From Deltaproteobacteria bacterium (lineage in GTDB: Bacteria > Desulfobacterota > Binatia > HRBIN30 > JACQVA1): 64,000 nt of DNA. Below are positions 1 to 64,000 of this stretch, one piece after another. Location: NCBI GenBank assembly GCA_016178705.1, contig JACOST010000001.1, forward strand, positions 80,001-144,000. The letters run 5' to 3'. Each line of letters begins with the position of its first letter. Positions within the stretch are counted from its first letter, which is position 1. A program made the position numbers and the translations under genes. The notes beneath the pieces were generated by a model. It did not search any database. It was not told where the DNA came from and saw nothing but the letters and a program-made list of their open reading frames with translations.

Positions 1-1076
<1,076 letters not shown>

Positions 1077-1119
1077 AGCCCAGCCGCACGCGCGTTGCGC
1101 TCACCGTCGCCCGCTCGCA

Positions 1120-2685
1120 TCAACGCGCCATCTCACTGGCGCGCGTCTCCCGAATCACGGTCACTTTGATCTGCCCAGGATACGTCATTTCGTTCTCGAT
1201 CTTGCGCGCGACATCGCGCGCCAGCATCGTCGCTTGCTCGTCGTTAGTCGAGCGCGGTTCGACGATGATTCGAATCTCGCGACCGGCTTGTACCGCGAAG
1301 GACTTCTCGACACCCTTGAACGAGTTGCTGATTCGCTCAAGATCCTCCAACCGCCGCACATAGCTCTCGAGCACCTCCCGCCGTGCCCCGGGGCGGGCAC
1401 CGGAGAGCGCATCGGCTGCGTCAACCAGCGGTGCAAGGATCGTTTCCGCCTTCACCTCTTCGTGATGCGCCGCGATCGCGTTGACGATCTTGGCCGACTC
1501 GCCGTATTTCCGTGCGATGTCAGCGCCGATGATCGCGTGCGAGCCTTCGACTTCGTGCGTGAGCGCCTTGCCGATGTCGTGCAGCAACCCGGCCCGGCGC
1601 GCCTGCTTCTCATTCAATCCCAGTTCCGCCGCCATCGCACCGGCGATGAAGGCGCACTCGATCGAGTGCATCAACACGTTCTGCGCGTAGCTGTAGCGAT
1701 ATTTGAGCATACCGACCAGCTTCACGAGTTCCGGATGGACGCCGTGCACTCCGACCTCGATCAGCGCTTTCTGCCCCGCCTCGCGCACACTCTCTTCGAC
1801 TTCCTGCTCCGCCTTCCGCACCACCTCTTCAACTCGGCCCGGATGAATACGGCCGTCCGAAATCAGCCGTTCGATCGCCACGCGCGCGATCTCACGCCGG
1901 ATCGGATTGTGACACGACACGATCACTGTCTCCGGCGTGTCATCGACGATCAGGTCAACCCCGGTCGCCGCTTCGATCGCACGGATGTTCCGACCCTCGC
2001 GGCCAATAATCCGACCCTTCATGTCGTCGTTGGGTAAGTGAACCGACGTCACCGTGCGCTCAGCGACGAACTCACCGGCCAACCGCTCGATCGCAATGCT
2101 TACGATCTTCTTCGCCTTTCGATCAGCCTCGGCTTTGGCCTCCTCTTCGATCTGGCGGATGTGTTTGGCACCTTCGTGGCGCGCTTGGTCCATCATTTGC
2201 TGGATCAACGTACGCTTGGCTTCCTCGCGAGTGAGCCCGGCGGCCTGCTCCAATTGCGCGCGGGTCTCGTCGAGCAGCCCGGTGTACTCGGCCTCCTTAT
2301 CCGTGATCGCCCGCTCACGCTGGCGCACCGCCTGATCGCGCCGATTGAAGTCCTGATCGCGCTTTTCGATCTGCTCCGCCCGCTTGTCGAGTACCTCCTC
2401 CTTGCCAACCAGGCGCCGCTCCGTCTGTTGAATCTCTCGTCGTAGTTCCCGCCCTTCCTTCTCGGCGTCGGCCTTGGCCTGAAGAATCGTTTCCTTTGCG
2501 CGAAGATCGGCTTCCTTCCGAATCGCCTCCGCCTCAGTGCGCGCCTCCTGGAGCGCTCGCTCGGCGGAATCGCTTGCTGCTTGTCGCTGTTGCACATTCT
2601 GTCGCTGGCGGAGCTGATCCAATAGCCATGCGAGTACGGCTGCCAATACTACCGTCGCAATCAACATGATCACGTAGTCTGTCAT
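1120..2685 (-). CDS. rny: Ribonuclease Y
   Basis: A 521-residue endoribonuclease that starts bulk mRNA decay from the membrane. An N-terminal membrane anchor (about residues 4-20) is followed by a long charged coiled coil rich in Arg, Glu and Gln (about 25-190). A KH domain follows, with the motif GRIIGREGRNIRAIEAATG. The HD domain shows HSIECAF and GLLHDIGKA, where HD are the metal ligands, then HEVEGSHAIIGAD. The length matches the family's roughly 520 residues. It is followed by ymdB and preceded by about 630 bp of non-coding DNA with a candidate structured RNA. Confidence 0.97.
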   Translation of the reverse strand: MTDYVIMLIATVVLAAVLAWLLDQLRQRQNVQQRQAASDSAERALQEARTEAEAIRKEADLRAKETILQAKADAEKEGRELRREIQQTERRLVGKEEVLDKRAEQIEKRDQDFNRRDQAVRQRERAITDKEAEYTGLLDETRAQLEQAAGLTREEAKRTLIQQMMDQARHEGAKHIRQIEEEAKAEADRKAKKIVSIAIERLAGEFVAERTVTSVHLPNDDMKGRIIGREGRNIRAIEAATGVDLIVDDTPETVIVSCHNPIRREIARVAIERLISDGRIHPGRVEEVVRKAEQEVEESVREAGQKALIEVGVHGVHPELVKLVGMLKYRYSYAQNVLMHSIECAFIAGAMAAELGLNEKQARRAGLLHDIGKALTHEVEGSHAIIGADIARKYGESAKIVNAIAAHHEEVKAETILAPLVDAADALSGARPGARREVLESYVRRLEDLERISNSFKGVEKSFAVQAGREIRIIVEPRSTNDEQATMLARDVARKIENEMTYPGQIKVTVIRETRASEMAR

Positions 2686-2811
2686 GCTTGTCGCTGTCCT
2701 TTCTGGAGCTGCCTTCCACTCGCAACCGAACCTCAGCGCAGCAGCTCCCAGTTTTCAAACGTCTCCGCCCCGCAGCACACGGCGCCATAGGCGAGACGGC
2801 CGATAAGTTTG

Positions 2812-2847
2812 TTTGAGAAAATACGTCTACCGGCGCCTTCCGGCGCC
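2812..2847 (-). terminator. Hairpin with short T-run downstream of the candidate RNA
   Basis: On the minus strand a perfect 6-bp GC stem (GGCGCC, loop GGAA, GGCGCC at 2842-2847 and 2832-2837) is followed about 10 bases later by TTTT (2821-2818). The distance to the T-run is longer than in a canonical intrinsic terminator. It sits just after the candidate RNA's closing stem, where an RNA 3' end would be expected. Confidence 0.35.
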
Positions 2848-3005
2848 GAACGCACAGCGACCCGGCGCGGGCGCAGTATACGCCCGTTGCAGTGATCACC
2901 ACGTATGCCGACCAACGGCACGCTGATGTGCCGTGTTGAAGTGGTACCCGGGTCATTGCTCCGCACGGGGAGGCCGAACCGCCAGGCACCTCGGTGCGAG
3001 TCGCT
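2840..3005 (-). ncRNA. ssrS: Candidate structured RNA, possibly 6S RNA
   Basis: The gap between zapA and rny is far longer than others in this operon-rich stretch, and 6S RNA often follows zapA. Arms read on the minus strand can fold. The closing pairs are 2994-2998 with 2851-2855 (CGCAC/GTGCG) and 2980-2986 with 2861-2867 (CCTGGCG/CGCCGGG with one G-U). A wide open region follows, then a terminal arm (2941-2945 with 2898-2902) capped by a hairpin (2928-2934 with 2915-2921). That layout is 6S-like, but I could not match conserved 6S primary sequence, so the identity and ends are tentative. Confidence 0.4.
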
Positions 3006-3314
3006 CGTTACGTCACGGCGTACTGTTCGTTTGGGGATTCAACGGTACTCATCGAGGGATTTCCCAATTGGAGCAACTCGTCGCCTGACTTCCACGACAA
3101 GGATGATGCGGTGACACTTCACGGCACTTGAGCATTCGCAGTATCCAGTTGCTGTCCGTAGTTTTCCCCAAAACCCCACGCCCAACGACCCTTGCACCGG
3201 GATGCCTAACCTTATCCCCAATGCATAGCCGTCAGCTAGCAGCATCCAGCGCGCCATGCGCGCTGGGGGGATATTCGGCGTGATCTCCCGATCGGTCTCC
3301 TTTCTTTCAGTGCG
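3006..3314. other. Non-coding stretch between zapA and the candidate RNA
   Basis: No open frame here looks like a protein. One clear hairpin reads on the minus strand around 3152-3176 (GTTTT-GGGG-AAAAC core with flanking CGT/ACG and GTTG/CAAC pairs). It could belong to a leader, to the RNA downstream, or to an upstream terminator. I see no convincing promoter. Confidence 0.4.
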
Positions 3315-3587
3315 TCAGCCCGGGATCTCCGCGAGGAGGCGCCGGGACAGACGATCGATCGTCTCTGTCAGTTCCTGATGTTCCCGCTTCAGTTTCTGAT
3401 ATTTGCTCGCAATATTCAATGCCGCAAGGAGGGCGACGTCGATGGTCGCCACCGCCCTCCCCTCCGCCGTCATCGCACGCATTTGGTCATCAACAAACCG
3501 CGCCACCGCCCGCACATGCTCCGGGCCGTCATCACTCGCAACGGTCAACATCTGACCCATGATCACCACGTCGACCGGTTGCTTCAT
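3315..3587 (-). CDS. zapA: Cell division protein ZapA
   Basis: A 90-residue ZapA-family protein, which binds and bundles FtsZ at the Z-ring. The N-terminal part (VDVVIMGQMLTVASDD) is the small alpha/beta head. The text EHVRAVARFVDDQM is the characteristic central helix, and the C-terminal half (LNIASKYQKLKREHQELTE) is a dimerising coiled coil. It follows a second small coiled-coil gene with a 19-bp gap; the pair resembles the zapB-zapA pairs seen in proteobacteria. The candidate 6S RNA lies downstream. Confidence 0.88.
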   Translation of the reverse strand: MKQPVDVVIMGQMLTVASDDGPEHVRAVARFVDDQMRAMTAEGRAVATIDVALLAALNIASKYQKLKREHQELTETIDRLSRRLLAEIPG

Positions 3588-3606
3588 GACACCATCCGGC
3601 TCGGGT

Positions 3607-3843
3607 TCATCCGAGGTCGAGGCCCTCGAGTCGGCCGAGAATGCGCTCCAACCGAGTCTTGAGATCGTTCCGTTCCTGCTCGAATTGTCTGACCTGCCCC
3701 GCCAGCTGCGCGAATTGGGCCTCCTTTTCCTTCATCCGCTGCCCGAGCACGTCGCGCTCATGCCGAATCTTCTCGTGCTGGGCCAAAAGGCGATCGATTT
3801 TCGTTTCCAGAAGTTTCAAATTCTCCAAACTCATACCCTTCAC
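3607..3843 (-). CDS. ZapB-like short coiled-coil protein
   Basis: A 78-residue protein that is almost wholly coiled coil: MSLENLKLLETKIDRLLAQ, then heptad-like runs of Glu, Arg and Leu to the end. It sits directly upstream of zapA in the same orientation, which is the usual place of zapB-like genes that link ZapA to the division apparatus. Coiled coils carry little family-specific sequence, so the assignment rests on size and neighbourhood. Translation may start at the fourth residue (MSLEN). Confidence 0.7.
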   Translation of the reverse strand: MKGMSLENLKLLETKIDRLLAQHEKIRHERDVLGQRMKEKEAQFAQLAGQVRQFEQERNDLKTRLERILGRLEGLDLG

Positions 3844-3990
3844 AGCTCAAAGCACCGGCCCAAAATAGGGAGGGCCGCGAGGGCAGTCAAGCAACAGGCG
3901 GTCGTCGACTGCGCGCGACGGGCCCGCGGCAGCGTGTGCCGTGCGGATCGAGGAGTGTAGGGAATCCGCAAAATGGACATTGGCGCTTCC

Positions 3991-5058
3991 CTACCCTGCC
4001 GAGTCGGGCTCGAACAACGCGTCAGTAAACGCGGCCGCGTCGAAGGGACGCAGATCGTTGATCCCTTCACCGAGGCCGAGATAGCAGAGCGGCAGGTTCA
4101 ACTCTCTCTTCACGGCGAGCACGGCACCACCTTTAGCGGTGCCGTCGAGCTTAGTGAGGATCACGCCGGTGAGGGGCAGCGTATCGCGGAAGAGTTTGGT
4201 TTGGCTGAGAGCGTTCTGGCCGGTGCTGGCGTCGAGCACGAGGAACGCCTCATGCGGCGCGCCCGGAACCTCGCGACTGATCACGCGGACGAGCTTCTTC
4301 AGCTCCTCCATCAGGTTGACTTTCACGTGCAGGCGGCCGGCGGTGTCGATGATCGCCACATCGGTACCGCGGGTCTGCGCCGCCCTCAACCCATCGAACA
4401 CCACCGCCGCTGGGTCCGCGCCGCTCTTGTGTTTCACGATGTCGCAACCGACACGTTCCGCCCACACCTCCAACTGCTCGGTCGCGGCGGCGCGAAAGGT
4501 GTCGCCGGCCACCAGCAAGACCGATTTCCCCTCCTGCTTGTAGCGATGCGCAAGCTTGCCGATCGTTGTTGTCTTGCCGACCCCGTTCACGCCAACCACC
4601 AAGATGACGTGCGGCCGCGCGGCGCGTTCCACCCCCGCCCCGTCCTCCAACAGCAAACGGATTTCCGCCTTGAGTGCCGACACGACCGCGTCGGCCGAAA
4701 CGAGTCCGGATCGTTTGCGCAGCGAACGGATCAGACCTTGCGTGGTAGCCATCCCGACGTCGGCCAGAATCAGCGCTTCCTCCAAGTCGTTCAGCCACGC
4801 CTCCCGCGTCCGGTCGCGCCCCAGCACGTCACGGAGGCGAGTGCCGAACACTTGGCGCGTCTTGCTCAGCCCCGAGCGAAACGTCGCCCACGGAGCGGTA
4901 GCCTCGTCGCGTGTTTCAGTATGACCGTGCGCGGGTGCTGATAGTTCCGCCCGCCCGCGCGCGCGGCGCGACAACCACGCAATCAGTCCACCGAAGACGA
5001 GCAACCCGCCCGCCGTCAAACCGGCAATCAATTCGGGACCGAGGGGCATGACATCCAA
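3991..5058 (-). CDS. ftsY: Signal recognition particle receptor FtsY
   Basis: A 355-residue SRP GTPase that docks ribosome-SRP complexes at the membrane. An N-terminal hydrophobic segment (about 8-29) could anchor it; the usual acidic A domain is nearly absent. The N domain (about 60-140) precedes the G domain with G1 GVNGVGKTTT (156-165), DTFRAAATEQL, the DTAGRL motif, TKLDGTAKGG, and the closing LGLGEGINDLRPFD. All GTPase motifs are intact. It lies between smc and the zap genes on the same strand, an arrangement seen with smc-ftsY pairs elsewhere. Confidence 0.96.
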   Translation of the reverse strand: MDVMPLGPELIAGLTAGGLLVFGGLIAWLSRRARGRAELSAPAHGHTETRDEATAPWATFRSGLSKTRQVFGTRLRDVLGRDRTREAWLNDLEEALILADVGMATTQGLIRSLRKRSGLVSADAVVSALKAEIRLLLEDGAGVERAARPHVILVVGVNGVGKTTTIGKLAHRYKQEGKSVLLVAGDTFRAAATEQLEVWAERVGCDIVKHKSGADPAAVVFDGLRAAQTRGTDVAIIDTAGRLHVKVNLMEELKKLVRVISREVPGAPHEAFLVLDASTGQNALSQTKLFRDTLPLTGVILTKLDGTAKGGAVLAVKRELNLPLCYLGLGEGINDLRPFDAAAFTDALFEPDSAG

Positions 5059-5184
5059 TCACGAAGGACGCGGGCCGCAGAACATCAGAACACTGGTTCG
5101 ATGGCCCGCACCAAAATCCTCTTCGTGCTTCGTGGTGCCGCGGCCGCCTCGACAGTCTCACCACCGCTGCAGCGACAATCCGGA

Positions 5185-8100
5185 CTAGTGCATCGCGACC
5201 GCGATCACCTTCGACAGCCCCGGCTCTTGCATGGTGACACCGTAGAGCGTCTCGGCACATTCCATCGTCCGCTTGTTGTGGGTGATGACGATGAACTGCG
5301 ACGTGTCGCTCATCTCCCGTACCATCTGGGTAAAGCGGCCGATGTTGGCGTCATCGAGCGGTGCGTCGACTTCGTCGAGGAAACAGAACGGCGTCGGGTT
5401 GATGAGGAACAACGAGAAGATCAGGCTCGTTGCCACCAACGCCTTCTCGCCGCCAGAGAGCAGGCTGACGGTTTCGAGCCGCTTGCCCGGCGGGCGAACG
5501 ACGATTTCGACGCCGCTCTCAAGAAGATTGTGCTCGTCGGTGAGCACCAGTCTCGCCTCGCCGCCACGGAACAAGCGCGGAAAGACCACTTGAAAACGTT
5601 CATTGACCTTGGCGAACGTCTCCGCAAAGCGTGCCCGCGAGGCGCGATTGAGCTGCTGAATCGTGCGTTCGAGATCCGCCAACGACCGCTCCAAGTCCTC
5701 CTTCTGCGTGCACAGGAACTGCGCGCGCTCTTCCAGCTCGCGCAACTCGTCGATGGCACTCACATTGACTTCGCCGATACGTGCGATGCGTTCGCGCAAC
5801 GTCTGCAGCCGCTCGGTCGCACCCTCCGCGGGCATTTCCGTGTGCGCCGCCGCCTCTTGGGTCAGATCGAGGCTGTACTTCTCCTGCACGCTCGAACGGA
5901 GATGCTCACCACTGAGCCGCCGTTCCGCCAGCGCGAGGTCTGTTTCGCTGCGTAGTGCGCGCACCCGATCGAGCTGTTCGCGGTGCGCATTCACCGCTTG
6001 TTCCTGCTCACCGAGCAGGCCTTGCGCAGTCTCGGCGCCGTGTAACGCGTCGTTCACCTCCGCTTCGAGGGTCGCCCGCTGCGCCGCCTGCGCCGCGGCG
6101 ACTTCTCCTGCTGCAAGCACGGATTGTTCGAGACCCGTGCGCTCATTTGCGGTTTCCTCGTGCTCGCCGCGCAACGAGCGTTCACGCTCGGCGAGATCCT
6201 CGCGGTTGGCGACGAGCCGCGTGAGCGCCGCACCCGCCGCGTGTTGGCGCTCGCGCCGCTCGGCCACGCGCACTTTGGTTGCGGTCACCTCCGTGGCAAG
6301 GGTCTCAGCACGATCAGTCGCCACTTCGACTTCGGCTTGTCGAGCGCGCAGCGCCTCCTCACGCCCGGCGTGTTGCTCTCCGTATCCCGCCAGCGTGACA
6401 CTCAACTGCGTCAGCTCGGTGTTCGCGTGGTTAATCTCGCCGGCGAGCGACTCAGCTTCAAAGCGCACGACTTCGATGCGATCGGTCAGGCGTGGGCGTT
6501 CATGCTCCAAGCGCTCGACGTCCTTTTCCGCCGCGACCAGTTCCAACGTGGCGGCGTGAGTATCGTGATCGATGATAGCCAAGGCCGCTTCTTCTTCCGC
6601 GATGCGCTCCGACAGGGTTGCCAGTTGCGCTTCGGCTTTGCCCACCCGCGCCCCCAATACGCCGGCACGCTGCGACAACTCCGCCAACTCGCGACGGCGC
6701 GACAGGATTTCGGCTTCAATCGGTGCCTCACTGCCGCCGGTGATCACGCCGTTGGCATCGACAACATCGCCCTCGGGCGTCACCATCGTCACGTAGCGTC
6801 CGTTCTGATGCCAGATCGACAACGCCGACTTGAGATCCGGGACCAGAACGACTTCACCGAGCAGCGCTTCGGCGACCTGCCGATAGCGGTCGTCGACCTG
6901 CACGAGGTCGAGCAAGCGCGAGCTGTTGCCGTTCATACCCGCGGCCCCCAGACCGTTGAGCGGCACAGGCCGTGGCACAACCGGGATGAAACTACCGCGG
7001 CCGGAGGCGTGCTCGCGCAGGTTGCTGACTGCCCCAGCTCCGTCTTCGGCACCTTCAACGATGACGTACTGCAGTCGATCGCCGAGCGCGGCGGCGACGG
7101 CGCGTTCGTACTCACGCGGAATTCCGATGACGTCGGCGACGACGCCGAGTACCCCATGCGCCGGCTGTTCCTGCGCCATGATCGAACGGACGCCGGGTTG
7201 ATAGCCCTCGTAGTTACGCTGAATTTCTTCCAGCGAGCGCAGCCGCGACTGCGTCCCGACCAGCTGCGCGCGCAAGTCGTTCAATTCGCGCTCGCAACGC
7301 CGACGCTCTTCGGCGAGCGCGCGGATCTGTGCCGCGCGGTGCTCCTTCTCGCCAGCGGCAGTCTGCAGCCGCTCTTGCAAGGCCACGGCAGCACGCCCGC
7401 GCGCGGTGAGTTCATGCTCGGTTGTTTCCAATTGCGTCGCCAACGCCTGCCGATCGTCGGCGAGCCGCGCCAGCCGGCGCTGCACATCGTCGCGCCGCCG
7501 CGTCACTGCGGCGATCTCGTTGCGCACTTCAGCCATGCGTGTGACCAGTGCGATCACGTGACCCTTGGCGTCCTCCGCCGCGCGCTGCACACCCCGCTGC
7601 GCCTCACGCGCCGCCGCAAGGTCTGTCTCGCGCCCTTTCAGCTCACCCTCTTCAAATAGAAACAATTGCGCGCACTCGTCGCGATCGCGTTCCGCCGCCG
7701 CCAACTCGCGGGCCAACCCCGCACTGCGATTCTGCAGCGCGTCGCGTTCGGCGTCGAGCCGGCCCAAGCGACGCGCGCGCTCGCGCACTTCCTGGCGCAG
7801 CATGTCGATGCGCTGGCCCTGGCTCTCGCGTTCAGCGTCCAGCACCGCAAGTGCTTCGCGCCGTTGCCCGAGGTGTGCCTCGGCCGCGCTCACTGCGGCG
7901 CTCACCGCCTCGCGGGTTGATTCGAGTGCTGCCACCTCATGCTGCAATCGCTCCTGCTCGGCAACCGTCTGGCGGCGCTCCTCCTCCAGTCGCACGATAT
8001 CCGCTGACAGCTGCCGCCACTGGTAGCTAGCCACGGTCAGATCGAGAGCCCGCATCTCTTCTTGCAATGCGCGATACTGTTCAGCCCGCTTCGCTTGACG

Positions 8101-8772
8101 ATTGAGGTACTGAATCTGCCGCTCGAGCTCGTGCAGGATGTCGGTGACGCGCGACAAGTTCTCGCGGGTACGTTCCATCTTGCGCTCCGCCGCGAGCTTG
8201 CGGCTACGATAGAGCGTGGTGCCGGCGGCTTCTTCGATGAACAGCCGTCGATCTTCCGGTTTCGCGTTCACCAGCTGCTCGACGCGGCCTTGCTCGATGA
8301 TCGCATAGGCCTTGCTGCCGATGCCGGTGCCGAGAAACAATTCGGTGATATCCTTGAGGCGACAAGCGGTCTTATTGATGAAGTATTCCGACTCCCCGGA
8401 GCGGAAGTAGCGGCGCGTCACCATGATCTCTGCCAAATCGCGGAAGTGCGCCGGGACCGTCGAGACGTCGAGATCGGGATCGAGCGGCTGAGCGGTCGCG
8501 CGAGTCTCGCCGGTACTCTCGAACAGGATCGAGACCTCCGCCATGCCGAGGGGCGCGTGGCGTTCGTTGCCGTTGAAGATTACGTCCTCCATCGCGATGC
8601 CGCGCAGATGCTTGGGGCTCTGCTCGCCCAGCACCCAACGAATCGCGTCGACGACGTTCGATTTGCCGCAGCCGTTCGGCCCGACAATGCCGGTAACTCG
8701 CGAGGGAAAATTCAGGACCGTACGGTCCGCGAACGATTTGAAGCCGGCTAACTCAAGCTGCTTGATCCGCAT
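5185..8772 (-). CDS. smc: Chromosome segregation protein SMC
   Basis: A full-length 1195-residue SMC ATPase for chromosome condensation. The N-terminal head has Walker A in GPNGCGKSNVVDAIRW (near residue 32). Two very long coiled coils flank a hinge (about 515-670) that includes YEGYQPGVRSIMAQ and GVLGVVADVIGIP. The C-terminal head has the signature LLSGGEKALVATSL, Walker B FCFLDEVDAPLDDANI, and ITHNKRTMECAETLYGVTMQ. Nothing is missing. It is followed by ftsY after a 126-bp gap. No scpA or scpB gene is in the window. Confidence 0.98.
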   Translation of the reverse strand: MRIKQLELAGFKSFADRTVLNFPSRVTGIVGPNGCGKSNVVDAIRWVLGEQSPKHLRGIAMEDVIFNGNERHAPLGMAEVSILFESTGETRATAQPLDPDLDVSTVPAHFRDLAEIMVTRRYFRSGESEYFINKTACRLKDITELFLGTGIGSKAYAIIEQGRVEQLVNAKPEDRRLFIEEAAGTTLYRSRKLAAERKMERTRENLSRVTDILHELERQIQYLNRQAKRAEQYRALQEEMRALDLTVASYQWRQLSADIVRLEEERRQTVAEQERLQHEVAALESTREAVSAAVSAAEAHLGQRREALAVLDAERESQGQRIDMLRQEVRERARRLGRLDAERDALQNRSAGLARELAAAERDRDECAQLFLFEEGELKGRETDLAAAREAQRGVQRAAEDAKGHVIALVTRMAEVRNEIAAVTRRRDDVQRRLARLADDRQALATQLETTEHELTARGRAAVALQERLQTAAGEKEHRAAQIRALAEERRRCERELNDLRAQLVGTQSRLRSLEEIQRNYEGYQPGVRSIMAQEQPAHGVLGVVADVIGIPREYERAVAAALGDRLQYVIVEGAEDGAGAVSNLREHASGRGSFIPVVPRPVPLNGLGAAGMNGNSSRLLDLVQVDDRYRQVAEALLGEVVLVPDLKSALSIWHQNGRYVTMVTPEGDVVDANGVITGGSEAPIEAEILSRRRELAELSQRAGVLGARVGKAEAQLATLSERIAEEEAALAIIDHDTHAATLELVAAEKDVERLEHERPRLTDRIEVVRFEAESLAGEINHANTELTQLSVTLAGYGEQHAGREEALRARQAEVEVATDRAETLATEVTATKVRVAERRERQHAAGAALTRLVANREDLAERERSLRGEHEETANERTGLEQSVLAAGEVAAAQAAQRATLEAEVNDALHGAETAQGLLGEQEQAVNAHREQLDRVRALRSETDLALAERRLSGEHLRSSVQEKYSLDLTQEAAAHTEMPAEGATERLQTLRERIARIGEVNVSAIDELRELEERAQFLCTQKEDLERSLADLERTIQQLNRASRARFAETFAKVNERFQVVFPRLFRGGEARLVLTDEHNLLESGVEIVVRPPGKRLETVSLLSGGEKALVATSLIFSLFLINPTPFCFLDEVDAPLDDANIGRFTQMVREMSDTSQFIVITHNKRTMECAETLYGVTMQEPGLSKVIAVAMH

Positions 8773-8881
8773 GCCATCACCACCACCCCACGTGCGAGTA
8801 TTTCACAGCGTTTGACGACCCGTCAACCGGATCGCGTCGCGCTGTTCGTTGCCCCAACCACTCAACCCCACCTTAGCTCCC

Positions 8882-9499
8882 TCATTCTTGGAGTTCCGTA
8901 TTCCAATACGAAGCGTCCACCGTCGAGAGGAATGGCACCCACTCTTCGTAGTGGCGCAGGCTGAAGGTCTGCATCATGAATGGCGTCCATTCCGGCCGCC
9001 GCGGCTGACGCCGCAGGTGCATGCGGGCCTGCTCCGGGGTGCGGCCGCCCTTGCGACGATTGCACTCGTGGCACGAGCATACGACATTCTCCCAGCGAGA
9101 CGTCCCCCCCTGCGAGCGCGGCACCACGTGATCAAGGTTCAGCTCGGCGCGTGAAAAACGATGGCCACAATACTGGCATGTGTTGCGGTCCCGCGCATAG
9201 ATATTGAAGCGGCTAAACCGCACCTGGCGCCGCGGCAAACGGTCGTATGCAACGAGTAAAATGACCCGAGGTACCCGGATGACCCGATTGACCATACCGA
9301 CCGTGTCGTCGTGGACCGACGCCGATAGCGTGCTCCAACTCTCAAAGTCGAAGGTCTGGTACTGACCGTTTACTGCCTCAGCAACTCCCTGATAGAGCAG
9401 GGCAAATGCCCGGCGAACCGAGGTGATGTGAATCGGTAGGAACGATCGGTTGAGAACTAGAACCTTGGTATTAAGTACGCTTGCAGTCGCCAACATTCC
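8882..9499 (-). CDS. HNH endonuclease family protein
   Basis: About 205 residues of the stand-alone HNH nuclease family that begins LVLNRSFLPIHITSVRRAF. The beta-beta-alpha metal site is present: CQYCGHRF, then LDHVVPRSQGG (the HNH core His and Asp), then ENVVCSCHECNRRKGGRTP, giving two CxxC zinc knuckles around the H-N-H. The longer frame back to 9580 adds a Gly/Cys-rich stretch without family character, so I start at the ATG (9499) preceding ATASVLNTKVLVLN; no strong ribosome binding site decides this. The cellular role of the family is not established. Confidence 0.82.
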   Translation of the reverse strand, partial: GMLATASVLNTKVLVLNRSFLPIHITSVRRAFALLYQGVAEAVNGQYQTFDFESWSTLSASVHDDTVGMVNRVIRVPRVILLVAYDRLPRRQVRFSRFNIYARDRNTCQYCGHRFSRAELNLDHVVPRSQGGTSRWENVVCSCHECNRRKGGRTPEQARMHLRRQPRRPEWTPFMMQTFSLRHYEEWVPFLSTVDASYWNTELQE

Positions 9500-9799
9500 G
9501 CAACCATGGCACCCGCCGCCGCGAAGTTGCGCCACGCTACCCGCCAGGGGCAGAGAAGTCAACATTGTGACGCGTAGCACCAGCAGCCAATGAAGATACA
9601 GCCTTGCACCGTAGAGTCCTTGCCCCTATGATGCGCGCGGGTGTTGGGTTGATGGGGAGGGGGTCATGTACGCCACTGCAACCTCGGTCGATCGGGTTCA
9701 CCAGGACTCGGAACCACCACTGACGGCCCGCCACGGATCCGCAGTGGGAGCTGTTGCCAACGAGCTGCACATCGGGTTGATGCCCGTGCGCTGACGCCA
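9500..9799. other. Divergent intergenic region between HNH gene and rng
   Basis: This 300-bp stretch separates two divergent genes. It carries a plausible sigma-70 promoter for rng (annotated separately). The interval 9500-9580 could instead code for an N-terminal extension of the HNH protein. I see nothing else. Confidence 0.5.
9604..9632 (+). promoter_or_regulatory. Putative sigma-70 promoter for rng
   Basis: A TATGAT -10 element (9627-9632) stands exactly 17 bp after TTGCAC (9604-9609). The -10 matches consensus at 5 of 6 positions; the -35 keeps only the TTG. It lies about 170 bp before the GTG start of rng, implying a long 5' leader, as is known for RNase E/G transcripts in other bacteria. 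Confidence 0.45.
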
Positions 9800-11362
9800 G
9801 TGCCACGCCAGATCATCATCAACTCGACCCCGCAGGAAGCTCGGGTCGCGCTGCTGGAAGACAACCGTCTGGTTGAAGTCTTCATCGAGCGCGCGCGCGG
9901 GCGCGGCATTGCCGGCAACATCTATAAGGGGCGCGTCACTCGCGTGCTGCCTGGCATGCAGGCAGCGTTCGTTGATATCGGCCTGGAGAAGGCGGCCTTC
10001 CTGCGCGCTGCCGACTTCTATCCGAGCACGGGCGATGAAGTGCTGACCGATTACGACGACGAGAACGGCGGCCATCCGGCGGCGATACCCACGGCGACGA
10101 CGGCCGACGCCGGCACAGGCGACAGTCAGCAACCCTCACTAGTGGGACCCGCACCGATCGAGACCCTACTCAAGAAGGGACAGGAAATTATCGTCCAAGT
10201 CGCCAACGGCCCGATCGGGAGCAAAGGTGCCCGTGTCACGTCGCACATCGCGATCCCGGGCCGCCACTTGGTGTACATGCCTTTGACCAACCACGTCGGC
10301 GTATCGCGTCGGATCGAAGATCCGGACGAGCGCGCACGCTTGAAGGCCGCCGTGGATGAACTGCGGCCGCCGACCGCCGGCTTCATCATCCGCACCGCGT
10401 GCGAGGGACTCAGCAAACGCGAGATGCAGGGCGACGTGCGGTTCCTCCTGCGCCTGTGGAGCCGCATCCAGAAGAAGAGCGAAGGCGCCGCGCCGCTGCT
10501 GTTGCACTACGACATGGATCTGATTCTGCGTTCGATCCGCGACCTCTTCACCGCCGACGTGCAGCGCGTCGTCATCGATAGCAGCCGCGACCATTCGCGC
10601 ATCATCGAATTTCTCGAAGCCGTGATGCCGCGGTTCACAGATCGCGTCGAGCAGTACACCGATCGCCAGGCGATCTTCGATCGCTTCACTGTCGAGGCGC
10701 AGCTCAACAAGGCGCTCGAACGCCGCGTCTGGCTTAAGTCGGGTGGCTACATCGTCATCGATCACACCGAAGCTCTGACCGCCATCGACGTCAATACCGG
10801 CCGTTACGTCGGCAAAACCACGCAAGAGGAAACCGTGCTGCGGACCAACCTGGAGGCCACCAAGATCATCGTCGAGCAACTGCGCCTCCGCAACATCGGT
10901 GGCTTGATCATCATCGACTTCATCGACATGGAAAAAGCGGTCAACCGCAAGAAGGTCTACGATGCCCTGAGCGATGCGGTCCGCAAAGACAAAGCCCGCA
11001 CCAACATTCTGCACATCTCCGATCTCGGGATCGTCGAGATGACGCGCAAGCGACGCGGAGAGAATCTCCTCCAACTCCTCGGCGAACCGTGCCCGGGTTG
11101 CGACGGCCGCGGCATGGTCCGCAGCGCCGAGACCCTCGCCTACGAGGTGCTCCGCCGGATTCGCCGCGAGGCCGCCGCTAACCCGCGGGTGGAACGTTTG
11201 GAGATCCGCGTGCCGCAGCGCGTCGCGGATTTTCTGGCGACCACGGAAGCCGCCGCGGTACACGCTATCGAGAACGAATTCTCGACCAAGATCGTCATCA
11301 CGGGCGCCCTCGATCTCGGCGACCGACCCTACGAAGTGACGGCTGTCGAAGCCGCCGCCTGA
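9800..11362 (+). CDS. rng: Ribonuclease G (RNase E/G family)
   Basis: A 520-residue endoribonuclease for rRNA 5' processing and mRNA turnover, of RNase G length without the long RNase E tail. Translation starts at GTG (MPRQIIINST). An S1 domain covers about 35-125 (NIYKGRVTRVLPGMQAAFVD). Catalytic metal-binding Asp residues lie in IDVNTG (Asp 330) and IDFIDM (Asp 376). The zinc-link CPGC is at 431-434, so tetramer assembly is likely intact. A charged insertion (about 85-115) in the S1 region is longer than usual. It stands alone upstream of korAB. Confidence 0.95.
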   Translation: MPRQIIINSTPQEARVALLEDNRLVEVFIERARGRGIAGNIYKGRVTRVLPGMQAAFVDIGLEKAAFLRAADFYPSTGDEVLTDYDDENGGHPAAIPTATTADAGTGDSQQPSLVGPAPIETLLKKGQEIIVQVANGPIGSKGARVTSHIAIPGRHLVYMPLTNHVGVSRRIEDPDERARLKAAVDELRPPTAGFIIRTACEGLSKREMQGDVRFLLRLWSRIQKKSEGAAPLLLHYDMDLILRSIRDLFTADVQRVVIDSSRDHSRIIEFLEAVMPRFTDRVEQYTDRQAIFDRFTVEAQLNKALERRVWLKSGGYIVIDHTEALTAIDVNTGRYVGKTTQEETVLRTNLEATKIIVEQLRLRNIGGLIIIDFIDMEKAVNRKKVYDALSDAVRKDKARTNILHISDLGIVEMTRKRRGENLLQLLGEPCPGCDGRGMVRSAETLAYEVLRRIRREAAANPRVERLEIRVPQRVADFLATTEAAAVHAIENEFSTKIVITGALDLGDRPYEVTAVEAAA

Positions 11363-11449
11363 GCCGATCGATGTTGAGTCGCCGAAACTCGCCCGCTATA
11401 TTCAACGCGGTGTCGGCGTAGCCCGTTCGCCTGATTGCAAGGAGGAGTA

Positions 11450-13321
11450 ATGTCGCCCGCTGCCCCCGAATCTGCTGCCGCCGTTGCGGCACCGAAGTCT
11501 GTCGAAGAGCGCGAGACTGTTGTCATCCGCTTTGCCGGCGACTCCGGCGACGGCATGCAAGTCACGGGCGCGCAGTTCACGACAGAAACCGCGCTCGCCG
11601 GTAACGACCTGAGCACGCTGCCCGACTTTCCGGCCGAGATCCGCGCACCCGCGGGCACGCTCGCCGGAGTCAGCGGCTTTCAACTCCACTTCTCCAGTCG
11701 CGAAGTGTTCACCCCCGGCGACAGTCCCGACGTTTTGGTAGCAATGAATCCGGCCGCGCTCAAAGTGAACATCGAGGACCTCAAACCCAACGGCATCCTC
11801 ATCGTCGACAAGGAAACCTTCAACGAGCAAAACCTCAAGAAGGCCGAGTATCCGCGGAATCCGCTCAGCGACGGCTCGTTGGCGAAATTTCAAGTCTACC
11901 CGATCGACATCACCAAACTCACCACCAACGCACTGCAGGACTTGAGTCTGCCGCAGCGCACCACCGTGCGGTGTAAGAATTTCTTCGCCCTCGGGCTGAC
12001 CTCGTGGTTGTTCCACCGCCCGATCGACGCCTCGATCAGTTTCATCGAGCAGCGTTTCAAGAAAACGCCGGTGCTCGTCGAAGCCAACGTGCGTGCGCTC
12101 AAGGCCGGATACAATTTCGGCGACACCACCGAACTGTTCCACACCTCCTATACGGTCGCGCCGGCGCCGATCGCCCCCGGCAAGTATCGCAACATCACGG
12201 GCAACTCCGCCGCCGCGCTCGGATTTGTCGCTGCGGCGCGCCGTGCCGGCTTGCCGATCTTCCTCGGCAGCTACCCCATCACCCCGGCCAGCGACATCCT
12301 GCACGAGATGGCGACGTACAAGAATTTCGACGTCTACACCTTCCAAGCCGAGGACGAAATCGCCGGCGTCGGCGCCGCGTTGGGCGCAGCCTTCGGTGGC
12401 GCGATCGGCATCACCACCACCAGCGGTCCGGGAATGTGCCTCAAAGCCGAAACGGTCAACCTGGCAGTGTCGGTCGAGTTGCCGCTGGTGATCGCCGACA
12501 TCCAGCGCGGCGGGCCTAGCACCGGGTTGCCGACCAAGACCGAGCAGGCGGATCTGCTGATGTCGTTGTACGGTCGCAATAGCGAGTCACCCGTGCCAGT
12601 CCTGGCCGCCTGCACACCCGCCGACTGCTTCGCGACGGTGTTCGAGTGTGTGCGGATCGCACTGAAGTACATGACCCCGGTGGTCTTCCTCTCTGACGGC
12701 TACCTCGCCAACGGCGCCGAGCCGTGGCTCCTGCCCAAGGCCAGTGACTTACCGGAGGTCCCGGTCAGCTTTCGCACCGATCCCAACGGCTACTACCCGT
12801 ACCTGCGCGACGAGCAGACGCTGTCGCGACCCTGGGTGATCCCGGGTACGCCCGGCCTCGAACATCGCATCGGCGGCATCGAAAAAGAGTACCTCACCGG
12901 CAACGTCAGCTACGCGCCCATGAATCACGAACAGATGGTGCGCGTGCGGGCGCGCAAGATCGCCGGCATCGCGCGCGAGATTCCGCCTACAGAAGTCCAC
13001 GGACCAGCGACCGGCACAGTTCTCGTTGTCGGCTGGGGCAGCACCTTCGGAGCGATCGCCGCGGCCACCAAGGAGTTGCAGGTAGCCGGGCACGCGGTCT
13101 CGCACGTCCACCTGCGCCACCTCAACCCGCTACCGCCGGACTTGGGCGACATTCTCCGCCGCTTCGAACGCGTGCTGATCCCGGAAATCAACCTTGGCCA
13201 ACTGTTGAAGGTCATCCGCGCCGAGTACCTCGTCGATGCGATCGGCCTGAACAAGATTCAAGGTCAACCATTCAAAGTGCACGAGATCGTCGGCCGCATT
13301 CAGCGGCTGCTGGAGGCCTAA
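11450..13321 (+). CDS. korA: 2-oxoacid:ferredoxin oxidoreductase, fused gamma-alpha subunit
   Basis: A 623-residue fused subunit of a KorAB-type enzyme that decarboxylates a 2-oxoacid, most likely 2-oxoglutarate, with ferredoxin reduction. The N-terminal gamma domain (about 15-190) begins VIRFAGDSGDGMQVTGAQF. The alpha part carries GSYPITPASDILHEMA, AEDEIAGVGAALGA and GPSTGLPTKTEQADL. The start is the ATG at 11450, directly behind a GGAGGAG ribosome binding site; an upstream in-frame TTG is not credible. korB follows after one base. Substrate choice cannot be fixed from sequence alone. Confidence 0.93.
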   Translation: MSPAAPESAAAVAAPKSVEERETVVIRFAGDSGDGMQVTGAQFTTETALAGNDLSTLPDFPAEIRAPAGTLAGVSGFQLHFSSREVFTPGDSPDVLVAMNPAALKVNIEDLKPNGILIVDKETFNEQNLKKAEYPRNPLSDGSLAKFQVYPIDITKLTTNALQDLSLPQRTTVRCKNFFALGLTSWLFHRPIDASISFIEQRFKKTPVLVEANVRALKAGYNFGDTTELFHTSYTVAPAPIAPGKYRNITGNSAAALGFVAAARRAGLPIFLGSYPITPASDILHEMATYKNFDVYTFQAEDEIAGVGAALGAAFGGAIGITTTSGPGMCLKAETVNLAVSVELPLVIADIQRGGPSTGLPTKTEQADLLMSLYGRNSESPVPVLAACTPADCFATVFECVRIALKYMTPVVFLSDGYLANGAEPWLLPKASDLPEVPVSFRTDPNGYYPYLRDEQTLSRPWVIPGTPGLEHRIGGIEKEYLTGNVSYAPMNHEQMVRVRARKIAGIAREIPPTEVHGPATGTVLVVGWGSTFGAIAAATKELQVAGHAVSHVHLRHLNPLPPDLGDILRRFERVLIPEINLGQLLKVIRAEYLVDAIGLNKIQGQPFKVHEIVGRIQRLLEA

Positions 13322-13322
13322 G

Positions 13323-14336
13323 ATGCCAACCGCCCCCGCGACCAAACTCACCCGGAAGGACTTCGTCAGCGATCAGGATGTTCGCTGGTGTCCCGGCTGC
13401 GGCGACTACGCCATCCTCGCCCAAGTCCAGAAGGTCTTGCCCGAACTGGGTGTGCCGCGTGAGAACTTCGTGTTCCTCTCCGGCATCGGCTGTTCCAGCC
13501 GCTTTCCCTACTACGTCAACACGTACGGCTTTCACACCATCCACGGGCGCGCCCCGGCGATCGCCACGGGACTCAAAGCGAGCCGGCCGGAATTGTCGGT
13601 GTGGGTGGTCACCGGCGACGGTGACGCGCTCAGCATCGGCGGCAACCACCTCATCCATGCGCTGCGTCGCAACCTCGACCTCAACATCCTGCTATTCAAC
13701 AATCGCATCTACGGTTTGACCAAGGGCCAGTACTCGCCAACCTCGGAGGAAGGCAAGATCACCAAGTCCACGCCGATGGGTTCGCTCGATCATCCATTCC
13801 ATCCGATTTCCGTCGCCCTCGGAGCCGAAGGTACCTTCGTCGCGCGTACCATCGATGTCGAGGCCAAGCACTTGCAAGAGATCGTGCGGCGCGCCTTCGA
13901 GCACAAGGGCACTGCGTTCGTCGAGATTCTTCAGAACTGCAACATCTTCAACGACGGCGCCTTCGCGGATCTGACCGAGAAGGAAACCAAAGCCGAGACC
14001 CAACTGCTGCTTGAACACGGCCAGCCACTCCGTTTCGGCAAGGACCGCGACAAAGGTATCCGCATGCGGGGCCATTCGCTTGAAGTCGCGCACCTCGGAA
14101 AGGACTCGACCGAAGCGGACCTCATCGTACACGACGAGTCGGATCCCGTACTCGCGTTCCTGCTCAGCACCATGCAGCCGCCGAAGTTTCCGACCCCAAT
14201 CGGCGTCTTCCGCGCCGTCAGCCGCCCGACCTACGAGGAAGCGCTCGTCCATCAGGTCGAGCAGGCCAAAGCCAAGCTCGGCCCCGGCGATCTCGACGAA
14301 CTCTTCGGCCGCGGCGATACCTGGGTGGTCAGCTGA
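13323..14336 (+). CDS. korB: 2-oxoacid:ferredoxin oxidoreductase beta subunit
   Basis: A 337-residue thiamine-diphosphate-binding subunit that pairs with the korA product just upstream. The text RWCPGCGDYAIL is the N-terminal CxxC region of this family, GIGCSSRFPYY follows, and the TPP/Mg motif is GDGDALSIGGNHLIHALRRN. The Fe-S pattern matches KorB rather than the pyruvate-specific PorB. The tail after about residue 270 (NPVAFLLST-like region to the end) is typical. The one-base gap to korA shows a two-gene operon. Confidence 0.93.
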   Translation: MPTAPATKLTRKDFVSDQDVRWCPGCGDYAILAQVQKVLPELGVPRENFVFLSGIGCSSRFPYYVNTYGFHTIHGRAPAIATGLKASRPELSVWVVTGDGDALSIGGNHLIHALRRNLDLNILLFNNRIYGLTKGQYSPTSEEGKITKSTPMGSLDHPFHPISVALGAEGTFVARTIDVEAKHLQEIVRRAFEHKGTAFVEILQNCNIFNDGAFADLTEKETKAETQLLLEHGQPLRFGKDRDKGIRMRGHSLEVAHLGKDSTEADLIVHDESDPVLAFLLSTMQPPKFPTPIGVFRAVSRPTYEEALVHQVEQAKAKLGPGDLDELFGRGDTWVVS

Positions 14337-14466
14337 ACTAGTCCGCGCTCCACACCTGGTACCTTCCGATACCACCTGCCAACTTCCGGTGGCACCTGCC
14401 ACCGTCAGGTAGCAGAGGCGCAGCATTACTCTCCTACCAACCGTCGTCGCGGGTGCCGAGCGATCG
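14337..14466. other. Intergenic region with CACCTGCCA repeats
   Basis: Between korB and the sigma-54 promoter, the sequence ACCACCTGCCA recurs with an imperfect palindrome (GGTGGCA-CC-TGCCACC, about 14387-14402). Position and symmetry suit an upstream activator site for the sigma-54 promoter, but no activator can be named. Confidence 0.4.
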
Positions 14467-14483
14467 TTGGCACGGCCCTTGTT
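14467..14483 (+). promoter_or_regulatory. Sigma-54 (-24/-12) promoter
   Basis: The 17 bases TTGGCACGGCCCTTGTT fit the sigma-54 consensus YTGGCACGrNNNTTGCW at all but one defined position (TTGT instead of TTGC). The GG and TG dinucleotides are correctly spaced. It lies 149 bp upstream of the CsgG-like lipoprotein start in the same direction. Upstream, 14375-14412 holds repeated and inverted CACCTGCCA/GGTGGCA sequences that could bind an enhancer-binding protein. Confidence 0.65.
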
Positions 14484-14631
14484 CTACTCTTGATCAGAAG
14501 CGGTTTGGATGTTCGGCGCCTATGCGACTGCATAACTGCAAACGTAGCCCCGATGGGGCGGGCGCGATCGTGTGGAGGCGGGCTGCTTGTTGCAGCGAAG
14601 TTCGCTGACCTTGTCTCGAAAGGAGGACGAC

Positions 14632-15378
14632 ATGAAGATCGAAAGGGACCGGTTCGGAAGAGGTTCGGTCGGGTTCGTGTTGGTCATGCTCGTGAGCATG
14701 CTGTGGGCGTGTGCTCCGCAGAAGTCGCAGTCGCCGGTGGCAGAACCGTCCGCTACCAGCGAAGCCCTGCGATCGCTGCCGCGTTTCGCCGGCGCAAAGA
14801 AGCGCGTGCTCATCGGTGAGTTCGAAAGTGTGGCGCCGCAGATGGTATCGACACAAGCCGCAACCGACATGCTGACCACGGCCTTGGTCGAGTCAGGCGC
14901 CTTCGCGGTCGTGGAACCTGACGACCGGCCGGCCGCGCCCGGCAAGCACGCCGGCCGCGCGCAGGCAGTGCCGTACGACTACATCCTGAAAGGGAAAGTC
15001 TCGGAGGCGAATGCGGGAGAGACTGCCGACAAGATACGCATCGTTGCCGAAGGCATGGAGACTACGTCGAATCAAAGCGCCGACGGCATCGGCATCGATG
15101 TTCGGATCATCGATGTGAAGACACGCGAAGTGCGCGATTCGGTGAACGTCAGCAAAGCGATTCAGACGAAAGGCACTGAGGCGACGGGGATCGGCAAACT
15201 CCTGGGAAAATGGTTCAAGTGGTTTCGCGACGCGGACGCCGACCTCGACGTGTCACACTCGACGAAGGAGGGCAGCGACGCAGCCCTACGAGCGTGCATC
15301 GAGCAGGCCGTCGTGGAGTTGGCTCAGCATTTGGTTCTGAATCCACAAGCGGCAAACAAACCGCTGAAGGCGCGGTGA
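14632..15378 (+). CDS. CsgG/HfaB-like outer-membrane lipoprotein
   Basis: A 248-residue protein with a lipoprotein signal peptide ending in the lipobox LWAC (Cys about residue 23). The mature part resembles the CsgG/TolB-N type alpha/beta fold used by curli and holdfast secretion: LIGEFESVAPQMVST, then AATDMLTTALVESGAFAVVE, YDYILKGKVSEA, IDVRIIDVKTREV, and a final helix ACIEQAVVELAQHL. The start ATG follows AAAGGAGGACGAC, an excellent ribosome binding site. A sigma-54 promoter precedes it. No curlin-like substrate gene is nearby, so the role may be envelope anchoring or export of another product. Confidence 0.75.
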   Translation: MKIERDRFGRGSVGFVLVMLVSMLWACAPQKSQSPVAEPSATSEALRSLPRFAGAKKRVLIGEFESVAPQMVSTQAATDMLTTALVESGAFAVVEPDDRPAAPGKHAGRAQAVPYDYILKGKVSEANAGETADKIRIVAEGMETTSNQSADGIGIDVRIIDVKTREVRDSVNVSKAIQTKGTEATGIGKLLGKWFKWFRDADADLDVSHSTKEGSDAALRACIEQAVVELAQHLVLNPQAANKPLKAR

Positions 15379-15401
15379 GTCGCGTCGGCGCCTTGAGACG
15401 A

Positions 15402-15442
15402 CGCCAGCTCTGAGATCGCAGGCGACGATCTCAGAGCTGGCG
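15402..15442. terminator. Perfect 17-bp inverted repeat between convergent genes
   Basis: Arms at 15402-15418 and 15426-15442 are exact reverse complements around a 7-base loop (CAGGCGA). It lies between the converging lipoprotein and DoxX genes, where a bidirectional terminator is expected. Neither side has a clear T-run, so it might instead stabilise 3' ends. Confidence 0.6.
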
Positions 15443-15478
15443 CGCAACGTTGCAAGTCGTACAAGCGACGCCTCGCGT

Positions 15479-15886
15479 TCAGAACAACGCGAGGCCGATC
15501 AACGCTACCGCGAAGTACGCGGCAACCACTGCCGCACCGGCGTAGTCCTTCGCCAATCGCTGTCCCAGCAGCAAGCTCAGCAGCGCGATGCCCGCGGCGA
15601 TTACGCCACAGGAAGATACGCTCAGCCCCTCGTGCGTGAAGTCGAAGATGAGGATGCCCAACGCGCACAGACCACCGGCGGTCGCTTCCAGCAGCGTCAG
15701 CGTCCAGAACATCAACGGCACCAAGCCCGCCACCGCGCTGTTCTTGAAGTGATCGCTGAAGAATCCGAGGTTGCCTTCGCGATCGACCAGCTTGTCGATC
15801 GCGGACTGCAGGAAGACAACGGCGAAGAACGCGGTGACGAGACCGCGACCCACCGCCCGCGGTTGTGACAGCCAGCTCAGATCCAT
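15479..15886 (-). CDS. DoxX-family small membrane protein
   Basis: A 135-residue inner-membrane protein with four predicted membrane helices (about 12-28, 50-70, 78-103, 110-134). The first loop has the DoxX-type text FLQSAIDKLVDREGN, and LEATAGGLCALGIL follows. Family members are often linked to quinone or redox partners, but the biochemical role is uncertain. It stands between two unrelated genes and converges on the CsgG-like gene. Confidence 0.72.
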   Translation of the reverse strand: MDLSWLSQPRAVGRGLVTAFFAVVFLQSAIDKLVDREGNLGFFSDHFKNSAVAGLVPLMFWTLTLLEATAGGLCALGILIFDFTHEGLSVSSCGVIAAGIALLSLLLGQRLAKDYAGAAVVAAYFAVALIGLALF

Positions 15887-15998
15887 GACGTACCCATCGC
15901 TGCCGGTCTATCGCTCGTGGCGAGTCGCTGAAAGGTCATCGTCGCGTAAAACTCCGGCCATGCACCCATCTGCTATCCGCCATCCGCGTCATTTCGGT

Positions 15999-17792
15999 TC
16001 ACACCAATCCAAGTTGCGCCAGTTTCTCCTTCGTCGGCCGACCTTCGGTGTCCCACCCGCGCTGCGCGTAGTACTCCGTCAGCATCTGCTCCAGCGGCAC
16101 GACGTGCCCGGCCGATGGTCCTTCGGTCAACGGATCGTTCAGCATCCGCGGCGGCAGGCTGTCGTCCTTCCTGGTCATCCCCGCTTGATTGTTGAACAGC
16201 CGCTCCAAGTTCCAGATGCGATCGCCGATCAACTGCGCCTCGTCGGGGCTGATGTCGAAGCCGGTTGCCTCGCTCACCATGCTGGGCAACCCTTCCGGCG
16301 TCATCGCCATCGTTGAGAACAGGCACACACCGCTGGCATCAACGAACGACGTCCCGTTCTGCAGGATCGTCAGCCACATCGCCTTCTCGTTGGGAGTGAA
16401 CGGATTGAGCTTCACGGGATTGCCAAAGTGTTCGAGCGACACCGCATAGCCACGCAAGTGACACGCGCCACGATTCGACGTCGCATAGCCCAGCCCCATG
16501 CCGACCGAACCGCGCGGATCGTACGCCGCGAACGCCTGCTTCTTAGAGCCGATGAACAGTTCCGGATGACCATAGCGCTCGGCGACCCGGTAGCCGCCTT
16601 CCGCCAGCGCGTCACCGAATCCTTTTCGATACGCCATCGCGTCCATCAAGTTGATCAACGCCTCGGCGTCGCCGAACTTCAACGCGAAGCCAACGTCCTT
16701 CGCCGGCAGGTAGCCCTTCTCCGCCAACTCCATCGCGGTAGCGATCGCGCAACCGGCCTCGATTGTATCCATGCCCAGCTCGTTGCACAGATAGTTCGCC
16801 TTGATGATGGCGGCGAGGTTGTCCACGCCACAGGTGGTGCCGAGGCCGAAGATCGTCTCGTACTCGGGCCCTTCGCCGTGGCCATCGAGCGAGCCGTGGC
16901 CGGTGATCTTGGTAACCCGGCCGCAACTGATGGTGCAGCTATGACAACCGCGAGTGCGGGTCATGAAGTCCTTCTTGACACGCTCACCGTTGACCTTGTC
17001 CGCACCGTGAAAGATGCCGGTCTGAAAGTTGTTGGTCGGCAACATGCCAACCATGTTCATGTAGCCGACGGTCCCCGCCGTGCCGAGCATGCTCAATCCG
17101 GAGCTCACCGGAGAGTTCGCGACGTCCGCGATCACCTTGCGCGTCACCACCGCGAACTCGCGCGGCTTGACGATGCGCAAACCTTTGGTTCCGTACGCGA
17201 CCACCGCCTTGAGATTCTTCGAGCCCATCACCGCGCCGACACCAGACCGCCCCGCCGCGCGGCCCTTGTCGTTCATCACGCAAGCGACACGCGACAAATT
17301 CTCGCCCGCCGGCCCGATCAAAGCGACGCGCGCATCCGGATGGGTGTCTTGGCGCAAGATGTCTTCCGTGTCTGCAACCAACTTGCCCCACACGTGCTTG
17401 GCGCTGCGAATCTCGACCGCATCGTCATGAATCCAGAGATACACCGGTTCCTTCGCCGCGCCTTCTATCATCAGAAAGTCGTAGCCCGAGTAGCGCAGCG
17501 CCGGCCCCCAATAGCCGCCGGAGTTGGAGCAAGCCACGCCGTCCGTCAGCGGCGACTTGGTGATCACCATGTACCGTCCACCGGTGGGAGCGAACGTGCC
17601 GGTCAGTGGACCGCAGGCGAAGATCAGTGGATTGTTCGGACTCAACGCGTCGGTGCGCGGGTCCATGTTGTCCATCAGCAGTTTGGTGCCGAGGCCGCGA
17701 CCACCGATGAATTGCCGCCACAGCCCTTCGGCGATCGGCTCCTTGCTGATCTTGCCGGTGCTGAGGTCGACCCGAAGCAGCGTGCCCGTCAT
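15999..17792 (-). CDS. aor: Aldehyde:ferredoxin oxidoreductase (tungsten/molybdopterin type)
   Basis: A 597-residue AOR-family enzyme that interconverts aldehydes and acids with ferredoxin. The N-terminal pterin-binding domain includes FIGGRGLGTKLL and TGGRYMVITKSPLTDG. The [4Fe-4S] ligands are all present: GCHSCTISC gives Cys 283, 286 and 290, and the distant Cys is in SGVCLFS (Cys 490), the same spacing as in the Pyrococcus enzyme. I start at the ATG at 17792 behind GGGAGGAATCTC; the longer frame has no family character. It is divergent from the MetE-core gene. Confidence 0.93.
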   Translation of the reverse strand: MTGTLLRVDLSTGKISKEPIAEGLWRQFIGGRGLGTKLLMDNMDPRTDALSPNNPLIFACGPLTGTFAPTGGRYMVITKSPLTDGVACSNSGGYWGPALRYSGYDFLMIEGAAKEPVYLWIHDDAVEIRSAKHVWGKLVADTEDILRQDTHPDARVALIGPAGENLSRVACVMNDKGRAAGRSGVGAVMGSKNLKAVVAYGTKGLRIVKPREFAVVTRKVIADVANSPVSSGLSMLGTAGTVGYMNMVGMLPTNNFQTGIFHGADKVNGERVKKDFMTRTRGCHSCTISCGRVTKITGHGSLDGHGEGPEYETIFGLGTTCGVDNLAAIIKANYLCNELGMDTIEAGCAIATAMELAEKGYLPAKDVGFALKFGDAEALINLMDAMAYRKGFGDALAEGGYRVAERYGHPELFIGSKKQAFAAYDPRGSVGMGLGYATSNRGACHLRGYAVSLEHFGNPVKLNPFTPNEKAMWLTILQNGTSFVDASGVCLFSTMAMTPEGLPSMVSEATGFDISPDEAQLIGDRIWNLERLFNNQAGMTRKDDSLPPRMLNDPLTEGPSAGHVVPLEQMLTEYYAQRGWDTEGRPTKEKLAQLGLV

Positions 17793-17957
17793 GAGATTCC
17801 TCCCGCCGAACCGCTGGCCGTCGCCAGCCGCTCCCACATCAACAATGTGACGCTCACTGCGGCTCGTGTACCACTCGTCTTGAACCCGAACAAGCGACCT
17901 CGCGCAGGCGCGCCGCGGTTGCTGCGCACAAACCGCCCCGATATGCTCCGCAGGATC

Positions 17958-18857
17958 ATGCAGATCTCGATCGCGAATCACAGCAGCTATCCCACCGACG
18001 GCGGGCCCAGCATCGCGGCAGTCGCCGCGGAACAAGCCGCAGCTGGACTCGACTTGGTCACCGACGGCCAAATCAACTGGCGAGATCCGATCTCGCACTT
18101 CATGGCGACGCTCGGCGGCGTGCGACTGGGCGGCCGACGGACCTTCTTCAATTCAACGCGAACCTTCCAACAACCGATCGTGAACGCACCCGTGACGCGC
18201 GGCAGGTCCGATCTGCTCGCCAATTTCCACCAGGCACGCGGCGCCGTGACGGTACCGGTCAAACCGATTGTCACCGGCCCCTACACCCTCGCGCGCCTGT
18301 CGCGGATCGAGCCGAGCGCTTACGCCCACTATCAAAACTTTGCGGTCGACCTCAGCGCCATCCTGGCGCACGAAGTCGCTGCGCTCGCCGCCGCTGGGGC
18401 GACAGTGATTCAGATTGAAGAGCCGGCGATTTGCTACGACGGCCTGCACGACATCCGCCTGCTGCGCAACCTGTTCGAGCCGCTATACGCCGCGCGCGGC
18501 AACGCCGAGATTGCCATCGCAACCTATGGCGGCGACGCCGATCCGATCTACCCGCAACTCAACTCGATTCCCGCCGACATCGTCGCCGTTGATCTCACCG
18601 GCAGCACCGCGCTGTGGGACACGATCGCCAGCACCGGCTCCGGCAAGACGCTCGCGCTCGGCGTGGTCGACGGCCGCGACTCCACGCTCGAAGATCCGGT
18701 CGCTCTCGCCAGTCGACTCGATCGCCTGCTGCGGCGCTACGCGCCCGATGCGATCTATCTGCAACCGTCGTGCGGCCTCCGCTCCCTGACTCCCACCCAA
18801 GCGCGCGCTAAGCTGATGCTGCTCGCCGCAGTCCGCCGCCATCTGCAAGCCGTTTGA
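17958..18857 (+). CDS. MetE-core paralogue with degenerate zinc site
   Basis: About 299 residues resembling the C-terminal catalytic barrel of cobalamin-independent methionine synthase: SYPTDGG, PIVTGPYTLARLSR, VIQIEEPAI, and a closing PSCGL. In MetE the zinc ligands are His, Cys, Glu and a second Cys. Here the HxC position reads ATYGG, the Glu position reads AVDLTG, and only the final Cys (PSCGL) remains. It may therefore use a different substrate or not bind zinc as MetE does. An in-frame ATG at 17943 is the alternative start. The AAC(3)-like gene follows after 64 bp. Confidence 0.72.
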   Translation: MQISIANHSSYPTDGGPSIAAVAAEQAAAGLDLVTDGQINWRDPISHFMATLGGVRLGGRRTFFNSTRTFQQPIVNAPVTRGRSDLLANFHQARGAVTVPVKPIVTGPYTLARLSRIEPSAYAHYQNFAVDLSAILAHEVAALAAAGATVIQIEEPAICYDGLHDIRLLRNLFEPLYAARGNAEIAIATYGGDADPIYPQLNSIPADIVAVDLTGSTALWDTIASTGSGKTLALGVVDGRDSTLEDPVALASRLDRLLRRYAPDAIYLQPSCGLRSLTPTQARAKLMLLAAVRRHLQAV

Positions 18858-18921
18858 AGCTGGGCTGGTGCGGTCGCGGAGAAACCGATACTAGTTGCGT
18901 TGGTCAGTGTGGTAGCAAGCA

Positions 18922-19722
18922 ATGAATCGAGACGATGTGAGAAAACTGTTCGAGCGACTCAACGTGCGCGGCAACCAGATCGTCGTGCATGCGTCGCTGT
19001 CCGCCTTTGGCGAAGTCGAAGGCAGTGCGCCGACGGTCTGCAACGCCCTGATCGAGGCGGTCGGTGACGGGACCATTCTGGTGCCGGCATTCACGTATGC
19101 CGAGACGTTGATCGGCCTCCGCCCCGGCCGCACCGTGGCGTTTCATCCCGATCTGCCCGTCAGTCGTGAGATCGGCGCGATTGCCGAGGCCTTCCGCCGC
19201 GTGCCCGGAGTCCTGCGCAGCAGTCATCCGACCCACTCCTTCGCCGCCTATGGCCGCAACGCGCGGGATCTACTCTCGACCCAACGCGACAACAACGTGA
19301 TGGGACCGATGAAGAAGCTCAACATCGCGCAAGGTCAATTGCTGCTGCTCGGCACCACGTTGCGCACAGTCACCGCGATTCATCTTGCGGAAGAGCGGCT
19401 GCAGGTGCCGTATCTCTCACGTCGCTCCGCCATCCGCCTCAACGCCGCCGGCTACGAAGAGCGCGTGGTGCTGGAGAACGTCCCCGGTTGCAGCACCGCG
19501 TTCGATCGCCTCGAAGCCCGCCTCGATCCGGCCAAGGTGCTGTCGATACCGCTCGCCAACGGTATCGCGCGAAAGATTCCGGTCCGCTACTTGGTGAACC
19601 TCGCCACCAGCGCCCTCGAAGCCGATCCGGCCGTGTTCGTCTGCGAGCAGCCCGACTGTGGCAGTTGCACGGCCAAGCGAGACGCGCTCGCCGGCGGCAC
19701 GCGCTACGCGAGTTCAAAATAG
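18922..19722 (+). CDS. AAC(3)-fold N-acetyltransferase
   Basis: A 266-residue member of the aminoglycoside 3-N-acetyltransferase family (antibiotic_NAT fold), which uses acetyl-CoA. Motifs include VVHASLSAFGEVEGSAPTV (the HxSLS-G loop), GTILVPAFTYAE, REIGAIAEAFRR, and SSHPTHSFAAYG with the conserved His residues. Many chromosomal homologues do not confer resistance and act on other amines. It is immediately upstream of hemD (12 bp), so it is probably cotranscribed with the haem genes, which argues for a housekeeping or cofactor-linked role. Confidence 0.83.
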   Translation: MNRDDVRKLFERLNVRGNQIVVHASLSAFGEVEGSAPTVCNALIEAVGDGTILVPAFTYAETLIGLRPGRTVAFHPDLPVSREIGAIAEAFRRVPGVLRSSHPTHSFAAYGRNARDLLSTQRDNNVMGPMKKLNIAQGQLLLLGTTLRTVTAIHLAEERLQVPYLSRRSAIRLNAAGYEERVVLENVPGCSTAFDRLEARLDPAKVLSIPLANGIARKIPVRYLVNLATSALEADPAVFVCEQPDCGSCTAKRDALAGGTRYASSK

Positions 19723-19734
19723 TTGAGCGGCTCG

Positions 19735-20580
19735 ATGCCCGCCGCCGCGCTGACCGGGTTGGTCGTCCTCGCACTCGAAAGCCGGCGCGCCAGCGAGATC
19801 GCCGAACTGATCCGGCGTCACGGCGGCACGCCGCTGATCGCCCCGGCGCTGCGTGAGGTACCGCTCGACGAGAACCAGCCGGCGTTCGCCTTTCTCGCGC
19901 AACTCGAACAGGCCGCAATCGACATCGTCATTCTGCTCACCGGTGTCGGCACTCGCACGCTCGCCGCGGCGATTGAACCGCGCTGCGCGCACGATCGCTT
20001 CGCCGACTTGCTCCGCCGCGTAAAGTTGGTGGCGCGCGGACCCAAGCCGGTCGCGGTTCTGCGCGAGTTCGGCCTGACGCCAGCGGTGACTATTCCTGAA
20101 CCCAACACGTGGCGTGAGATCCTTGCCACGCTCGACCGCGACCTGCCGGTCCGCGGTCTGCGCGTCGCGGTACAAGAATACGGAGTGCCCAATCCCGAAT
20201 TGTGCGACGGCTTGCGCCAGCGCGGCGCGACCGTCACCACCGTGCCCGTCTATCGCTGGGCGTTGCCGGAGGACACTGAGCCCCTGCGCACTGCCGTCGC
20301 CGAACTCGTTGCCGGTCGGGTCGACATCGGCCTGTTCACCAGCGCGACCCAGGTCGAGCATCTCGCACTGATCGCGAACCAAGAGGGCGTCGATCCGTCC
20401 CGCTTACGGACCGCATTCCAGCACGTGCTGATCGCGTCCATCGGGCCCGTGTGTAGCGCCGCATTGCGGGCGCACGGGTTGCCGCCGGACATCGAGCCCG
20501 AGCATTCGAAGATGGGCCACCTCGTGGCAGCGGCGGCACGGAGCGGATCCGCGTTGCTGCACTCAAAGCGTGGAGCCTAG
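19735..20580 (+). CDS. hemD: Uroporphyrinogen-III synthase
   Basis: A protein of about 281 residues with the two-lobed HemD fold, closing hydroxymethylbilane to uroporphyrinogen III. HemD is poorly conserved, but the typical text is present: VVLALESRRASEIAELIRR at the start, ILLTGVGTRTL, GLRVAVQEYG, and a final SIGPVCSAALRAHG with LPPDIEPEHSKMGHLV. The next gene is hemE, which supports the call. The start is either this ATG or a TTG 12 bp upstream (19723). Confidence 0.87.
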   Translation: MPAAALTGLVVLALESRRASEIAELIRRHGGTPLIAPALREVPLDENQPAFAFLAQLEQAAIDIVILLTGVGTRTLAAAIEPRCAHDRFADLLRRVKLVARGPKPVAVLREFGLTPAVTIPEPNTWREILATLDRDLPVRGLRVAVQEYGVPNPELCDGLRQRGATVTTVPVYRWALPEDTEPLRTAVAELVAGRVDIGLFTSATQVEHLALIANQEGVDPSRLRTAFQHVLIASIGPVCSAALRAHGLPPDIEPEHSKMGHLVAAAARSGSALLHSKRGA

Positions 20581-20635
20581 CTCTTATTGGGAGCCAGCGC
20601 TTTACGTTTCGCGCTGTACGTTTTACACCTAACTT

Positions 20636-21667
20636 GTGCGCGATCACCCGTTTCTCAAAGCCTGCCGCCGCGAGGCGACACCGTTCACGCCGATCTGGCT
20701 GATGCGGCAGGCCGGCCGCTACATGCCCGAGTATCGCGCGGTGCGCGACAAGCTGAGCTTCCTCGAATTGTGCCACAACCCGGACGCCGCCGCCGAGGTG
20801 ACCGTCACGGCGGTCGAGCGACTCGGCGTCGATGCGGCGATCATCTTCGCGGATATCTTGCTCGTGCTCGAACCGATGGGGATCGGACTCGAATTCAGCA
20901 GCGGCGATGGCCCGCTGATCAAGCATCCAGTGCGCACCGGAAGCGATGTCGATCGGCTGCCCGAGATTGACCCGCGGCAGTCACTGCCCTTCGTCTTCGA
21001 GGCCGTGCGCCGCGCCACCGCCGCGCTGCGCGTGCCGCTGATCGGCTTCGCTGGCGCACCGTTTACGATCGCCTCGTATATCGTCGAAGGCGGCGCGTCG
21101 CGCAATTACATCCACACCAAGGCCTTGATGTACCGCGATCCGGGCGCGTGGCACGCGCTGATGGCAAAGCTCACGCGTGTGGTCGTGACGTATCTTAACG
21201 GCCAGATCGCGGCCGGCGCGCACGCGGTGCAATTGTTCGATAGTTGGGTCGGCTGTCTCGCTCCCATCGACTATCGCGAGTACGTGCAGCCACACATGCG
21301 CGATCTGATCCGTGGGATCACGCCGAACGTGCCGGTCATTCACTTCGGCACCGGCACCAGCGGGTTGCTCGAACTGATGCGCGACGCCGGCGGCACGGTG
21401 CTCGGCGTCGATTGGCGTGTCGATCTCGCCGGCGCTTGGCAACGCATCGGCCACGACGTGGCGGTGCAAGGGAATCTCGACCCGGTCGCGTTGTTCGCGC
21501 CACCGGCCGAGATTCGGCGACGCACCGCTGCGTTGCTCGATTCAGTTCGCGGCCGGCCGGGACACATCTTCAACCTCGGTCACGGCATTCTGCCGGAGAC
21601 ACCGGTCGATCATGTGCGTCTTCTGATCGACACGGTGCACGAGCTGAGCGCACCCCGTGAGGCGTGA
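20636..21667 (+). CDS. hemE: Uroporphyrinogen decarboxylase
   Basis: A 343-residue enzyme that decarboxylates the four acetate arms of uroporphyrinogen III. The signature [16 protein letters not shown] is at about 19-34, the catalytic-Asp region reads [13 protein letters not shown], and [17 protein letters not shown] and [15 protein letters not shown] follow. All known key regions are intact and the length is normal. Translation starts at GTG. The stop overlaps the hemH start by one base (TGATG), so the genes are translationally coupled. Confidence 0.97.
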
Positions 21668-22641
21668 TGCCTGAACCATTCGACTCGATCTTGCTGATCG
21701 CGTTCGGCGGCCCGACACAACCCGACGAGGTGCGGCCGTTCCTTGCCAACGTCACACGCGGGCGATTTCTTCCGCCGCCCCGGCTGGAAGCCGTCGCGCA
21801 TCACTACGAACTGATCGGTGGCCGGTCGCCGCTCAATCAGTTGACCTTTCGTCAAGCGGCCGCGCTCACGGTGGAGTTGCGCGCACGTGGCCTGGCCCTG
21901 CCCGTCTTCGTCGGCATGCGCAACTGGCATCCGTTTCTCCACGAGACGCTCGCCAAGATGGCAGCGGCCGGCCATCGTCGCACGGTCGGCTTGATTCTCT
22001 CCGCGCAACAGAGCGAGGCCGGCTGGCAACGCTATGTCCAGGATGTCGCCGATGCGCGCGCGGTGGTGAGCGAAGCGCCGGAAGTCGCATTCGCACCGCC
22101 GTGGCCGACGCACCCGCTGTTCATCGAAGCCGTCGCCGAGCGCACCGCTGTGGCGTTGACTACCATCGCGGACGGCGAACGCGACCGTGTCCATTTGATC
22201 TTCACGGCGCACAGCATACCCACCGCGATGGCAAATGGATCTCCCTACATCGCGCAAATCGAGGCCGGTGCCAGCGCCGTAGCACAGCGTCTCGGGCATC
22301 GCGGTTGGTCCGTGGCGTATCAGAGCCGCAGCGGTAATCCGCAGGATCCCTGGCTGGAGCCCGACATCGGCAACGCACTGCGGGCTCTCGCTGCGAACGG
22401 CGTCCGCAGCGTGGTGGTGTCGCCGATCGGTTTTGTGTGCGACCACGTCGAGGTGCTGTACGACCTCGACATCGAAGCGCGCGCGGTCGCGGAGCAACTC
22501 GGCATCCACTTCGCCCGGGCGGCGGCGGTGAACGATGATCCTTCCTTCATTCGCATGCTGGCTGAATTGGTGCGGACGAGGGTAGATTCGACGCGCCCGG
22601 CGCCAGGGACGGCTTCCTCCACCTGGAATGTGCATGAGTGA
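21667..22641 (+). CDS. hemH: Ferrochelatase (iron or protoporphyrin-type)
   Basis: A 324-residue HemH-family enzyme that inserts Fe2+ into a porphyrin. It begins SILLIAFGGPTQPDEVRPFL, has GGRSPLNQLT, and the catalytic His in FTAHSIPTAM. The conserved acidic face is in PIGFVCDHVEVLYDLDIEA. Because hemY follows directly, protoporphyrin IX is the likely substrate. A GTG three bases upstream (21664) is an alternative start. The 3' end overlaps hemY by about 8-14 bp. Confidence 0.94.
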   Translation: MPEPFDSILLIAFGGPTQPDEVRPFLANVTRGRFLPPPRLEAVAHHYELIGGRSPLNQLTFRQAAALTVELRARGLALPVFVGMRNWHPFLHETLAKMAAAGHRRTVGLILSAQQSEAGWQRYVQDVADARAVVSEAPEVAFAPPWPTHPLFIEAVAERTAVALTTIADGERDRVHLIFTAHSIPTAMANGSPYIAQIEAGASAVAQRLGHRGWSVAYQSRSGNPQDPWLEPDIGNALRALAANGVRSVVVSPIGFVCDHVEVLYDLDIEARAVAEQLGIHFARAAAVNDDPSFIRMLAELVRTRVDSTRPAPGTASSTWNVHE

Positions 22642-24085
22642 CACTCGCCCCGCTCACCACCGCGTTACCGTCGTCGGCGCGGGCATTGCCGGCCTCGCTG
22701 CAGCACATCGCCTGGTAGAGCTGAGTCGCGAACGCAATCAACCGATCAATCTGTCGCTGCTCGAGGCGGCGAAGCGTCCCGGTGGTTCGATCGCAACCGA
22801 GCGGATCGACGGCTTTGTGATCGAGGCGGGACCGGATTCGTTCATCTCCGAGAAGCCGTGGGCGTTGCAGCTCTGCGACCGCATTGGTCTGACGCCGCGG
22901 CTGGTGCGCACCCGCGACGAGCACCGCCGCACCTACGTCGTGCACAACGGCCGCTTGCACTCGTTGCCCGATGGATTCCTCTTGCTCGCGCCGACGCAGT
23001 TCTGGCCATTGATCACCACGCAGCTGTTCACGTGGCCGGGCAAGCTGCGCATGGCGCTCGATCTTGTTTTGCCGCGCGGCGCTCAACGCACCGACGAGAG
23101 CCTCGGCTCATTCGTCACGCGCCGTCTCGGGCACGAAGCATTGGAACGCGTCGCGCAGCCGTTGATTGGTGGCATCTACACGGCCGATCCCGATGATCTC
23201 AGCCTTGCGGCGACCATGCCGCGCTTCCTAGAAATGGAGCGGCGCGACCGCAGCGTGATCTGGGCGATGTGGCGCCAGCAGCGCCGGCAGCCGGCCGCTA
23301 CGCGCGCGGCCAGTGGCGCGCGCTGGAGCTTGTTCGTCAGCGTCGACGACGGCATGCAGACGGTCGTCGACACGCTCGCGCAACGTTTGCCCGAAGGCGT
23401 GCTGCGCTGCGACACTGATGTCACCGCCATCACGCGCGCTTCTGAATCCATGGAGTGGCAACTGCACCTCAATGACGGGACCCGGGCCGCTGCCGATGCG
23501 GTTGTCCTCGCGACGCCAGCGCATCGTAGCGCGACGCTGCTACGCGAAACGGCGCCCACTCTCAGCGAAGCGCTGAGCCGCATTCCGTACGCGTCGTCGG
23601 CGACCGTGAGTCTGGCGTATCCGCTCGCGGCCTTTCCACGACCGCTCGATGGCTTCGGCTTCGTCGTGCCGCTGATCGAGTCGCGGGCGATCATCGCCTG
23701 CACCTACAGCAGCATCAAGTATCCCGGCCGCGCGCCGAACGGGCATGTGCTGCTGCGCGCATTCGTCGGCGGCGCGTTACAACGCGAGCGCTTCGATGCC
23801 GACGACGCGACGATGGTGACAAGCGTTCGCCAAGAATTAACGGCGCTGCTCGGCGTGTCGGACGCTCCGTTGTTCACGCGCGTGCATCGACATCATCAAG
23901 CGATGCCCCAGTATCGTGTCGGTCATCTGGAGCGCATGGCACGGATCAATCGCGAGGTCGCAGCGCTCGGCGCCCTCTCCCTTGCCGGCAACGCCTATCG
24001 CGGCGTCGGCATCCCCGACTGCATTCATTCGGGCGAGCAAGCGGCAGAGTCCGTGCTGAGCCACCTCGCGTCCCGGCAAGGGTAG
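22628..24085 (+). CDS. hemY: Oxygen-dependent protoporphyrinogen oxidase (HemY type)
   Basis: A 485-residue FAD enzyme that oxidises protoporphyrinogen IX (HemG in some nomenclatures). The Rossmann motif VVGAGIAGLAAAHRL is near the start, and LEAAKRPGGSIATERIDGFVIEAGPDSF is typical of the family. The C-terminal FAD clasp reads GNAYRGVGIPDCIHSG. With hemD, hemE and hemH it completes the classical protoporphyrin-dependent end of haem synthesis and points to at least microaerobic growth. The start is this ATG or the one at 22634. Confidence 0.95.
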   Translation: MCMSDTRPAHHRVTVVGAGIAGLAAAHRLVELSRERNQPINLSLLEAAKRPGGSIATERIDGFVIEAGPDSFISEKPWALQLCDRIGLTPRLVRTRDEHRRTYVVHNGRLHSLPDGFLLLAPTQFWPLITTQLFTWPGKLRMALDLVLPRGAQRTDESLGSFVTRRLGHEALERVAQPLIGGIYTADPDDLSLAATMPRFLEMERRDRSVIWAMWRQQRRQPAATRAASGARWSLFVSVDDGMQTVVDTLAQRLPEGVLRCDTDVTAITRASESMEWQLHLNDGTRAAADAVVLATPAHRSATLLRETAPTLSEALSRIPYASSATVSLAYPLAAFPRPLDGFGFVVPLIESRAIIACTYSSIKYPGRAPNGHVLLRAFVGGALQRERFDADDATMVTSVRQELTALLGVSDAPLFTRVHRHHQAMPQYRVGHLERMARINREVAALGALSLAGNAYRGVGIPDCIHSGEQAAESVLSHLASRQG

Positions 24086-24096
24086 CGCCTCCGAAC

Positions 24097-24561
24097 TCAG
24101 GAGAGATCCTTCACATAGCGGCGCGTTTGCGCATCGCGCCAGTACCCCGCGGCGCGCCAGAATGCGGTGCCGCCCTCGTTGCCTTCGAGCACGATGCACC
24201 CGATTCGCTTGGCGCCCATCTGACGGAGCTGTGCTTCGACCGCGGCGACGAGACGTTTTGCGATGCCGTGACGGCGATACGCCGGATCGACTGCAAGCCT
24301 GGCCATGCTCGCCCGCCAACCGTCCCATCCACCGATGAGGCTGCCGGCCAGACGCGCGCCAGCCCACGCCAGCACAAACAGCTGCCGGTCGCGTTTGAGC
24401 CGTCGTCGCACTCCCTCGCCGTCGTCGGTCACGCTAGGTGCCGCACCGGCGCGCTTCCACAGATCGAGGACCGCGTCGATGTCCTTCACCCGACACGGGG
24501 CAATCACGATTCGAGTGCGCCCAGCCGCGCGTGCGATTTGCTTCGTAGTCGTCCGACGCAC
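24097..24561 (-). CDS. GNAT-family N-acetyltransferase
   Basis: A 154-residue acetyl-CoA-dependent GNAT protein. The region ARLAVDPAYRRHGIAKRLV is the acetyl-CoA pyrophosphate-binding motif A (R/Q-x-x-G-x-G/A variant), and GCIVLEGNEGGTAFWRAAGY is the motif B region with the usual FW-AAGY end. The substrate is unknown. It runs converging with hemY and is followed by the DUF309 gene on the same strand. Confidence 0.85.
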   Translation of the reverse strand: MRRTTTKQIARAAGRTRIVIAPCRVKDIDAVLDLWKRAGAAPSVTDDGEGVRRRLKRDRQLFVLAWAGARLAGSLIGGWDGWRASMARLAVDPAYRRHGIAKRLVAAVEAQLRQMGAKRIGCIVLEGNEGGTAFWRAAGYWRDAQTRRYVKDLS

Positions 24562-24570
24562 GGCGTCCCG

Positions 24571-25161
24571 TTACCGTTCCAGCGATGACTCCGCAAGACG
24601 AATCAGCGGAGCAGCATTCAGTTCGGGCAACACCCCGCGGTCAGCGGGCGCGAAGTAGGCGCGCAGCGACGCCATGACATCCTGCAGATCGAGTCCGAGC
24701 ATGCGCGGCGTCTGCTCGGCGACATGCGCGAGCTTGTCGAGTCCTTCGACGGACAATATCTGGACGCCGGCCAGTGTGCCGATGTGCACCTTCAGCAGCG
24801 CCGCGGCGATCTGGATCAGCCCTTGGAGCAACAGGGCGGGCTCGCTGTCGCGTGGCATCGCCGCCCACAAGCCCTCCCAGGCTTCGTGCGCTTCCCAGAA
24901 ATAGTGCGCGTTGAACAGATCGACGCCGAACAGCCACGCCTCCAACGTCCGCCACTGCTCCGGTTGCCACGCGGCGTGCCGATGCAGTGTAGGGTTCGGT
25001 TCGTACGAGTGCCCGCGTGGATCGCGAGTCGGATGGGGGTGCACGCCGGGCACGTAGCGGTAGGCGGGAAACGGGCGCGCGGTGTAGCGCGCACGCGGCC
25101 CGGGGTCGGGGATGACGGATCCGACCGATCGGACCGATCGGTCGGATCCGTCATCACTCAT
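24571..25161 (-). CDS. DUF309 domain protein
   Basis: About 196 residues. The core FNAHYFWEAHEAWEGLWAA (about 90-110) is the signature of the DUF309 all-alpha family of unknown function. The first 20 residues are low-complexity (SDRSVRSVGSV) because they are encoded by a perfect 22-bp palindrome at 25111-25155. Translation could therefore begin later. The ATG overlaps the upstream hydrolase's stop (ATGA). Confidence 0.75.
   Translation of the reverse strand: MSDDGSDRSVRSVGSVIPDPGPRARYTARPFPAYRYVPGVHPHPTRDPRGHSYEPNPTLHRHAAWQPEQWRTLEAWLFGVDLFNAHYFWEAHEAWEGLWAAMPRDSEPALLLQGLIQIAAALLKVHIGTLAGVQILSVEGLDKLAHVAEQTPRMLGLDLQDVMASLRAYFAPADRGVLPELNAAPLIRLAESSLER
25111..25155. repeat. Perfect 22-bp inverted repeat with one-base centre
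   Basis: Bases 25111-25132 and 25134-25155 are exact reverse complements around a single A. The arms are rich in GATCCG and CCGATCGG sub-palindromes. It lies within the 5' coding part of the DUF309 gene, just after the end of the hydrolase gene, so in mRNA it could form a very stable hairpin right at the second gene's initiation region. Confidence 0.85.
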
Positions 25162-27566
25162 TTCGTCTCCGCTTCGCCAACGACCGCGTGCGTCGCCGGA
25201 TCGTAGATCACCGGATCCAACCTTGGCCGCGTAAACGCGAGCTGGTTGTCGATGTAGAGCGAGAAGCCTTCGGGATAATCCTTGTAGCGCACGTGGCCGT
25301 CGGGGCGGTCCCAAATGATCGTGAGATCGTGGCCGCGATAGCGCAGACGGTCGAGGACGAAATACGGCCACTCGCGCGCGGCGGGACGCAGCTCGATGCG
25401 CTCGTCGCGCCGCGGCGTGAGGCCGACCACGCCTTCGACCACCAGCGCGTTATACATCGAGTGGAAGTCGTGCGAGATGTCCGATGGCTTCGGAAGCGCC
25501 GTCGACGCCCCCGGCTCCCACTGCGAATAGTATTCGTGCGCGTTCGGTCGCCAGGCCGGATCGTTGGGATGCACGCCAGGCAACATCAATGACGTGTAGC
25601 GCGCCATCAGTTCCATGAAATGCGCCGGCGTCACGCTCTCCTGATGATAGTCGTGCATCGCGCGGATCAGCGTCAATCCGCCCATGCTGATCGGATGCGG
25701 CGCGATGTTGCGCGTCAGTCCGCTCATCTCCCACGTCCACTCGCGATAGTGCGCCAGGCTGGTAATCACCGGCGGAAAGCGCGCCCAGAACTCGGCCGGG
25801 TCAACCAGTTTGTTGAGCGCGCTGAGGTACGGTTGCTCGTCGGGCGCCAATCGCATGGTGAATGGAAAGAACCCGTGCAGCTCGCGGATCGGAATGCGCA
25901 CGTCGTCGGCCGCGCGTTGGGGATAGAAGAACGCTGATGGCGCGTCCCACAAGTGCTGCAACACCGCAGCGCGAATCTTGCCCGCAACCGCGGTGAACTC
26001 TTGTTGCAGCGCCTGATCGCCGACGCTCTCCGCGAGTTCGGCAACGCCCGCCGCATTGCCGTAGACGAAGCTGGCGAAGTCGACGCGCTCGAGCTCGACC
26101 GGCTTGCTGAACAAATCGAGCTTAAGGCCCGAGAAGTACCACCACGACAAGATGTCGAGGTCGTAGCCGGTGATGCGCGGAATGTTGCGGCTCGGCAGCC
26201 CGTCGCCGTCGGGATCGAACGCGCGCATCCATGTCCGCACGTCGCTGGCCATCGCCGGCAGCAAGCTGCGCAGCGTGGCGGGATCGATGGGATGCACACG
26301 ATGGAAGTCGGCGACCGCCGCGGTGGTCCACTGCGAGTACATCTCGCCCCAGTACGGGCTGCCCGGCGCGTCCATCAACGCCCCGATCGATGAGAGATTG
26401 CGGTAGCTGTTGCGCGCTTGATCGAGGGCGAAGTGCGGATCGCGCAGGTACGTCAGCTCCTTGATCTGCGCCGGCGCGGCGAACGAAATCAGGTTGTCGA
26501 AGCCGAGCTTGCCCTCGTAGAACGCCGCGCCCTGCAAATCGGTGGTGTTCACCTCGACCAGACTGAAGCGCACGATCCACCAGCGGTAGTACCACATCCG
26601 CTTCATCGCGCCGTCGGGACAATCGAAGTACGGCACGTTGTCGAAGAACCAACGCTGGTACGCTTCGACGTGGCGTTCCAACGTGTCGTTGGGCAGCGCG
26701 CGCGCGCGATTGCTCGGCGCGGCGTTATCGAAGCTGGCGGCGACGGTGACGCGCACGGGGGTGCCGTCGGGAATTGTATCGACCGTCCGGTGCAGGTGAA
26801 TCGGATAGCCCTCGCTCGCATCGAAGCCGGGTGCATCGAGGTACACCGACAGCGGCTGGCCGTGGTACTGGCCGCTGCCGAGCAGCGGGTACGCCGTCGG
26901 ACCGGTGGAGTTGGGCATGGTGAAGTTCTGCGTCATCACCTGCACCACCACCGAGTGCGCCTGGCCGTCGCGCGAACGGATGTCGTAGCTGGCCACCGCG
27001 CGATCGTCGTAGGTGATGAACTTGTGCTCGTCGATGTCGACGGTGCCGAACGTGTAGCGAGTCAGCGTGCGGCTGGGATAGCGCTCGATGGCGTATTGGT
27101 TGTCGTAGATGACGGCGGGTTGGCCATCGATGACGAAATAGGTTTCGAACAACCGCTTCAAGCAGAAATCGGAATGGGTGTAGCAGAACTTGCCGACGAA
27201 GCCGGGTTGCGCCAGTGCTTCCTTGCTCCACAAACGGCGGCCGGACGACAGCAGCAAGTCATCGTCGTCGAGCAGCAACTCGCGCGCGCGCTGCGCCGGC
27301 AAGCCACGCGGCAGCGCCTTGAAGACTTGATGGCCGAGGACAAGGTCGACATAGAGACGCTCGTATGCGTCACGATGATCGGTGATGGACTCGAAGCGCA
27401 ACCATGGGACAAACGGCGCGCTCTGCACGGCGAGCGGCAACTCGGGCAACTGCGCCGGCACTTCGGGCGGCCGCGCGGCGCGCCGCTCATAGACAACCAG
27501 CGCGGCGACGAACCCGACCAAGCCCAGCACAATCGCGATCACCCACACCCTACTCAGCCGCGCCAT
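25158..27566 (-). CDS. Membrane-anchored glycoside hydrolase-like protein ((alpha/alpha)6 toroid)
   Basis: An 802-residue protein with an N-terminal signal anchor (about 8-27) and a large exported part. The second half (about 370-720) has the helical-toroid pattern of GH63/MGH1-like glucosidases: KRMWYYRWWIVRF, PYWGEMYSQWT, ITGYDLDILSWWY, LHGFFPFTMRL, and HDFHSMYNALVVEGVVGL. Candidate catalytic acids cannot be fixed by eye. The substrate is likely an alpha-glycan or a small glycoside in the periplasm. Its stop overlaps the DUF309 start. Confidence 0.75.
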   Translation of the reverse strand: MARLSRVWVIAIVLGLVGFVAALVVYERRAARPPEVPAQLPELPLAVQSAPFVPWLRFESITDHRDAYERLYVDLVLGHQVFKALPRGLPAQRARELLLDDDDLLLSSGRRLWSKEALAQPGFVGKFCYTHSDFCLKRLFETYFVIDGQPAVIYDNQYAIERYPSRTLTRYTFGTVDIDEHKFITYDDRAVASYDIRSRDGQAHSVVVQVMTQNFTMPNSTGPTAYPLLGSGQYHGQPLSVYLDAPGFDASEGYPIHLHRTVDTIPDGTPVRVTVAASFDNAAPSNRARALPNDTLERHVEAYQRWFFDNVPYFDCPDGAMKRMWYYRWWIVRFSLVEVNTTDLQGAAFYEGKLGFDNLISFAAPAQIKELTYLRDPHFALDQARNSYRNLSSIGALMDAPGSPYWGEMYSQWTTAAVADFHRVHPIDPATLRSLLPAMASDVRTWMRAFDPDGDGLPSRNIPRITGYDLDILSWWYFSGLKLDLFSKPVELERVDFASFVYGNAAGVAELAESVGDQALQQEFTAVAGKIRAAVLQHLWDAPSAFFYPQRAADDVRIPIRELHGFFPFTMRLAPDEQPYLSALNKLVDPAEFWARFPPVITSLAHYREWTWEMSGLTRNIAPHPISMGGLTLIRAMHDYHQESVTPAHFMELMARYTSLMLPGVHPNDPAWRPNAHEYYSQWEPGASTALPKPSDISHDFHSMYNALVVEGVVGLTPRRDERIELRPAAREWPYFVLDRLRYRGHDLTIIWDRPDGHVRYKDYPEGFSLYIDNQLAFTRPRLDPVIYDPATHAVVGEAETK

Positions 27567-27678
27567 GTTCCGACCCTACTGGGGCCAAGGCCGGTCTGTC
27601 TAGCGCAGCCTCTGCCATGGCAAGGCCTGCGGAGGAGAAACGGATGAGCCCCGGCGCCGTTGCTGTCGCGAATTCGCG

Positions 27679-27707
27679 TTGACGACCCCCCAGGGTCAAA
27701 CTAAGAT
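27679..27707 (+). promoter_or_regulatory. Putative sigma-70 promoter for the DUF1800/DUF1501 group
   Basis: TTGACG (27679-27684, 5 of 6 to consensus) and TAAGAT (27702-27707, 4 of 6) are separated by 17 bp. A purine-rich AGAGGGGGAA follows just before the start codon at 27732. The three genes downstream share its direction. Confidence 0.5.
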
Positions 27708-27731
27708 GCGAGGCTGAAAGAGGGGGAATTG

Positions 27732-28754
27732 GTGGGGGCATCGCATCGTTCGCGGCTCAGCTTCGCAATCGCCATACTGACCGTTGTCACGCTGCAGAAT
27801 ATCGTGGCGCAGCGCGCGCTCGCTGTTTACGGGGGCGGCGGCGCGGCAAACACGGATTGCTTGGCGGTCTTCGATGCCGACGTGAACTTCCCCCCCGCGC
27901 GGCCATTGAGTATCCGCTGCGTCGATGGCGATCCAACATGCGACGCCGACGGAGTCGTCAACGGCGTCTGCACCTTCAGCGTCGGGGTTTGCGCAAACAG
28001 CACCTACAATCCCAGCAAGTGTACGCTGCAAGGCGTCCAGTCGATCACCGTCGGCCATGCCGACGATGATGGGGTCGATCCCAAATTCGACCCCGACTTT
28101 CAATTGCTGCAGGGCGCCATCGACAATGCCATCGACCCGCCCACCGCCGTGGCGGATAGCTGCTCGGGGCGCGTGAACATTCGCGTCCCGATTCATGGTC
28201 CGTTCGGCAAGCCAACCGTTCACAACTGCTCGCTCAGCATCAAGACGGTGAAGCTGACAACGGTTGTCCAAGTCATACAAGGTAAGGTCTACCCCAACGA
28301 CGTCGACGGACTCATGCTCATGTGTCGGCCGGCACCGAAGACCAGTAACGGCTGCGACCCGCGCACTTTCTTCACCGGCACCTACGATCGCATTCAAAAG
28401 CAGATCTTCAATCAGAGCTGCGCCACCGCCACCTGCCACGACTCGCAAACCAAGGCGGCGGCGCTGCTATTGGAATCCGGTGCCTTCCCGGCCAATTTGA
28501 TCAACGTGGTGCCGACGACCGCCAGCGCCGCGGCGGCCGGCTGGACGCGCGTGAGCGTGCCGAGCGTCGGCGTTGGTGACCCGACGACGAGTTTGCTCTA
28601 TCACAAGATCATCACAGGTGGATTGCCCGACGCGTCCTATGGACTGCGCATGCCACGCGGACGACGCGTGCTCAACGTCAGTCTTCAAGAAGCCATTCGG
28701 TTGTGGATTCTCAGTGGTGCACCCGACACCGGGTGGGTGCCCGGCACCGACTGA
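27732..28754 (+). CDS. Secreted Cys-rich protein with CX4CH motif
   Basis: A 340-residue exported protein (signal peptide about 1-33, cleavage near ALA-VY). The middle part has about 12 cysteines (CLAVFDAD, CVDGDPTCDADG, CTFSVGVC and others), suggesting disulfides. The C-terminal part holds SCATATCHDSQT, a CX4CH spacing that in some multihaem cytochromes binds haem c, followed by MPRGRRVLN and a helix LQEAIRLWILSGAPD resembling the end of planctomycete-type cytochrome domains. It starts at GTG (or a TTG at 27729). It heads a three-gene operon with DUF1800 and DUF1501 genes. Confidence 0.6.
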   Translation: MGASHRSRLSFAIAILTVVTLQNIVAQRALAVYGGGGAANTDCLAVFDADVNFPPARPLSIRCVDGDPTCDADGVVNGVCTFSVGVCANSTYNPSKCTLQGVQSITVGHADDDGVDPKFDPDFQLLQGAIDNAIDPPTAVADSCSGRVNIRVPIHGPFGKPTVHNCSLSIKTVKLTTVVQVIQGKVYPNDVDGLMLMCRPAPKTSNGCDPRTFFTGTYDRIQKQIFNQSCATATCHDSQTKAAALLLESGAFPANLINVVPTTASAAAAGWTRVSVPSVGVGDPTTSLLYHKIITGGLPDASYGLRMPRGRRVLNVSLQEAIRLWILSGAPDTGWVPGTD

Positions 28755-28787
28755 CGCACCTATTGCGGTCACGAAGGAGAAGGACTC

Positions 28788-30308
28788 ATGCCTATCGATC
28801 CCAACGCACCTCTGAGCCTGGCCGATGCGCGGCAGTTGCTGCGTCGCGCCGGCTTCGGCGGAACGCCGACCACTATCAACAACCTATTGCTACGCACAGC
28901 GACGCGCGGCGCCGCCGCCGACGGGATGCTGAGGTTCCCCGCGCGCAACCTCAAGCCTATCGGCGCCGACATGACGAAGGTGCGCCATAGCTGGATCCGC
29001 ACGATGTTTTTCACGGCCTATCCGCTTCGAGACAAGCTCGTCCTCTTTTGGCACGACCACTTCGCCACCAGCGCCGTCAAGGTCACCAATCCCAAACTGA
29101 TGTACACTCAGATCGGCCTGCTCTATCTCTACTACAAGGGCAATTTCAAAGACTTCGTGAAAGCGATCAACAAGGACCCGGCGATGATCGAGTTCCTCGA
29201 CACGCAAAACAATAACAAGCAAGAACCCAACGAGAACTATGCCCGCGAGTTGCAAGAGCTGTTCACCTTGGGCGTGAAGGATCTCAACGGCAACAACAAC
29301 TACGCGCAAGAAGACGTTGCGCAGATCGCGCGCGCCTTCACCGGCTGGCGCCGCAACCTGACCACGGTCAAGGCGGAATTCCACCCGTCCAGCCACGACT
29401 TCATGGCCAACTTTCCCAGCCGCGGCCCCAAGGTCATCTATAAGAACAATCCCGCCTTCGGTGCTGGCGGCGCGGCCTATGCCGCAAACGCCGGTGAGGA
29501 AGGGCCGCAGGAAATCGACACGGTCATCGACAAGATCTTCCTCCACCAAGACAGCGACGGCAAGAATACTGTCGCCCGCTACATCGCCAACAAGCTGTTC
29601 ACCTACCTCTGCCACTCCCAGCCGACGATCCCAGTGATCGACGAGATCATCGCGTTCTCCAGCTTCGACACCTTCTTCGACATCGGCGCGCTGGTCAAAG
29701 GCATCATCTGTCACGACGAATTCTACGCCACCGAAGCCGCCCCGGCACCGTACACCGCGACGACGAAGAAATCGGTGAAATGGCCGGTGGATTACGTCAT
29801 GAGCACCCTGCGGCTGCTGGGCGTGCGGCCGTACGCTGTCGATTTCGCCATTCGAGGAGGATCTTATGCTGATGTGGTCGATCACATGGACGCGATGGGC
29901 CAGTTGCTGCTCGAACCACCGAGTGTATTCGGATGGGATTGGGAAACCTCATGGGTGAGCAGTACCACCCTGTTGGCCCGCTGCACCTTCGCTCGCGACG
30001 TGGTTGCCGCACGCGATCGCAACGTCTACGGCTTCCGTCCCGAGCTGATCAAAATCAGCCTCTCACCTAAGGTGTTCTTGATCGATCTCACCGACCCGAC
30101 GGATATTCTCACCAATGCCGCCAAGTATCTGGGCATCGACGATCAACTCTCGACCGATGATGTCGCCGCGCTGGTGACCTATCTGCGCGATGATGGCCAA
30201 GGCGGCCAGTACACGACTCTCGACCTACACGATTACAACATCCGCAACACCAAGCTGTACGGCCTGTTCGGCATCCTTCTTCAATCCCCCGCCTACCAGA
30301 TCCACTAG
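28788..30308 (+). CDS. DUF1800 family protein
   Basis: A 506-residue protein of the DUF1800 family, which is nearly always found next to a DUF1501 gene. Diagnostic text is DARQLLRRAGFGGTP at the start, LFWHDHFATSAVKV, and NENYARELQELFTLGV. The remainder is typical. No signal peptide is apparent. The family function is unproven; a link to secreted or surface material has been suggested from its partners. The start follows a GAAGGAGAAGG-type ribosome binding site. Confidence 0.9.
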   Translation: MPIDPNAPLSLADARQLLRRAGFGGTPTTINNLLLRTATRGAAADGMLRFPARNLKPIGADMTKVRHSWIRTMFFTAYPLRDKLVLFWHDHFATSAVKVTNPKLMYTQIGLLYLYYKGNFKDFVKAINKDPAMIEFLDTQNNNKQEPNENYARELQELFTLGVKDLNGNNNYAQEDVAQIARAFTGWRRNLTTVKAEFHPSSHDFMANFPSRGPKVIYKNNPAFGAGGAAYAANAGEEGPQEIDTVIDKIFLHQDSDGKNTVARYIANKLFTYLCHSQPTIPVIDEIIAFSSFDTFFDIGALVKGIICHDEFYATEAAPAPYTATTKKSVKWPVDYVMSTLRLLGVRPYAVDFAIRGGSYADVVDHMDAMGQLLLEPPSVFGWDWETSWVSSTTLLARCTFARDVVAARDRNVYGFRPELIKISLSPKVFLIDLTDPTDILTNAAKYLGIDDQLSTDDVAALVTYLRDDGQGGQYTTLDLHDYNIRNTKLYGLFGILLQSPAYQIH

Positions 30309-30326
30309 GAACAGCAGGAGAACGCC

Positions 30327-31823
30327 ATGGCAATCACGCGACGACAGTTTCTCAAGCGCACAGGGGCACTCACCGCCGGCAGCTTCCTCAGCCAGGGACT
30401 GTTCCGCAATCCGCTGTTCTTGCAGCAGGCCATGGCCGCGATCGGCGACCGCTACCTGGTGGTCGTCTTTCTCGACGGCGGCAACGACGGCCTCAACACG
30501 GTCGTGCCGCTCGGCGACGTGGGGAGTTCGGCACTGCGGGCTGCCTACGAGGCTGCGCGCGGAACCGGTCCGACGGGCCTGCGGCTCGATACAGGTATCC
30601 TGACGCAATTCGCGACTGACCCTAACACCGGCACGCCGCTGGCCTTGCACCCGGGCATGAGCGCGCTGCTCGATTCCACCGTGCGCCCACATGCCGCCGT
30701 CATCCAAGGCGCTGGTTATCCGAGCTACAGCCTGTCGCACGACGAGTCGCGGACCGCGTGGCAGACCGGCAATCCGCTCGGCGATGGCGCGTTCCCCAAT
30801 GGCTGGGTGGGCCGCTATCTCGCCGCCAACTATGGCTCCTTGGAGATTCCCGGCGTCGCGGTTCGCTCGGAGGTGCCTGGGGAGTTCCGCCAGCGCACTA
30901 CCAACGTGTTGACCATCAATCGCGTAAAAGACTTCGATTTCCCCTACGATCCCTCCTTCGGCGGCGACGACAACGCGAAGCGGACGGCGTACCTTGCCCT
31001 CTGCGACAAGGCCTCCAGCTCCATGCAACCAACGTTCAAGTACATCGGCGACAGCGGCACCAGTACGTTGTTGAGCACCGAAAGCTACCCGCAAGTCGAA
31101 GGCCCGTACAACGCGCGATCCGATGGAACGACCAAGTGGTACAAGCACTACTCGAACAGCATCCAAGGCGAACCAGTCGGGCTCAATACCGGCTTCGCCC
31201 GCAATCTCCGCGAAGTCGCCAAGATGATCTACGGCGTCAGCCAAGGCATCCCTGCCTATAATCCGCTTACCACCCGCTTCTTCGAAGTCGCCAATGGCGG
31301 CTATGATACCCATCGCGATCAGGGGATCGATGGGGCCAACGATCAACAGAACGGCCTGCATCACGAAGTCTTCGACGCGCTCTCGCTCTTCTACAAAGAC
31401 TGCCTCGACATGGGCGTGGCGAACAAGGTACTCGTGCTGGTGTGGAGCGAATTCAGCCGGCGCATCCCGCAGAACGACAGCGGTACCGATCACGGCTCGC
31501 AAGGCCCCGTGTTCGTGATCGGCGGTACGGTCAACGGGGGCGTCGCGTACGGCAACCATCCCAACATCAACGGCGTCGATTCCGGTGCGCCGCAAGCCCT
31601 CGACGACGACGGCAACACGCCGTACTCCCAAGCGCCGAACAATCTGTCGGACCTGACCCTGCCCTTCCGCTCCACCGACATCCGCGACATCTACGGGACT
31701 ATTCTAAAGCACTGGCTCAACCTTGACGACGCGACCACTCAGAGTTTCTTGCCGCTCGACACCGGGATGGACCCGGACACATTCTGGACCGTCCCGAACT
31801 TTGGTCTCGGTTTCTTGCCTTGA
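30327..31823 (+). CDS. DUF1501 family protein with Tat signal
   Basis: A 498-residue DUF1501 (sulfatase-like alkaline phosphatase fold) protein. The N-terminus TRRQFLKRTGALTAGSFL has a twin-arginine motif, so it is exported folded. Family text is YLVVVFLDGGNDGLNTVVP, HPGMSALL, LVWSEFSRR and DHGSQGPVFVIGG. The acidic and His residues typical of the metallo-hydrolase superfamily are present (DGGND, DHG). It follows the DUF1800 gene by 18 bp with an AGCAGGAG ribosome binding site. Confidence 0.9.
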   Translation: MAITRRQFLKRTGALTAGSFLSQGLFRNPLFLQQAMAAIGDRYLVVVFLDGGNDGLNTVVPLGDVGSSALRAAYEAARGTGPTGLRLDTGILTQFATDPNTGTPLALHPGMSALLDSTVRPHAAVIQGAGYPSYSLSHDESRTAWQTGNPLGDGAFPNGWVGRYLAANYGSLEIPGVAVRSEVPGEFRQRTTNVLTINRVKDFDFPYDPSFGGDDNAKRTAYLALCDKASSSMQPTFKYIGDSGTSTLLSTESYPQVEGPYNARSDGTTKWYKHYSNSIQGEPVGLNTGFARNLREVAKMIYGVSQGIPAYNPLTTRFFEVANGGYDTHRDQGIDGANDQQNGLHHEVFDALSLFYKDCLDMGVANKVLVLVWSEFSRRIPQNDSGTDHGSQGPVFVIGGTVNGGVAYGNHPNINGVDSGAPQALDDDGNTPYSQAPNNLSDLTLPFRSTDIRDIYGTILKHWLNLDDATTQSFLPLDTGMDPDTFWTVPNFGLGFLP

Positions 31824-31849
31824 GCGCCGTACCAGATTCCCTGTTCCCT

Positions 31850-31930
31850 GTAGGGGCGACGCATGCGTCGCCCTCCGATTGACGTGCCCATCGCGGAGAA
31901 GACAGAGGGCGATGCATGCATCGCCCGTAC
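31850..31930. repeat. 81-bp paired-palindrome element, copy 1
   Basis: Begins GTAGGGG and ends GTAC, with two 20-bp perfect palindromes, GGGCGACGCATGCGTCGCCC (31854-31873) and GGGCGATGCATGCATCGCCC (31907-31926). Their centres are 53 bp apart. The spacer shares no obvious sequence with that of copy 2 (37001-37081), although total length and geometry are identical. It lies between the DUF1501 gene and a converging gene. Confidence 0.85.
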
Positions 31931-31963
31931 GCGGCTGCTCCTGACATTCGTCCCTCCCTCACC

Positions 31964-33124
31964 TCATTCTCCGCCCACATCCGTCGGCTTCAACTCGCTG
32001 TTCTGTTGCATCCATCCGACGACGCGATCGACCTCGCGTCGCTCAGCGACAAGAAACCGTTCGATCGCAGCCGCCAGCCGCGGCTCGCGGACGTAGTGCA
32101 TGCTCGTCGTCGGCTGCGGATCGAATCCGCGCAGCGTCTTGAACTCACCCCCGGCACCGGGCTCGAAACGTTGCAACCCGCTGGCGATGCAGTGCGCCAC
32201 CGCAGCGTAGTAGCAGACGTTGAAGTGCAGATGCCGCAACTCCTTGGTCGCACCCCAATAGCGGCCATAGAACACTCCCGCCTTCTGTACGTTGAAGGTG
32301 CCCGCGATCGGTACCCCTTTCTCCAGCGCGACCACGAAGCACAGGTTGCGCTTGAACCGCCGGCGGAGCAGCTCGAAGAACTCCGGGCTCAGGTACTGTC
32401 GCCCCCAGTAGAGCTTGTCGATCGTGGCCTTGTAAAAGTCGAACATCAGCGGGAACCATTCGTCGGGAATGTCGTCGCCCACTCGCACGTCGATCGTCAC
32501 CTCTTGTACCGCCAGTTCGCGCTGCTCGCGTCTAATTTGATTGCGCCGCTTGCTGCGAAAGTGTTCGAGGTAGTCGTCGAACGTCGCGTAGCCGGCATTC
32601 TGCCACTGATACTGAAACCCGGCGCGTTCGAGGAAGCCGTCTTCGCGCAATGCCGCCGCCTCGTCGGCGCGGCAGAAATTCACGTGCACTGAAGACAGGT
32701 CGTTGCGCTCGCAGATGTCGCGCAAAGCGCGGCTGAGCAGCCGCAGCAACGCGGGTCGGTCTGCGCCCGCCGCCGTCAACAGGCGCGAGCCGGTCGCGGG
32801 CGTGAACGGCACCGCGACCAACACCTTCGGATAGTAGGCGATGCCGGCGCGTTGAGCGGCGGCCGCCCATTCGTGATCGAACACGAACTCACCCATGCTG
32901 TGCCCCTTCAAATAGAGCGGACACGCCGCCACGAGTCGGCCCTGTTGATCGCGCACGGCGAGATGTTGCGGTAGCCAGCCGGATTCACGGGTGACGCAGC
33001 CGGACTCTTCGAGCGACACCAACCAGTCCCATTCGAGAAACGGCGAGCCATCGGCGCCGACCAGTGCATTCCATTCCAGGCGCGCGATCTCGCTGAGCCT
33101 GGCCACCACCCGCACTTCGTACAT
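31964..33124 (-). CDS. COG3146 (DUF482) GNAT/FemAB-like acyltransferase
   Basis: About 386 residues of the COG3146 family, a double-GNAT fold related to FemAB. Family text is SPFLEWDWLVSLEESGC, PLYLKGHSMGEFVFDHEWA, YYPKVLVAVPFTPATGSRLL, RNQIRREQR, FYGRYWGA and RFEPGAGGEFKTLRGF, and the MHYVREPRLA end is typical. The substrate is unknown. I start at MYEVRV; an upstream GTG (33172) is possible but the extra 16 residues are not family-like. Confidence 0.87.
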   Translation of the reverse strand: MYEVRVVARLSEIARLEWNALVGADGSPFLEWDWLVSLEESGCVTRESGWLPQHLAVRDQQGRLVAACPLYLKGHSMGEFVFDHEWAAAAQRAGIAYYPKVLVAVPFTPATGSRLLTAAGADRPALLRLLSRALRDICERNDLSSVHVNFCRADEAAALREDGFLERAGFQYQWQNAGYATFDDYLEHFRSKRRNQIRREQRELAVQEVTIDVRVGDDIPDEWFPLMFDFYKATIDKLYWGRQYLSPEFFELLRRRFKRNLCFVVALEKGVPIAGTFNVQKAGVFYGRYWGATKELRHLHFNVCYYAAVAHCIASGLQRFEPGAGGEFKTLRGFDPQPTTSMHYVREPRLAAAIERFLVAERREVDRVVGWMQQNSELKPTDVGGE

Positions 33125-33204
33125 GCTTGTGATGTGACTGAGGCCGCGGCGAAAGTCGAGGCCCCCTTTCACTCACTCGCCGGATCTGCCACAAGCGCCC
33201 GACG

Positions 33205-34404
33205 ATGATGTGGATGCTCTGGTTGTTGTTCCTCGTCTGGGGCGGCTATGCGCTGTTGGGGCAGCGCTGGCGGATTGCGCCGTTGCTCGATCCGCCCGAG
33301 CTCGACCTGCCTCCCACGCGCGTGGTCGCGGTGGTACCCGCACGCAACGAGGCTAACGAGTTGCCCCACACGCTCCCCGCACTGCTGCAGCAGACCCATC
33401 GCGATCTCGTGGTCGTGCTGGTCGACGATCATTCCGACGACGGCACCGCCGATGTGGCGCGGCGACTCACGGCCGACATCCGCGCAAGCGATCGCCTGGT
33501 GATTATCGACGCTCCTGTTCTTCCGGCACAATGGACCGGCAAGGTTTGGGCACAGCAACAAGGTGCGGAGCGCGCACGCGAGCTGGGCGCGGAATGGATC
33601 TGGTTCACCGACGCCGACATTCGTCACGACAGCCACGTGCTCGCGCGTTTGCTCGCGGCCGGACACTGCCGGCAACGCGACGTGGTGTCGGTGATGGCGC
33701 GCCTGCGCTGCCACACGGCCTTCGAAAAGCTTCTCATTCCCGCCTTCACCTATTTCTTCGCCGGCCTCTATTCGTTCCTCGCAATCGGCAACGATGCGTC
33801 ATCCGCCGCCGGTGCGGCCGGCGGCTGTATGCTGGTGCGCGTCAGCACGCTCGATCGCATCGGCGGAATGGCCGTGATCCGCGACGCGGTGATCGACGAC
33901 GTCGCGTTCGGCCGTGCCTGCAAAGCGGTCGGTGCTCGCTTGTGGCTGGGTTATGATCCGGGCGTGAACTCGACCCGCGGCTACGCCACGCTGGCGGACA
34001 TCTGGAACATGGTCGCGCGCAGCGCCTACACGCAACTCGGCTATAGTCCCTTCGCGTTGCTTGGCTGTCTGCTCGGACTCGCCTTCGTGTTTCTGGTGCC
34101 GATGGCTGGAATCGTCTTCGGATCAGGCGAGCTGCGTCTTCTCAGCGCGCTCACCTACATCGCGATGCTCCGCACCTACAGCCCAATGATTGCGTATCTG
34201 GGCTGCGCGCCGGCGTGGGCGCTGGGCCTGCCGCTGTCGGCTACGCTCTATGCCGGCATGACCGCATCGTCCGCGTGGCGCCACCACGTCGGCACGGGCG
34301 CCGCATGGAAGGGTCGCAACTATGGTCCCGCGGTGAATCAGCGCGAGCACTCGCCGTCCAATTCATGTACCATGCGCAGCCACAGCGGAGCGGAGCGTGA
34401 GTAA
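33205..34404 (+). CDS. hpnB: HpnB-like GT2 glycosyltransferase (hopanoid-associated)
   Basis: A 399-residue membrane GT2. The N-terminal membrane helix is followed by VVAVVPARNEANELP, LVDDHSDDGTADVA, WTGKVWAQQQG and the catalytic-type FTDADI. The two C-terminal hydrophobic segments (about 280-345) and the WRHHVGTGAAWKGRNY end match the hopene-associated HpnB family. No shc or other hpn gene is in the window, so a link to hopanoids is inferred from the family only. It overlaps the next gene by 8 bp. Confidence 0.85.
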   Translation: MMWMLWLLFLVWGGYALLGQRWRIAPLLDPPELDLPPTRVVAVVPARNEANELPHTLPALLQQTHRDLVVVLVDDHSDDGTADVARRLTADIRASDRLVIIDAPVLPAQWTGKVWAQQQGAERARELGAEWIWFTDADIRHDSHVLARLLAAGHCRQRDVVSVMARLRCHTAFEKLLIPAFTYFFAGLYSFLAIGNDASSAAGAAGGCMLVRVSTLDRIGGMAVIRDAVIDDVAFGRACKAVGARLWLGYDPGVNSTRGYATLADIWNMVARSAYTQLGYSPFALLGCLLGLAFVFLVPMAGIVFGSGELRLLSALTYIAMLRTYSPMIAYLGCAPAWALGLPLSATLYAGMTASSAWRHHVGTGAAWKGRNYGPAVNQREHSPSNSCTMRSHSGAERE

Positions 34405-35944
34405 CCCGAGTGCAACCCCGGCGGCCGAGAGCCGCGCGTTCGCCAATCTCAAGGAACTGTTTCAAGCGGGGCGACCGTTGATCTACATCCGCTCGCCTGA
34501 AGAAGCGCGCGTTCACTTACTGTTGAACGAGGCCAATGCGCAGATCTTCAGCGGCAAGGCGCCGGTCTGGACCTGGAGTCTGACCGACGGACTGCGGCAG
34601 CCCGATGGCAGCGCCGGCACCAAAACCTTGCCTGGCCCACGCGAGGTGCTCGACGTGATCCTCGGCCACAAGGGCCCGGCAATTTTCGAGCTGCGCGACT
34701 TTCACGAGTTCCTGCGCGACGCCCCCGACATTCGCCGCCGCCTGCGCGATCTCTACGACCGCTGCCTCGACACCGGCAAGTTCATCATCATCACCTCGCC
34801 CCTTCGTGTCATCCCGGAAGAACTTCAGCGCCAAATGGCGTACCTCGATCTGCACAGCCCCGACCTGCCGGAGCTGGTCAGTTTTCTGGAACGCGAACTC
34901 ACGAGTCTTGGTCAACAAGGTGTCGCGGTCGACAGCAGTGCGGGCGCGCTCTATCAGATGGCGCGCGCCCTCCAAGGTCTTACGCTCACGGAATCGCATC
35001 ACGCGCTGCGGCGCGCGGTCGCCGTGGCTCAACGCATCGACGAGACAACGCTGCCGCTCTTGCTCGAAGAAAAGAAACTGCTCGTCAACAAGACCGGCTT
35101 GATCGAGTACATCGCCGACGGCACCGAGATCGGCCACGTCGGCGGCTTGGAGTACCTCAAGCAATGGTTGATGGAACGTCGCCGACTCTTCCTCGAACGC
35201 GAGAGCCTCGCCGCCGAGATCGTCCCCAAAGGTTTGCTGGTGATGGGCGTGTCCGGTTGCGGCAAGAGTCTGTGCGTGAAATCGATCGCCTCGTGCTTCA
35301 ACCTGCCGCTCTATCGCATCGACATGATCGAGGTGTTCTCCGGTCGCCACGGCAGTCCCGACGGCGCCTTCGTCGAGGCCTGCCGCACGGTGGAGTCGGT
35401 CGCGCCGGCGGTGGTGTGGTTCGACGAAATCGAAATGGGTATCACCGCGCAACTGACGGGCGACGCTCAGGCCGACCTCGGCCGCATCTTCGCCTTCTTC
35501 CTGACCTGGATGCAGGAGAAGGCGCGCGGCCTCTTCGTCGCCGCTACCGCCAACCGCATCGATCTGCTGCCCGCCGAGATGATCCGCAAAGGACGCTTCG
35601 ACGAAGTCTTCTTCGTCGACCTGCCGACTGACGTCGAACGCATCGAGATCTTCCGCATCCATTTACAGAAGCGCGGCATCGATCCCGCGCAGTTCCAACT
35701 CGATCGTTTGAAGAAATTTACCAAGGGCTGGTCGGGCGCCGAAGTCGAGCAGTGCGTGGTCTCGGCGATGACCGCGGCCAAGCTGCACGACCGCCCGCTG
35801 CAGGACGATGACATCCTCAACGTCGCCAGCGGCATCGTCCCGCTGTCCAAAACCATGCGCGAGCAAGTCGACCATATCCGTTCCTGGGCGTACGACCGCG
35901 CGGTGCGCGCCTCGCCGCGCGAAGGCAACATCGCCGTATCATGA
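34397..35944 (+). CDS. AAA+ ATPase (Ycf46-like)
   Basis: A 515-residue ATPase. The N-terminal half (about 15-250) has the pattern of Ycf46-like proteins (PLIYIRSPEEARVHLLL, PAIFELRDFHEFL, KFIIITSPLRVIPEELQ), and the C-terminal half is a single AAA+ module: Walker A MGVSGCGKSLCVK, Walker B VVWFDEIEMG, sensor ATANRIDLLP, arginine region RKGRFDEVFFVDLP. Translation starts at GTG inside the end of hpnB. It is followed by a 4-bp overlap (ATGA) with the next gene. Cellular role unknown. Confidence 0.88.
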   Translation: MSNPSATPAAESRAFANLKELFQAGRPLIYIRSPEEARVHLLLNEANAQIFSGKAPVWTWSLTDGLRQPDGSAGTKTLPGPREVLDVILGHKGPAIFELRDFHEFLRDAPDIRRRLRDLYDRCLDTGKFIIITSPLRVIPEELQRQMAYLDLHSPDLPELVSFLERELTSLGQQGVAVDSSAGALYQMARALQGLTLTESHHALRRAVAVAQRIDETTLPLLLEEKKLLVNKTGLIEYIADGTEIGHVGGLEYLKQWLMERRRLFLERESLAAEIVPKGLLVMGVSGCGKSLCVKSIASCFNLPLYRIDMIEVFSGRHGSPDGAFVEACRTVESVAPAVVWFDEIEMGITAQLTGDAQADLGRIFAFFLTWMQEKARGLFVAATANRIDLLPAEMIRKGRFDEVFFVDLPTDVERIEIFRIHLQKRGIDPAQFQLDRLKKFTKGWSGAEVEQCVVSAMTAAKLHDRPLQDDDILNVASGIVPLSKTMREQVDHIRSWAYDRAVRASPREGNIAVS

Positions 35945-36942
35945 CCGATCACACCGACCGCGGTCCGCTGCGCATTGGCATTCTTGGCGCCGCCCGCATC
36001 GCGCCGATGGCGTTGATCCGGCCGGCGCGCCAGGTTCCCGCCGCCGCGATCACCGCCGTCGCCGCCCGCGACCGCGGCAAGGCCGACGCGTTCGCACGCA
36101 AGCACGGTATCGGGCGCGTCCACGACAGCTACGATGCATTGCTCGCCGACCCGGACATCGACGCGATCTACAATCCGTTGCCCAACGGGTTGCACTGCGT
36201 GTGGACGATTCGCGCACTCGAAGCGGGCAAGCACGTCCTCTGCGAAAAGCCGATTGCCTCGAACGCCGCCGAAGCCGAGCAGATGGCGCAGGCCGCTTCA
36301 CGCACCGGGCTCGTGCTGATGGAAGCGTTTCACTACCGCTACCATCCACTCGCGGCGCGCATGCGGGCCATCATCGACAGCGGCGACCTGGGGACGATCC
36401 GCCACGTCGAAACCCACATGTGCATCCCCCTGCCCTTCCCCAACGACATCCGCTACCGCTACGACCTCGCTGGCGGCGCGGCAATGGACGTCGGCTGCTA
36501 CACCATCAGCCTCCTGCGCTTCCTCGCCGGCGCGGAGCCAGAGGTGACGCACGCCGAGGCGCGCCTGTCGTCGCCCAAGGTCGATCGCTACATGGAAGCG
36601 GACTTCCGCTTTGCCGACGGCCGCAGTGGACGGATGACGTGCTCGTTGTTCTCCGCCGCGTTGCTGCGCATTCGCGCGCTCGTGCGCGGCGATCGCGGCG
36701 AATTGCGCGTGATCAATCCCGTCGCGCCGCACCTATGGCATCGGCTCAGCGTGCGCACCGAACGCGGCACCACCAGCGAACGCGTCGCCGGCGACGCCAC
36801 CTACACACACCAACTGCGCGCCTTCGTCGCGGCCGTGCGTGACGGTACCGCCGTCCCAACCGACGCGACCGACGGCATCGCCAACATGCGCGTGATCGAC
36901 GCGGTATATCGCGCGGCCGGCTTGCCGCCCCGCGGGACTTGA
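35941..36942 (+). CDS. Gfo/Idh/MocA-family oxidoreductase
   Basis: A 333-residue NAD(P)-dependent oxidoreductase. The Rossmann start is RIGILGAARIAPMAL, the conserved EKP motif is in VLCEKPIASNAAEAEQM, and the domain 2 segment MEAFHYRYHPLAARM is typical. The C-terminal sheet domain is complete. Substrates in this family are mostly sugars or cyclitols, and the exact one is unknown. Its ATG overlaps the stop of the AAA+ gene. Confidence 0.88.
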   Translation: MTDHTDRGPLRIGILGAARIAPMALIRPARQVPAAAITAVAARDRGKADAFARKHGIGRVHDSYDALLADPDIDAIYNPLPNGLHCVWTIRALEAGKHVLCEKPIASNAAEAEQMAQAASRTGLVLMEAFHYRYHPLAARMRAIIDSGDLGTIRHVETHMCIPLPFPNDIRYRYDLAGGAAMDVGCYTISLLRFLAGAEPEVTHAEARLSSPKVDRYMEADFRFADGRSGRMTCSLFSAALLRIRALVRGDRGELRVINPVAPHLWHRLSVRTERGTTSERVAGDATYTHQLRAFVAAVRDGTAVPTDATDGIANMRVIDAVYRAAGLPPRGT

Positions 36943-36956
36943 ACGTTTCGGCAGTC

Positions 36957-36990
36957 GTCATTGCAAGGAGCGGAGCGACGAAGCAATCTC
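36957..36990. repeat. Dispersed GAAGCAATCTC-type hairpin repeat
   Basis: About 34 bp beginning GTCATTGC and ending GAAGCAATCTC. ATTGC and GCAAT near the two ends make a small hairpin around GGAGCGGAGCGACG. It resembles a repeat I recall as common in several environmental bacterial genomes. It lies 11 bp upstream of the second paired-palindrome element. Confidence 0.6.
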
Positions 36991-37000
36991 GCTCCAAGTC

Positions 37001-37081
37001 GTAGGGGCGATGCATGCATCGCACGCCGGGTTCCCCGCCGCGAACATTCTACTTCGCGGGCGACGCATGCGTCGCCCCTAC
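37001..37081. repeat. 81-bp paired-palindrome element, copy 2
   Basis: Begins GTAGGGG and ends CCCCTAC. It holds GCGATGCATGCATCGC (37007-37022) and GGGCGACGCATGCGTCGCCC (37058-37077), with centres 53 bp apart, as in copy 1. The outer ends are inverted repeats. It is between the oxidoreductase and amidohydrolase genes. Confidence 0.85.
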
Positions 37082-37167
37082 ACCGGAAGGCCGACACGGC
37101 GCACCGTTGTCACGCGATCCCTCACTGTGGTAGCCAATCAACTGATTGACTGATCGCGGAGGACGGC

Positions 37168-38289
37168 ATGTATCAAGACTACCGAGTCATCGACGCCGAC
37201 GGCCACGTACTCGAACCGCCGGACCTGTGGGAGCGCTACATCGATCCCGAGTTCCGCCATCAAGCACCAAAAGGTTTCGGCGTGATGAGCATGGACGTGC
37301 TCGGCCATCGCATGCCCGACGTGCCCGGTGGTCTCGCCGACGTCGCGCCCGACTACACTACCGGACCGTCCGCGCGCTACGGCTTCGCCGCCAGGCAAGG
37401 CTTCAATCCCGCCAGCCAAGTGGAAGCGCTCGACATCGAAGGGATCGACATTGCCGTGTTATATCCGTCGCGCGGCCTCTACGCGGCGTCGGTCGATGCG
37501 ATCCCGCCGCGCCTCGCCGGCGCGATTTGCCGCGCTTACAATCGCTGGCTCGCCGACTTCTGCCGCTACGCGCCGACTCGTCTGTATGGCGCGGGGATGG
37601 TGACCATGCACGATCCCGACACCGCAGTGAAGGAAGCCGTTTACGCGGTCGAACAACTCGGCATGAAGGCGATCTTCATTCGCCCCAATCCGGTCAACGG
37701 CCGTACCATCGATCACCAAGACTTCGATGCCCTCTACGGCGAGATCGAGCGTCTCGGTGTGCCGCTCGCCACCCATGAAGGCGCCGGGGTGCATCTCAAT
37801 CAATTCGGCCGCGATCGCTACGACAAGCTGTTCAAACTCCACATGGTCTGCCACGCGGTCGAGAACATGGGTGGCTGTCTCGACCTGATCGTCGGCGGCG
37901 TGCTCGAACGCCATCCGGCGCTGCGCTGCGTCTTCCTCGAGTCGGGAGCCGGCTGGGCGCCGTGGTGGCTCGAACGAATGGATGAGCACTTCGAAGGCTA
38001 CTTCGGCCCGCGCGAAGCGCCGTACCTCCGCATGAAGCCCAGCGAGTACTTCAAACGCCAATGCTTCATCTCAACCGAGGTCGACGAGCGCGGCACGAAG
38101 TACGTCGTCGATGCCTTCGGCGACGATTGCCTGGTACTCGGCAGCGACTACCCACATGGTGACGGCAAGTTTCCGAACGCGATCAAAGAATTCGTCGCCG
38201 TCGACACGCTATCGGAAGCAGTGAAGCGAAAAACGCTGTGGGACAACCCGGCGCGGTTGTACGGGATCAGCACGCAGGTGGCATCGTGA
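37168..38289 (+). CDS. Amidohydrolase 2 family protein
   Basis: A 373-residue metal-dependent TIM-barrel hydrolase or decarboxylase (Amidohydro_2). The metal-binding DADGHVLEPPDLWERY start (DxDxH variant of HxH) is at about 8-23. VTMHDPDTAVKEAVYAV, LATHEGAG, FLESGAGWAPWWLERMDEH and VLGSDYPHGDG with the catalytic Asp follow. Related proteins are often in catabolic operons. The start ATG follows GCGGAGGACGGC. It overlaps the next gene at GTGA. Confidence 0.88.
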   Translation: MYQDYRVIDADGHVLEPPDLWERYIDPEFRHQAPKGFGVMSMDVLGHRMPDVPGGLADVAPDYTTGPSARYGFAARQGFNPASQVEALDIEGIDIAVLYPSRGLYAASVDAIPPRLAGAICRAYNRWLADFCRYAPTRLYGAGMVTMHDPDTAVKEAVYAVEQLGMKAIFIRPNPVNGRTIDHQDFDALYGEIERLGVPLATHEGAGVHLNQFGRDRYDKLFKLHMVCHAVENMGGCLDLIVGGVLERHPALRCVFLESGAGWAPWWLERMDEHFEGYFGPREAPYLRMKPSEYFKRQCFISTEVDERGTKYVVDAFGDDCLVLGSDYPHGDGKFPNAIKEFVAVDTLSEAVKRKTLWDNPARLYGISTQVAS

Positions 38290-39206
38290 GCGCGGCAACG
38301 CAACGCGTCGGTGTCATCGGACTCGGTAACATCGGCGGCGCGATTGCCGCGAACTTGATCGTCGACGGCCACGAAGTCCATGTGCATGATCTCGACCCCA
38401 CCCGCGTCGAAACCCTCGTGGCCGCTGGCGCCACGGCCGCGGCATCAGCGATCGCGTTGGCGCAACGCACCGAGGTCGTGTTCACCTCCCTCCCCAACCC
38501 TGCGGCCATGGACACGGTCGCCACAGCCTGGCTGGCGGGCGCCACTCGCGACGCAGTGCTCGTCGATTTGAGCACCAACGCGCCGGTCACAGTGCGAGCG
38601 GTCGGCGCGCGCATCTCCGCGGCCGGTTGTCATCTGCTCGAAGCGCCGCTGACTGGCGGCGCGCCGGGTGCGAAGATGCGCATGCTCGTCTTCATGGTCG
38701 GCGGCGATGCTGGCGTCTACGAACGCTGCAGGCCGTTACTCGACAAACTCGGCCGCGCCAGCTTTCACATCGGACCGCTGGGGTCAGGCAACGTCGCCAA
38801 GCTGGTGAACAGCCTGCTCGCGTTCACTGCGGCGTGGGTCTCGCTCGAAGGCCTCGCGGTGGCGGCGAAGGCGGGCATCGATCTGCGGACAATGATCGAA
38901 GTGATCCGCACCGGCGGCGCCGGCAACTTCTTCACCGATCGAATGGTCGAAGGCATCAACGAACGCAATCGTCCCACGTCCTTCTCGCTCGCACTGGCCG
39001 CGAAGGATGCCGGCCTGCTGCTCGATGTCGGCCGCGACCTCGGCGTCCCGACGCCGGTAGCCGCCGAGGTCGCGCAGAGCTTCGTTGCCGCAATCGCCGC
39101 CGGCCTCGGCGAGCGCGACTTCACCGACCTCGTCGAGCTGATGGAGCGCCACGCCGGCGTGAAGTTGCACCTGCCACCGCCGCGTTCCGCCGGGGGCAGC
39201 CCCTAA
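38286..39206 (+). CDS. 3-hydroxyisobutyrate dehydrogenase-like oxidoreductase
   Basis: A 306-residue beta-hydroxyacid dehydrogenase. The NAD-binding VGVIGLGNIGGAIAANL is at about 8-24, the substrate motif is in APLTGGAPGAKMRM, and the catalytic Lys is in GSGNVAKLVNSLL. I use the GTG at 38286 that overlaps the amidohydrolase stop, since the longer frame only reads through that gene. The pair probably acts on consecutive steps of one catabolic route, which cannot be named. Confidence 0.88.
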   Translation: MSAATQRVGVIGLGNIGGAIAANLIVDGHEVHVHDLDPTRVETLVAAGATAAASAIALAQRTEVVFTSLPNPAAMDTVATAWLAGATRDAVLVDLSTNAPVTVRAVGARISAAGCHLLEAPLTGGAPGAKMRMLVFMVGGDAGVYERCRPLLDKLGRASFHIGPLGSGNVAKLVNSLLAFTAAWVSLEGLAVAAKAGIDLRTMIEVIRTGGAGNFFTDRMVEGINERNRPTSFSLALAAKDAGLLLDVGRDLGVPTPVAAEVAQSFVAAIAAGLGERDFTDLVELMERHAGVKLHLPPPRSAGGSP

Positions 39207-39422
39207 CTCGGCGAAGCGCAATGGCCTCAAGAACGATTGCGCCCCGCGCGCAGTGTTACGTTCCGAGCCGTGCAGCGCTCGACGTCCTACAGAGACCTGC
39301 CGAATTCATGCTAGGCGGATCACTCTACATCTGATGAAGGACACCCCACTCAGGCACATGAAGGGACACACGCGAATTCTGAAGGGGATGGTCGGCGACC
39401 TGTTCGACGGGGAATCCGAAGC

Positions 39423-39863
39423 ATGCCACCGTTCGCTGATGAGCTACGCGATGACCTCGAGAATATCGGGTTCTATGTTGAGCGCCGGCACGCTAACGAG
39501 TCAACGCTTAGGGCATATGTCGGTGGGTGGCACGTACATCCGCTCCTCAACCCTCGATTCTACCGCGCGGGTGAGGCGCCGGTACGGACACGAGCCGAGT
39601 CCTTGGTTGTTGCAGTGTTCTCCAAGAGTCGCGGGTCCGTCGATGCACGGCTTCAGTCATTCGCTTCGGCCGCACCTTGCAGGTTTGTTCCAGAACGTGG
39701 CTCCCGAGACGGTGAATTGCGTCGACACGGCCACTTTGTTCCCCCGCTAAGGTTCGTCGTCGACCGAGACGGGACGACTTTGGACTTGGCTGAAAACGTG
39801 GCGGCGTTGACCGCCATCTTCAATGAGCTCAAGTCGCTGGCGCACTCAGCCGACTCTGACTAA
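39423..39863 (+). CDS. Hypothetical protein, possible integron cassette gene
   Basis: A 146-residue protein that I do not recognise. It has no membrane segment or signal. The text ADELRDDLENIGFYVERRH, TLRAYVGGWHVHPLLNPRF and FVVDRDGTTLDLAENVAAL looks like a folded soluble domain. The coding frame is less GC-biased than its neighbours, suggesting acquisition. An attC-like site begins 16 bp after its stop, which is how integron gene cassettes are built. An overlapping frame (39253-39750) looks like a shadow. Confidence 0.5.
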   Translation: MPPFADELRDDLENIGFYVERRHANESTLRAYVGGWHVHPLLNPRFYRAGEAPVRTRAESLVVAVFSKSRGSVDARLQSFASAAPCRFVPERGSRDGELRRHGHFVPPLRFVVDRDGTTLDLAENVAALTAIFNELKSLAHSADSD

Positions 39864-39878
39864 TTGTCTCCGCAGACC

Positions 39879-39989
39879 GCCTAACGACGTGTTGCTGCTG
39901 TCGGCGCGTCATTCAGAAGCGGCCAGCCCGCTGTGCGCGCTGGCCGCAGCATGATCGGTGCGCCGCAGCAGAACGCTGAGGCGTTGGAC
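39879..39989 (+). other. Integron attC-like recombination site
   Basis: The outer boxes are GCCTAAC (39879-39885, fits RYYYAAC) and GTTGGAC (39983-39989, fits GTTRRRY). Inside, TTGCTGCTG-T-CGGCGC (39892 onward) is the reverse complement of GCGCCGCAGCAG(A)A near 39960-39973 except for one extra T, like the extrahelical base of attC sites. The centre holds a further GCGGCCAG/CTGGCCGC hairpin. The length of 111 bp is in the normal range. No integron integrase gene is in the window. Confidence 0.55.
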
Positions 39990-40039
39990 GATGTAGCGCT
40001 TCCGTTGATGCAGCGGCGGGGATATGCGTAGGCTCGGTC

Positions 40040-40339
40040 ATGGTCTTCGCAATCGTCTACTCCCCAGAAGCCGTTGACCATCTTGCGGCGCTTTCGAAGG
40101 CCACGCAAAGGCTGGTCGTCGATCAGGTGGAGAAGCAACTCACGCACGAGCCGAACCTACCAACACGGAAGCGGAAGCTGTTGCGTCCCAATCCGATTGC
40201 TCCGTGGGAGCTGCGATTGGGTGACGTCCGGGTATTCTACGACGTGCAGGAGAAGGCGGAGCTTCTGGTCAAGGTTGCGGCCGTGGGCATCAAGCAGCAT
40301 AATCAGTTGTGGATCGGCAAGGAGAGAATCGATCTATGA
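40040..40339 (+). CDS. RelE/ParE-superfamily toxin
   Basis: A 99-residue protein with the RelE/ParE fold pattern: VFAIVYSPEAVDHLAAL, a basic KRKLLRPNP loop, PWELRLGDVRVFYDVQ, and an ILWIGKERI-type C-terminal strand (LWIGKERIDL). Such toxins cleave mRNA at the ribosome or poison gyrase; which one cannot be told. The antitoxin gene overlaps its stop (ATGA), toxin first, as in higBA-like orders. It lies 50 bp past an attC-like site, a frequent setting for toxin-antitoxin cassettes. Confidence 0.82.
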   Translation: MVFAIVYSPEAVDHLAALSKATQRLVVDQVEKQLTHEPNLPTRKRKLLRPNPIAPWELRLGDVRVFYDVQEKAELLVKVAAVGIKQHNQLWIGKERIDL

Positions 40340-40656
40340 AAGCCATCGAGTTATCCGAGGTTTCTGCCTTGGCCCCGCACATCCAGCCTGGCTGCGATAT
40401 GCCGTTGCTGCTCACGGACCACGGGCAGGTGGTCGCAGCGATCGTCCCCGCTGACCAGCACGATGCAGAAAGCATGCTGCTGAGCATCAATCCAACGTTC
40501 CAGGCCATCTTGGAGCGATCACGAACACGGCTGGAAACCGAAGGAGGTTTGTCCAGCGAACAGGTACGAATGCGGTTGGGACTATCACCGAAGCGGCAAG
40601 GCCGGGCAAGGCGCTCCACCCGCCCGCGGCCGCGAGGCCGTTCGGGCAAAGCGTAG
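40336..40656 (+). CDS. Phd/YefM-like antitoxin
   Basis: About 106 residues; the first half resembles Phd/YefM-type antitoxins (MKAIELSEVSALAPHI, LLTDHGQVVAAIVPAD), a small DNA-binding fold that also represses its own operon. The C-terminus is strongly basic (GRARRSTRPRPRGRSGKA), which is unusual for the toxin-binding tail and might indicate altered DNA or RNA contacts. I start at ATG 40336, which overlaps the toxin stop. Confidence 0.75.
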   Translation: MKAIELSEVSALAPHIQPGCDMPLLLTDHGQVVAAIVPADQHDAESMLLSINPTFQAILERSRTRLETEGGLSSEQVRMRLGLSPKRQGRARRSTRPRPRGRSGKA

Positions 40657-40800
40657 CGTCGCGTTCCGTCCGCGGCGCGTGAACACTGGCGCTAGGCGAA
40701 TCGCAGCGATAGATGTTACGTGATCAAGCGCTGTTGGGTCCAATTCCGCATCGGCGTGAATCGGCGGTCGTCTCTCTCTTCGATGGACTGACCACGCGCG

Positions 40801-42186
40801 TCAATGCCGACTGCGGCTGTGCCGGATGAATTCGCTGAGTTCCTCGATCTGGTTGCGCACATATTCCGCGCGCGGACTCGTCGATTCGAGCAGCGGCAGC
40901 ACTTTCTCATATTGCTTGACTGCCTTGTCGTACTCGCCGCGCAAGCGCAGGGCTTCGGCGAGGTGGAAGTAGCCGTCGGCCTCGCGGCCGGCGCGGCCGG
41001 CGAGGATGCCGAAGTTGTAGTGGGCTTCGTCGAGTCCGGGCGCCAGCGTGAAGGCGCGTTCGTATTCGCGTAGCGCGGACGAGCTATCTCCCATCGCTTC
41101 GAACGCCTTGGCCAGTTCGTGGTGCGCGCCGGCATCGTCGGGGTTGGTTTCGACCGCTGCGGCCAACAGCAATCGCGCCTTGCTCGGCTCGCGCAGGCGC
41201 AGCCAAGTGCGGCCGAGTTCTCGATTAGCCGCAGTCCAGCCCATGTCGCGCGCCTGTTCGAGCGTCTGGCGTGCGGCGTCGAAGGCGCCGGTTTCGAGAA
41301 ACACGACCCCAAGCAGATAGCGTGCTTGCGGATCGTCGGGATGCTCGTCGACCTGCCGGCGATAGACCCGGAGCACGTCGTTCGGCACCTCGGTCTTGGC
41401 GTGTAGCAAGGCCTGCACGCGGGCGAGCGCCGCCGACTTCGGCCGGCGTGGCGTCTTGTCCCACTGCTGCGTGCGCAGGATCGCTTCGAGATGCGTGAGG
41501 CGATCGTCGTTGAGCGGATGGGTTTGCAAATACGGCGGCGCAAAGGTGGGCGAGACGCGCTGCTCGTCGGCCATCGTCTTGTAGAAGTCGAGCATGCCCT
41601 TCGGATCGAAGCCCGCGTGCTGCATGTAGCGCACGCCGAGGTAGTCGGCTTCTTGTTCGAACTCGCGGTGGTACTTGAGTTGCGCGGCGGCGCTGGCGGC
41701 CACCGCACCGGCGCCGATGGCCGGCTGCACAATCGACAGCAGCAAGCCGAACAGCGTCGCGTAGTTCATGAATCGGGTTGCGTCCTGCTCGCGCGCGAGA
41801 TGATGCGCGTGCACGTGGGCGATCTCGTGGCCGAGTACGCCCGCCACCTCGTCGTCGGTGACCGCACGCGTGAGCAGCCCGGAGTGCACGTACACGTAGC
41901 CCCCGGGGACAGCGAACGCATTGATCTTGGGATCGCGCACGACCGCGAAGGTGTAGTCGAATGGATCGCCATCCAGATTTGCCACGATGCGTTGCCCCAT
42001 GCGGCTGACGTAGTTGACCACTTCGACGTCGGTGATCAAAGGCAACTGCGCCTGCGCTTGCAGCGCGAACTTGCGCCCGAGCTCCCGCTCGCTCTCGTCT
42101 GACGCCAGCGCCGGCGTGGCAACCCACTGAACCGACCAGGCCAGCACAAGCGCGCGCGCCGCAGTGCGTCGAGTGCGCGATTGCAT
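40801..42186 (-). CDS. M48 metalloprotease with TPR repeats (BepA-like)
   Basis: A 461-residue exported protein. A signal peptide (about 1-29) is followed by the M48 protease domain with the zinc motif HEIAH (120-124) in VLGHEIAHVHAHHLARE and the third ligand in FEQEADYLGVRYM. From about 260, tetratricopeptide-like repeats run to the end (YLLGVVFLETGAFDAARQ, ELAKAFEAMGDSSSALREY and others). This is the BepA/YfgC layout, a periplasmic quality-control protease for outer-membrane proteins. The longer frame upstream of the ATG at 42186 is intergenic. Confidence 0.9.
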   Translation of the reverse strand: MQSRTRRTAARALVLAWSVQWVATPALASDESERELGRKFALQAQAQLPLITDVEVVNYVSRMGQRIVANLDGDPFDYTFAVVRDPKINAFAVPGGYVYVHSGLLTRAVTDDEVAGVLGHEIAHVHAHHLAREQDATRFMNYATLFGLLLSIVQPAIGAGAVAASAAAQLKYHREFEQEADYLGVRYMQHAGFDPKGMLDFYKTMADEQRVSPTFAPPYLQTHPLNDDRLTHLEAILRTQQWDKTPRRPKSAALARVQALLHAKTEVPNDVLRVYRRQVDEHPDDPQARYLLGVVFLETGAFDAARQTLEQARDMGWTAANRELGRTWLRLREPSKARLLLAAAVETNPDDAGAHHELAKAFEAMGDSSSALREYERAFTLAPGLDEAHYNFGILAGRAGREADGYFHLAEALRLRGEYDKAVKQYEKVLPLLESTSPRAEYVRNQIEELSEFIRHSRSRH

Positions 42187-42398
42187 GGAGCGGCAGTACA
42201 CCAGCCCCGAGTACGGCTTGCAACCAGCGCGAGCACTTGGCCCAAGCGGCCCGCACGGGTTCCAGCGCCCAGGGCGGGCGCTCGCGGACAGGTCCGACGC
42301 CCACTGCCTCTCCGCGAAGCCCGCGCGCACGGCGTGTGGCCAAGTGCGCTCTCGCGGCACGGGGGTTGCGGAGGACCGCGCCCCAGAAAGGGGTCGCA
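42187..42398. other. Divergent intergenic region with inverted repeat
   Basis: It separates the M48 gene and the HTH gene. GCACTTGGCC (42233-42242) and GGCCAAGTGC (42338-42347) form a 10-bp perfect inverted repeat about 95 bp apart, with similar flanks. It could be an operator for the HTH protein or the remnant of a mobile element's ends. Confidence 0.5.
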
Positions 42399-43406
42399 AT
42401 GGGAGATCGAATTGCGTCGAGTGGAGCACGGGATCTTGCGCAGCTGCACGAGTGGGTCGAATACGGGCGCCACGCCCAGCAGCGGCGCGCGCACATGATC
42501 CTGCTTCGCCGTCAAGGCTTGCCAAACTGGCTGATCGCGCATCGCCTGGGCGTGCATCGCGACACGGTGCGTCGCTGGGTGGCCCGCTACCGCGCGCGCG
42601 GGCCCGTCGGGTTATGGCACGCCAATTCGGGACGTACGCACCCGGCGAAGTTCACCGACGCGACGGTTGCGACGATCCGGGCCATCGCCAGCCAGCCTCC
42701 CGGCGCCCGCAGCGAAGCATTTGCAACCTGGTCGCTGCAAAAGCTGCGCGCTCACGTCATACGTATGGAGATCGTGCACGACATCAGCGTCGAAGGGCTG
42801 CGGCAACTGCTCGCGCGAACCGGTGGCCGCCCGCCCGGGTGGCCGCCGCCGGCGACAGACCGCATCGCGCTGGATCGAACGGCTCAGCTGGCATTGCGAC
42901 GGCTCGCCGGCGACCGTGACATTGGCCGGCGCGCGGTGATCGTGTTGGCGGCGGCGGACGGTTCTTTGGCCAAGGCCATCGCTCTGGACCTTGGTGTCAC
43001 CGTCAACACGGTGCGGCGCTGGGTGCGTCGATTTGCAGCGGGCGGCGTGCCCGCGCTCGAACGCGTGCCACGGCGCGGTGGCCGAGTGCGGTTCACCGCT
43101 GACGTCCGCGCACGCATCTGCGCGTACGCCGCCTGCTCGCCGCGAACGCTGGGGCTGGCGCGGGCTGAGTGGTCGTTGGTAGCATTGCGAGATCATCTGA
43201 TCGCGAACCAGATCGTGCCGACCATAAGCACGGAGTGGTTGCGGCAGATTCTGCGCGGGTGGCTCCGCGGCGGTGAGGCGATGTGCGCACGACTGGGCAT
43301 ACGCTCCGAAGCCGTGCACGCCGCACATCCGGGGCTGCGCACGAGTCAGCTCCCGGCACTCCGGCAGATCACTGCACGTGCAGCGCGTACTCTAGCAGCT
43401 CACTGA
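42399..43406 (+). CDS. Protein with two IS630-type helix-turn-helix units, no DDE domain
   Basis: A 335-residue protein built of two similar halves. Each half looks like the DNA-binding part of IS630-family transposases: RRAHMILLRRQGLPNWLIAHRLGVHRDTVRRW (shown in parts) with WSLQKLRAHV in the first, and GRRAVIVLAAADGSLAKAIA then VTVNTVRRWVRRF with WSLVALRDHL in the second. The catalytic DDE domain is absent, so it cannot transpose. It may be a domesticated DNA-binding protein. ATG 42399 follows AAAGGGGTCGC. Its last 38 bp overlap the converging small gene. Confidence 0.65.
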   Translation: MGDRIASSGARDLAQLHEWVEYGRHAQQRRAHMILLRRQGLPNWLIAHRLGVHRDTVRRWVARYRARGPVGLWHANSGRTHPAKFTDATVATIRAIASQPPGARSEAFATWSLQKLRAHVIRMEIVHDISVEGLRQLLARTGGRPPGWPPPATDRIALDRTAQLALRRLAGDRDIGRRAVIVLAAADGSLAKAIALDLGVTVNTVRRWVRRFAAGGVPALERVPRRGGRVRFTADVRARICAYAACSPRTLGLARAEWSLVALRDHLIANQIVPTISTEWLRQILRGWLRGGEAMCARLGIRSEAVHAAHPGLRTSQLPALRQITARAARTLAAH

Positions 43407-43581
43407 GCACGCGGATGCGGCGCGCCCGCAGCGCGCGTTCTGAACGATCGGCAACGGCGAAGTGCTCCAACGCCAGCCGCAGGTTCACCTCGATGAGATC
43501 GATGCACGCCTGCGTGCATGCCTGAGAGTGGGCACGCCGGCGGGCGGCGACGATATCAGTAAACGCGATGATCTCGGCCAT
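43369..43581 (-). CDS. Small hypothetical protein coupled to the TrmJ-like gene
   Basis: A 70-residue protein of mostly helical character (MAEIIAFTDIVAARRRA, then ALEHFAVADRSERALRARR). I recognise no family. Its ATG overlaps the stop of the RNA methyltransferase gene by one base (TGATG), so it is probably translated by coupling. It may be a real small protein or a tail without function. Confidence 0.5.
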   Translation of the reverse strand: MAEIIAFTDIVAARRRAHSQACTQACIDLIEVNLRLALEHFAVADRSERALRARRIRVLSELLEYALHVQ

Positions 43582-44369
43582 CACGCCGGCCGATCCCTGC
43601 CCGCGGCCTTGTCGTGCATCACGCGCCACCCATCGTAGCCGTACCACTCGATCTGTCGCGCCAGGCCGAGCAGAATACGCATCTCGCGTTCGTCGATCCC
43701 GACGCGCCCGAACAGGCGCCGCAGAGAAAACATGATGTGCTCGGGATTTTCCGGATGGAGGAACCCGATCGCCAGCAGCGCGGCCTGCAGCCGTTCATAC
43801 ATGTCCTCCATCGCCGCCGTCGTTGCAATCGCTGGCAGCATCGGCTCAGTCAGCGTCTCCTGCGCGGCGACGAACAATTCGTAGCCGCACACCATGACCG
43901 CTTGCGCCAGATTGAGGGACGGATAGTCGGCCGCGGATGGGATCGTGATCAGCTGGTGGCAGAGTTTGACATCGGCGTTGCTGAGGCCGTGGTCCTCGGG
44001 GCCGAACACGAGAGCAACGGGTTGGGTCTGCGCGCGTGCGACGATCGCCGGCGCTAGTGCGTGCGGCGCGTGCGTCACCTCACGATAGCCGCCGGCGCGG
44101 CAGGTCGTTCCGATCACCAACGCGCAATCAGCGATCGCGTCGGCGAGTGTGACGCACTGCCGCATGTGATCGACAACCCCGCCGGCGTGGGCGGCCATTT
44201 TGCGCACCCAAGTCGATCGCAGTGGCTTCGCGCGAACGACGACCAAGTCGCCGAGTCCCGTGTTCCCAATAACGCGGGCGACGGCGCCAACGTTGATGGC
44301 GCCACGCGGGCGATGCAGGACGATGCGGATGTTGCGCAGCGACACGGCGAGCCTTACGAGTCCTGGCAA
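43581..44369 (-). CDS. trmJ: TrmJ-like tRNA/rRNA 2'-O-methyltransferase (SPOUT)
   Basis: A 262-residue SPOUT methyltransferase of the TrmJ type, which methylates riboses in tRNA. Knotted-fold motifs are INVGAVARVIGNTGLGDL, LVFGPEDHGLSNADVKL, and IPSAADYPSLNLAQAV, which forms the S-adenosylmethionine pocket. The C-terminal helical extension is as in TrmJ. The exact target (position 32 of tRNA in known TrmJ) is inferred. A short gene follows, and a PIG-L gene lies upstream. Confidence 0.88.
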   Translation of the reverse strand: MPGLVRLAVSLRNIRIVLHRPRGAINVGAVARVIGNTGLGDLVVVRAKPLRSTWVRKMAAHAGGVVDHMRQCVTLADAIADCALVIGTTCRAGGYREVTHAPHALAPAIVARAQTQPVALVFGPEDHGLSNADVKLCHQLITIPSAADYPSLNLAQAVMVCGYELFVAAQETLTEPMLPAIATTAAMEDMYERLQAALLAIGFLHPENPEHIMFSLRRLFGRVGIDEREMRILLGLARQIEWYGYDGWRVMHDKAAGRDRPA

Positions 44370-44405
44370 GTCTTGGCGAGGCTTGCGCGGCGCGCGGCCG
44401 CGGCG

Positions 44406-45524
44406 TTACGGCGCTCGGTGCGGACGCCAACGGCGCGCATACTCGATCGGCAACGTCGAGATCTGGCTGCCGTTGAGATGACCGAACACTTCGTCAGACC
44501 GCACGAACAGCCCAAGGAAACGGTCCATGGCTTGCACTTGCGAGCGGTACCGGCCGAGCGCGTCGCGCTTGTGGGCGACCTCGTCAGGGGTCAGATCGAG
44601 CCGCAGCCAGGCGGTATGCGAGAGGCTCTCGTGCCCAGCACTCGAGCCGCCGATGCCGGCGCGGTTGACCGCGACCTGCCAGAGCGGGTTGCCTGGGTAC
44701 TCTGGGTAGTGAACGAGGTAGGTCAGCACCTCAGTATGCGTGAATGGAGCGATCTGCGCCTCGCGCAACTCGCGTAGCGCGTCGAGCACGAAGCCACCGG
44801 TGGTACAGTGATCGGGATGGCGATCGCGCGGATCGGGAATCGCCACCCAGTCGGGCACGAAATCGCGGAGCAGATCGCGCAGCTCGCGCTTGAGGTCGAC
44901 CCCCGAGTACTCGATGCCTTGCCGCGGGCTCTCCTCGTAGGGCGGGCGATCCGATTCGGTGAATGGTGACCGATAGGGGCGGCTCTCCGGCCAGTTGTCG
45001 CTCCAGAGATCATCGATCCCGTCATCGGGAAAGCCGAAGAACGTGCTGCCGATCTGCTTGCCACCAAGGACTTCAACGGCGCGCAGCGCTTCGTGATGGC
45101 GGCGCTCACCGTAGGCGCGAAAGTCTCGACCTGAAACCTTGACGTGTTTGTTTTCCGCGACCACGGCGCTGCGAAAGCCGTCGCCGTTCGTAACGAAAAC
45201 CACTCGTACTGTGCCGCCGAGTGCGATCACCCGTTGCATCAGGCCGCCAGCGCCCAGTGTTTCGTCGTCGGGGTGCGGAGCCACCACCAGCAGTCGAATC
45301 TTACCCGGCACGCGCAACGGGTTGGGGCGCGGTGGCGCCAGGCTGACACCCGGCACGCCTGGAAGTTTGATCGCGGGCGGGGTCGAGTCGAGCGTCGGCC
45401 GCGCGGGTCCATTCGGGAGGGCCTGCTCGCTACGACGATCGACGGCGCTGCCGCCAACGGGCGCGGCGATCACTCCGACGACGAGCGCGGTAACTAACCA
45501 GAGTCTTTGAGCAGACTTTCGCAT
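44406..45524 (-). CDS. Secreted PIG-L family deacetylase
   Basis: A 372-residue zinc-dependent deacetylase of the PIG-L/LmbE family. The N-terminus is a signal peptide (about 1-28). The zinc motif HPDDE is in LLVVAPHPDDETLGAGGLM and the third ligand region is PDPRDRHPDHCTTGG. Family substrates are N-acetyl sugars or conjugates such as GlcNAc-PI. An exported form suggests an envelope glycan substrate. It is next to regulatory genes but probably separate from them. Confidence 0.85.
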   Translation of the reverse strand: MRKSAQRLWLVTALVVGVIAAPVGGSAVDRRSEQALPNGPARPTLDSTPPAIKLPGVPGVSLAPPRPNPLRVPGKIRLLVVAPHPDDETLGAGGLMQRVIALGGTVRVVFVTNGDGFRSAVVAENKHVKVSGRDFRAYGERRHHEALRAVEVLGGKQIGSTFFGFPDDGIDDLWSDNWPESRPYRSPFTESDRPPYEESPRQGIEYSGVDLKRELRDLLRDFVPDWVAIPDPRDRHPDHCTTGGFVLDALRELREAQIAPFTHTEVLTYLVHYPEYPGNPLWQVAVNRAGIGGSSAGHESLSHTAWLRLDLTPDEVAHKRDALGRYRSQVQAMDRFLGLFVRSDEVFGHLNGSQISTLPIEYARRWRPHRAP

Positions 45525-45539
45525 CGCGGCTTGAAGCGG

Positions 45540-46007
45540 TCAGGCCTTCTTTTTGCCGGCGACGGATTCTTCGGTTTTGGTGAGCCGCCGCTCAAGTTCG
45601 CGCGAGTGCACCTGGGCGCGGATGCGCGTGAACAGTTCCTGCTTGTTGAGTGGCTTGGTGAGGTACTCGCTGACGCCCAGGGCCATGCCCCGCTGACGCG
45701 TTTCCATGTCGTCCTTGGCGGTCAGCAGAATCACTGGGATGGCGCGCGTCGCGTCACTGGCGCGTAGGTGCTCGCACACCTGCAGGCCATCCATATTCGG
45801 CATCATGACGTCGAGCACGATGACGTCGGCTGGTTGCCGCGCCAGGGCATCAAGGCAGCCCTGCCCGCTGTCGACGGTTTGGCACTCGTAGCCTTCACGC
45901 CCCAACAGTCGTGACAAAATCTCCAATGCGTGTGGGTCGTCATCGACGATGAGCACCCGCCCCTTGGGCGCCTGAATCGCTTCTTCTTGCATGACTGGTT
46001 TTCCCAT
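45540..46007 (-). CDS. Stand-alone response regulator receiver protein
   Basis: A 155-residue CheY-like receiver with no recognised output domain. The acidic pocket is VLIVDDDPHALEI, the phosphoacceptor is Asp 66 in VIVLDVMMPNMDG, and the Thr and Lys are in VILLTAKDD and YLTKPLNKQEL. It ends with a basic helix (REL...RRLTKTEES) that could mediate partner contact. It lies 9 bp after the sigma-54 activator gene on the same strand, so the two may act together. No histidine kinase is near. Confidence 0.92.
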   Translation of the reverse strand: MGKPVMQEEAIQAPKGRVLIVDDDPHALEILSRLLGREGYECQTVDSGQGCLDALARQPADVIVLDVMMPNMDGLQVCEHLRASDATRAIPVILLTAKDDMETRQRGMALGVSEYLTKPLNKQELFTRIRAQVHSRELERRLTKTEESVAGKKKA

Positions 46008-46016
46008 CGCCGTCCT

Positions 46017-47009
46017 TTAGATCAAGTAGCCTTCCGCGGCATCCCCACCGCTGCCTTTGCGGCGTAGCTTGGCGACGAGGGTGGTACGCTTGAGGCCGAG
46101 GAGTCGAGCCGCGGCCTGTTTGTTACCCTTGGTGCGGCGCAGCGCCTCATCGATGAGACGGTACTCGAATTCCTCCACGGCTTGGTTCAGATCGATCCCT
46201 TCCTCTGTCAGCGTCGGGCGCGGAATTTTCTTCTCCGAAATGAACGAGCGAATGTTGGGCGGCAGCTGTTGAATGTGGATGATGCCGTCATCGCTCAAGA
46301 TCACCAGGCGTTCGACCAGATTCTCCAACTCCCGCACATTGCCGGGCCAATCGTATTCCCACAGGTGCACCAGAGCCTCGTCCGAAACCCGAACCGGCGC
46401 GGCCGACCCTTGCCGCTTCGCATTGTGCTTTTCGAGGAAGTGCTGCACCAAGATCGGGATGTCTGAACGCCGCTCGCGCAACGGTGGAATGAGGAGCGGA
46501 ATAACTTGGAGGCGGTAGAAGAGATCCTCGCGGAAGCGCCCCTTCTCGACCTCGACGGAGAGCTCGCGATTGGTGGCGGCGACCACGCGAACGTCGACCT
46601 TAACGGTGCGATCGGCGCCCACCGGCCTGATCTCGCGGTCCTGCAGCACCCGCAGCAGCTTCACTTGGAGCTGGGAGGTCATCTCACCGATCTCGTCGAG
46701 AAAAATCGTCCCGCCGTTGGCCAGTTGAAACATGCCCATGCGGGTGCCGATTGCCCCGGTGAATGCCCCGCGCTCGTGACCGAACATCTCCGACTCGAGC
46801 AACTCTGGTGGAATGGCTCCACAGTTGACGGCGATGAACGGATTGCTGGCGCGTTTGCTGTTGGCGTGAATGTAGCGTGCGACCAGTTCCTTGCCTGTGC
46901 CGCTCTCCCCCGAGATCATTACCGTCGAGTCGGTGGTGGCGACCCGGTGCGCAATGCTCAGGAGCTTTTCCATCACCGGGTGGTTGCCCTTGATCGTAAA
47001 CGCGTCCAT
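46017..47009 (-). CDS. Sigma-54 activator (AAA+ and Fis-type HTH, no N-terminal receiver)
   Basis: About 330 residues. The AAA+ domain has GESGTGKE (Walker A), the sigma-54 contact loop [14 protein letters not shown] (Walker B) and REDLFYRL. The C-terminal Fis-like helix-turn-helix is [16 protein letters not shown]. The N-terminal sensory domain is missing: the protein starts 16 codons into the longest frame, at [16 protein letters not shown] stand-alone receiver is encoded next to it. It might act on the sigma-54 promoter at 14467, though nothing here links them directly. Confidence 0.94.
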
Positions 47010-47173
47010 CGTTGTCCCTAATACCTCACAGACAAAGTGACAAAAAATTAACAGCAAGAGGGGCCGATTACAAGAGCAGCGCCCAACCGGACGACAATTT
47101 TTTATCTCTGCGGCCAGAGTGCGCTGCGCCGTATGGGGTTGTTTGGTATGGAGGCCGGGCGGCAGGAGGCGAA

Positions 47174-47893
47174 ATGCGATCTGATGGGAGACGGGCCGAC
47201 GAAATTCGCCCGGTGGTGATGACGCCAGGATTCATTCGCAGCACCGACGGTTCGGTGTTGATCGAAATGGGCGAGACCCGCGTGATTTGTACCGCGACGA
47301 TCGAAGACAAGGTTCCGCAATTCTTGCGGGACAGCGGACGCGGCTGGGTGACGGCGGAGTACGGCATGCTGCCGGGATCGGGCGATACGCGCATCGAGCG
47401 CGAGGTGACCCGCGGGCGAATCGGCGGCCGAACCCACGAGATCCAGCGGCTCATCGGCCGCAGCCTGCGCGCCGTCACCGACATGACCAAGCTGGGCGAG
47501 CGCACGGTCTGGATTGATTGCGATGTGATTCAAGCCGACGGAGGAACCCGCACGGCCTCGATCACCGGTGCGTACGTCGCGCTGGCACTTGCCGTGCGCA
47601 AGCTTGCAGCGCAGGGCAAGAGTGGGAACGGGGCGCTCCGCGAAGCGGTCGCAGCGATCAGTGTCGGCGTCGTCGGTAGTGAGGTGCTGGTCGACCTTCG
47701 TTACGACGAAGACAGCCGCGCGGCCGTCGACATGAACTTCGTCATGACCCAGGGTGGCCAGTACGTCGAGGTCCAAGGTACCGCGGAGCACAATCCATTC
47801 AGCAAGGTGCAACTGGATCACATGGCGGAGCTCGCGTGGGCAGCGATCACTCAGTTGACCCGCGCGCAAGCGGACCTGCTAGCCAAGATGTGA
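47174..47893 (+). CDS. rph: Ribonuclease PH
   Basis: A 239-residue phosphorolytic 3'-5' exoribonuclease for tRNA 3' maturation. The family start is MRSDGRRADEIRPV, with GSVLIEMGETRVICTATIED, GWVTAEYGMLPGSGDTR, and the active-site Arg/Asp region IDCDVIQADGGTRTASITG. The start ATG follows CAGGAGGCGAA, so I do not use the longer frame. It is followed 188 bp later by rdgB, a common rph-rdgB pair. Confidence 0.96.
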   Translation: MRSDGRRADEIRPVVMTPGFIRSTDGSVLIEMGETRVICTATIEDKVPQFLRDSGRGWVTAEYGMLPGSGDTRIEREVTRGRIGGRTHEIQRLIGRSLRAVTDMTKLGERTVWIDCDVIQADGGTRTASITGAYVALALAVRKLAAQGKSGNGALREAVAAISVGVVGSEVLVDLRYDEDSRAAVDMNFVMTQGGQYVEVQGTAEHNPFSKVQLDHMAELAWAAITQLTRAQADLLAKM

Positions 47894-48076
47894 CAGAAAA
47901 CTCACCGCCGAGGACGCGGAGATCGCAGAGAGAGCGTCGCCACGGAGAGTATTCCAGCCATTTTCGTTAACCTCATTGGCGATGGACTTTCGTTTGGCTT
48001 CTTCGTGGTCTCCCGCTCATTGGCTCGGCGCTCTCGGCGCGCTCTGCGGTGAATCCGTTCATGTCACATCAGGGTT
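47893..48076 (+). repeat. Dispersed CTCACCGCCGAGGACGCGGAG repeat, copy A
   Basis: A repeat of about 184 bp that begins just after the rph stop and runs into the 5' end of the rdgB frame. It starts with ACTCACCGCCGAGGACGCGG and ends CTCTGCGGTGAATCCGTTCA followed by TGTCACATCAGGG. Copy B (56946-57130) is similar throughout, and copy C (63286-63415, reversed) matches its right half. Confidence 0.85.
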
Positions 48077-48081
48077 GGCTC

Positions 48082-48693
48082 GTGCCTGAAGCGCCGCGGT
48101 TGATATTCGCGACTCGCAACGCAGGCAAGGTCGCCGAGTTCCAGGATCTGCTCGCTGGTCTCGCTATCACTCTGCTTTCGCTCCGCGAGTTCGCCGCGAT
48201 TCCGGAAATTCCCGAGGACGCTTCGACGTATCGCGAGAATGCCCTGGCGAAGGCCGAGGTGGTGTGCCGACACCTTGGGTTGCCAGCACTCGCCGACGAT
48301 TCGGGTCTCGAAGTCGACGCACTCGCCGGCAGTCCCGGTGTGCGGTCGGCCCGCTTTGCGGGCGAACCCGCCGACGATCAGCGCAACATCGCCAAGTTGC
48401 TCGCCGCCCTGCGCGACGTGCCTGCAACCGCGCGCACCGCGCGCTTCCGCTGTACGATCGTCGTGGCGCGGCCCGATGGGGGCGTGTTGACGGCGGACGG
48501 ATCGTGCGAGGGCCTGATCGCGCCGCAACCGGCCGGCAGCGGCGGGTTCGGCTACGATCCGGTTTTCCTCGTGCCGGCACTCGGGCGTACCTTCGCCGAG
48601 CTGCCGTTGTCGCAGAAGCACGCCCTCAGTCATCGCGCCCGCGCCTGTGCCGTGTTGCGTCCACGTTTGGAGCGCTTTCTGCGCGGCGAGTAA
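48082..48693 (+). CDS. rdgB: XTP/dITP diphosphatase (RdgB/HAM1)
   Basis: About 203 residues; it removes non-canonical purine nucleoside triphosphates such as dITP and XTP. Family text is LIFATRNAGKVAEFQDLL at the start, YRENALAKAEVVCRHLG, LADDSGLEVDALAG, GFGYDPVFLVP, and HALSHRARA at the end. I start at the GTG (48082) right before PEAPRLIFATRN. The earlier ATG (48061) and GTG (48049) lie inside the dispersed repeat. rph precedes it. Confidence 0.93.
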   Translation: MPEAPRLIFATRNAGKVAEFQDLLAGLAITLLSLREFAAIPEIPEDASTYRENALAKAEVVCRHLGLPALADDSGLEVDALAGSPGVRSARFAGEPADDQRNIAKLLAALRDVPATARTARFRCTIVVARPDGGVLTADGSCEGLIAPQPAGSGGFGYDPVFLVPALGRTFAELPLSQKHALSHRARACAVLRPRLERFLRGE

Positions 48694-48796
48694 GTTGATT
48701 TCAAGTATTCCCTCTGTTACAGCCACGCAGCGTGCGAGTTCCGTGATCGATCGAGCACGAGGAGCACCACGGGTCATACGACGCTGCCGATGTGAA

Positions 48797-48870
48797 CGGG
48801 GTGTGGCGCAGCCTGGTAGCGCACCTGCCTTGGGCGCAGGGGGTCGGAGGTTCAAATCCTCTCACCCCGA
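48797..48870 (+). tRNA. tRNA-Pro (anticodon TGG)
   Basis: A 74-nt cloverleaf. The acceptor stem is CGGGGTG/CACCCCG, the anticodon stem is CCTGC/GCAGG around CTTGGGC (anticodon TGG), and the T-arm is GGAGGTTCAAATCCTC. The CCA end is not encoded. Confidence 0.96.
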
Positions 48871-48934
48871 CTTCGATTCGGACGACGTGTGGCCACGGCA
48901 TCGCACCAGAGCACGATCGATGTGCGACGTACGG

Positions 48935-49008
48935 GCGCCAGTAGCTCAGGTGGATAGAGCAACGGCCTTCTAAGCCGTAGGTCTCCGGTTCGAATCCGGA
49001 CTGGCGCG
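48935..49008 (+). tRNA. tRNA-Arg (anticodon TCT)
   Basis: A 74-nt cloverleaf. The acceptor is GCGCCAG/CTGGCGC, and the anticodon stem is ACGGC/GCCGT around CTTCTAA (TCT). The T-arm is TCCGGTTCGAATCCGGA. The CCA end is not encoded. Confidence 0.96.
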
Positions 49009-49056
49009 TCTGCTTGAGAGGCTGGTGCGGTGATCGCGCGCACGGGGGGAAGTATG

Positions 49057-49128
49057 GTGGGCGTAGCTCAATGGTAGAGCACTGGACTGTGGCTCCAGGG
49101 GTTGAGGGTTCGAAACCCTTCGCTCACC
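49057..49128 (+). tRNA. tRNA-His (anticodon GTG)
   Basis: The acceptor is GTGGGCG/CGCTCAC with one G-U pair. An extra G stands at 49056, which pairs with the discriminator C, as is characteristic of tRNA-His. The anticodon stem is CTGGA/TCCAG around CTGTGGC (GTG). The T-run from 49130 may end the transcript. Confidence 0.95.
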
Positions 49129-49205
49129 CTTTTTTCAGTAACCGCTCCGCGCAGCCACTTGAGTTGCGTTCGCGGGTATGGTGAGAGTGCTGCGCGTCGT
49201 CGTAC

Positions 49206-49279
49206 GGGCCGCTAGCTCAGTTGGCTAGAGCAGCTGACTCTTAATCAGCGGGTCGAGTGTTCGAGTCACTCGCGGCCCA
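49206..49279 (+). tRNA. tRNA-Lys (anticodon CTT)
   Basis: A 74-nt cloverleaf. The acceptor is GGGCCGC/GCGGCCC, and the anticodon stem is GCTGA/TCAGC around CTCTTAA (CTT). The T-arm is GAGTGTTCGAGTCACTC. The CCA end is not encoded. Its 3' end is duplicated at 50671, suggesting it serves as an integration site. Confidence 0.96.
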
Positions 49280-49385
49280 CTCGGGAAAGCCCCTGAGCAA
49301 TCGGGGGCTTTTTCTTTTGCCGCGCGGTGCTTCACCGGCTCAACGGTCGTTTGGTGCCAACTGGTGCCAAAGAATTTTCGAGCCG
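49271..49385 (+). repeat. Left direct repeat (attL-like, tRNA-Lys 3' end)
   Basis: It begins in the 3' strand of the tRNA-Lys acceptor stem (CGCGGCCCAC), includes the terminator, and ends in TTTGGTGCCAAC and GGTGCCAAAGAAT. It recurs at 50671-50787 at about 80 percent identity by eye. Direct repeats that start in a tRNA 3' end are typical of sites used by tyrosine recombinases. Confidence 0.7.
49286..49318 (+). terminator. Intrinsic terminator after the tRNA cluster
   Basis: An 8-bp stem AAAGCCCC (49286-49293) and GGGGCTTT (49304-49311) with a 10-base loop is followed by TTTCTTTT. It sits directly after tRNA-Lys. A decayed copy occurs at about 50686-50718. Confidence 0.85.
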
Positions 49386-49643
49386 GCAGCGAGCCCGTCA
49401 ACGAATCGGTGCGAGTCCGCGTGCGGAAGATGCGAGTGCTATTGCAACGTCGTTATCGGCTTCGCATGCCCGAGTTGCGCGGTCCGAAACGGGGTCGCGG
49501 GCGCTATGATCATGGCCGAGTCTCCAACGAGGTGATCGAATCGACTCGCCTGCCTCGTCCACCCCTCTGTCGTTTGTCGCCGAAGGTCGCCATCTGGTAC
49601 TGTCAATTGAGTGCGGTCGGCGGCAGAGATGGGGAGAAGACCG
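49386..49643. other. Non-coding start of the insert
   Basis: Short frames here show no protein character and no recombinase fragment is evident. A purine-rich stretch (GGGGAGAAGACCG) just before 49644 could be the ribosome binding site of the pseudogene. Confidence 0.4.
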
Positions 49644-50362
49644 ATGGCGAGAGGAAAACAGTGGATCAACTGGATCAAGCAGTTTCCGGGCGCGATTTTC
49701 CTATCCGTTTTAGTCGGCCTCCCTATCGTATTCTATTGCTTCTTTGATCCGGGCGGCCCTAAACCGTCGAACAATCTAGGGACAAGCCTCGTTACTGCGA
49801 TGCATGCGCCCAGCAAATCCAGTGACACATCCTACGAAGTGGCCGTCTCACAGCAATGCGACGAAGCGTTGGAGTTGTTCACCGCCGCCTTTTGGGTTGA
49901 GCGGTACGCGACAGTAAAGTCAGCAACCCACCGGGGATTATTGAAGAAACTCGTGCAAGAGAGCGCCTGGCCTTCGCGGCCAGTCGGCGCTCGGACTTCA
50001 TGCTCGCGTGCAAGCCCTGCGTGGGCGGCAATGCCAAGGTAGCCCGCGCGATGCGCAACGTCCTCTCGGACACCACACACAGCACCCCCTACGTAGTCGC
50101 CGACACATCCTACGAAGTTGCCGTCTCGCAGCCATGCAAGGAAGCGTTGGAGTTGTTCACCGCCGCCTTTGATGCCGTGATACACGGCAGTAAGGGGAGT
50201 GTCGCGCGCCGAATCTTTGGGGCCAATCGGGCCGGAGAGGACTTTGCGCTCGCGTGCAAGCCCTACATGGGCGCCAATGCCGAGGTAGACCGCATGATGC
50301 CCAACGTCGTGCAAGCTCATCAATGGCAGCACGAGATCGAGGTCGACGACGCACGCCGCTAG
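49644..50362 (+). pseudogene. Frameshifted gene with a tandemly duplicated domain
   Basis: The first frame (49644-50042) starts MARGKQWINWIKQF, has one membrane helix, then TSYEVAVSQQCDEALELF and loses character at about residue 85. The second frame (50000-50362) continues with SDFMLACKPCVGGNAKVARA and then a second unit TSYEVAVSQPCKEALELF plus DFALACKPYMGANAEVDRM. So each unit reads [TSYEVAVSQ-C-EALELFTAAF ... DF-LACKP---G-NA-V-R-M], and one frameshift between about 49895 and 49990 splits unit one. I recognise no family. Confidence 0.65.
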
Positions 50363-50907
50363 TAGCTAGCGACGCACCTTCCCTCGAGTGTTCAGCGACG
50401 CCTGTTCGTAAAGAGTTGGGCGCCTTCGGTATCTCCAAAGCGTTCGCGTCGGCGTCCTTGCTTCAGGCAACCGAGGGTGCCGTCTACGAACTCTACCGCC
50501 AAGTCGAAGCTCTCCCGTGAAGGGCACGATTCCGCGCGTCGGAGGATCTTCGAATTGACAGCCACGCTGACAGCCAAGCCGCCAACAAGGAAGCGGACGG
50601 GCGCGGATGGAACCGTACGACAAGTGCAATCGCAGCGAGCGGAAATCACTCCGCGCGACGCTGCGGACAACGCGGCCCACTTGGGAATGCCCCTGAGAAA
50701 TCGGAGGGTTTTGCTTTTGCCTCACGACGCTTCGCCGGCTAATCAGTGATTTGGTGCCAACTTTGGTGCCAAAGAATCTTGCGAGCCTCCGATCAAATCT
50801 TCGCGCTCGCCGCGCACGTCCGTCGCGCGACTCGCGACTTCACGGCTCTTGACGCGTACAGGTTCGACAGCTTTCCGGATCAGTCGTGTCGCGCTAAAAT
50901 CGACGGC
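50363..50907. other. End of the insert and right flank
   Basis: Apart from the right direct repeat (50671-50787), I see no convincing gene. A short plus-strand frame ending at 50520 (text VRKELGAFGISKAFASASLL) looks protein-like but has no credible start; it may be debris. Confidence 0.4.
50671..50787 (+). repeat. Right direct repeat (attR-like)
   Basis: It repeats CGCGGCCCAC of the tRNA-Lys 3' end, a decayed terminator (GCCCCTGAGAAATCGGAGGG), CTTTTGCC, CTTCGCCGGCT, and TTTGGTGCCAACTTTGGTGC with CAAAGAAT. The repeat starts 1400 bp from the left copy. Confidence 0.7.
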
Positions 50908-51696
50908 ATGGACAAGCCGGTAGAGCGAATCAGGCGATGGCTATGGGGCCGTGTCGCAGCAGCGGTATTTGGAGTGGTCGTCAAGAGGCTTTGGGGGCTT
51001 GCCGCAGTGACTGCCGTGGTTGCCATTGTGACTGGAACCGCTGGCCAGATCCTTGTTGGGCTGCTTTCTGGCGTCGCGGCATTGGTGATTGCGACCCTTG
51101 GTCTAACGCTTTCACGCAATCAAGATGGGATCACTGCTTTTGCCCGTAAACGGGCCGGTATCTTGAGTGACTGCGCTGAGGAACTCCTCGATTCCGTTGA
51201 ACCGTCGGGTTTGTTCTACATTGAGACGGAGGAAGGACAACGCTTCGTCTCGACCGAGAATCGTTTTTTCTTTGACTCCCACGACCGCCAAAAGCGCCTT
51301 GAGTATCTGGATGCACTGGAGAAGGAACTTGCTAGTTTTGATCTGGTTCAACGCGAGCCGCGCAATCGAATTGATGATGCGCCGATCTTCAGCCTAACCG
51401 TATCGGGCTGGATACGAATAAAGGGCAAAGCACGGAAAGACTTTGATCGAATCTTCGAGACCCATGGTCAATTGACACACACCCAAGAGCAGGTTTTGCG
51501 CGCGATGATCGAACAGCCACCCGCAACTGATCTATTGCACCAATTGCGGACCGCGACTCACCTTTACGATTGGGACCTCGAAAAATTCCGTGAATTCACA
51601 AATCGCACACCCGCGGGCTACTGGAGGAATGGTCTCCCGACCTGGGACGCTGCGCGGTACTTCCGCGCAAAGAAAATCCTCGGGTTAACCAAGTGA
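50908..51696 (+). CDS. Hypothetical membrane protein
   Basis: About 262 residues with two adjacent membrane helices (about 16-60, the text VAAAVFGVVVKRLWGLAAVTAV and AGQILVGLLSGVAALVIA in parts), followed by a soluble region of about 200 residues rich in charged helices (LEYLDALEKELASFDLV, KARKDFDRIFETHGQLTH). I know no family. The GC content is lower than its neighbours, which fits acquired DNA next to the tRNA-Lys insert. The frame upstream of the ATG at 50908 crosses the direct repeat and is not used. Confidence 0.6.
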   Translation: MDKPVERIRRWLWGRVAAAVFGVVVKRLWGLAAVTAVVAIVTGTAGQILVGLLSGVAALVIATLGLTLSRNQDGITAFARKRAGILSDCAEELLDSVEPSGLFYIETEEGQRFVSTENRFFFDSHDRQKRLEYLDALEKELASFDLVQREPRNRIDDAPIFSLTVSGWIRIKGKARKDFDRIFETHGQLTHTQEQVLRAMIEQPPATDLLHQLRTATHLYDWDLEKFREFTNRTPAGYWRNGLPTWDAARYFRAKKILGLTK

Positions 51697-52138
51697 CTAA
51701 GGCTGACCTGCCCCCGAAAATCGGTCCGTCGGTAGGTTGAGGAAACGCGTTTTCTCGGTATGACTGCAACAGGATGGTGCTCCCGGTCAAGGGCGCGAGG
51801 GTCAAGAACACACGATCTCCCCGCGAGAGCCTAGGTCCCACGTTTGTGTTGTCCAAGTGCCTCGAGTCCGTACGAGAGCGGCGGCATCTGGACGTGTCTG
51901 CATACAACGAGAGGAGTGATATCGCGAAAAGAGACCGCGAGAATTGAACCTGGTGCGTCGCCTGCTGACGAACACCATGCGACCGTGCTTCTCGGTCACG
52001 TTGAGTCACTGGAGCCTCCGGATTTCTTACGCTTCACGTCCGGGTTGTCGCTGCTGCTCTGCTCCTGAAGGACCTTTTCACTTTCCCGTGCCAGGTCAAA
52101 CGACAGCCGCCACGGACTGCGCCTCGCCAGTAAATCCA
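51697..52138. other. Intergenic stretch without recognised features
   Basis: 442 bp between a hypothetical gene and the converging sugar-dehydrogenase-like gene. Short frames look random. A fragment near 51940-51960 (GAGAATTGAACC) is reminiscent of a reversed tRNA T-arm, but no cloverleaf can be built. Confidence 0.5.
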
Positions 52139-53728
52139 TCACAACCCCATCGGCGCGATCCAGATGATGTCGCCGTTGTTGTCGTTGCCTAAGAAGAGAC
52201 GGCCGTCGCTCGCAAACGCCACGACGGCCGGGCGGCCGTGCAACAGCGGGCCGCCAGCCCAACCGGTCGCGAAGTCCAACATGGAACCACTCGATTCACC
52301 GCCGAGGTCTGATCCAGGCAATAGCTGGCCGGTTGCCGGATCCAACTCGATGGCGACCACGCGCGCGCCATCCCAGGTCCCATACGCACCATGGAGCGGA
52401 ACGTACACGCGCTGATTCCATGGCGCGGGCCATTGCCCGGTCTCGAAATCCAAATCGAAGGGCGTGTGCCCGATGACGAACGAGTTGTTCTCGGATGCGA
52501 CCGCGGAACAGTTCGGCACCGGAGCGATGTCCGGATACGGTACGTCCTTGGTGGCGCAACATGGGTGTCCCCAATCGTCGCCCGGCCGGATCGGCACCAG
52601 CTTTTCGCGCCCGTCCTGCGTGGCCGAATAGTCCCGCGCGAGTTCCACTGCGAAGCACAGGTTGTGACCGCGCGAGCAGCGCACCGAGATGGGGTTGCGG
52701 AAACCCTTGGCGACCGGCGTGCCGCCGGGAGAACCGTCGAGCTTGAGGATGCCTCCACGGAAAGGGTGCATGATCGTGCAGGTCTCTCCCTGTTCGCCGC
52801 CGTTGCCGACGTAGATGGTGCCGTCGTCGGCGACGTCGAGCGTCTTCGGCCAATGCAGCTGGGAGCTGTAGATGGTGATGTCGGCAACCTGCTCGCTGCT
52901 ACCCGACGGCGTACGATCGCCCGTCGCGTAGGGCACGCGCATAATCTTCGTCCCACGCTGGTAGTACAAGAACCCGCCGGTGAAGAGCAGGCCTTGTGTC
53001 GAAGGGAGTCCGCTCATAAACGTCAGCGGCGTGTCCGCCACGCCATCGTGATCATCGTCGGGGAGAACCATGATCGACCTCAGACCTCTGGGTCCACCTC
53101 CAGTCGTGACCGCCGTGGGTGATGCGACGAACAGTTCGCCGCCTGGAGCGAAGCGCAATTGCCGCGTGTTGCCGATGTTGGCGAAAAAGTGCGCGCAGAA
53201 ACCGACGGGCAGATGCAGGAACCGCAGATCCGGCGCGCTCGCCGGGCCGCCAGGGATGACGACCAGACCGTTTGCCGTCGTCTGAACCGAGCCGGGAAGA
53301 TCGCAGAAATGAACCGGCACGGTCGGAATCGGCGTCTCGGTCGGAGTCGGCAAGGGCGGCACTGTTGCGGTTGCGGTCGCGGTCGGCGTTTCGGTCAACA
53401 CCGCTTCTGTCGCTGTGAACGTGGGCGTGGCTTTCACCGGGCAGCGGTTCAGCGCGTAGCCCACCGCGCGCACGATTTCGTCGATCGATACCCGCCCATC
53501 GTCGTCGCTATCGAACCCCGGGCAGGTGTCGAGCGGCAGGCTGTCGAGCGCGATGTTCACACCCGCCACCAACTCCTCGACCGTCACCTGGCCATTGCCA
53601 TCACAGTCGCCGACACACGCGTCAAACGCGGCGGCGGCGCTTTGCCCGTAAGTTTGGGCGCTGGCAATAGCCAGCACCAGAGCCGCGAGCAGCAGGGTCT
53701 GTGATGCTATGGTGAACCGTCGAGTCAT
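52139..53728 (-). CDS. Secreted sugar-dehydrogenase-like beta-propeller with EF-hand repeats
   Basis: A 529-residue exported protein. The signal peptide (about 1-29) is followed by two EF-hand or dockerin-like loops (DCDGNGQVTVEEL and DSDDDGRVSIDEI, about 38-90), a Thr/Pro linker (TATATATVPPLPTPTETP, about 110-130), and a propeller resembling PQQ-type glucose/sorbosone dehydrogenases (LRFAPGGELFVAS, TLDVADDGTIYVGNGGEQG, GRLFLGNDNNGDIIWIAP). Electron transfer is not shown. Two NxS sequons (in ENNSF and PNCSA) are present. It is divergent from the ALG11-like gene. Confidence 0.78.
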   Translation of the reverse strand: MTRRFTIASQTLLLAALVLAIASAQTYGQSAAAAFDACVGDCDGNGQVTVEELVAGVNIALDSLPLDTCPGFDSDDDGRVSIDEIVRAVGYALNRCPVKATPTFTATEAVLTETPTATATATVPPLPTPTETPIPTVPVHFCDLPGSVQTTANGLVVIPGGPASAPDLRFLHLPVGFCAHFFANIGNTRQLRFAPGGELFVASPTAVTTGGGPRGLRSIMVLPDDDHDGVADTPLTFMSGLPSTQGLLFTGGFLYYQRGTKIMRVPYATGDRTPSGSSEQVADITIYSSQLHWPKTLDVADDGTIYVGNGGEQGETCTIMHPFRGGILKLDGSPGGTPVAKGFRNPISVRCSRGHNLCFAVELARDYSATQDGREKLVPIRPGDDWGHPCCATKDVPYPDIAPVPNCSAVASENNSFVIGHTPFDLDFETGQWPAPWNQRVYVPLHGAYGTWDGARVVAIELDPATGQLLPGSDLGGESSGSMLDFATGWAGGPLLHGRPAVVAFASDGRLFLGNDNNGDIIWIAPMGL

Positions 53729-53827
53729 TCGAACTGTTGCGCGATGTTGCACGGCCGACCCGGCTTTGACAAGGAGCGGGAGCGAAGTCAAAACCCTGGC
53801 AAGGAGAAGTTTGTACTTATCGCTCCC

Positions 53828-54988
53828 ATGGCCACGACCGAATCGATAACGCGGAAGATCTTGTTCGTCATGCCATCGCTGCAGCCGCGGGGCGGTGGCA
53901 GAGGGGTCGCCGCGTGGATGATTGAAGCGCTGAAGCAGGAACACGACCTCGCGGTGCTGATGTGGGAGCCGCTCGACCCCGAGCCGATCAATCGCTACTA
54001 CGGCACGGCGCTCGGCCACGGCGACTTCGCGGTGCTGCGCCCGCCCTTGTGGTGGCGCCTTGTGCTTGATCGTATTCCCTTCCGCCTCAACTTGCTTCGC
54101 ATTTGTCTGTTGTGGCGGCGGGGTAAACAGATCAGCCATTCGTACGACCTGCTCATCTCCACGCACAACGAGGCCGATCTCGGCACGCCCGGCATTCAGT
54201 ACGTCCACTTTCCGTGGGTCTTCTTCGCAGAACCCGAGGGCTCATTGCGCTGGTACCAACGCTCGGCCGCCTTGCTGCGGTGGTACTACAAGCGCTGCCT
54301 GCGGATCGCCGATTTCTCCTCCGAACGTATGAAACGCAACCTCACCTTAGTCAACTCCGACTGGACCGGGTCGAAGGTGTACGAACGTCACGGCCTCGCG
54401 AGCACCACGCTGTATCCGCCGGTGGTCGGTGGTAACACGCAGCTATCGTGGTCCGCGCGCGAGAACGGCTTCGTGTGCGTCGGGCGCCTGTCGCCCAGCA
54501 AGGAATTGGACCGCGTGATCGACATCGTCGCCGGAGTTCGCCAGGCCGGACACGACGTACACTTGCACCTCATCGGGTCCACCACCGAGCCTCCCTATTT
54601 GGATCACATCCGACGCCGCGTGCGTGACAATGCGGCCTGGCTATTCCTCGATGAGAATCCGTCGCGCGCCGAGTTGAATCAGCGGTTGGCCGAACATCGT
54701 TACGGCATCCACGGCATGCAAGAGGAGCACTTCGGGATGGCCATCGGAGAGATGGTGCGCGCGGGTTGTGTCGTGTTCGTTCCGGACGGCGGCGGGCAGG
54801 TGGAGATCGTCGACCGCGATCCGCGCCTCCTTTACAACAGCGTCGACGATGCGGTCACCAAGATCGTCGCCACCCTCGATGACCCCAGCCGGCAAGAGGC
54901 GCTGCGGACGCATCTGTCATCGCGCGCCGATGTGTTCTCGGTCGAGCGGTTCATCGCCCGAGTGCGGGAACTCGTGCGGGACTTCTAG
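53828..54988 (+). CDS. ALG11-like GT4 glycosyltransferase
   Basis: A 386-residue GT-B enzyme. The N-lobe starts KILFVMPSLQPRGGGRGVAAW; the middle has TLVNSDWTGSKVYERHG, and the C-lobe has FVCVGRLSPSKELDRVIDI. The segment YGIHGMQEEHFGMAIGEMV with GGGQVEIV strongly resembles eukaryotic ALG11, the alpha-1,2-mannosyltransferase of lipid-linked oligosaccharide synthesis (NSxWT and EHFGI-x-V-E-x-M). The donor could be GDP-mannose, but that is inferred. It converges on the ABC flippase gene with a 6-bp gap. Confidence 0.8.
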   Translation: MATTESITRKILFVMPSLQPRGGGRGVAAWMIEALKQEHDLAVLMWEPLDPEPINRYYGTALGHGDFAVLRPPLWWRLVLDRIPFRLNLLRICLLWRRGKQISHSYDLLISTHNEADLGTPGIQYVHFPWVFFAEPEGSLRWYQRSAALLRWYYKRCLRIADFSSERMKRNLTLVNSDWTGSKVYERHGLASTTLYPPVVGGNTQLSWSARENGFVCVGRLSPSKELDRVIDIVAGVRQAGHDVHLHLIGSTTEPPYLDHIRRRVRDNAAWLFLDENPSRAELNQRLAEHRYGIHGMQEEHFGMAIGEMVRAGCVVFVPDGGGQVEIVDRDPRLLYNSVDDAVTKIVATLDDPSRQEALRTHLSSRADVFSVERFIARVRELVRDF

Positions 54989-54994
54989 ATTCGT

Positions 54995-56815
54995 TCACGG
55001 CGTCACCGCCTCGCTACCGGTGCGGACCATGTTCTGGAACTCAGCGTTGCCGGCCAGCAGTTCGTCGAACGATCCAATCCCCGCGATGCGACCATTGCGC
55101 AGGAACACCAGGCGATCGCAGTTGTGCACCGTGCTCAGGCGATGGGCGATGATGATCAGCGTCTTCTTGCCGTGCAGCTCGTCGATCGCGCGCGTCAGCT
55201 CACGCTCGGTTTGCAGATCGAGCGCCGAAGTCGCCTCGTCGAACACCAACAGCTCGGGTTGATGGTAGAGCGCGCGCGCAATCGCTACGCGCTGGCGCTC
55301 GCCGCCGGAGAGACGGACGCCACGCTCGCCCACCACCGTCTCGAGGCCCTGCGGAAGGCCGGCGACGAACTCCTCCAACTGCGCCAGACGAACCGCGGCG
55401 GAGAGTTTGACATCGTCAATGCCTCGCTCGGGCAAGGCAAAGGCGATGTTGCGACGCAGCGTATCGTCGATGAGGTAGACGGCTTGCGGCACGTAGCCGA
55501 TGCGCCGCTGCCACCCGCGCAAGTACGCATTGCGCGCAAAGATATCACAGCCATCCACGGTGACATGCCCGGTCGCCGGCTGCAGGAAGCCCAGGATCAT
55601 GTCAACCAACGTGCTCTTGCCGGCGCCGGTCGGGCCGACAATCCCGATCGATTCGCCGCGGCTGATGACCAGATCGATCGCCTGCGCCGCGGGGGTCGCG
55701 GCCCCAGCGTAGATGTATGAGACGCCGGCCAACTCGATGCGATCGCTAAACGAAAGGTCAGCGACACCGTCGGTGCTCGCGGGTGCGGCCACGACGCGAC
55801 GAAACGTGACAAAGTCGTCGTACAGCTTCTCCACCGCCACCGAACCCCAGCGGATCGTGTTGAGATGCAGCAGCACGCGATTGACGGAAGGGATGACGCG
55901 GAAGCCGGCATACGCGTACAACCCCAGCAGCGGCACGATGTCAGGCCCCGCCACGCTGCGCGAGTTCACCAGCGTGATCAGCAACAGCATGCCGCACACG
56001 AACACGGTCTCAATCAGCAAGCGCAGCGAATCGTTGAGTGTGATGTAACGATGGCGGAGACGGCTGAGCGTGCGATGCTGCGCAGAGTACAGGCCGTGAA
56101 AAAACGCGTCGCCGCCGCGCAGCTTGACTTCCTTCAGCGCCCCGAACGTCTGTTGCAGGGTCTGCAACGTCTCGCGCTTGAGATCATGCTCCTGCCGACT
56201 CCAGCGCGTCAGCACTCGTCGTGTCAGGCGCAACAGTCCGGCCAGCAGCGAGAACAGCATGACGATGGCGATCAGCGTCGACACCGGCGCCGTGCTCATC
56301 AGGACCGACACGATCGCCAGGGTGATCAGCATCTCGGTGACGATCGCCACCGCGGCAGTCATGACCTGGCGAAAGACCACGTCGGTACCGTCCGCCGTAT
56401 GGCGAATCAATTCGGCGGAGTTGCGTTGGAAATGAAACGCCATCGGTAGCGACAAGTACCCGCGCAGCATGTCACTGGCCAATTGCGTGACCGAATCGGT
56501 GACGACTCGGCTCTCGATGGCGACGACGAATGCCAGGAACGCGTTCTTCACCACATAGAACAGCGCCACCAGCACCGTGGCCCACAAGACGATCGCGCGC
56601 GCGTCGCCGGCCGGAAGAATCCGGTAAATCAATCCCGCGAACACGAACGACGGCGGGTGGAGCGGATCACCGATCAGCTTGATCAGGAGAAACACCGCGG
56701 CGGCGCCGAGCGCCTCCAATGCCGCCGCCGATACCACCAGCGGCACCACGGCGACCCAACGCCAGCGCAGTGCCGATGGCAGAAAGAGCAAGCACTTGCG
56801 CAACGTGTTGAACAT
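54995..56815 (-). CDS. PglK-type ABC transporter (half-transporter, flippase-like)
   Basis: A 606-residue exporter-type half transporter: six membrane helices (about 15-320) then an ATPase domain with Walker A GPTGAGKSTLVDMI, Q-loop region GYVPQAVYLIDDTLRRNI, signature LSGGERQRVAIARAL, Walker B LLVFDEATSALD, and the His switch in IIAHRLSTV. In this locus, its likely job is flipping an undecaprenyl-linked glycan across the inner membrane, like PglK. Other exporter roles cannot be excluded. ATG at 56815 chosen; 56848 is possible. Confidence 0.85.
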   Translation of the reverse strand: MFNTLRKCLLFLPSALRWRWVAVVPLVVSAAALEALGAAAVFLLIKLIGDPLHPPSFVFAGLIYRILPAGDARAIVLWATVLVALFYVVKNAFLAFVVAIESRVVTDSVTQLASDMLRGYLSLPMAFHFQRNSAELIRHTADGTDVVFRQVMTAAVAIVTEMLITLAIVSVLMSTAPVSTLIAIVMLFSLLAGLLRLTRRVLTRWSRQEHDLKRETLQTLQQTFGALKEVKLRGGDAFFHGLYSAQHRTLSRLRHRYITLNDSLRLLIETVFVCGMLLLITLVNSRSVAGPDIVPLLGLYAYAGFRVIPSVNRVLLHLNTIRWGSVAVEKLYDDFVTFRRVVAAPASTDGVADLSFSDRIELAGVSYIYAGAATPAAQAIDLVISRGESIGIVGPTGAGKSTLVDMILGFLQPATGHVTVDGCDIFARNAYLRGWQRRIGYVPQAVYLIDDTLRRNIAFALPERGIDDVKLSAAVRLAQLEEFVAGLPQGLETVVGERGVRLSGGERQRVAIARALYHQPELLVFDEATSALDLQTERELTRAIDELHGKKTLIIIAHRLSTVHNCDRLVFLRNGRIAGIGSFDELLAGNAEFQNMVRTGSEAVTP

Positions 56816-56945
56816 GCCTAGCGATCTCGGATCTCGGGGCTGCGGCAATCGGTCACTACCGGTCTGCTATCAAGCCCGCAGGTGTATCCGCAAACGCCGA
56901 CATCCCTGACCACAACCGCGTCAACAACTCCACGTGCGAGCCCTG

Positions 56946-57130
56946 ATGAGACAAAAGACTCACCGCCGAGGACGCGGAGATCGCAGAGAAAGCGTCAACA
57001 CGAGAGTATTCGAGCATGTTCGACAACCTCATTTGCAATGGACTTCCGTGTGACCTCCTTCGTGGTCTCCCACTCCATGCTCGGCGCTCTCGGCGTACTC
57101 TGCGGTGAATCCGTTCATGCCACATCAGGG
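56946..57130 (+). repeat. Dispersed repeat, copy B
   Basis: About 185 bp similar to copy A throughout, from ACTCACCGCCGAGGACGCGG to CATGCCACATCAGGG. It ends one base before the reverse-complemented stop codon of the ALG1-like gene, so it forms the spacer between two glycosylation genes. Confidence 0.85.
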
Positions 57131-58378
57131 CTAGTCGCCATCGAAGAACAGCGGCTTCGCCGCAACGTTCCACGCATCGATCCAGCGCCGCGGCGGCATC
57201 GCCCGCACATTCTGCCGCAGGCGATCAAGCTGTGGCGTGTGGCGCGGATGCTCGCTGAACAGCTCGAAGAGCTGCTGTGCCAGCTGCGCTCCGCTCGAAA
57301 ACAACAAGCCGGTTTCACCATCCTGGACTTGCTCCGTCACGCACGCGCCGTAGTCGAACGCGCACACCGGCAAGCCGGCGCCGAACATGTCGGCGATCTT
57401 CATCGGTAGGTCGACGCCCGATGACGAACGGTGCAACGACACACCTAAGTCGGCAGACCCCAACAGCCGAGCGTAGTCATCGGGCGCGAGCCACAGCGTG
57501 CGAATCTGAATTGCTCGCAACGTCAGCCGTGCAATGGCCGCGTCGAAGCGCGCGCGCAGTGGGCCCTCGCCGGTGATGAGGATCATCAGTCGTGCGGCGG
57601 TCGTGCACAGCCGTTCGTCGCAAAGGCGCAGCGCGTCGAGCAACAGATCGAAGTCCTCGTCAGCGGTCCAACTCGTCGCGCTGACGACGATGCCTGGACG
57701 CTGCGGCTCTTCGAACGGGACATCGACGATGCCGGCGACGCACAGGCGGTGAAAGTGGTCGCGCCGCGCTTCGACCGGCGTCGGCGTAAACCGCTCTGCC
57801 GGGCAGTCGTAGAGCACCGTCGCAGCGATGCCGCGCTCGCGCAGCGCGTTTAGCATCGCGCGCGAGACACACAGGTGCACATCAGCGCGCCGGCCGATGG
57901 CGAACTCGTATCCGCGCGCCAGCCGAACCATCGGATGAGTGTGGCCGAGCCGCAGCCCGAGCATCGTGTATCCGAAGTTGTGCCAGTCGATGATCAACTT
58001 CGCCGCACGCAGCCGCGCGGCCAACACGGCGACGAGCAGCGTCGGCATCGCCGGCGGATTCTGCACCAGGATGACGTCCGGTTTTGGCAACACGAGTAGT
58101 CGATAGAGTAACTGCCCGCTCTGGTGCAGCGCACGCAGCATCGCGCACAGGAGAAATAGCGGGCGAGGGAGATGCGTTGACGTGGCGCCTGGCAGGTCTC
58201 GCAAGCGGTGGAGCCGCACGTGCGGGCTCGCGCAGTCGTGGCGCTCGCTAGAGTACGCGATCACATCAACCTCAGCCGAACTGGTTGCCAACGCATCGGC
58301 GTGGTACTGCATGCGCGGGCTGCGCTCGAATTCGCCGAGCACAACGATGGCAACGCGAGGATGAGGGGTGGACGACAT
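57131..58378 (-). CDS. ALG1-like beta-1,4-mannosyltransferase
   Basis: A 415-residue GT33-type protein with end-to-end likeness to eukaryotic ALG1, which adds the first mannose to GlcNAc2-PP-dolichol. Matching segments in order are SPRMQYHADALA (20-31), ILVQNPPAMPTLL (103-115), IIDWHNFGYTMLGL (129-142), SATSWTADEDFDLLLDAL (233-250), ITGEGPLR, LLGSADLGVSLHRSSSG (305-321), DLPMKIADMFGAGLPVCA and the C-terminal RWIDAW. No membrane helix is obvious at the N-terminus. Its start codon overlaps that of the divergent MurG-like gene at a CATG. Confidence 0.85.
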   Translation of the reverse strand: MSSTPHPRVAIVVLGEFERSPRMQYHADALATSSAEVDVIAYSSERHDCASPHVRLHRLRDLPGATSTHLPRPLFLLCAMLRALHQSGQLLYRLLVLPKPDVILVQNPPAMPTLLVAVLAARLRAAKLIIDWHNFGYTMLGLRLGHTHPMVRLARGYEFAIGRRADVHLCVSRAMLNALRERGIAATVLYDCPAERFTPTPVEARRDHFHRLCVAGIVDVPFEEPQRPGIVVSATSWTADEDFDLLLDALRLCDERLCTTAARLMILITGEGPLRARFDAAIARLTLRAIQIRTLWLAPDDYARLLGSADLGVSLHRSSSGVDLPMKIADMFGAGLPVCAFDYGACVTEQVQDGETGLLFSSGAQLAQQLFELFSEHPRHTPQLDRLRQNVRAMPPRRWIDAWNVAAKPLFFDGD

Positions 58379-59537
58379 GAGCACGACGTACGTGGCTCAT
58401 ACCGATTCTGAAGCAGGCGAGCTAGTCAGGCGACGCGTCGCCATCGTCGCCGGCGGCACGGCGGGGCATGTCTACCCAGCGCTGGCGCTTGCCGACGCGT
58501 ATCGGCAAGCACGGCCCGATGTCGACCTGCTTTTCATCGGCACCGCCGATGGTTGGGAGACGCGGCTGGTACCCGCTCACGGCTATCGACTCGCAGTGGT
58601 CCCAGGCTCGCCGCTGTACGGCGTTGGTCTGCGCGGTGTAGTGCGCGCCGCCCGCGATCTGCTGGCCGGCGCACGCGCCGCACGTCGTCTCTTGCAAACC
58701 CAACGGACCGAGTTGGTCATCGGCTTTGGCGGCTACGTTTCAGCCGGTACCATTCTCGCGGCGCGCATGCTGGGCATGCGCACCGCGATTCACGAGGCAA
58801 ACGTCGTACCCGGGTTGACCAATCGACTACTCGGGCATCTCGTCGACCGCGTGTACCTCGCCTTCGCAGACGCGAGCCGCGCATTTCCACCGCGCCGCGC
58901 TGTCGTGATCGGAATGCCGCTACGCGCGGAGTTCGCGAATGCGCAGCGATCGCGCGACGCGTTCTCCGCCAGTCGCCCGCGGCGATTGCTGGTAACCGGT
59001 GGCTCCGGCGGTTCGCGATTCCTGAACGGGCGTGTGCCCGAACTGGTGGCGCGCCTCGCGCAGCGCGCGGTGGCGATCGAGGTGCTGCACCAGGCCGGCG
59101 ATTGGCCAATCGAGCCCGTGCAAGCGTTGTACGCGGCGACCGGGGCGACGGCGACGGTCGTGTCATTCATCGACGACATCGGCGCCGCCTACGCGTGGGC
59201 CGACTTCGCGGTAACCTGTGCGGGCGCCGGCACGCTTGCGGAGTTGGCGGCTGCCGCCTTGCCAGCGCTGCTGGTACCGCTGGCGAGTGCCGCGGCCAAC
59301 CACCAGGCGCGCAACGCCGCAGCCTTCGCGCGCGCGGCCGGGCTGCGCTGCGTCGCGGAGTCAACCTGGCAGGTCGAAGCGTTGGCGGAACCCATCGTCA
59401 CGCTGTTGCAGAACGCTGACGCGTGGGCGGCGGCGGCGAATCGCGTCGGCAGCCTCGCTCACGCGGACGCCGCGGCGCGCCTGGTCGCCGATTGTGAAGC
59501 GCTGCTCCACCTCAGCTCTACGGGTCCGGCCAGTTGA
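58377..59537 (+). CDS. MurG-like GlcNAc transferase
   Basis: A 386-residue GT28 protein related to MurG: AIVAGGTAGHVYPALALADA, GFGGYVSAGTILAARMLGMR, IHEANVVPGLTNRLL, VTGGSGGSRFLN, and CAGAGTLAELAAAALPALLV. Motifs are intact but differ in places from true MurG (such as GGSGG for GGSQG). Given its neighbours, it may add the second GlcNAc to GlcNAc-PP-lipid, as Alg13/Alg14 (which are MurG relatives) do. The alternative is a second MurG. It overlaps the oligosaccharyltransferase gene by 20 bp (convergent). Confidence 0.8.
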   Translation: MSTTYVAHTDSEAGELVRRRVAIVAGGTAGHVYPALALADAYRQARPDVDLLFIGTADGWETRLVPAHGYRLAVVPGSPLYGVGLRGVVRAARDLLAGARAARRLLQTQRTELVIGFGGYVSAGTILAARMLGMRTAIHEANVVPGLTNRLLGHLVDRVYLAFADASRAFPPRRAVVIGMPLRAEFANAQRSRDAFSASRPRRLLVTGGSGGSRFLNGRVPELVARLAQRAVAIEVLHQAGDWPIEPVQALYAATGATATVVSFIDDIGAAYAWADFAVTCAGAGTLAELAAAALPALLVPLASAAANHQARNAAAFARAAGLRCVAESTWQVEALAEPIVTLLQNADAWAAAANRVGSLAHADAAARLVADCEALLHLSSTGPAS

Positions 59538-62169
59538 TCTTCCAGGTCACGACGCGCTCGCCCTTGTAGCCGATGCGCTCGTCGAACTTCTCAAAGAACT
59601 GCGCGTAGCGGCCGTCGAGGTAGACCAGATGGGTGAACGTCGAACGCAGCAAGTACGGCGGACCAATGAGCACACGCTGATTGACGAGATCGAGCAGGAC
59701 GCCCAGCCGAGCATCCGTGGCGCTTGCGGGCGACACCTCGTCGAGGTGATCGGCGCCCGCGATCACAATGCTGGCGGGCACGCTATCGATGCGGTGTGAC
59801 GCGCTGCCACTGTCCGTGCGATGCAGCAGGAGTCGGCCGTTTGCCGGCGCGTCGATGTGGTAGCGAAACTCGTCGAGCACGGTCGTGCCGCGATCGAGCG
59901 GCACGTCGACTGGGCAGATCACGTCGCCGGCCTCGCTCGGGGCCCGGCACGGCTTCCAGTTTGGGTCGACGTAGCCGGTCGCCGGGCCGATGAAGTTGCG
60001 CACCGCGGCTTCGGACTGCAACGCGGTCGCTTGCAAATAGAGTCGCGTCGCATCCGCTCGAGAATGACCGAAGCGCTGCATCAAGTCTGCGACCGCGGCC
60101 GGCAGCGGGAGGTCGCGCGCGTGTGTGGCAATGTAGGCGCGCTCGACATCCCAGCTCCCCAGATGTCGCCACGCCGGCTGATCGATCAGTTCGGAGCTGA
60201 GCACGAGATACGCCGGCGGCGGCGAACAGTGCGAGGCTGCCAGAATGCGGGCGCTGGCTGCGGACTCGATGCCGCGCTTAGCGAGATACTGCTGCGCAGC
60301 AGAGCGATCCATGCTCGCGAGTTGAAGGATGACCCCGTGCGCGGTCACCTCATCGACGCCGGCTGCCAGCAAGCGGCCGTAGGCGCCGGCGTCGCCTTCA
60401 TCATCCGGCGTCGCATCCGAGCCGCAATCCAACATGCGCAACAGCCCGATCGCTTCGCGCTCGGTCGGCGCCAAAAACGCTCGCGCTATCCAGTGCGGGA
60501 TATGCGTCATCAGCGATCCGCCGTCGGCGCTGCCCCGGCGCTCGGCGACGAACTTCACCCAGTAGCCGTAGTCCCACCACGTGGTGACGATCGCGGACGA
60601 CGACGTTTCGTCGCGGATCCTCCGCAGGGCCTCCCACCACGCGGCGTTGATGCGAGGCACGTAGTTGCTCGCCACGGCATAGCCGCGCTGCACGGGCAAC
60701 ACCAACGTCCCGGCGAGCGCGATGAAGGCCACGCCGCCGGCGACTCGCGCAGAGGCAGGGACCAGACGCGCGGCCGCGTCACGGAGCCACTGCTGCAAGC
60801 GGCCGAGCAGTACGCCGAACGCGATACCGAACGGCGGCACCAGCAACATCACGAAGCGCAGGCCGCTGTGGGCTTGGAATAGCGCGCTCAGAAACCAGGC
60901 GATGACGATCACACCGGCACCGCGGTCGCTGGCGTCGTCGGCGGTTACGACGTGCAGACCGAGCGCCAGCCCCAGCGGCATCGCCAGCATCGCGATCAAC
61001 ACGAGTCGGCCGACGTCGGACATCAAGGCGAGATAGCCATAGAGGCAACTCCCACCGATGAATATGGCGAGTTGCCAGCGCTTCCAGTCGGAACGCGGTA
61101 GCGCCAGCAACAAGAGGCCGAGACAACCGAGGGCGAAGTACGCGCGGCCGCCGAGCCCGTCGGCGACGCTGCTCAAGTTTGTCCCACGAAGTTCGCCGAC
61201 GGTCACAAAGACATCCGGCCAGTACCGAGTCGGCGCTCCTCGAGCCGATGACTCGGGGGCCTCTCGAACCATGAACTCCGCGACAATCCCCGGAGCGCGC
61301 AGGTACCCCTTGAGCGATCCGTTCATCCACGCCGCCGCTCCCGTTGCAAGATAGAACATGCCGGACACGATCAACGCGGTGCGAAGCCGCAGCGCGTACG
61401 CCGCGGCCGCGCGGCGACGGTCGAGCAACGCCTGCGCGGCCACCAGGAGGACGTAAGCCGCCAACCCCGCCAGCAGCACCATGTAGGTGAAAAACCATCC
61501 GCGCCAAGTGGCGAGGTGCAAGCCGGCAGCGAGCGCCGCGGCCAACACGTACATCGCCCGTCGCCAGCCGGTGGCAGCCAAAGCGGCGCCGGCCGCGGCA
61601 AACATCCACAACGGCAGAATGACATTCCACACGTCGTTGTCGCTTCCCAGGCTGCGCTCGAGAAACACGGGGTTGGCGCCGATGACCACCGCGGCCGCCA
61701 CGCCGGCGAGATTGCCAGCGAGCCGTCGGCCCAGGCAGAACGCCGGCAGCACCCCTAGGGCGCCCACAATCGCTTGCACGAGAAACGAACTCGCCGGCAG
61801 CGGGAAGCCAGCGTCGAACCAGGTCAGGATACGTTGCACTGCTACAATCGCAGTGAAGTGTGCCGAGTGATTGTACATCGTCCGCCGCCCGACCGGCGCG
61901 TTGGAGTATCCGTCGTGGCATTTGCCGTCGGTCCCCTTCTCGCAGGTAGCGCCGGTGCGCAAATAGGTACGCGCGTCGGACAGCCACGCGTAGCTGTCGT
62001 AGTCGCCCAGGCAAGTGTAGTCGCGGCCGTCATCGGCGTGGTAGCGCAACTGCCCTTTGACGTTCTCTGGAACCGCCTGCAGCGCGAGCGGCAAGAGCCG
62101 CACCCACGCCACGAACGCAACCGCGGCCAGCGCCAGCGCGCCGGTCGTGACCCGCTCGCGGCGGCTCAC
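59518..62169 (-). CDS. Oligosaccharyltransferase, STT3/PglB/AglB family
   Basis: An 883-residue GT66 protein with about 11-13 membrane helices (1-490) and a large C-terminal exported domain. Catalytic hallmarks are visible: first acidic motif GDYDSYAWLSD (55-65), second DxD in SLGSDNDVWNVILPL (173-187), TVGE (323-326, the TIXE loop), and WWDYG (531-535) in TTWWDYGYWVKF. The cysteine pair in TCLGDY...CEKG could be a disulfide. It starts at GTG overlapping the WecA stop (4 bp). It should transfer the lipid-linked glycan to Asn sequons. Confidence 0.92.
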   Translation of the reverse strand: MSRRERVTTGALALAAVAFVAWVRLLPLALQAVPENVKGQLRYHADDGRDYTCLGDYDSYAWLSDARTYLRTGATCEKGTDGKCHDGYSNAPVGRRTMYNHSAHFTAIVAVQRILTWFDAGFPLPASSFLVQAIVGALGVLPAFCLGRRLAGNLAGVAAAVVIGANPVFLERSLGSDNDVWNVILPLWMFAAAGAALAATGWRRAMYVLAAALAAGLHLATWRGWFFTYMVLLAGLAAYVLLVAAQALLDRRRAAAAYALRLRTALIVSGMFYLATGAAAWMNGSLKGYLRAPGIVAEFMVREAPESSARGAPTRYWPDVFVTVGELRGTNLSSVADGLGGRAYFALGCLGLLLLALPRSDWKRWQLAIFIGGSCLYGYLALMSDVGRLVLIAMLAMPLGLALGLHVVTADDASDRGAGVIVIAWFLSALFQAHSGLRFVMLLVPPFGIAFGVLLGRLQQWLRDAAARLVPASARVAGGVAFIALAGTLVLPVQRGYAVASNYVPRINAAWWEALRRIRDETSSSAIVTTWWDYGYWVKFVAERRGSADGGSLMTHIPHWIARAFLAPTEREAIGLLRMLDCGSDATPDDEGDAGAYGRLLAAGVDEVTAHGVILQLASMDRSAAQQYLAKRGIESAASARILAASHCSPPPAYLVLSSELIDQPAWRHLGSWDVERAYIATHARDLPLPAAVADLMQRFGHSRADATRLYLQATALQSEAAVRNFIGPATGYVDPNWKPCRAPSEAGDVICPVDVPLDRGTTVLDEFRYHIDAPANGRLLLHRTDSGSASHRIDSVPASIVIAGADHLDEVSPASATDARLGVLLDLVNQRVLIGPPYLLRSTFTHLVYLDGRYAQFFEKFDERIGYKGERVVTWKINWPDP

Positions 62170-63215
62170 GAACGCACTCCGTAGCCCAACTTGCGCACCG
62201 CAGCGTAAATGGCCACGACCACGCCGGCCACCAGCAGCGCATTGCCTCGACCACCGATCACGATGGCGAGATAGGCCAGCACGCTCAAGAGCACGGACAC
62301 CGCATAGAGCAACAGCACGGCGCGGCGCTGGCTCAACCCGCGACGAAGCAACCGGTGATGAATGTGCTCCTGATCGGCCCGGAAGATGCCCGCCGCTCCC
62401 GCGGCGGAGAAGCGCCGCAGCATCGACAATCCGGTTTCGATGATCGGAAGACCGAGTACCAGCAGCGGGGCCAACACGACGACAATCGTGCTACCTTTCC
62501 CTTGCGCCTGGATCGACAACACGGAGAGAAGAAAGCCAACAACCAGTGCCCCGGAGTCGCCGAGAAAAATCGACGCCGGATGAAAGTTGTAGACCAGGAA
62601 ACCGACCAACGCCCCGGCCAACGTCGCCGCGAGCAGTCCAGCCTCCGGCCGTTCCTGCATTTGCGCGACCACGATCAACGTCACGGCGGCGATCACGCCA
62701 ACGCCGGCCGCGAGTCCGTCGAGCCCATCGATGAGATTGACTGCGTTGGTGATGCCGACGATCCACAGCAGCGTGATAGGAGTGCCGAACACGCTCAGCG
62801 CGATGTAGCCGCCGGTGAACGGGTTGGTCACGGCACTAAATCCATAGCCGCCGGCGAGCGCCATCAACCCAGCAACGATCTCGACCGCCAGCTTCGGCCA
62901 CGGCCCGAGACCGCGGACGTCATCGATGACGCCGACGGTGACCACGCAGAGCGTGCCCGCCAACAGCCACAGCAACTGCGGAAGTTCGCCAAATGGCTTG
63001 ATGCCGCCGGCAGCGGCGCCGATTGCGAGCGCTGCCAGCATCGCTGCCACCACCGCCAACCCGCCGAGGCGCGGGACATTGTTGCGATGCACGCGGCGAT
63101 CACCCGGTACGTCGACCGCACCGAAGCGTGCGGCGGCGGCGCGCACCACCGGCGTCGCCAACAATGCCAGCGCGGTAGCAGTCGTGAACTGCAGTCCGTA
63201 TCCACCCATCATCAT
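62166..63215 (-). CDS. WecA/TagO-type undecaprenyl-P GlcNAc-1-phosphate transferase
   Basis: A 349-residue polyprenyl-P hexosamine-1-P transferase (MraY/WecA/ALG7 superfamily) with about 10-11 helices. It shows VDVPGDRRVHRNNVPRLGG (start of loop 1), VIDDVRGLG, NAVNLIDGLDGLAAG, FLGDSGAL and the carbohydrate-site loop DQEHIHHRLLRRG. It starts at one of three ATGs at 63209-63215 after GAGCGG. The longer frame would translate a dispersed repeat. It overlaps the oligosaccharyltransferase start, making a two-gene operon that supplies and uses the lipid-linked glycan. Confidence 0.9.
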   Translation of the reverse strand: MMMGGYGLQFTTATALALLATPVVRAAAARFGAVDVPGDRRVHRNNVPRLGGLAVVAAMLAALAIGAAAGGIKPFGELPQLLWLLAGTLCVVTVGVIDDVRGLGPWPKLAVEIVAGLMALAGGYGFSAVTNPFTGGYIALSVFGTPITLLWIVGITNAVNLIDGLDGLAAGVGVIAAVTLIVVAQMQERPEAGLLAATLAGALVGFLVYNFHPASIFLGDSGALVVGFLLSVLSIQAQGKGSTIVVVLAPLLVLGLPIIETGLSMLRRFSAAGAAGIFRADQEHIHHRLLRRGLSQRRAVLLLYAVSVLLSVLAYLAIVIGGRGNALLVAGVVVAIYAAVRKLGYGVRS

Positions 63216-63285
63216 CCGCTCATCATGCGCCACGCGTCTTCGAGCACGCGACCTCCTACACGATTTGCGCACCCGATGACTAGCT

Positions 63286-63415
63286 TCGATGCGACAAAAA
63301 ATGGATTCACCGCAGAGCGCGCCGAGAGCGCCGAGCCATAGAGCGGGAGACCACGAAGGAGCCCGACGCAACTCCACACTCCTCTCTGCGGTCTCCGCGC
63401 TCTTGGCGGTGCGCC
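63286..63415 (-). repeat. Dispersed repeat, copy C (reversed, shorter)
   Basis: On the minus strand it reads GGCTCGGCGCTCTCGGCGCG then CTCTGCGGTGAATCC, the same right-hand part as copies A and B. The left part is truncated to about 120-130 bp. It lies between the wecA-like and CMD-family genes. Confidence 0.8.
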
Positions 63416-63486
63416 CTTGCACGACGATGCGGTCGCGGCCTATACGCCGAGCGCTGTATCAATCATTGAGAGAGAGGAGAGAACCA

Positions 63487-63858
63487 ATGGCGGAGCAACC
63501 GGATTATCTCGCGCGCGGGCGCGAAGTGGCAGGCAAGTTGTGGGGGACACGCGCCGGCGGGCAGGAGTTGCCGGGGCACAAACTGGCGCCGGAGTTTTTC
63601 GGACTGGTCGCCCAGTTTGTGTTCGGCATGTTCTGGTCGCGGCCGAATCTCGATCTGCGCAGCCGCAGCCTGTGTACCGTCGCCCAACTCGCCGCACTCG
63701 GCAAGATCGACGAGCTGAAGGGCCACCTGATGGGCGCACTCAACCTCGGCATCACGCGCGAAGAGTTGATCGAAGTGCTGATGCAGACGGCGTGCTACGC
63801 CGGTGTTCCGGCAGCGGTCACCGCGCTCAATGCCGCGGCGGACATTTTGAAGGCGTGA
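63487..63858 (+). CDS. Carboxymuconolactone decarboxylase (AhpD-like) family protein
   Basis: A 123-residue CMD-family protein. Family features are PEFFGLVAQFVFGMFWSRP, RSLCTVAQLAALGK, ELKGHLMGALNLGITREEL and EVLMQTACYAGVPAA. The CxxC of AhpD is missing, so a peroxidase role is unlikely; it is closer to the 4-carboxymuconolactone decarboxylase-like group. The start follows GAGAGAGGAGAGAACCA. It stands alone on this strand after the glycosylation genes. Confidence 0.85.
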   Translation: MAEQPDYLARGREVAGKLWGTRAGGQELPGHKLAPEFFGLVAQFVFGMFWSRPNLDLRSRSLCTVAQLAALGKIDELKGHLMGALNLGITREELIEVLMQTACYAGVPAAVTALNAAADILKA

Positions 63859-63891
63859 GCTGCAAGGACTAGACTCGTCATTGGCACCCCG

Positions 63892-64000
63892 ATGGTCGTG
63901 ACTCCTGAACGGCCTAGTAGAGGAAGGAAGAGCGTCGCGTGGGTCAGCGGCGTCGCACTCAGCATTTTGGGTGTTCTATTGGGCATCTTTGTCGCGTTGC
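63892..64000 (+). CDS. Start of an unidentified exported or membrane protein (cut by window edge)
   Basis: An open frame from ATG 63892 runs to the window end: a short polar start (VVTPERPSRGRKSVAW) and then a hydrophobic segment (VSGVALSILGVLLGIFVAL), like a signal peptide or membrane anchor. Only 36 codons are visible, so family and start are uncertain. Confidence 0.4.
   Translation, partial: MVVTPERPSRGRKSVAWVSGVALSILGVLLGIFVAL

Follow-up and report, generated by a model that had tools for sequence, protein, structure and literature searches.

An ALG1-like gene beside an STT3-type oligosaccharyltransferase gene: a candidate N-linked glycosylation locus in bacteria

Results

Gene content of the locus

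The window, that is the whole stretch of 64,000 nucleotides that was analysed, carries six neighbouring open reading frames. All six (6/6) were found at the coordinates given in the original prediction, which had described them as six neighbouring genes of one pathway; its outer limits, 53828 and 63215, are internal ATG codons. Domains were assigned to the six genes by Pfam and NCBIfam searches, and a repeat of about 61 nucleotides was found in two inverted copies:

53828–54988, + strand: GT4 glycosyltransferase, earlier called "ALG11-type" (PF00534, E = 2e-11); the frame is open from 53744
54995–56848, − strand: MsbA/PglK-type ABC transporter with fused permease and ATPase, proposed flippase of a lipid-linked oligosaccharide (PF00005, E = 4e-29)
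57055–57115: copy of the ~61-nucleotide repeat, between the ABC transporter and ALG1-like genes
57131–58378, − strand: ALG1-like (GT33) glycosyltransferase, proposed β-mannosyltransferase acting on lipid-PP-GlcNAc2 (Pfam GT4-type domains; similarity to yeast ALG1)
58377–59537, + strand: MurG paralogue (MurG2), proposed to add the second GlcNAc (Pfam GT28/MurG; TIGR01133, 254.8 bits)
59518–62169, − strand: STT3/PglB/AglB-type oligosaccharyltransferase (PF02516, E = 6e-15 and above the model's cut-off; STT3/PglB core domain PF21436)
62166–63215, − strand: WecA-family polyprenyl-phosphate sugar-1-phosphate transferase (Glycos_transf_4, PF00953, E = 1e-40); the frame is open from 63422
63300–63361: inverted copy of the ~61-nucleotide repeat, outside the WecA-family gene

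The six genes do not form a single operon, as two of them run in the opposite direction. The two inverted repeat copies flank the ALG1-MurG2-STT3-WecA portion and could be the sign of a mobile or rearranged segment. A 25-letter pattern describing the repeat core, with two ambiguous letters, has three sites in the window, including 48031–48055, and none in 100 shuffles. Four tRNA genes (Pro, Arg, His and Lys) lie in tandem at 48797–49280. The locus is adjoined by the gene of a large protein (52139–53626), which matches DUF7133 below the cut-off and in which EF-hand-like repeats can be made out by eye close to the start.

The ALG1-like protein

The yeast ALG1 and ALG11 reference sequences were entered by hand and are unverified, and the trees contain a single eukaryotic ALG1 row. 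In a control, the hand-entered ALG11 scored 266 bits against the Pfam ALG11 domain; a search for an equivalent ALG1-specific model returned none. Used as a query, yeast ALG1 matches the window protein with E = 2.0e-58 and 34% identity over residues 29–441 of 449.

Searched against 58 genomes, the window protein found matches in 26 at E = 0.001, which fall into two tiers. The strong tier consists of nine genomes, its own included, with E-values of 5.5e-61 or lower over most of the length. In the other 17 genomes the match is 4e-7 or weaker and covers mainly the C-terminal half, and within the nine genomes of the strong tier the next-best proteins begin at 2e-7. The hand-entered yeast ALG1 matches 13 of the 58 genomes: the same nine, at 1.1e-67 to 1.9e-47, and four others at 3.4e-8 or weaker, 3.4e-8 being the best match outside the family in the 58 genomes. 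Conserved stretches run throughout the alignment of the nine proteins. The window protein is 39–54% identical to eight others from its class. A profile of the bacterial family, made without the yeast sequence, gives yeast ALG1 a score of 369 bits, and yeast ALG11 is not among its matches.

In phylogenetic trees, yeast ALG1 shares a single clade with the bacterial ALG1 proteins, apart from other GT4 enzymes (SH-aLRT 100; 100/100 in a second tree). Five loci that are short, partial or on short contigs (L094, L095, L100, L102 and L105) are left out of both trees. The ALG11-like rows of the first tree are the first eight and that of the window. The second tree is smaller: it has none of the ALG11-like rows, lacks the near-copies L072, L073 and L079, and drops 13 of the 17 background rows of the first. 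Yeast ALG1 is nested within the bacterial sequences in both trees with weak local support, and the bacteria are kept apart in 0 of 200 bootstrap trees; the AU test does not reject a topology in which yeast branches outside the whole of bacterial ALG1 (p = 0.42).

The predicted structure has a GT-B fold (pLDDT 86.6), and MshA and BshA were the best matches in a fold search. A sequence search of the PDB returned no ALG1, so that the fold search shows the general GT-B fold only. Within the limit of the unverified yeast reference, the protein at 57131–58378 is, as judged from sequence, related to eukaryotic ALG1 (GT33) over its full length and is not an ordinary bacterial GT4 enzyme. The ALG1 assignment made originally is thus borne out by the alignment of the nine proteins, the yeast similarity, the profile score and both trees, in which the protein groups with yeast ALG1 instead of falling in an ordinary bacterial GT4 clade.

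The GT4 partner

The gene at 53828–54988 had been proposed to encode an ALG11-type enzyme. The N-terminal domain of ALG11, PF15924, was not reported at E-values up to 10 for any of the five members of the GT4-partner family that were searched; in the control, the same library detects it in yeast ALG11 (266 bits). The identification as ALG11 was therefore rejected. A distant likeness persists: with the profile of the GT4-partner family, yeast ALG11 reaches 77.7 bits, and yeast ALG1 is not among the matches. In pairwise comparison the hand-entered yeast ALG11 gives 17.8–38.7 bits with 19 members of the family, and 19.4–35.8 bits with six weaker GT4 frames. On this sequence evidence, 53828–54988 encodes a GT4 enzyme that is linked to the module and bears a distant likeness to ALG11.

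The MurG paralogue

The genome of the window encodes two MurG proteins above the TIGR01133 cut-off of 250.25 bits, MurG2 at 254.8 bits and the other at 309 bits. A MurG tree with 44 rows places 23 of the 24 ALG1-adjacent copies, that of the window included, in a single clade (100/98) that is separate from the other MurGs examined. The ALG1-adjacent MurG of L099 sits outside this clade; its gene appears in the tree twice, as L099 and as L154, and was labelled both ways. The scores and the clade separate MurG2 from the other MurG of the genome and uphold the second-MurG claim of the original prediction.

MurG2 of the window carries the motifs GGTAGH, which retains the histidine of the GGxGGH type, and HEAN. 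The GGH histidine is described as important for MurG and Agl24 (PMC8993221). From its position and paralogy, MurG2 may be a chitobiose synthase comparable to ALG13/ALG14 or Agl24.

A single MurG, scoring 280–328 bits, was found in 11 ALG1 genomes: four of the same order (G003, G005, G009 and G011) and seven of a mostly Acidobacteria group (G067, G071, G073, G074, G076, G078 and G092). The single MurGs of G003, G005 and G011 group with other MurGs in the tree, and the type of the remaining eight was assigned by score only. For the same glycan to be made in these genomes, the step would have to be carried out by their single MurG or by a different enzyme. No MurG2 lies beside STT3 in the Acidobacteria-type genomes whose STT3 surroundings were examined. 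Ten neighbouring proteins were scanned for a replacement enzyme, nine from loci without MurG2 and one from L039, which has MurG2; six matched other families and four matched none.

The STT3-type oligosaccharyltransferase

The STT3-type protein of the window is the sole PF02516 match at E = 0.001 in a genome of 6.1 Mb that is 98% complete. Twelve STT3 proteins, from the window and eleven ALG1-like loci, retain WWDYG or a close form and the invariant acidic residues. The predicted structure of the window protein has a mean pLDDT of 82.8. The top 19 PDB matches in a Foldseek search are oligosaccharyltransferases or complexes containing one, with PglB first. VIA-align comparison with PglB, AglB and STT3 structures gave Z-scores of 23.0–28.8. 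The C-mannosyltransferase DPY19 also matches, at Z = 22.7–23.1, level with the lowest oligosaccharyltransferases, and other GT-C enzymes score lower. Domain, motifs and fold thus bear out the STT3 identity proposed originally.

Among 148 genomes of the class, PF02516 is over its cut-off in 13 of the 15 with ALG1 versus 13 of the 133 without (Fisher p = 5.9e-10, a guide only, as the test ignores the kinship of the genomes). Genomes were counted as having ALG1 above 170 bits; 18 matched, and three below 50 bits were not counted. In the collection-wide scan, 28 of 35 ALG1 genomes have an STT3 over the cut-off and 7 do not, six repeats (see below) and L105, from the same assembly as L102, being left out of the 35.

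Divergent STT3 proteins were found beside ALG1-like genes in other groups. Pfam confirmed seven of them, from records with the labels Rokubacteria, Myxococcales, Bryobacterales, Opitutus and Rariglobus, and five of these have an AglB-type domain over the cut-off. That the STT3 proteins beside ALG1-like genes differ by group argues against simple inheritance of one block.

In G017, a genome rated 100% complete, ALG1, MurG2 and ABC genes lie together (L039, 5338–11410), and no PF02516 match was found at E = 0.001; another transferase or another product is possible there. In G013, a genome of the same order with the window's type of STT3, STT3 and MurG2 reach the contig end (L177, 7916–12207). 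No ALG1 match was found in G013, and the gene may have been lost to the assembly break.

The WecA-family enzyme, the ABC transporter and the donor sugar

The WecA-family assignment made originally is supported by the PF00953 match. Against the narrower WecA model, TIGR02380, the protein scores 126.6 bits, below the cut-off of 326.05. The ABC transporter likewise scores below the NCBIfam cut-offs, with 280.1 bits for MsbA (cut-off 602) and 259.2 bits for PglK (NF050066, cut-off 1000). A protein resembling the first domain of a two-domain GDP-mannose pyrophosphorylase was found in nine of nine ALG1 genomes, in none above the model cut-off; the match in G020 contains an internal stop.

Distribution and conservation of the neighbourhood

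A scan of a genome collection returned 42 ALG1-like loci, all in records bacterial by label. The labels are Deltaproteobacteria, Proteobacteria, Binatia, Acidobacteria (several orders), Rokubacteria, Myxococcales, Opitutaceae, one Phycisphaeraceae and single metagenome-assembled genomes of others. As far as the two peptide patterns of the scan could reach, none of the records is archaeal, and a scan of viral contigs returned no relative.

Partner genes were counted in 44 loci besides the window, with thresholds set by the authors. ABC transporters were found in 27, MurG2 in 23, the GT4 partner in 22, STT3 in 19 and WecA in 17. At least three of these five families are present in 25 of the 44 loci and none in eight; all five, as in the window, occur in four (L033, L078, L084 and L096). 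Where the DNA extends 5 kb on both sides (n = 28), 22 loci hold at least three partners and three hold none. The STT3 label was set by hand at nine loci, seven on Pfam matches and two (L077 and L079) on the motif alone. Repeats of genomes already included (L066, L086, L087, L088, L090 and L093) were left out of this count and of the MurG and ALG1 trees. The same families recur together in relatives and in records labelled as other phyla, and the grouping is therefore taken to be beyond chance; the expectation that the locus is kept as a unit in relatives agrees with this recurrence.

In an Acidobacteria-labelled clade (L069, L070, L072, L073 and L098) the ALG1-like gene has no partners in the DNA examined, the flanks of L072 and L073 being short. 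A contig labelled Acidimicrobiia shares the neighbours ABC, GT4, WecA, ALG1 and formate-tetrahydrofolate ligase with an Acidobacteria contig (L080 and L082), which suggests a mislabelled or mis-binned genome.

Comparison with known systems

N-glycan assembly in the eukaryotic endoplasmic reticulum involves ALG7, ALG13/14, ALG1, ALG2, ALG11 and STT3 (PMC4973528). The window resembles this pathway in that its ALG1 falls in the clade of yeast ALG1 and that its gene families mirror the order GlcNAc-phosphate, GlcNAc, mannose, more sugars and transfer by STT3. It differs in having a fused MurG-type enzyme instead of the split ALG13/14, a WecA-family enzyme instead of ALG7, no ALG11 domain, an ABC flippase and a one-gene oligosaccharyltransferase. 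The original description of the locus as a complete eukaryote-style pathway was overstated: MurG, WecA and the ABC exporter are of bacterial types, the second MurG or STT3 is missing in some relatives, and the GlcNAc2-Man product is a prediction.

An STT3-type transferase and an ABC flippase are also found in the Campylobacter pgl system (PglB and PglK), and PglB is the best Foldseek match. The window STT3 scores lower with the PglB model (24.6 bits) than with the archaeal STT3 model (39.1 bits). The pgl system uses bacillosamine and GalNAc and, to our knowledge, has neither ALG1 nor a MurG paralogue.

The crenarchaeal Agl24 is likewise a prokaryotic MurG-like enzyme, which makes a lipid-linked GlcNAc2 core for N-glycans (PMC8993221), a core that is proposed here for the window. 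Agl24 is a distant homologue from archaea, whereas MurG2 of the window is above the bacterial MurG cut-off. MurG2 shares with peptidoglycan MurG its family, a score above the curated cut-off and the histidine motif. It differs in being a second copy, in belonging to the ALG1-adjacent clade and in having HEAN in place of the HEQN of E. coli MurG (PMC8993221).

Discussion

The locus is probably a bacterial module for N-linked protein glycosylation with a glycan of the GlcNAc-GlcNAc-Man type. The computed support consists of the gene families, the kinship of ALG1, the separate MurG2 clade, the fold and motifs of STT3, co-occurrence and co-location. In the proposed mechanism, the WecA-family enzyme would transfer GlcNAc-1-phosphate onto undecaprenyl phosphate, and the dedicated MurG paralogue would add a second GlcNAc. 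The ALG1-like (GT33) enzyme would then add mannose from GDP-mannose and the GT4 enzyme at least one further sugar. The lipid-linked oligosaccharide would be flipped by the MsbA/PglK-type ABC transporter and moved by the STT3-type enzyme to asparagine of exported proteins. In this scheme we infer every sugar and every linkage, the substrate of the flippase, the protein targets and the transfer to asparagine.

It is conceivable, and fairly unlikely in our estimate, that the locus serves N-glycosylation with other sugars, the ALG1-like fold being kept with a different donor or acceptor so that the glycan is not GlcNAc2-Man. The score of the WecA-family enzyme below the WecA cut-off would fit this, as would the occurrence of ALG1-like genes with STT3 in genomes where a single MurG was found, by which the acceptor could in places be something other than chitobiose. 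The resemblance of the window protein to yeast ALG1 over its whole length, the histidine retained in MurG2 and the presence of a protein like a GDP-mannose enzyme speak instead for GlcNAc2-Man. A cluster for a surface polysaccharide or glycolipid, similar to those for O-antigen or capsule, with the STT3-type protein as a neighbour using another acceptor, appears improbable. WecA-type, GT4 and MsbA-type genes are indeed frequent in polysaccharide loci, and eight of the 44 ALG1-like loci are without a partner in the DNA examined; but STT3 goes with ALG1 in the class and in several labelled phyla, and Foldseek ranks oligosaccharyltransferases before other GT-C enzymes for the STT3 model.

A recent transfer of the ALG1-like gene from eukaryotes, without wider meaning, is the least credible of these explanations and highly improbable. 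One eukaryotic sequence was used, and the tree with yeast outside the bacteria, which is not rejected, leaves some room for it. Against it, the bacterial family is diverse, as the identities within the class show, and occurs under many labels; a recent single transfer is disfavoured because a narrow bacterial group would be expected. The reverse direction is put forward tentatively, at rather less than even confidence: ALG1 would be an old enzyme of bacterial N-glycosylation, several bacterial phyla would build lipid-linked GlcNAc2-Man glycans with a dedicated MurG paralogue and a GT33 mannosyltransferase, and eukaryotes would have taken ALG1 from them.

Lombard 2016 (PMC4973528) reports that it was not possible to establish which prokaryotic proteins are nearest to Alg1, and that the enzyme may have arisen as an innovation of eukaryotes. 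Among the titles and abstract openings surveyed there was no report of a bacterial ALG1 or of such a locus, and a text search with three short ALG1 peptide strings returned no paper; bacterial GT33 entries may exist in CAZy. A bacterial ALG1 family beside STT3 makes the question of the origin of Alg1 directly testable, and ALG1-STT3 loci widen bacterial N-glycosylation. The locus may also supply enzymes to build the core of the eukaryotic N-glycan in bacteria.

An extra GT4 gene was observed between the ALG1-like and ABC genes in three loci, at 8162–9475 in L032, 11179–12486 in L068 and 11262–12512 in L071. It has no strong match in the genome of the window, where the best is partial and scores 65.5 bits. 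Given this extra gene, the glycan may vary by one sugar among relatives.
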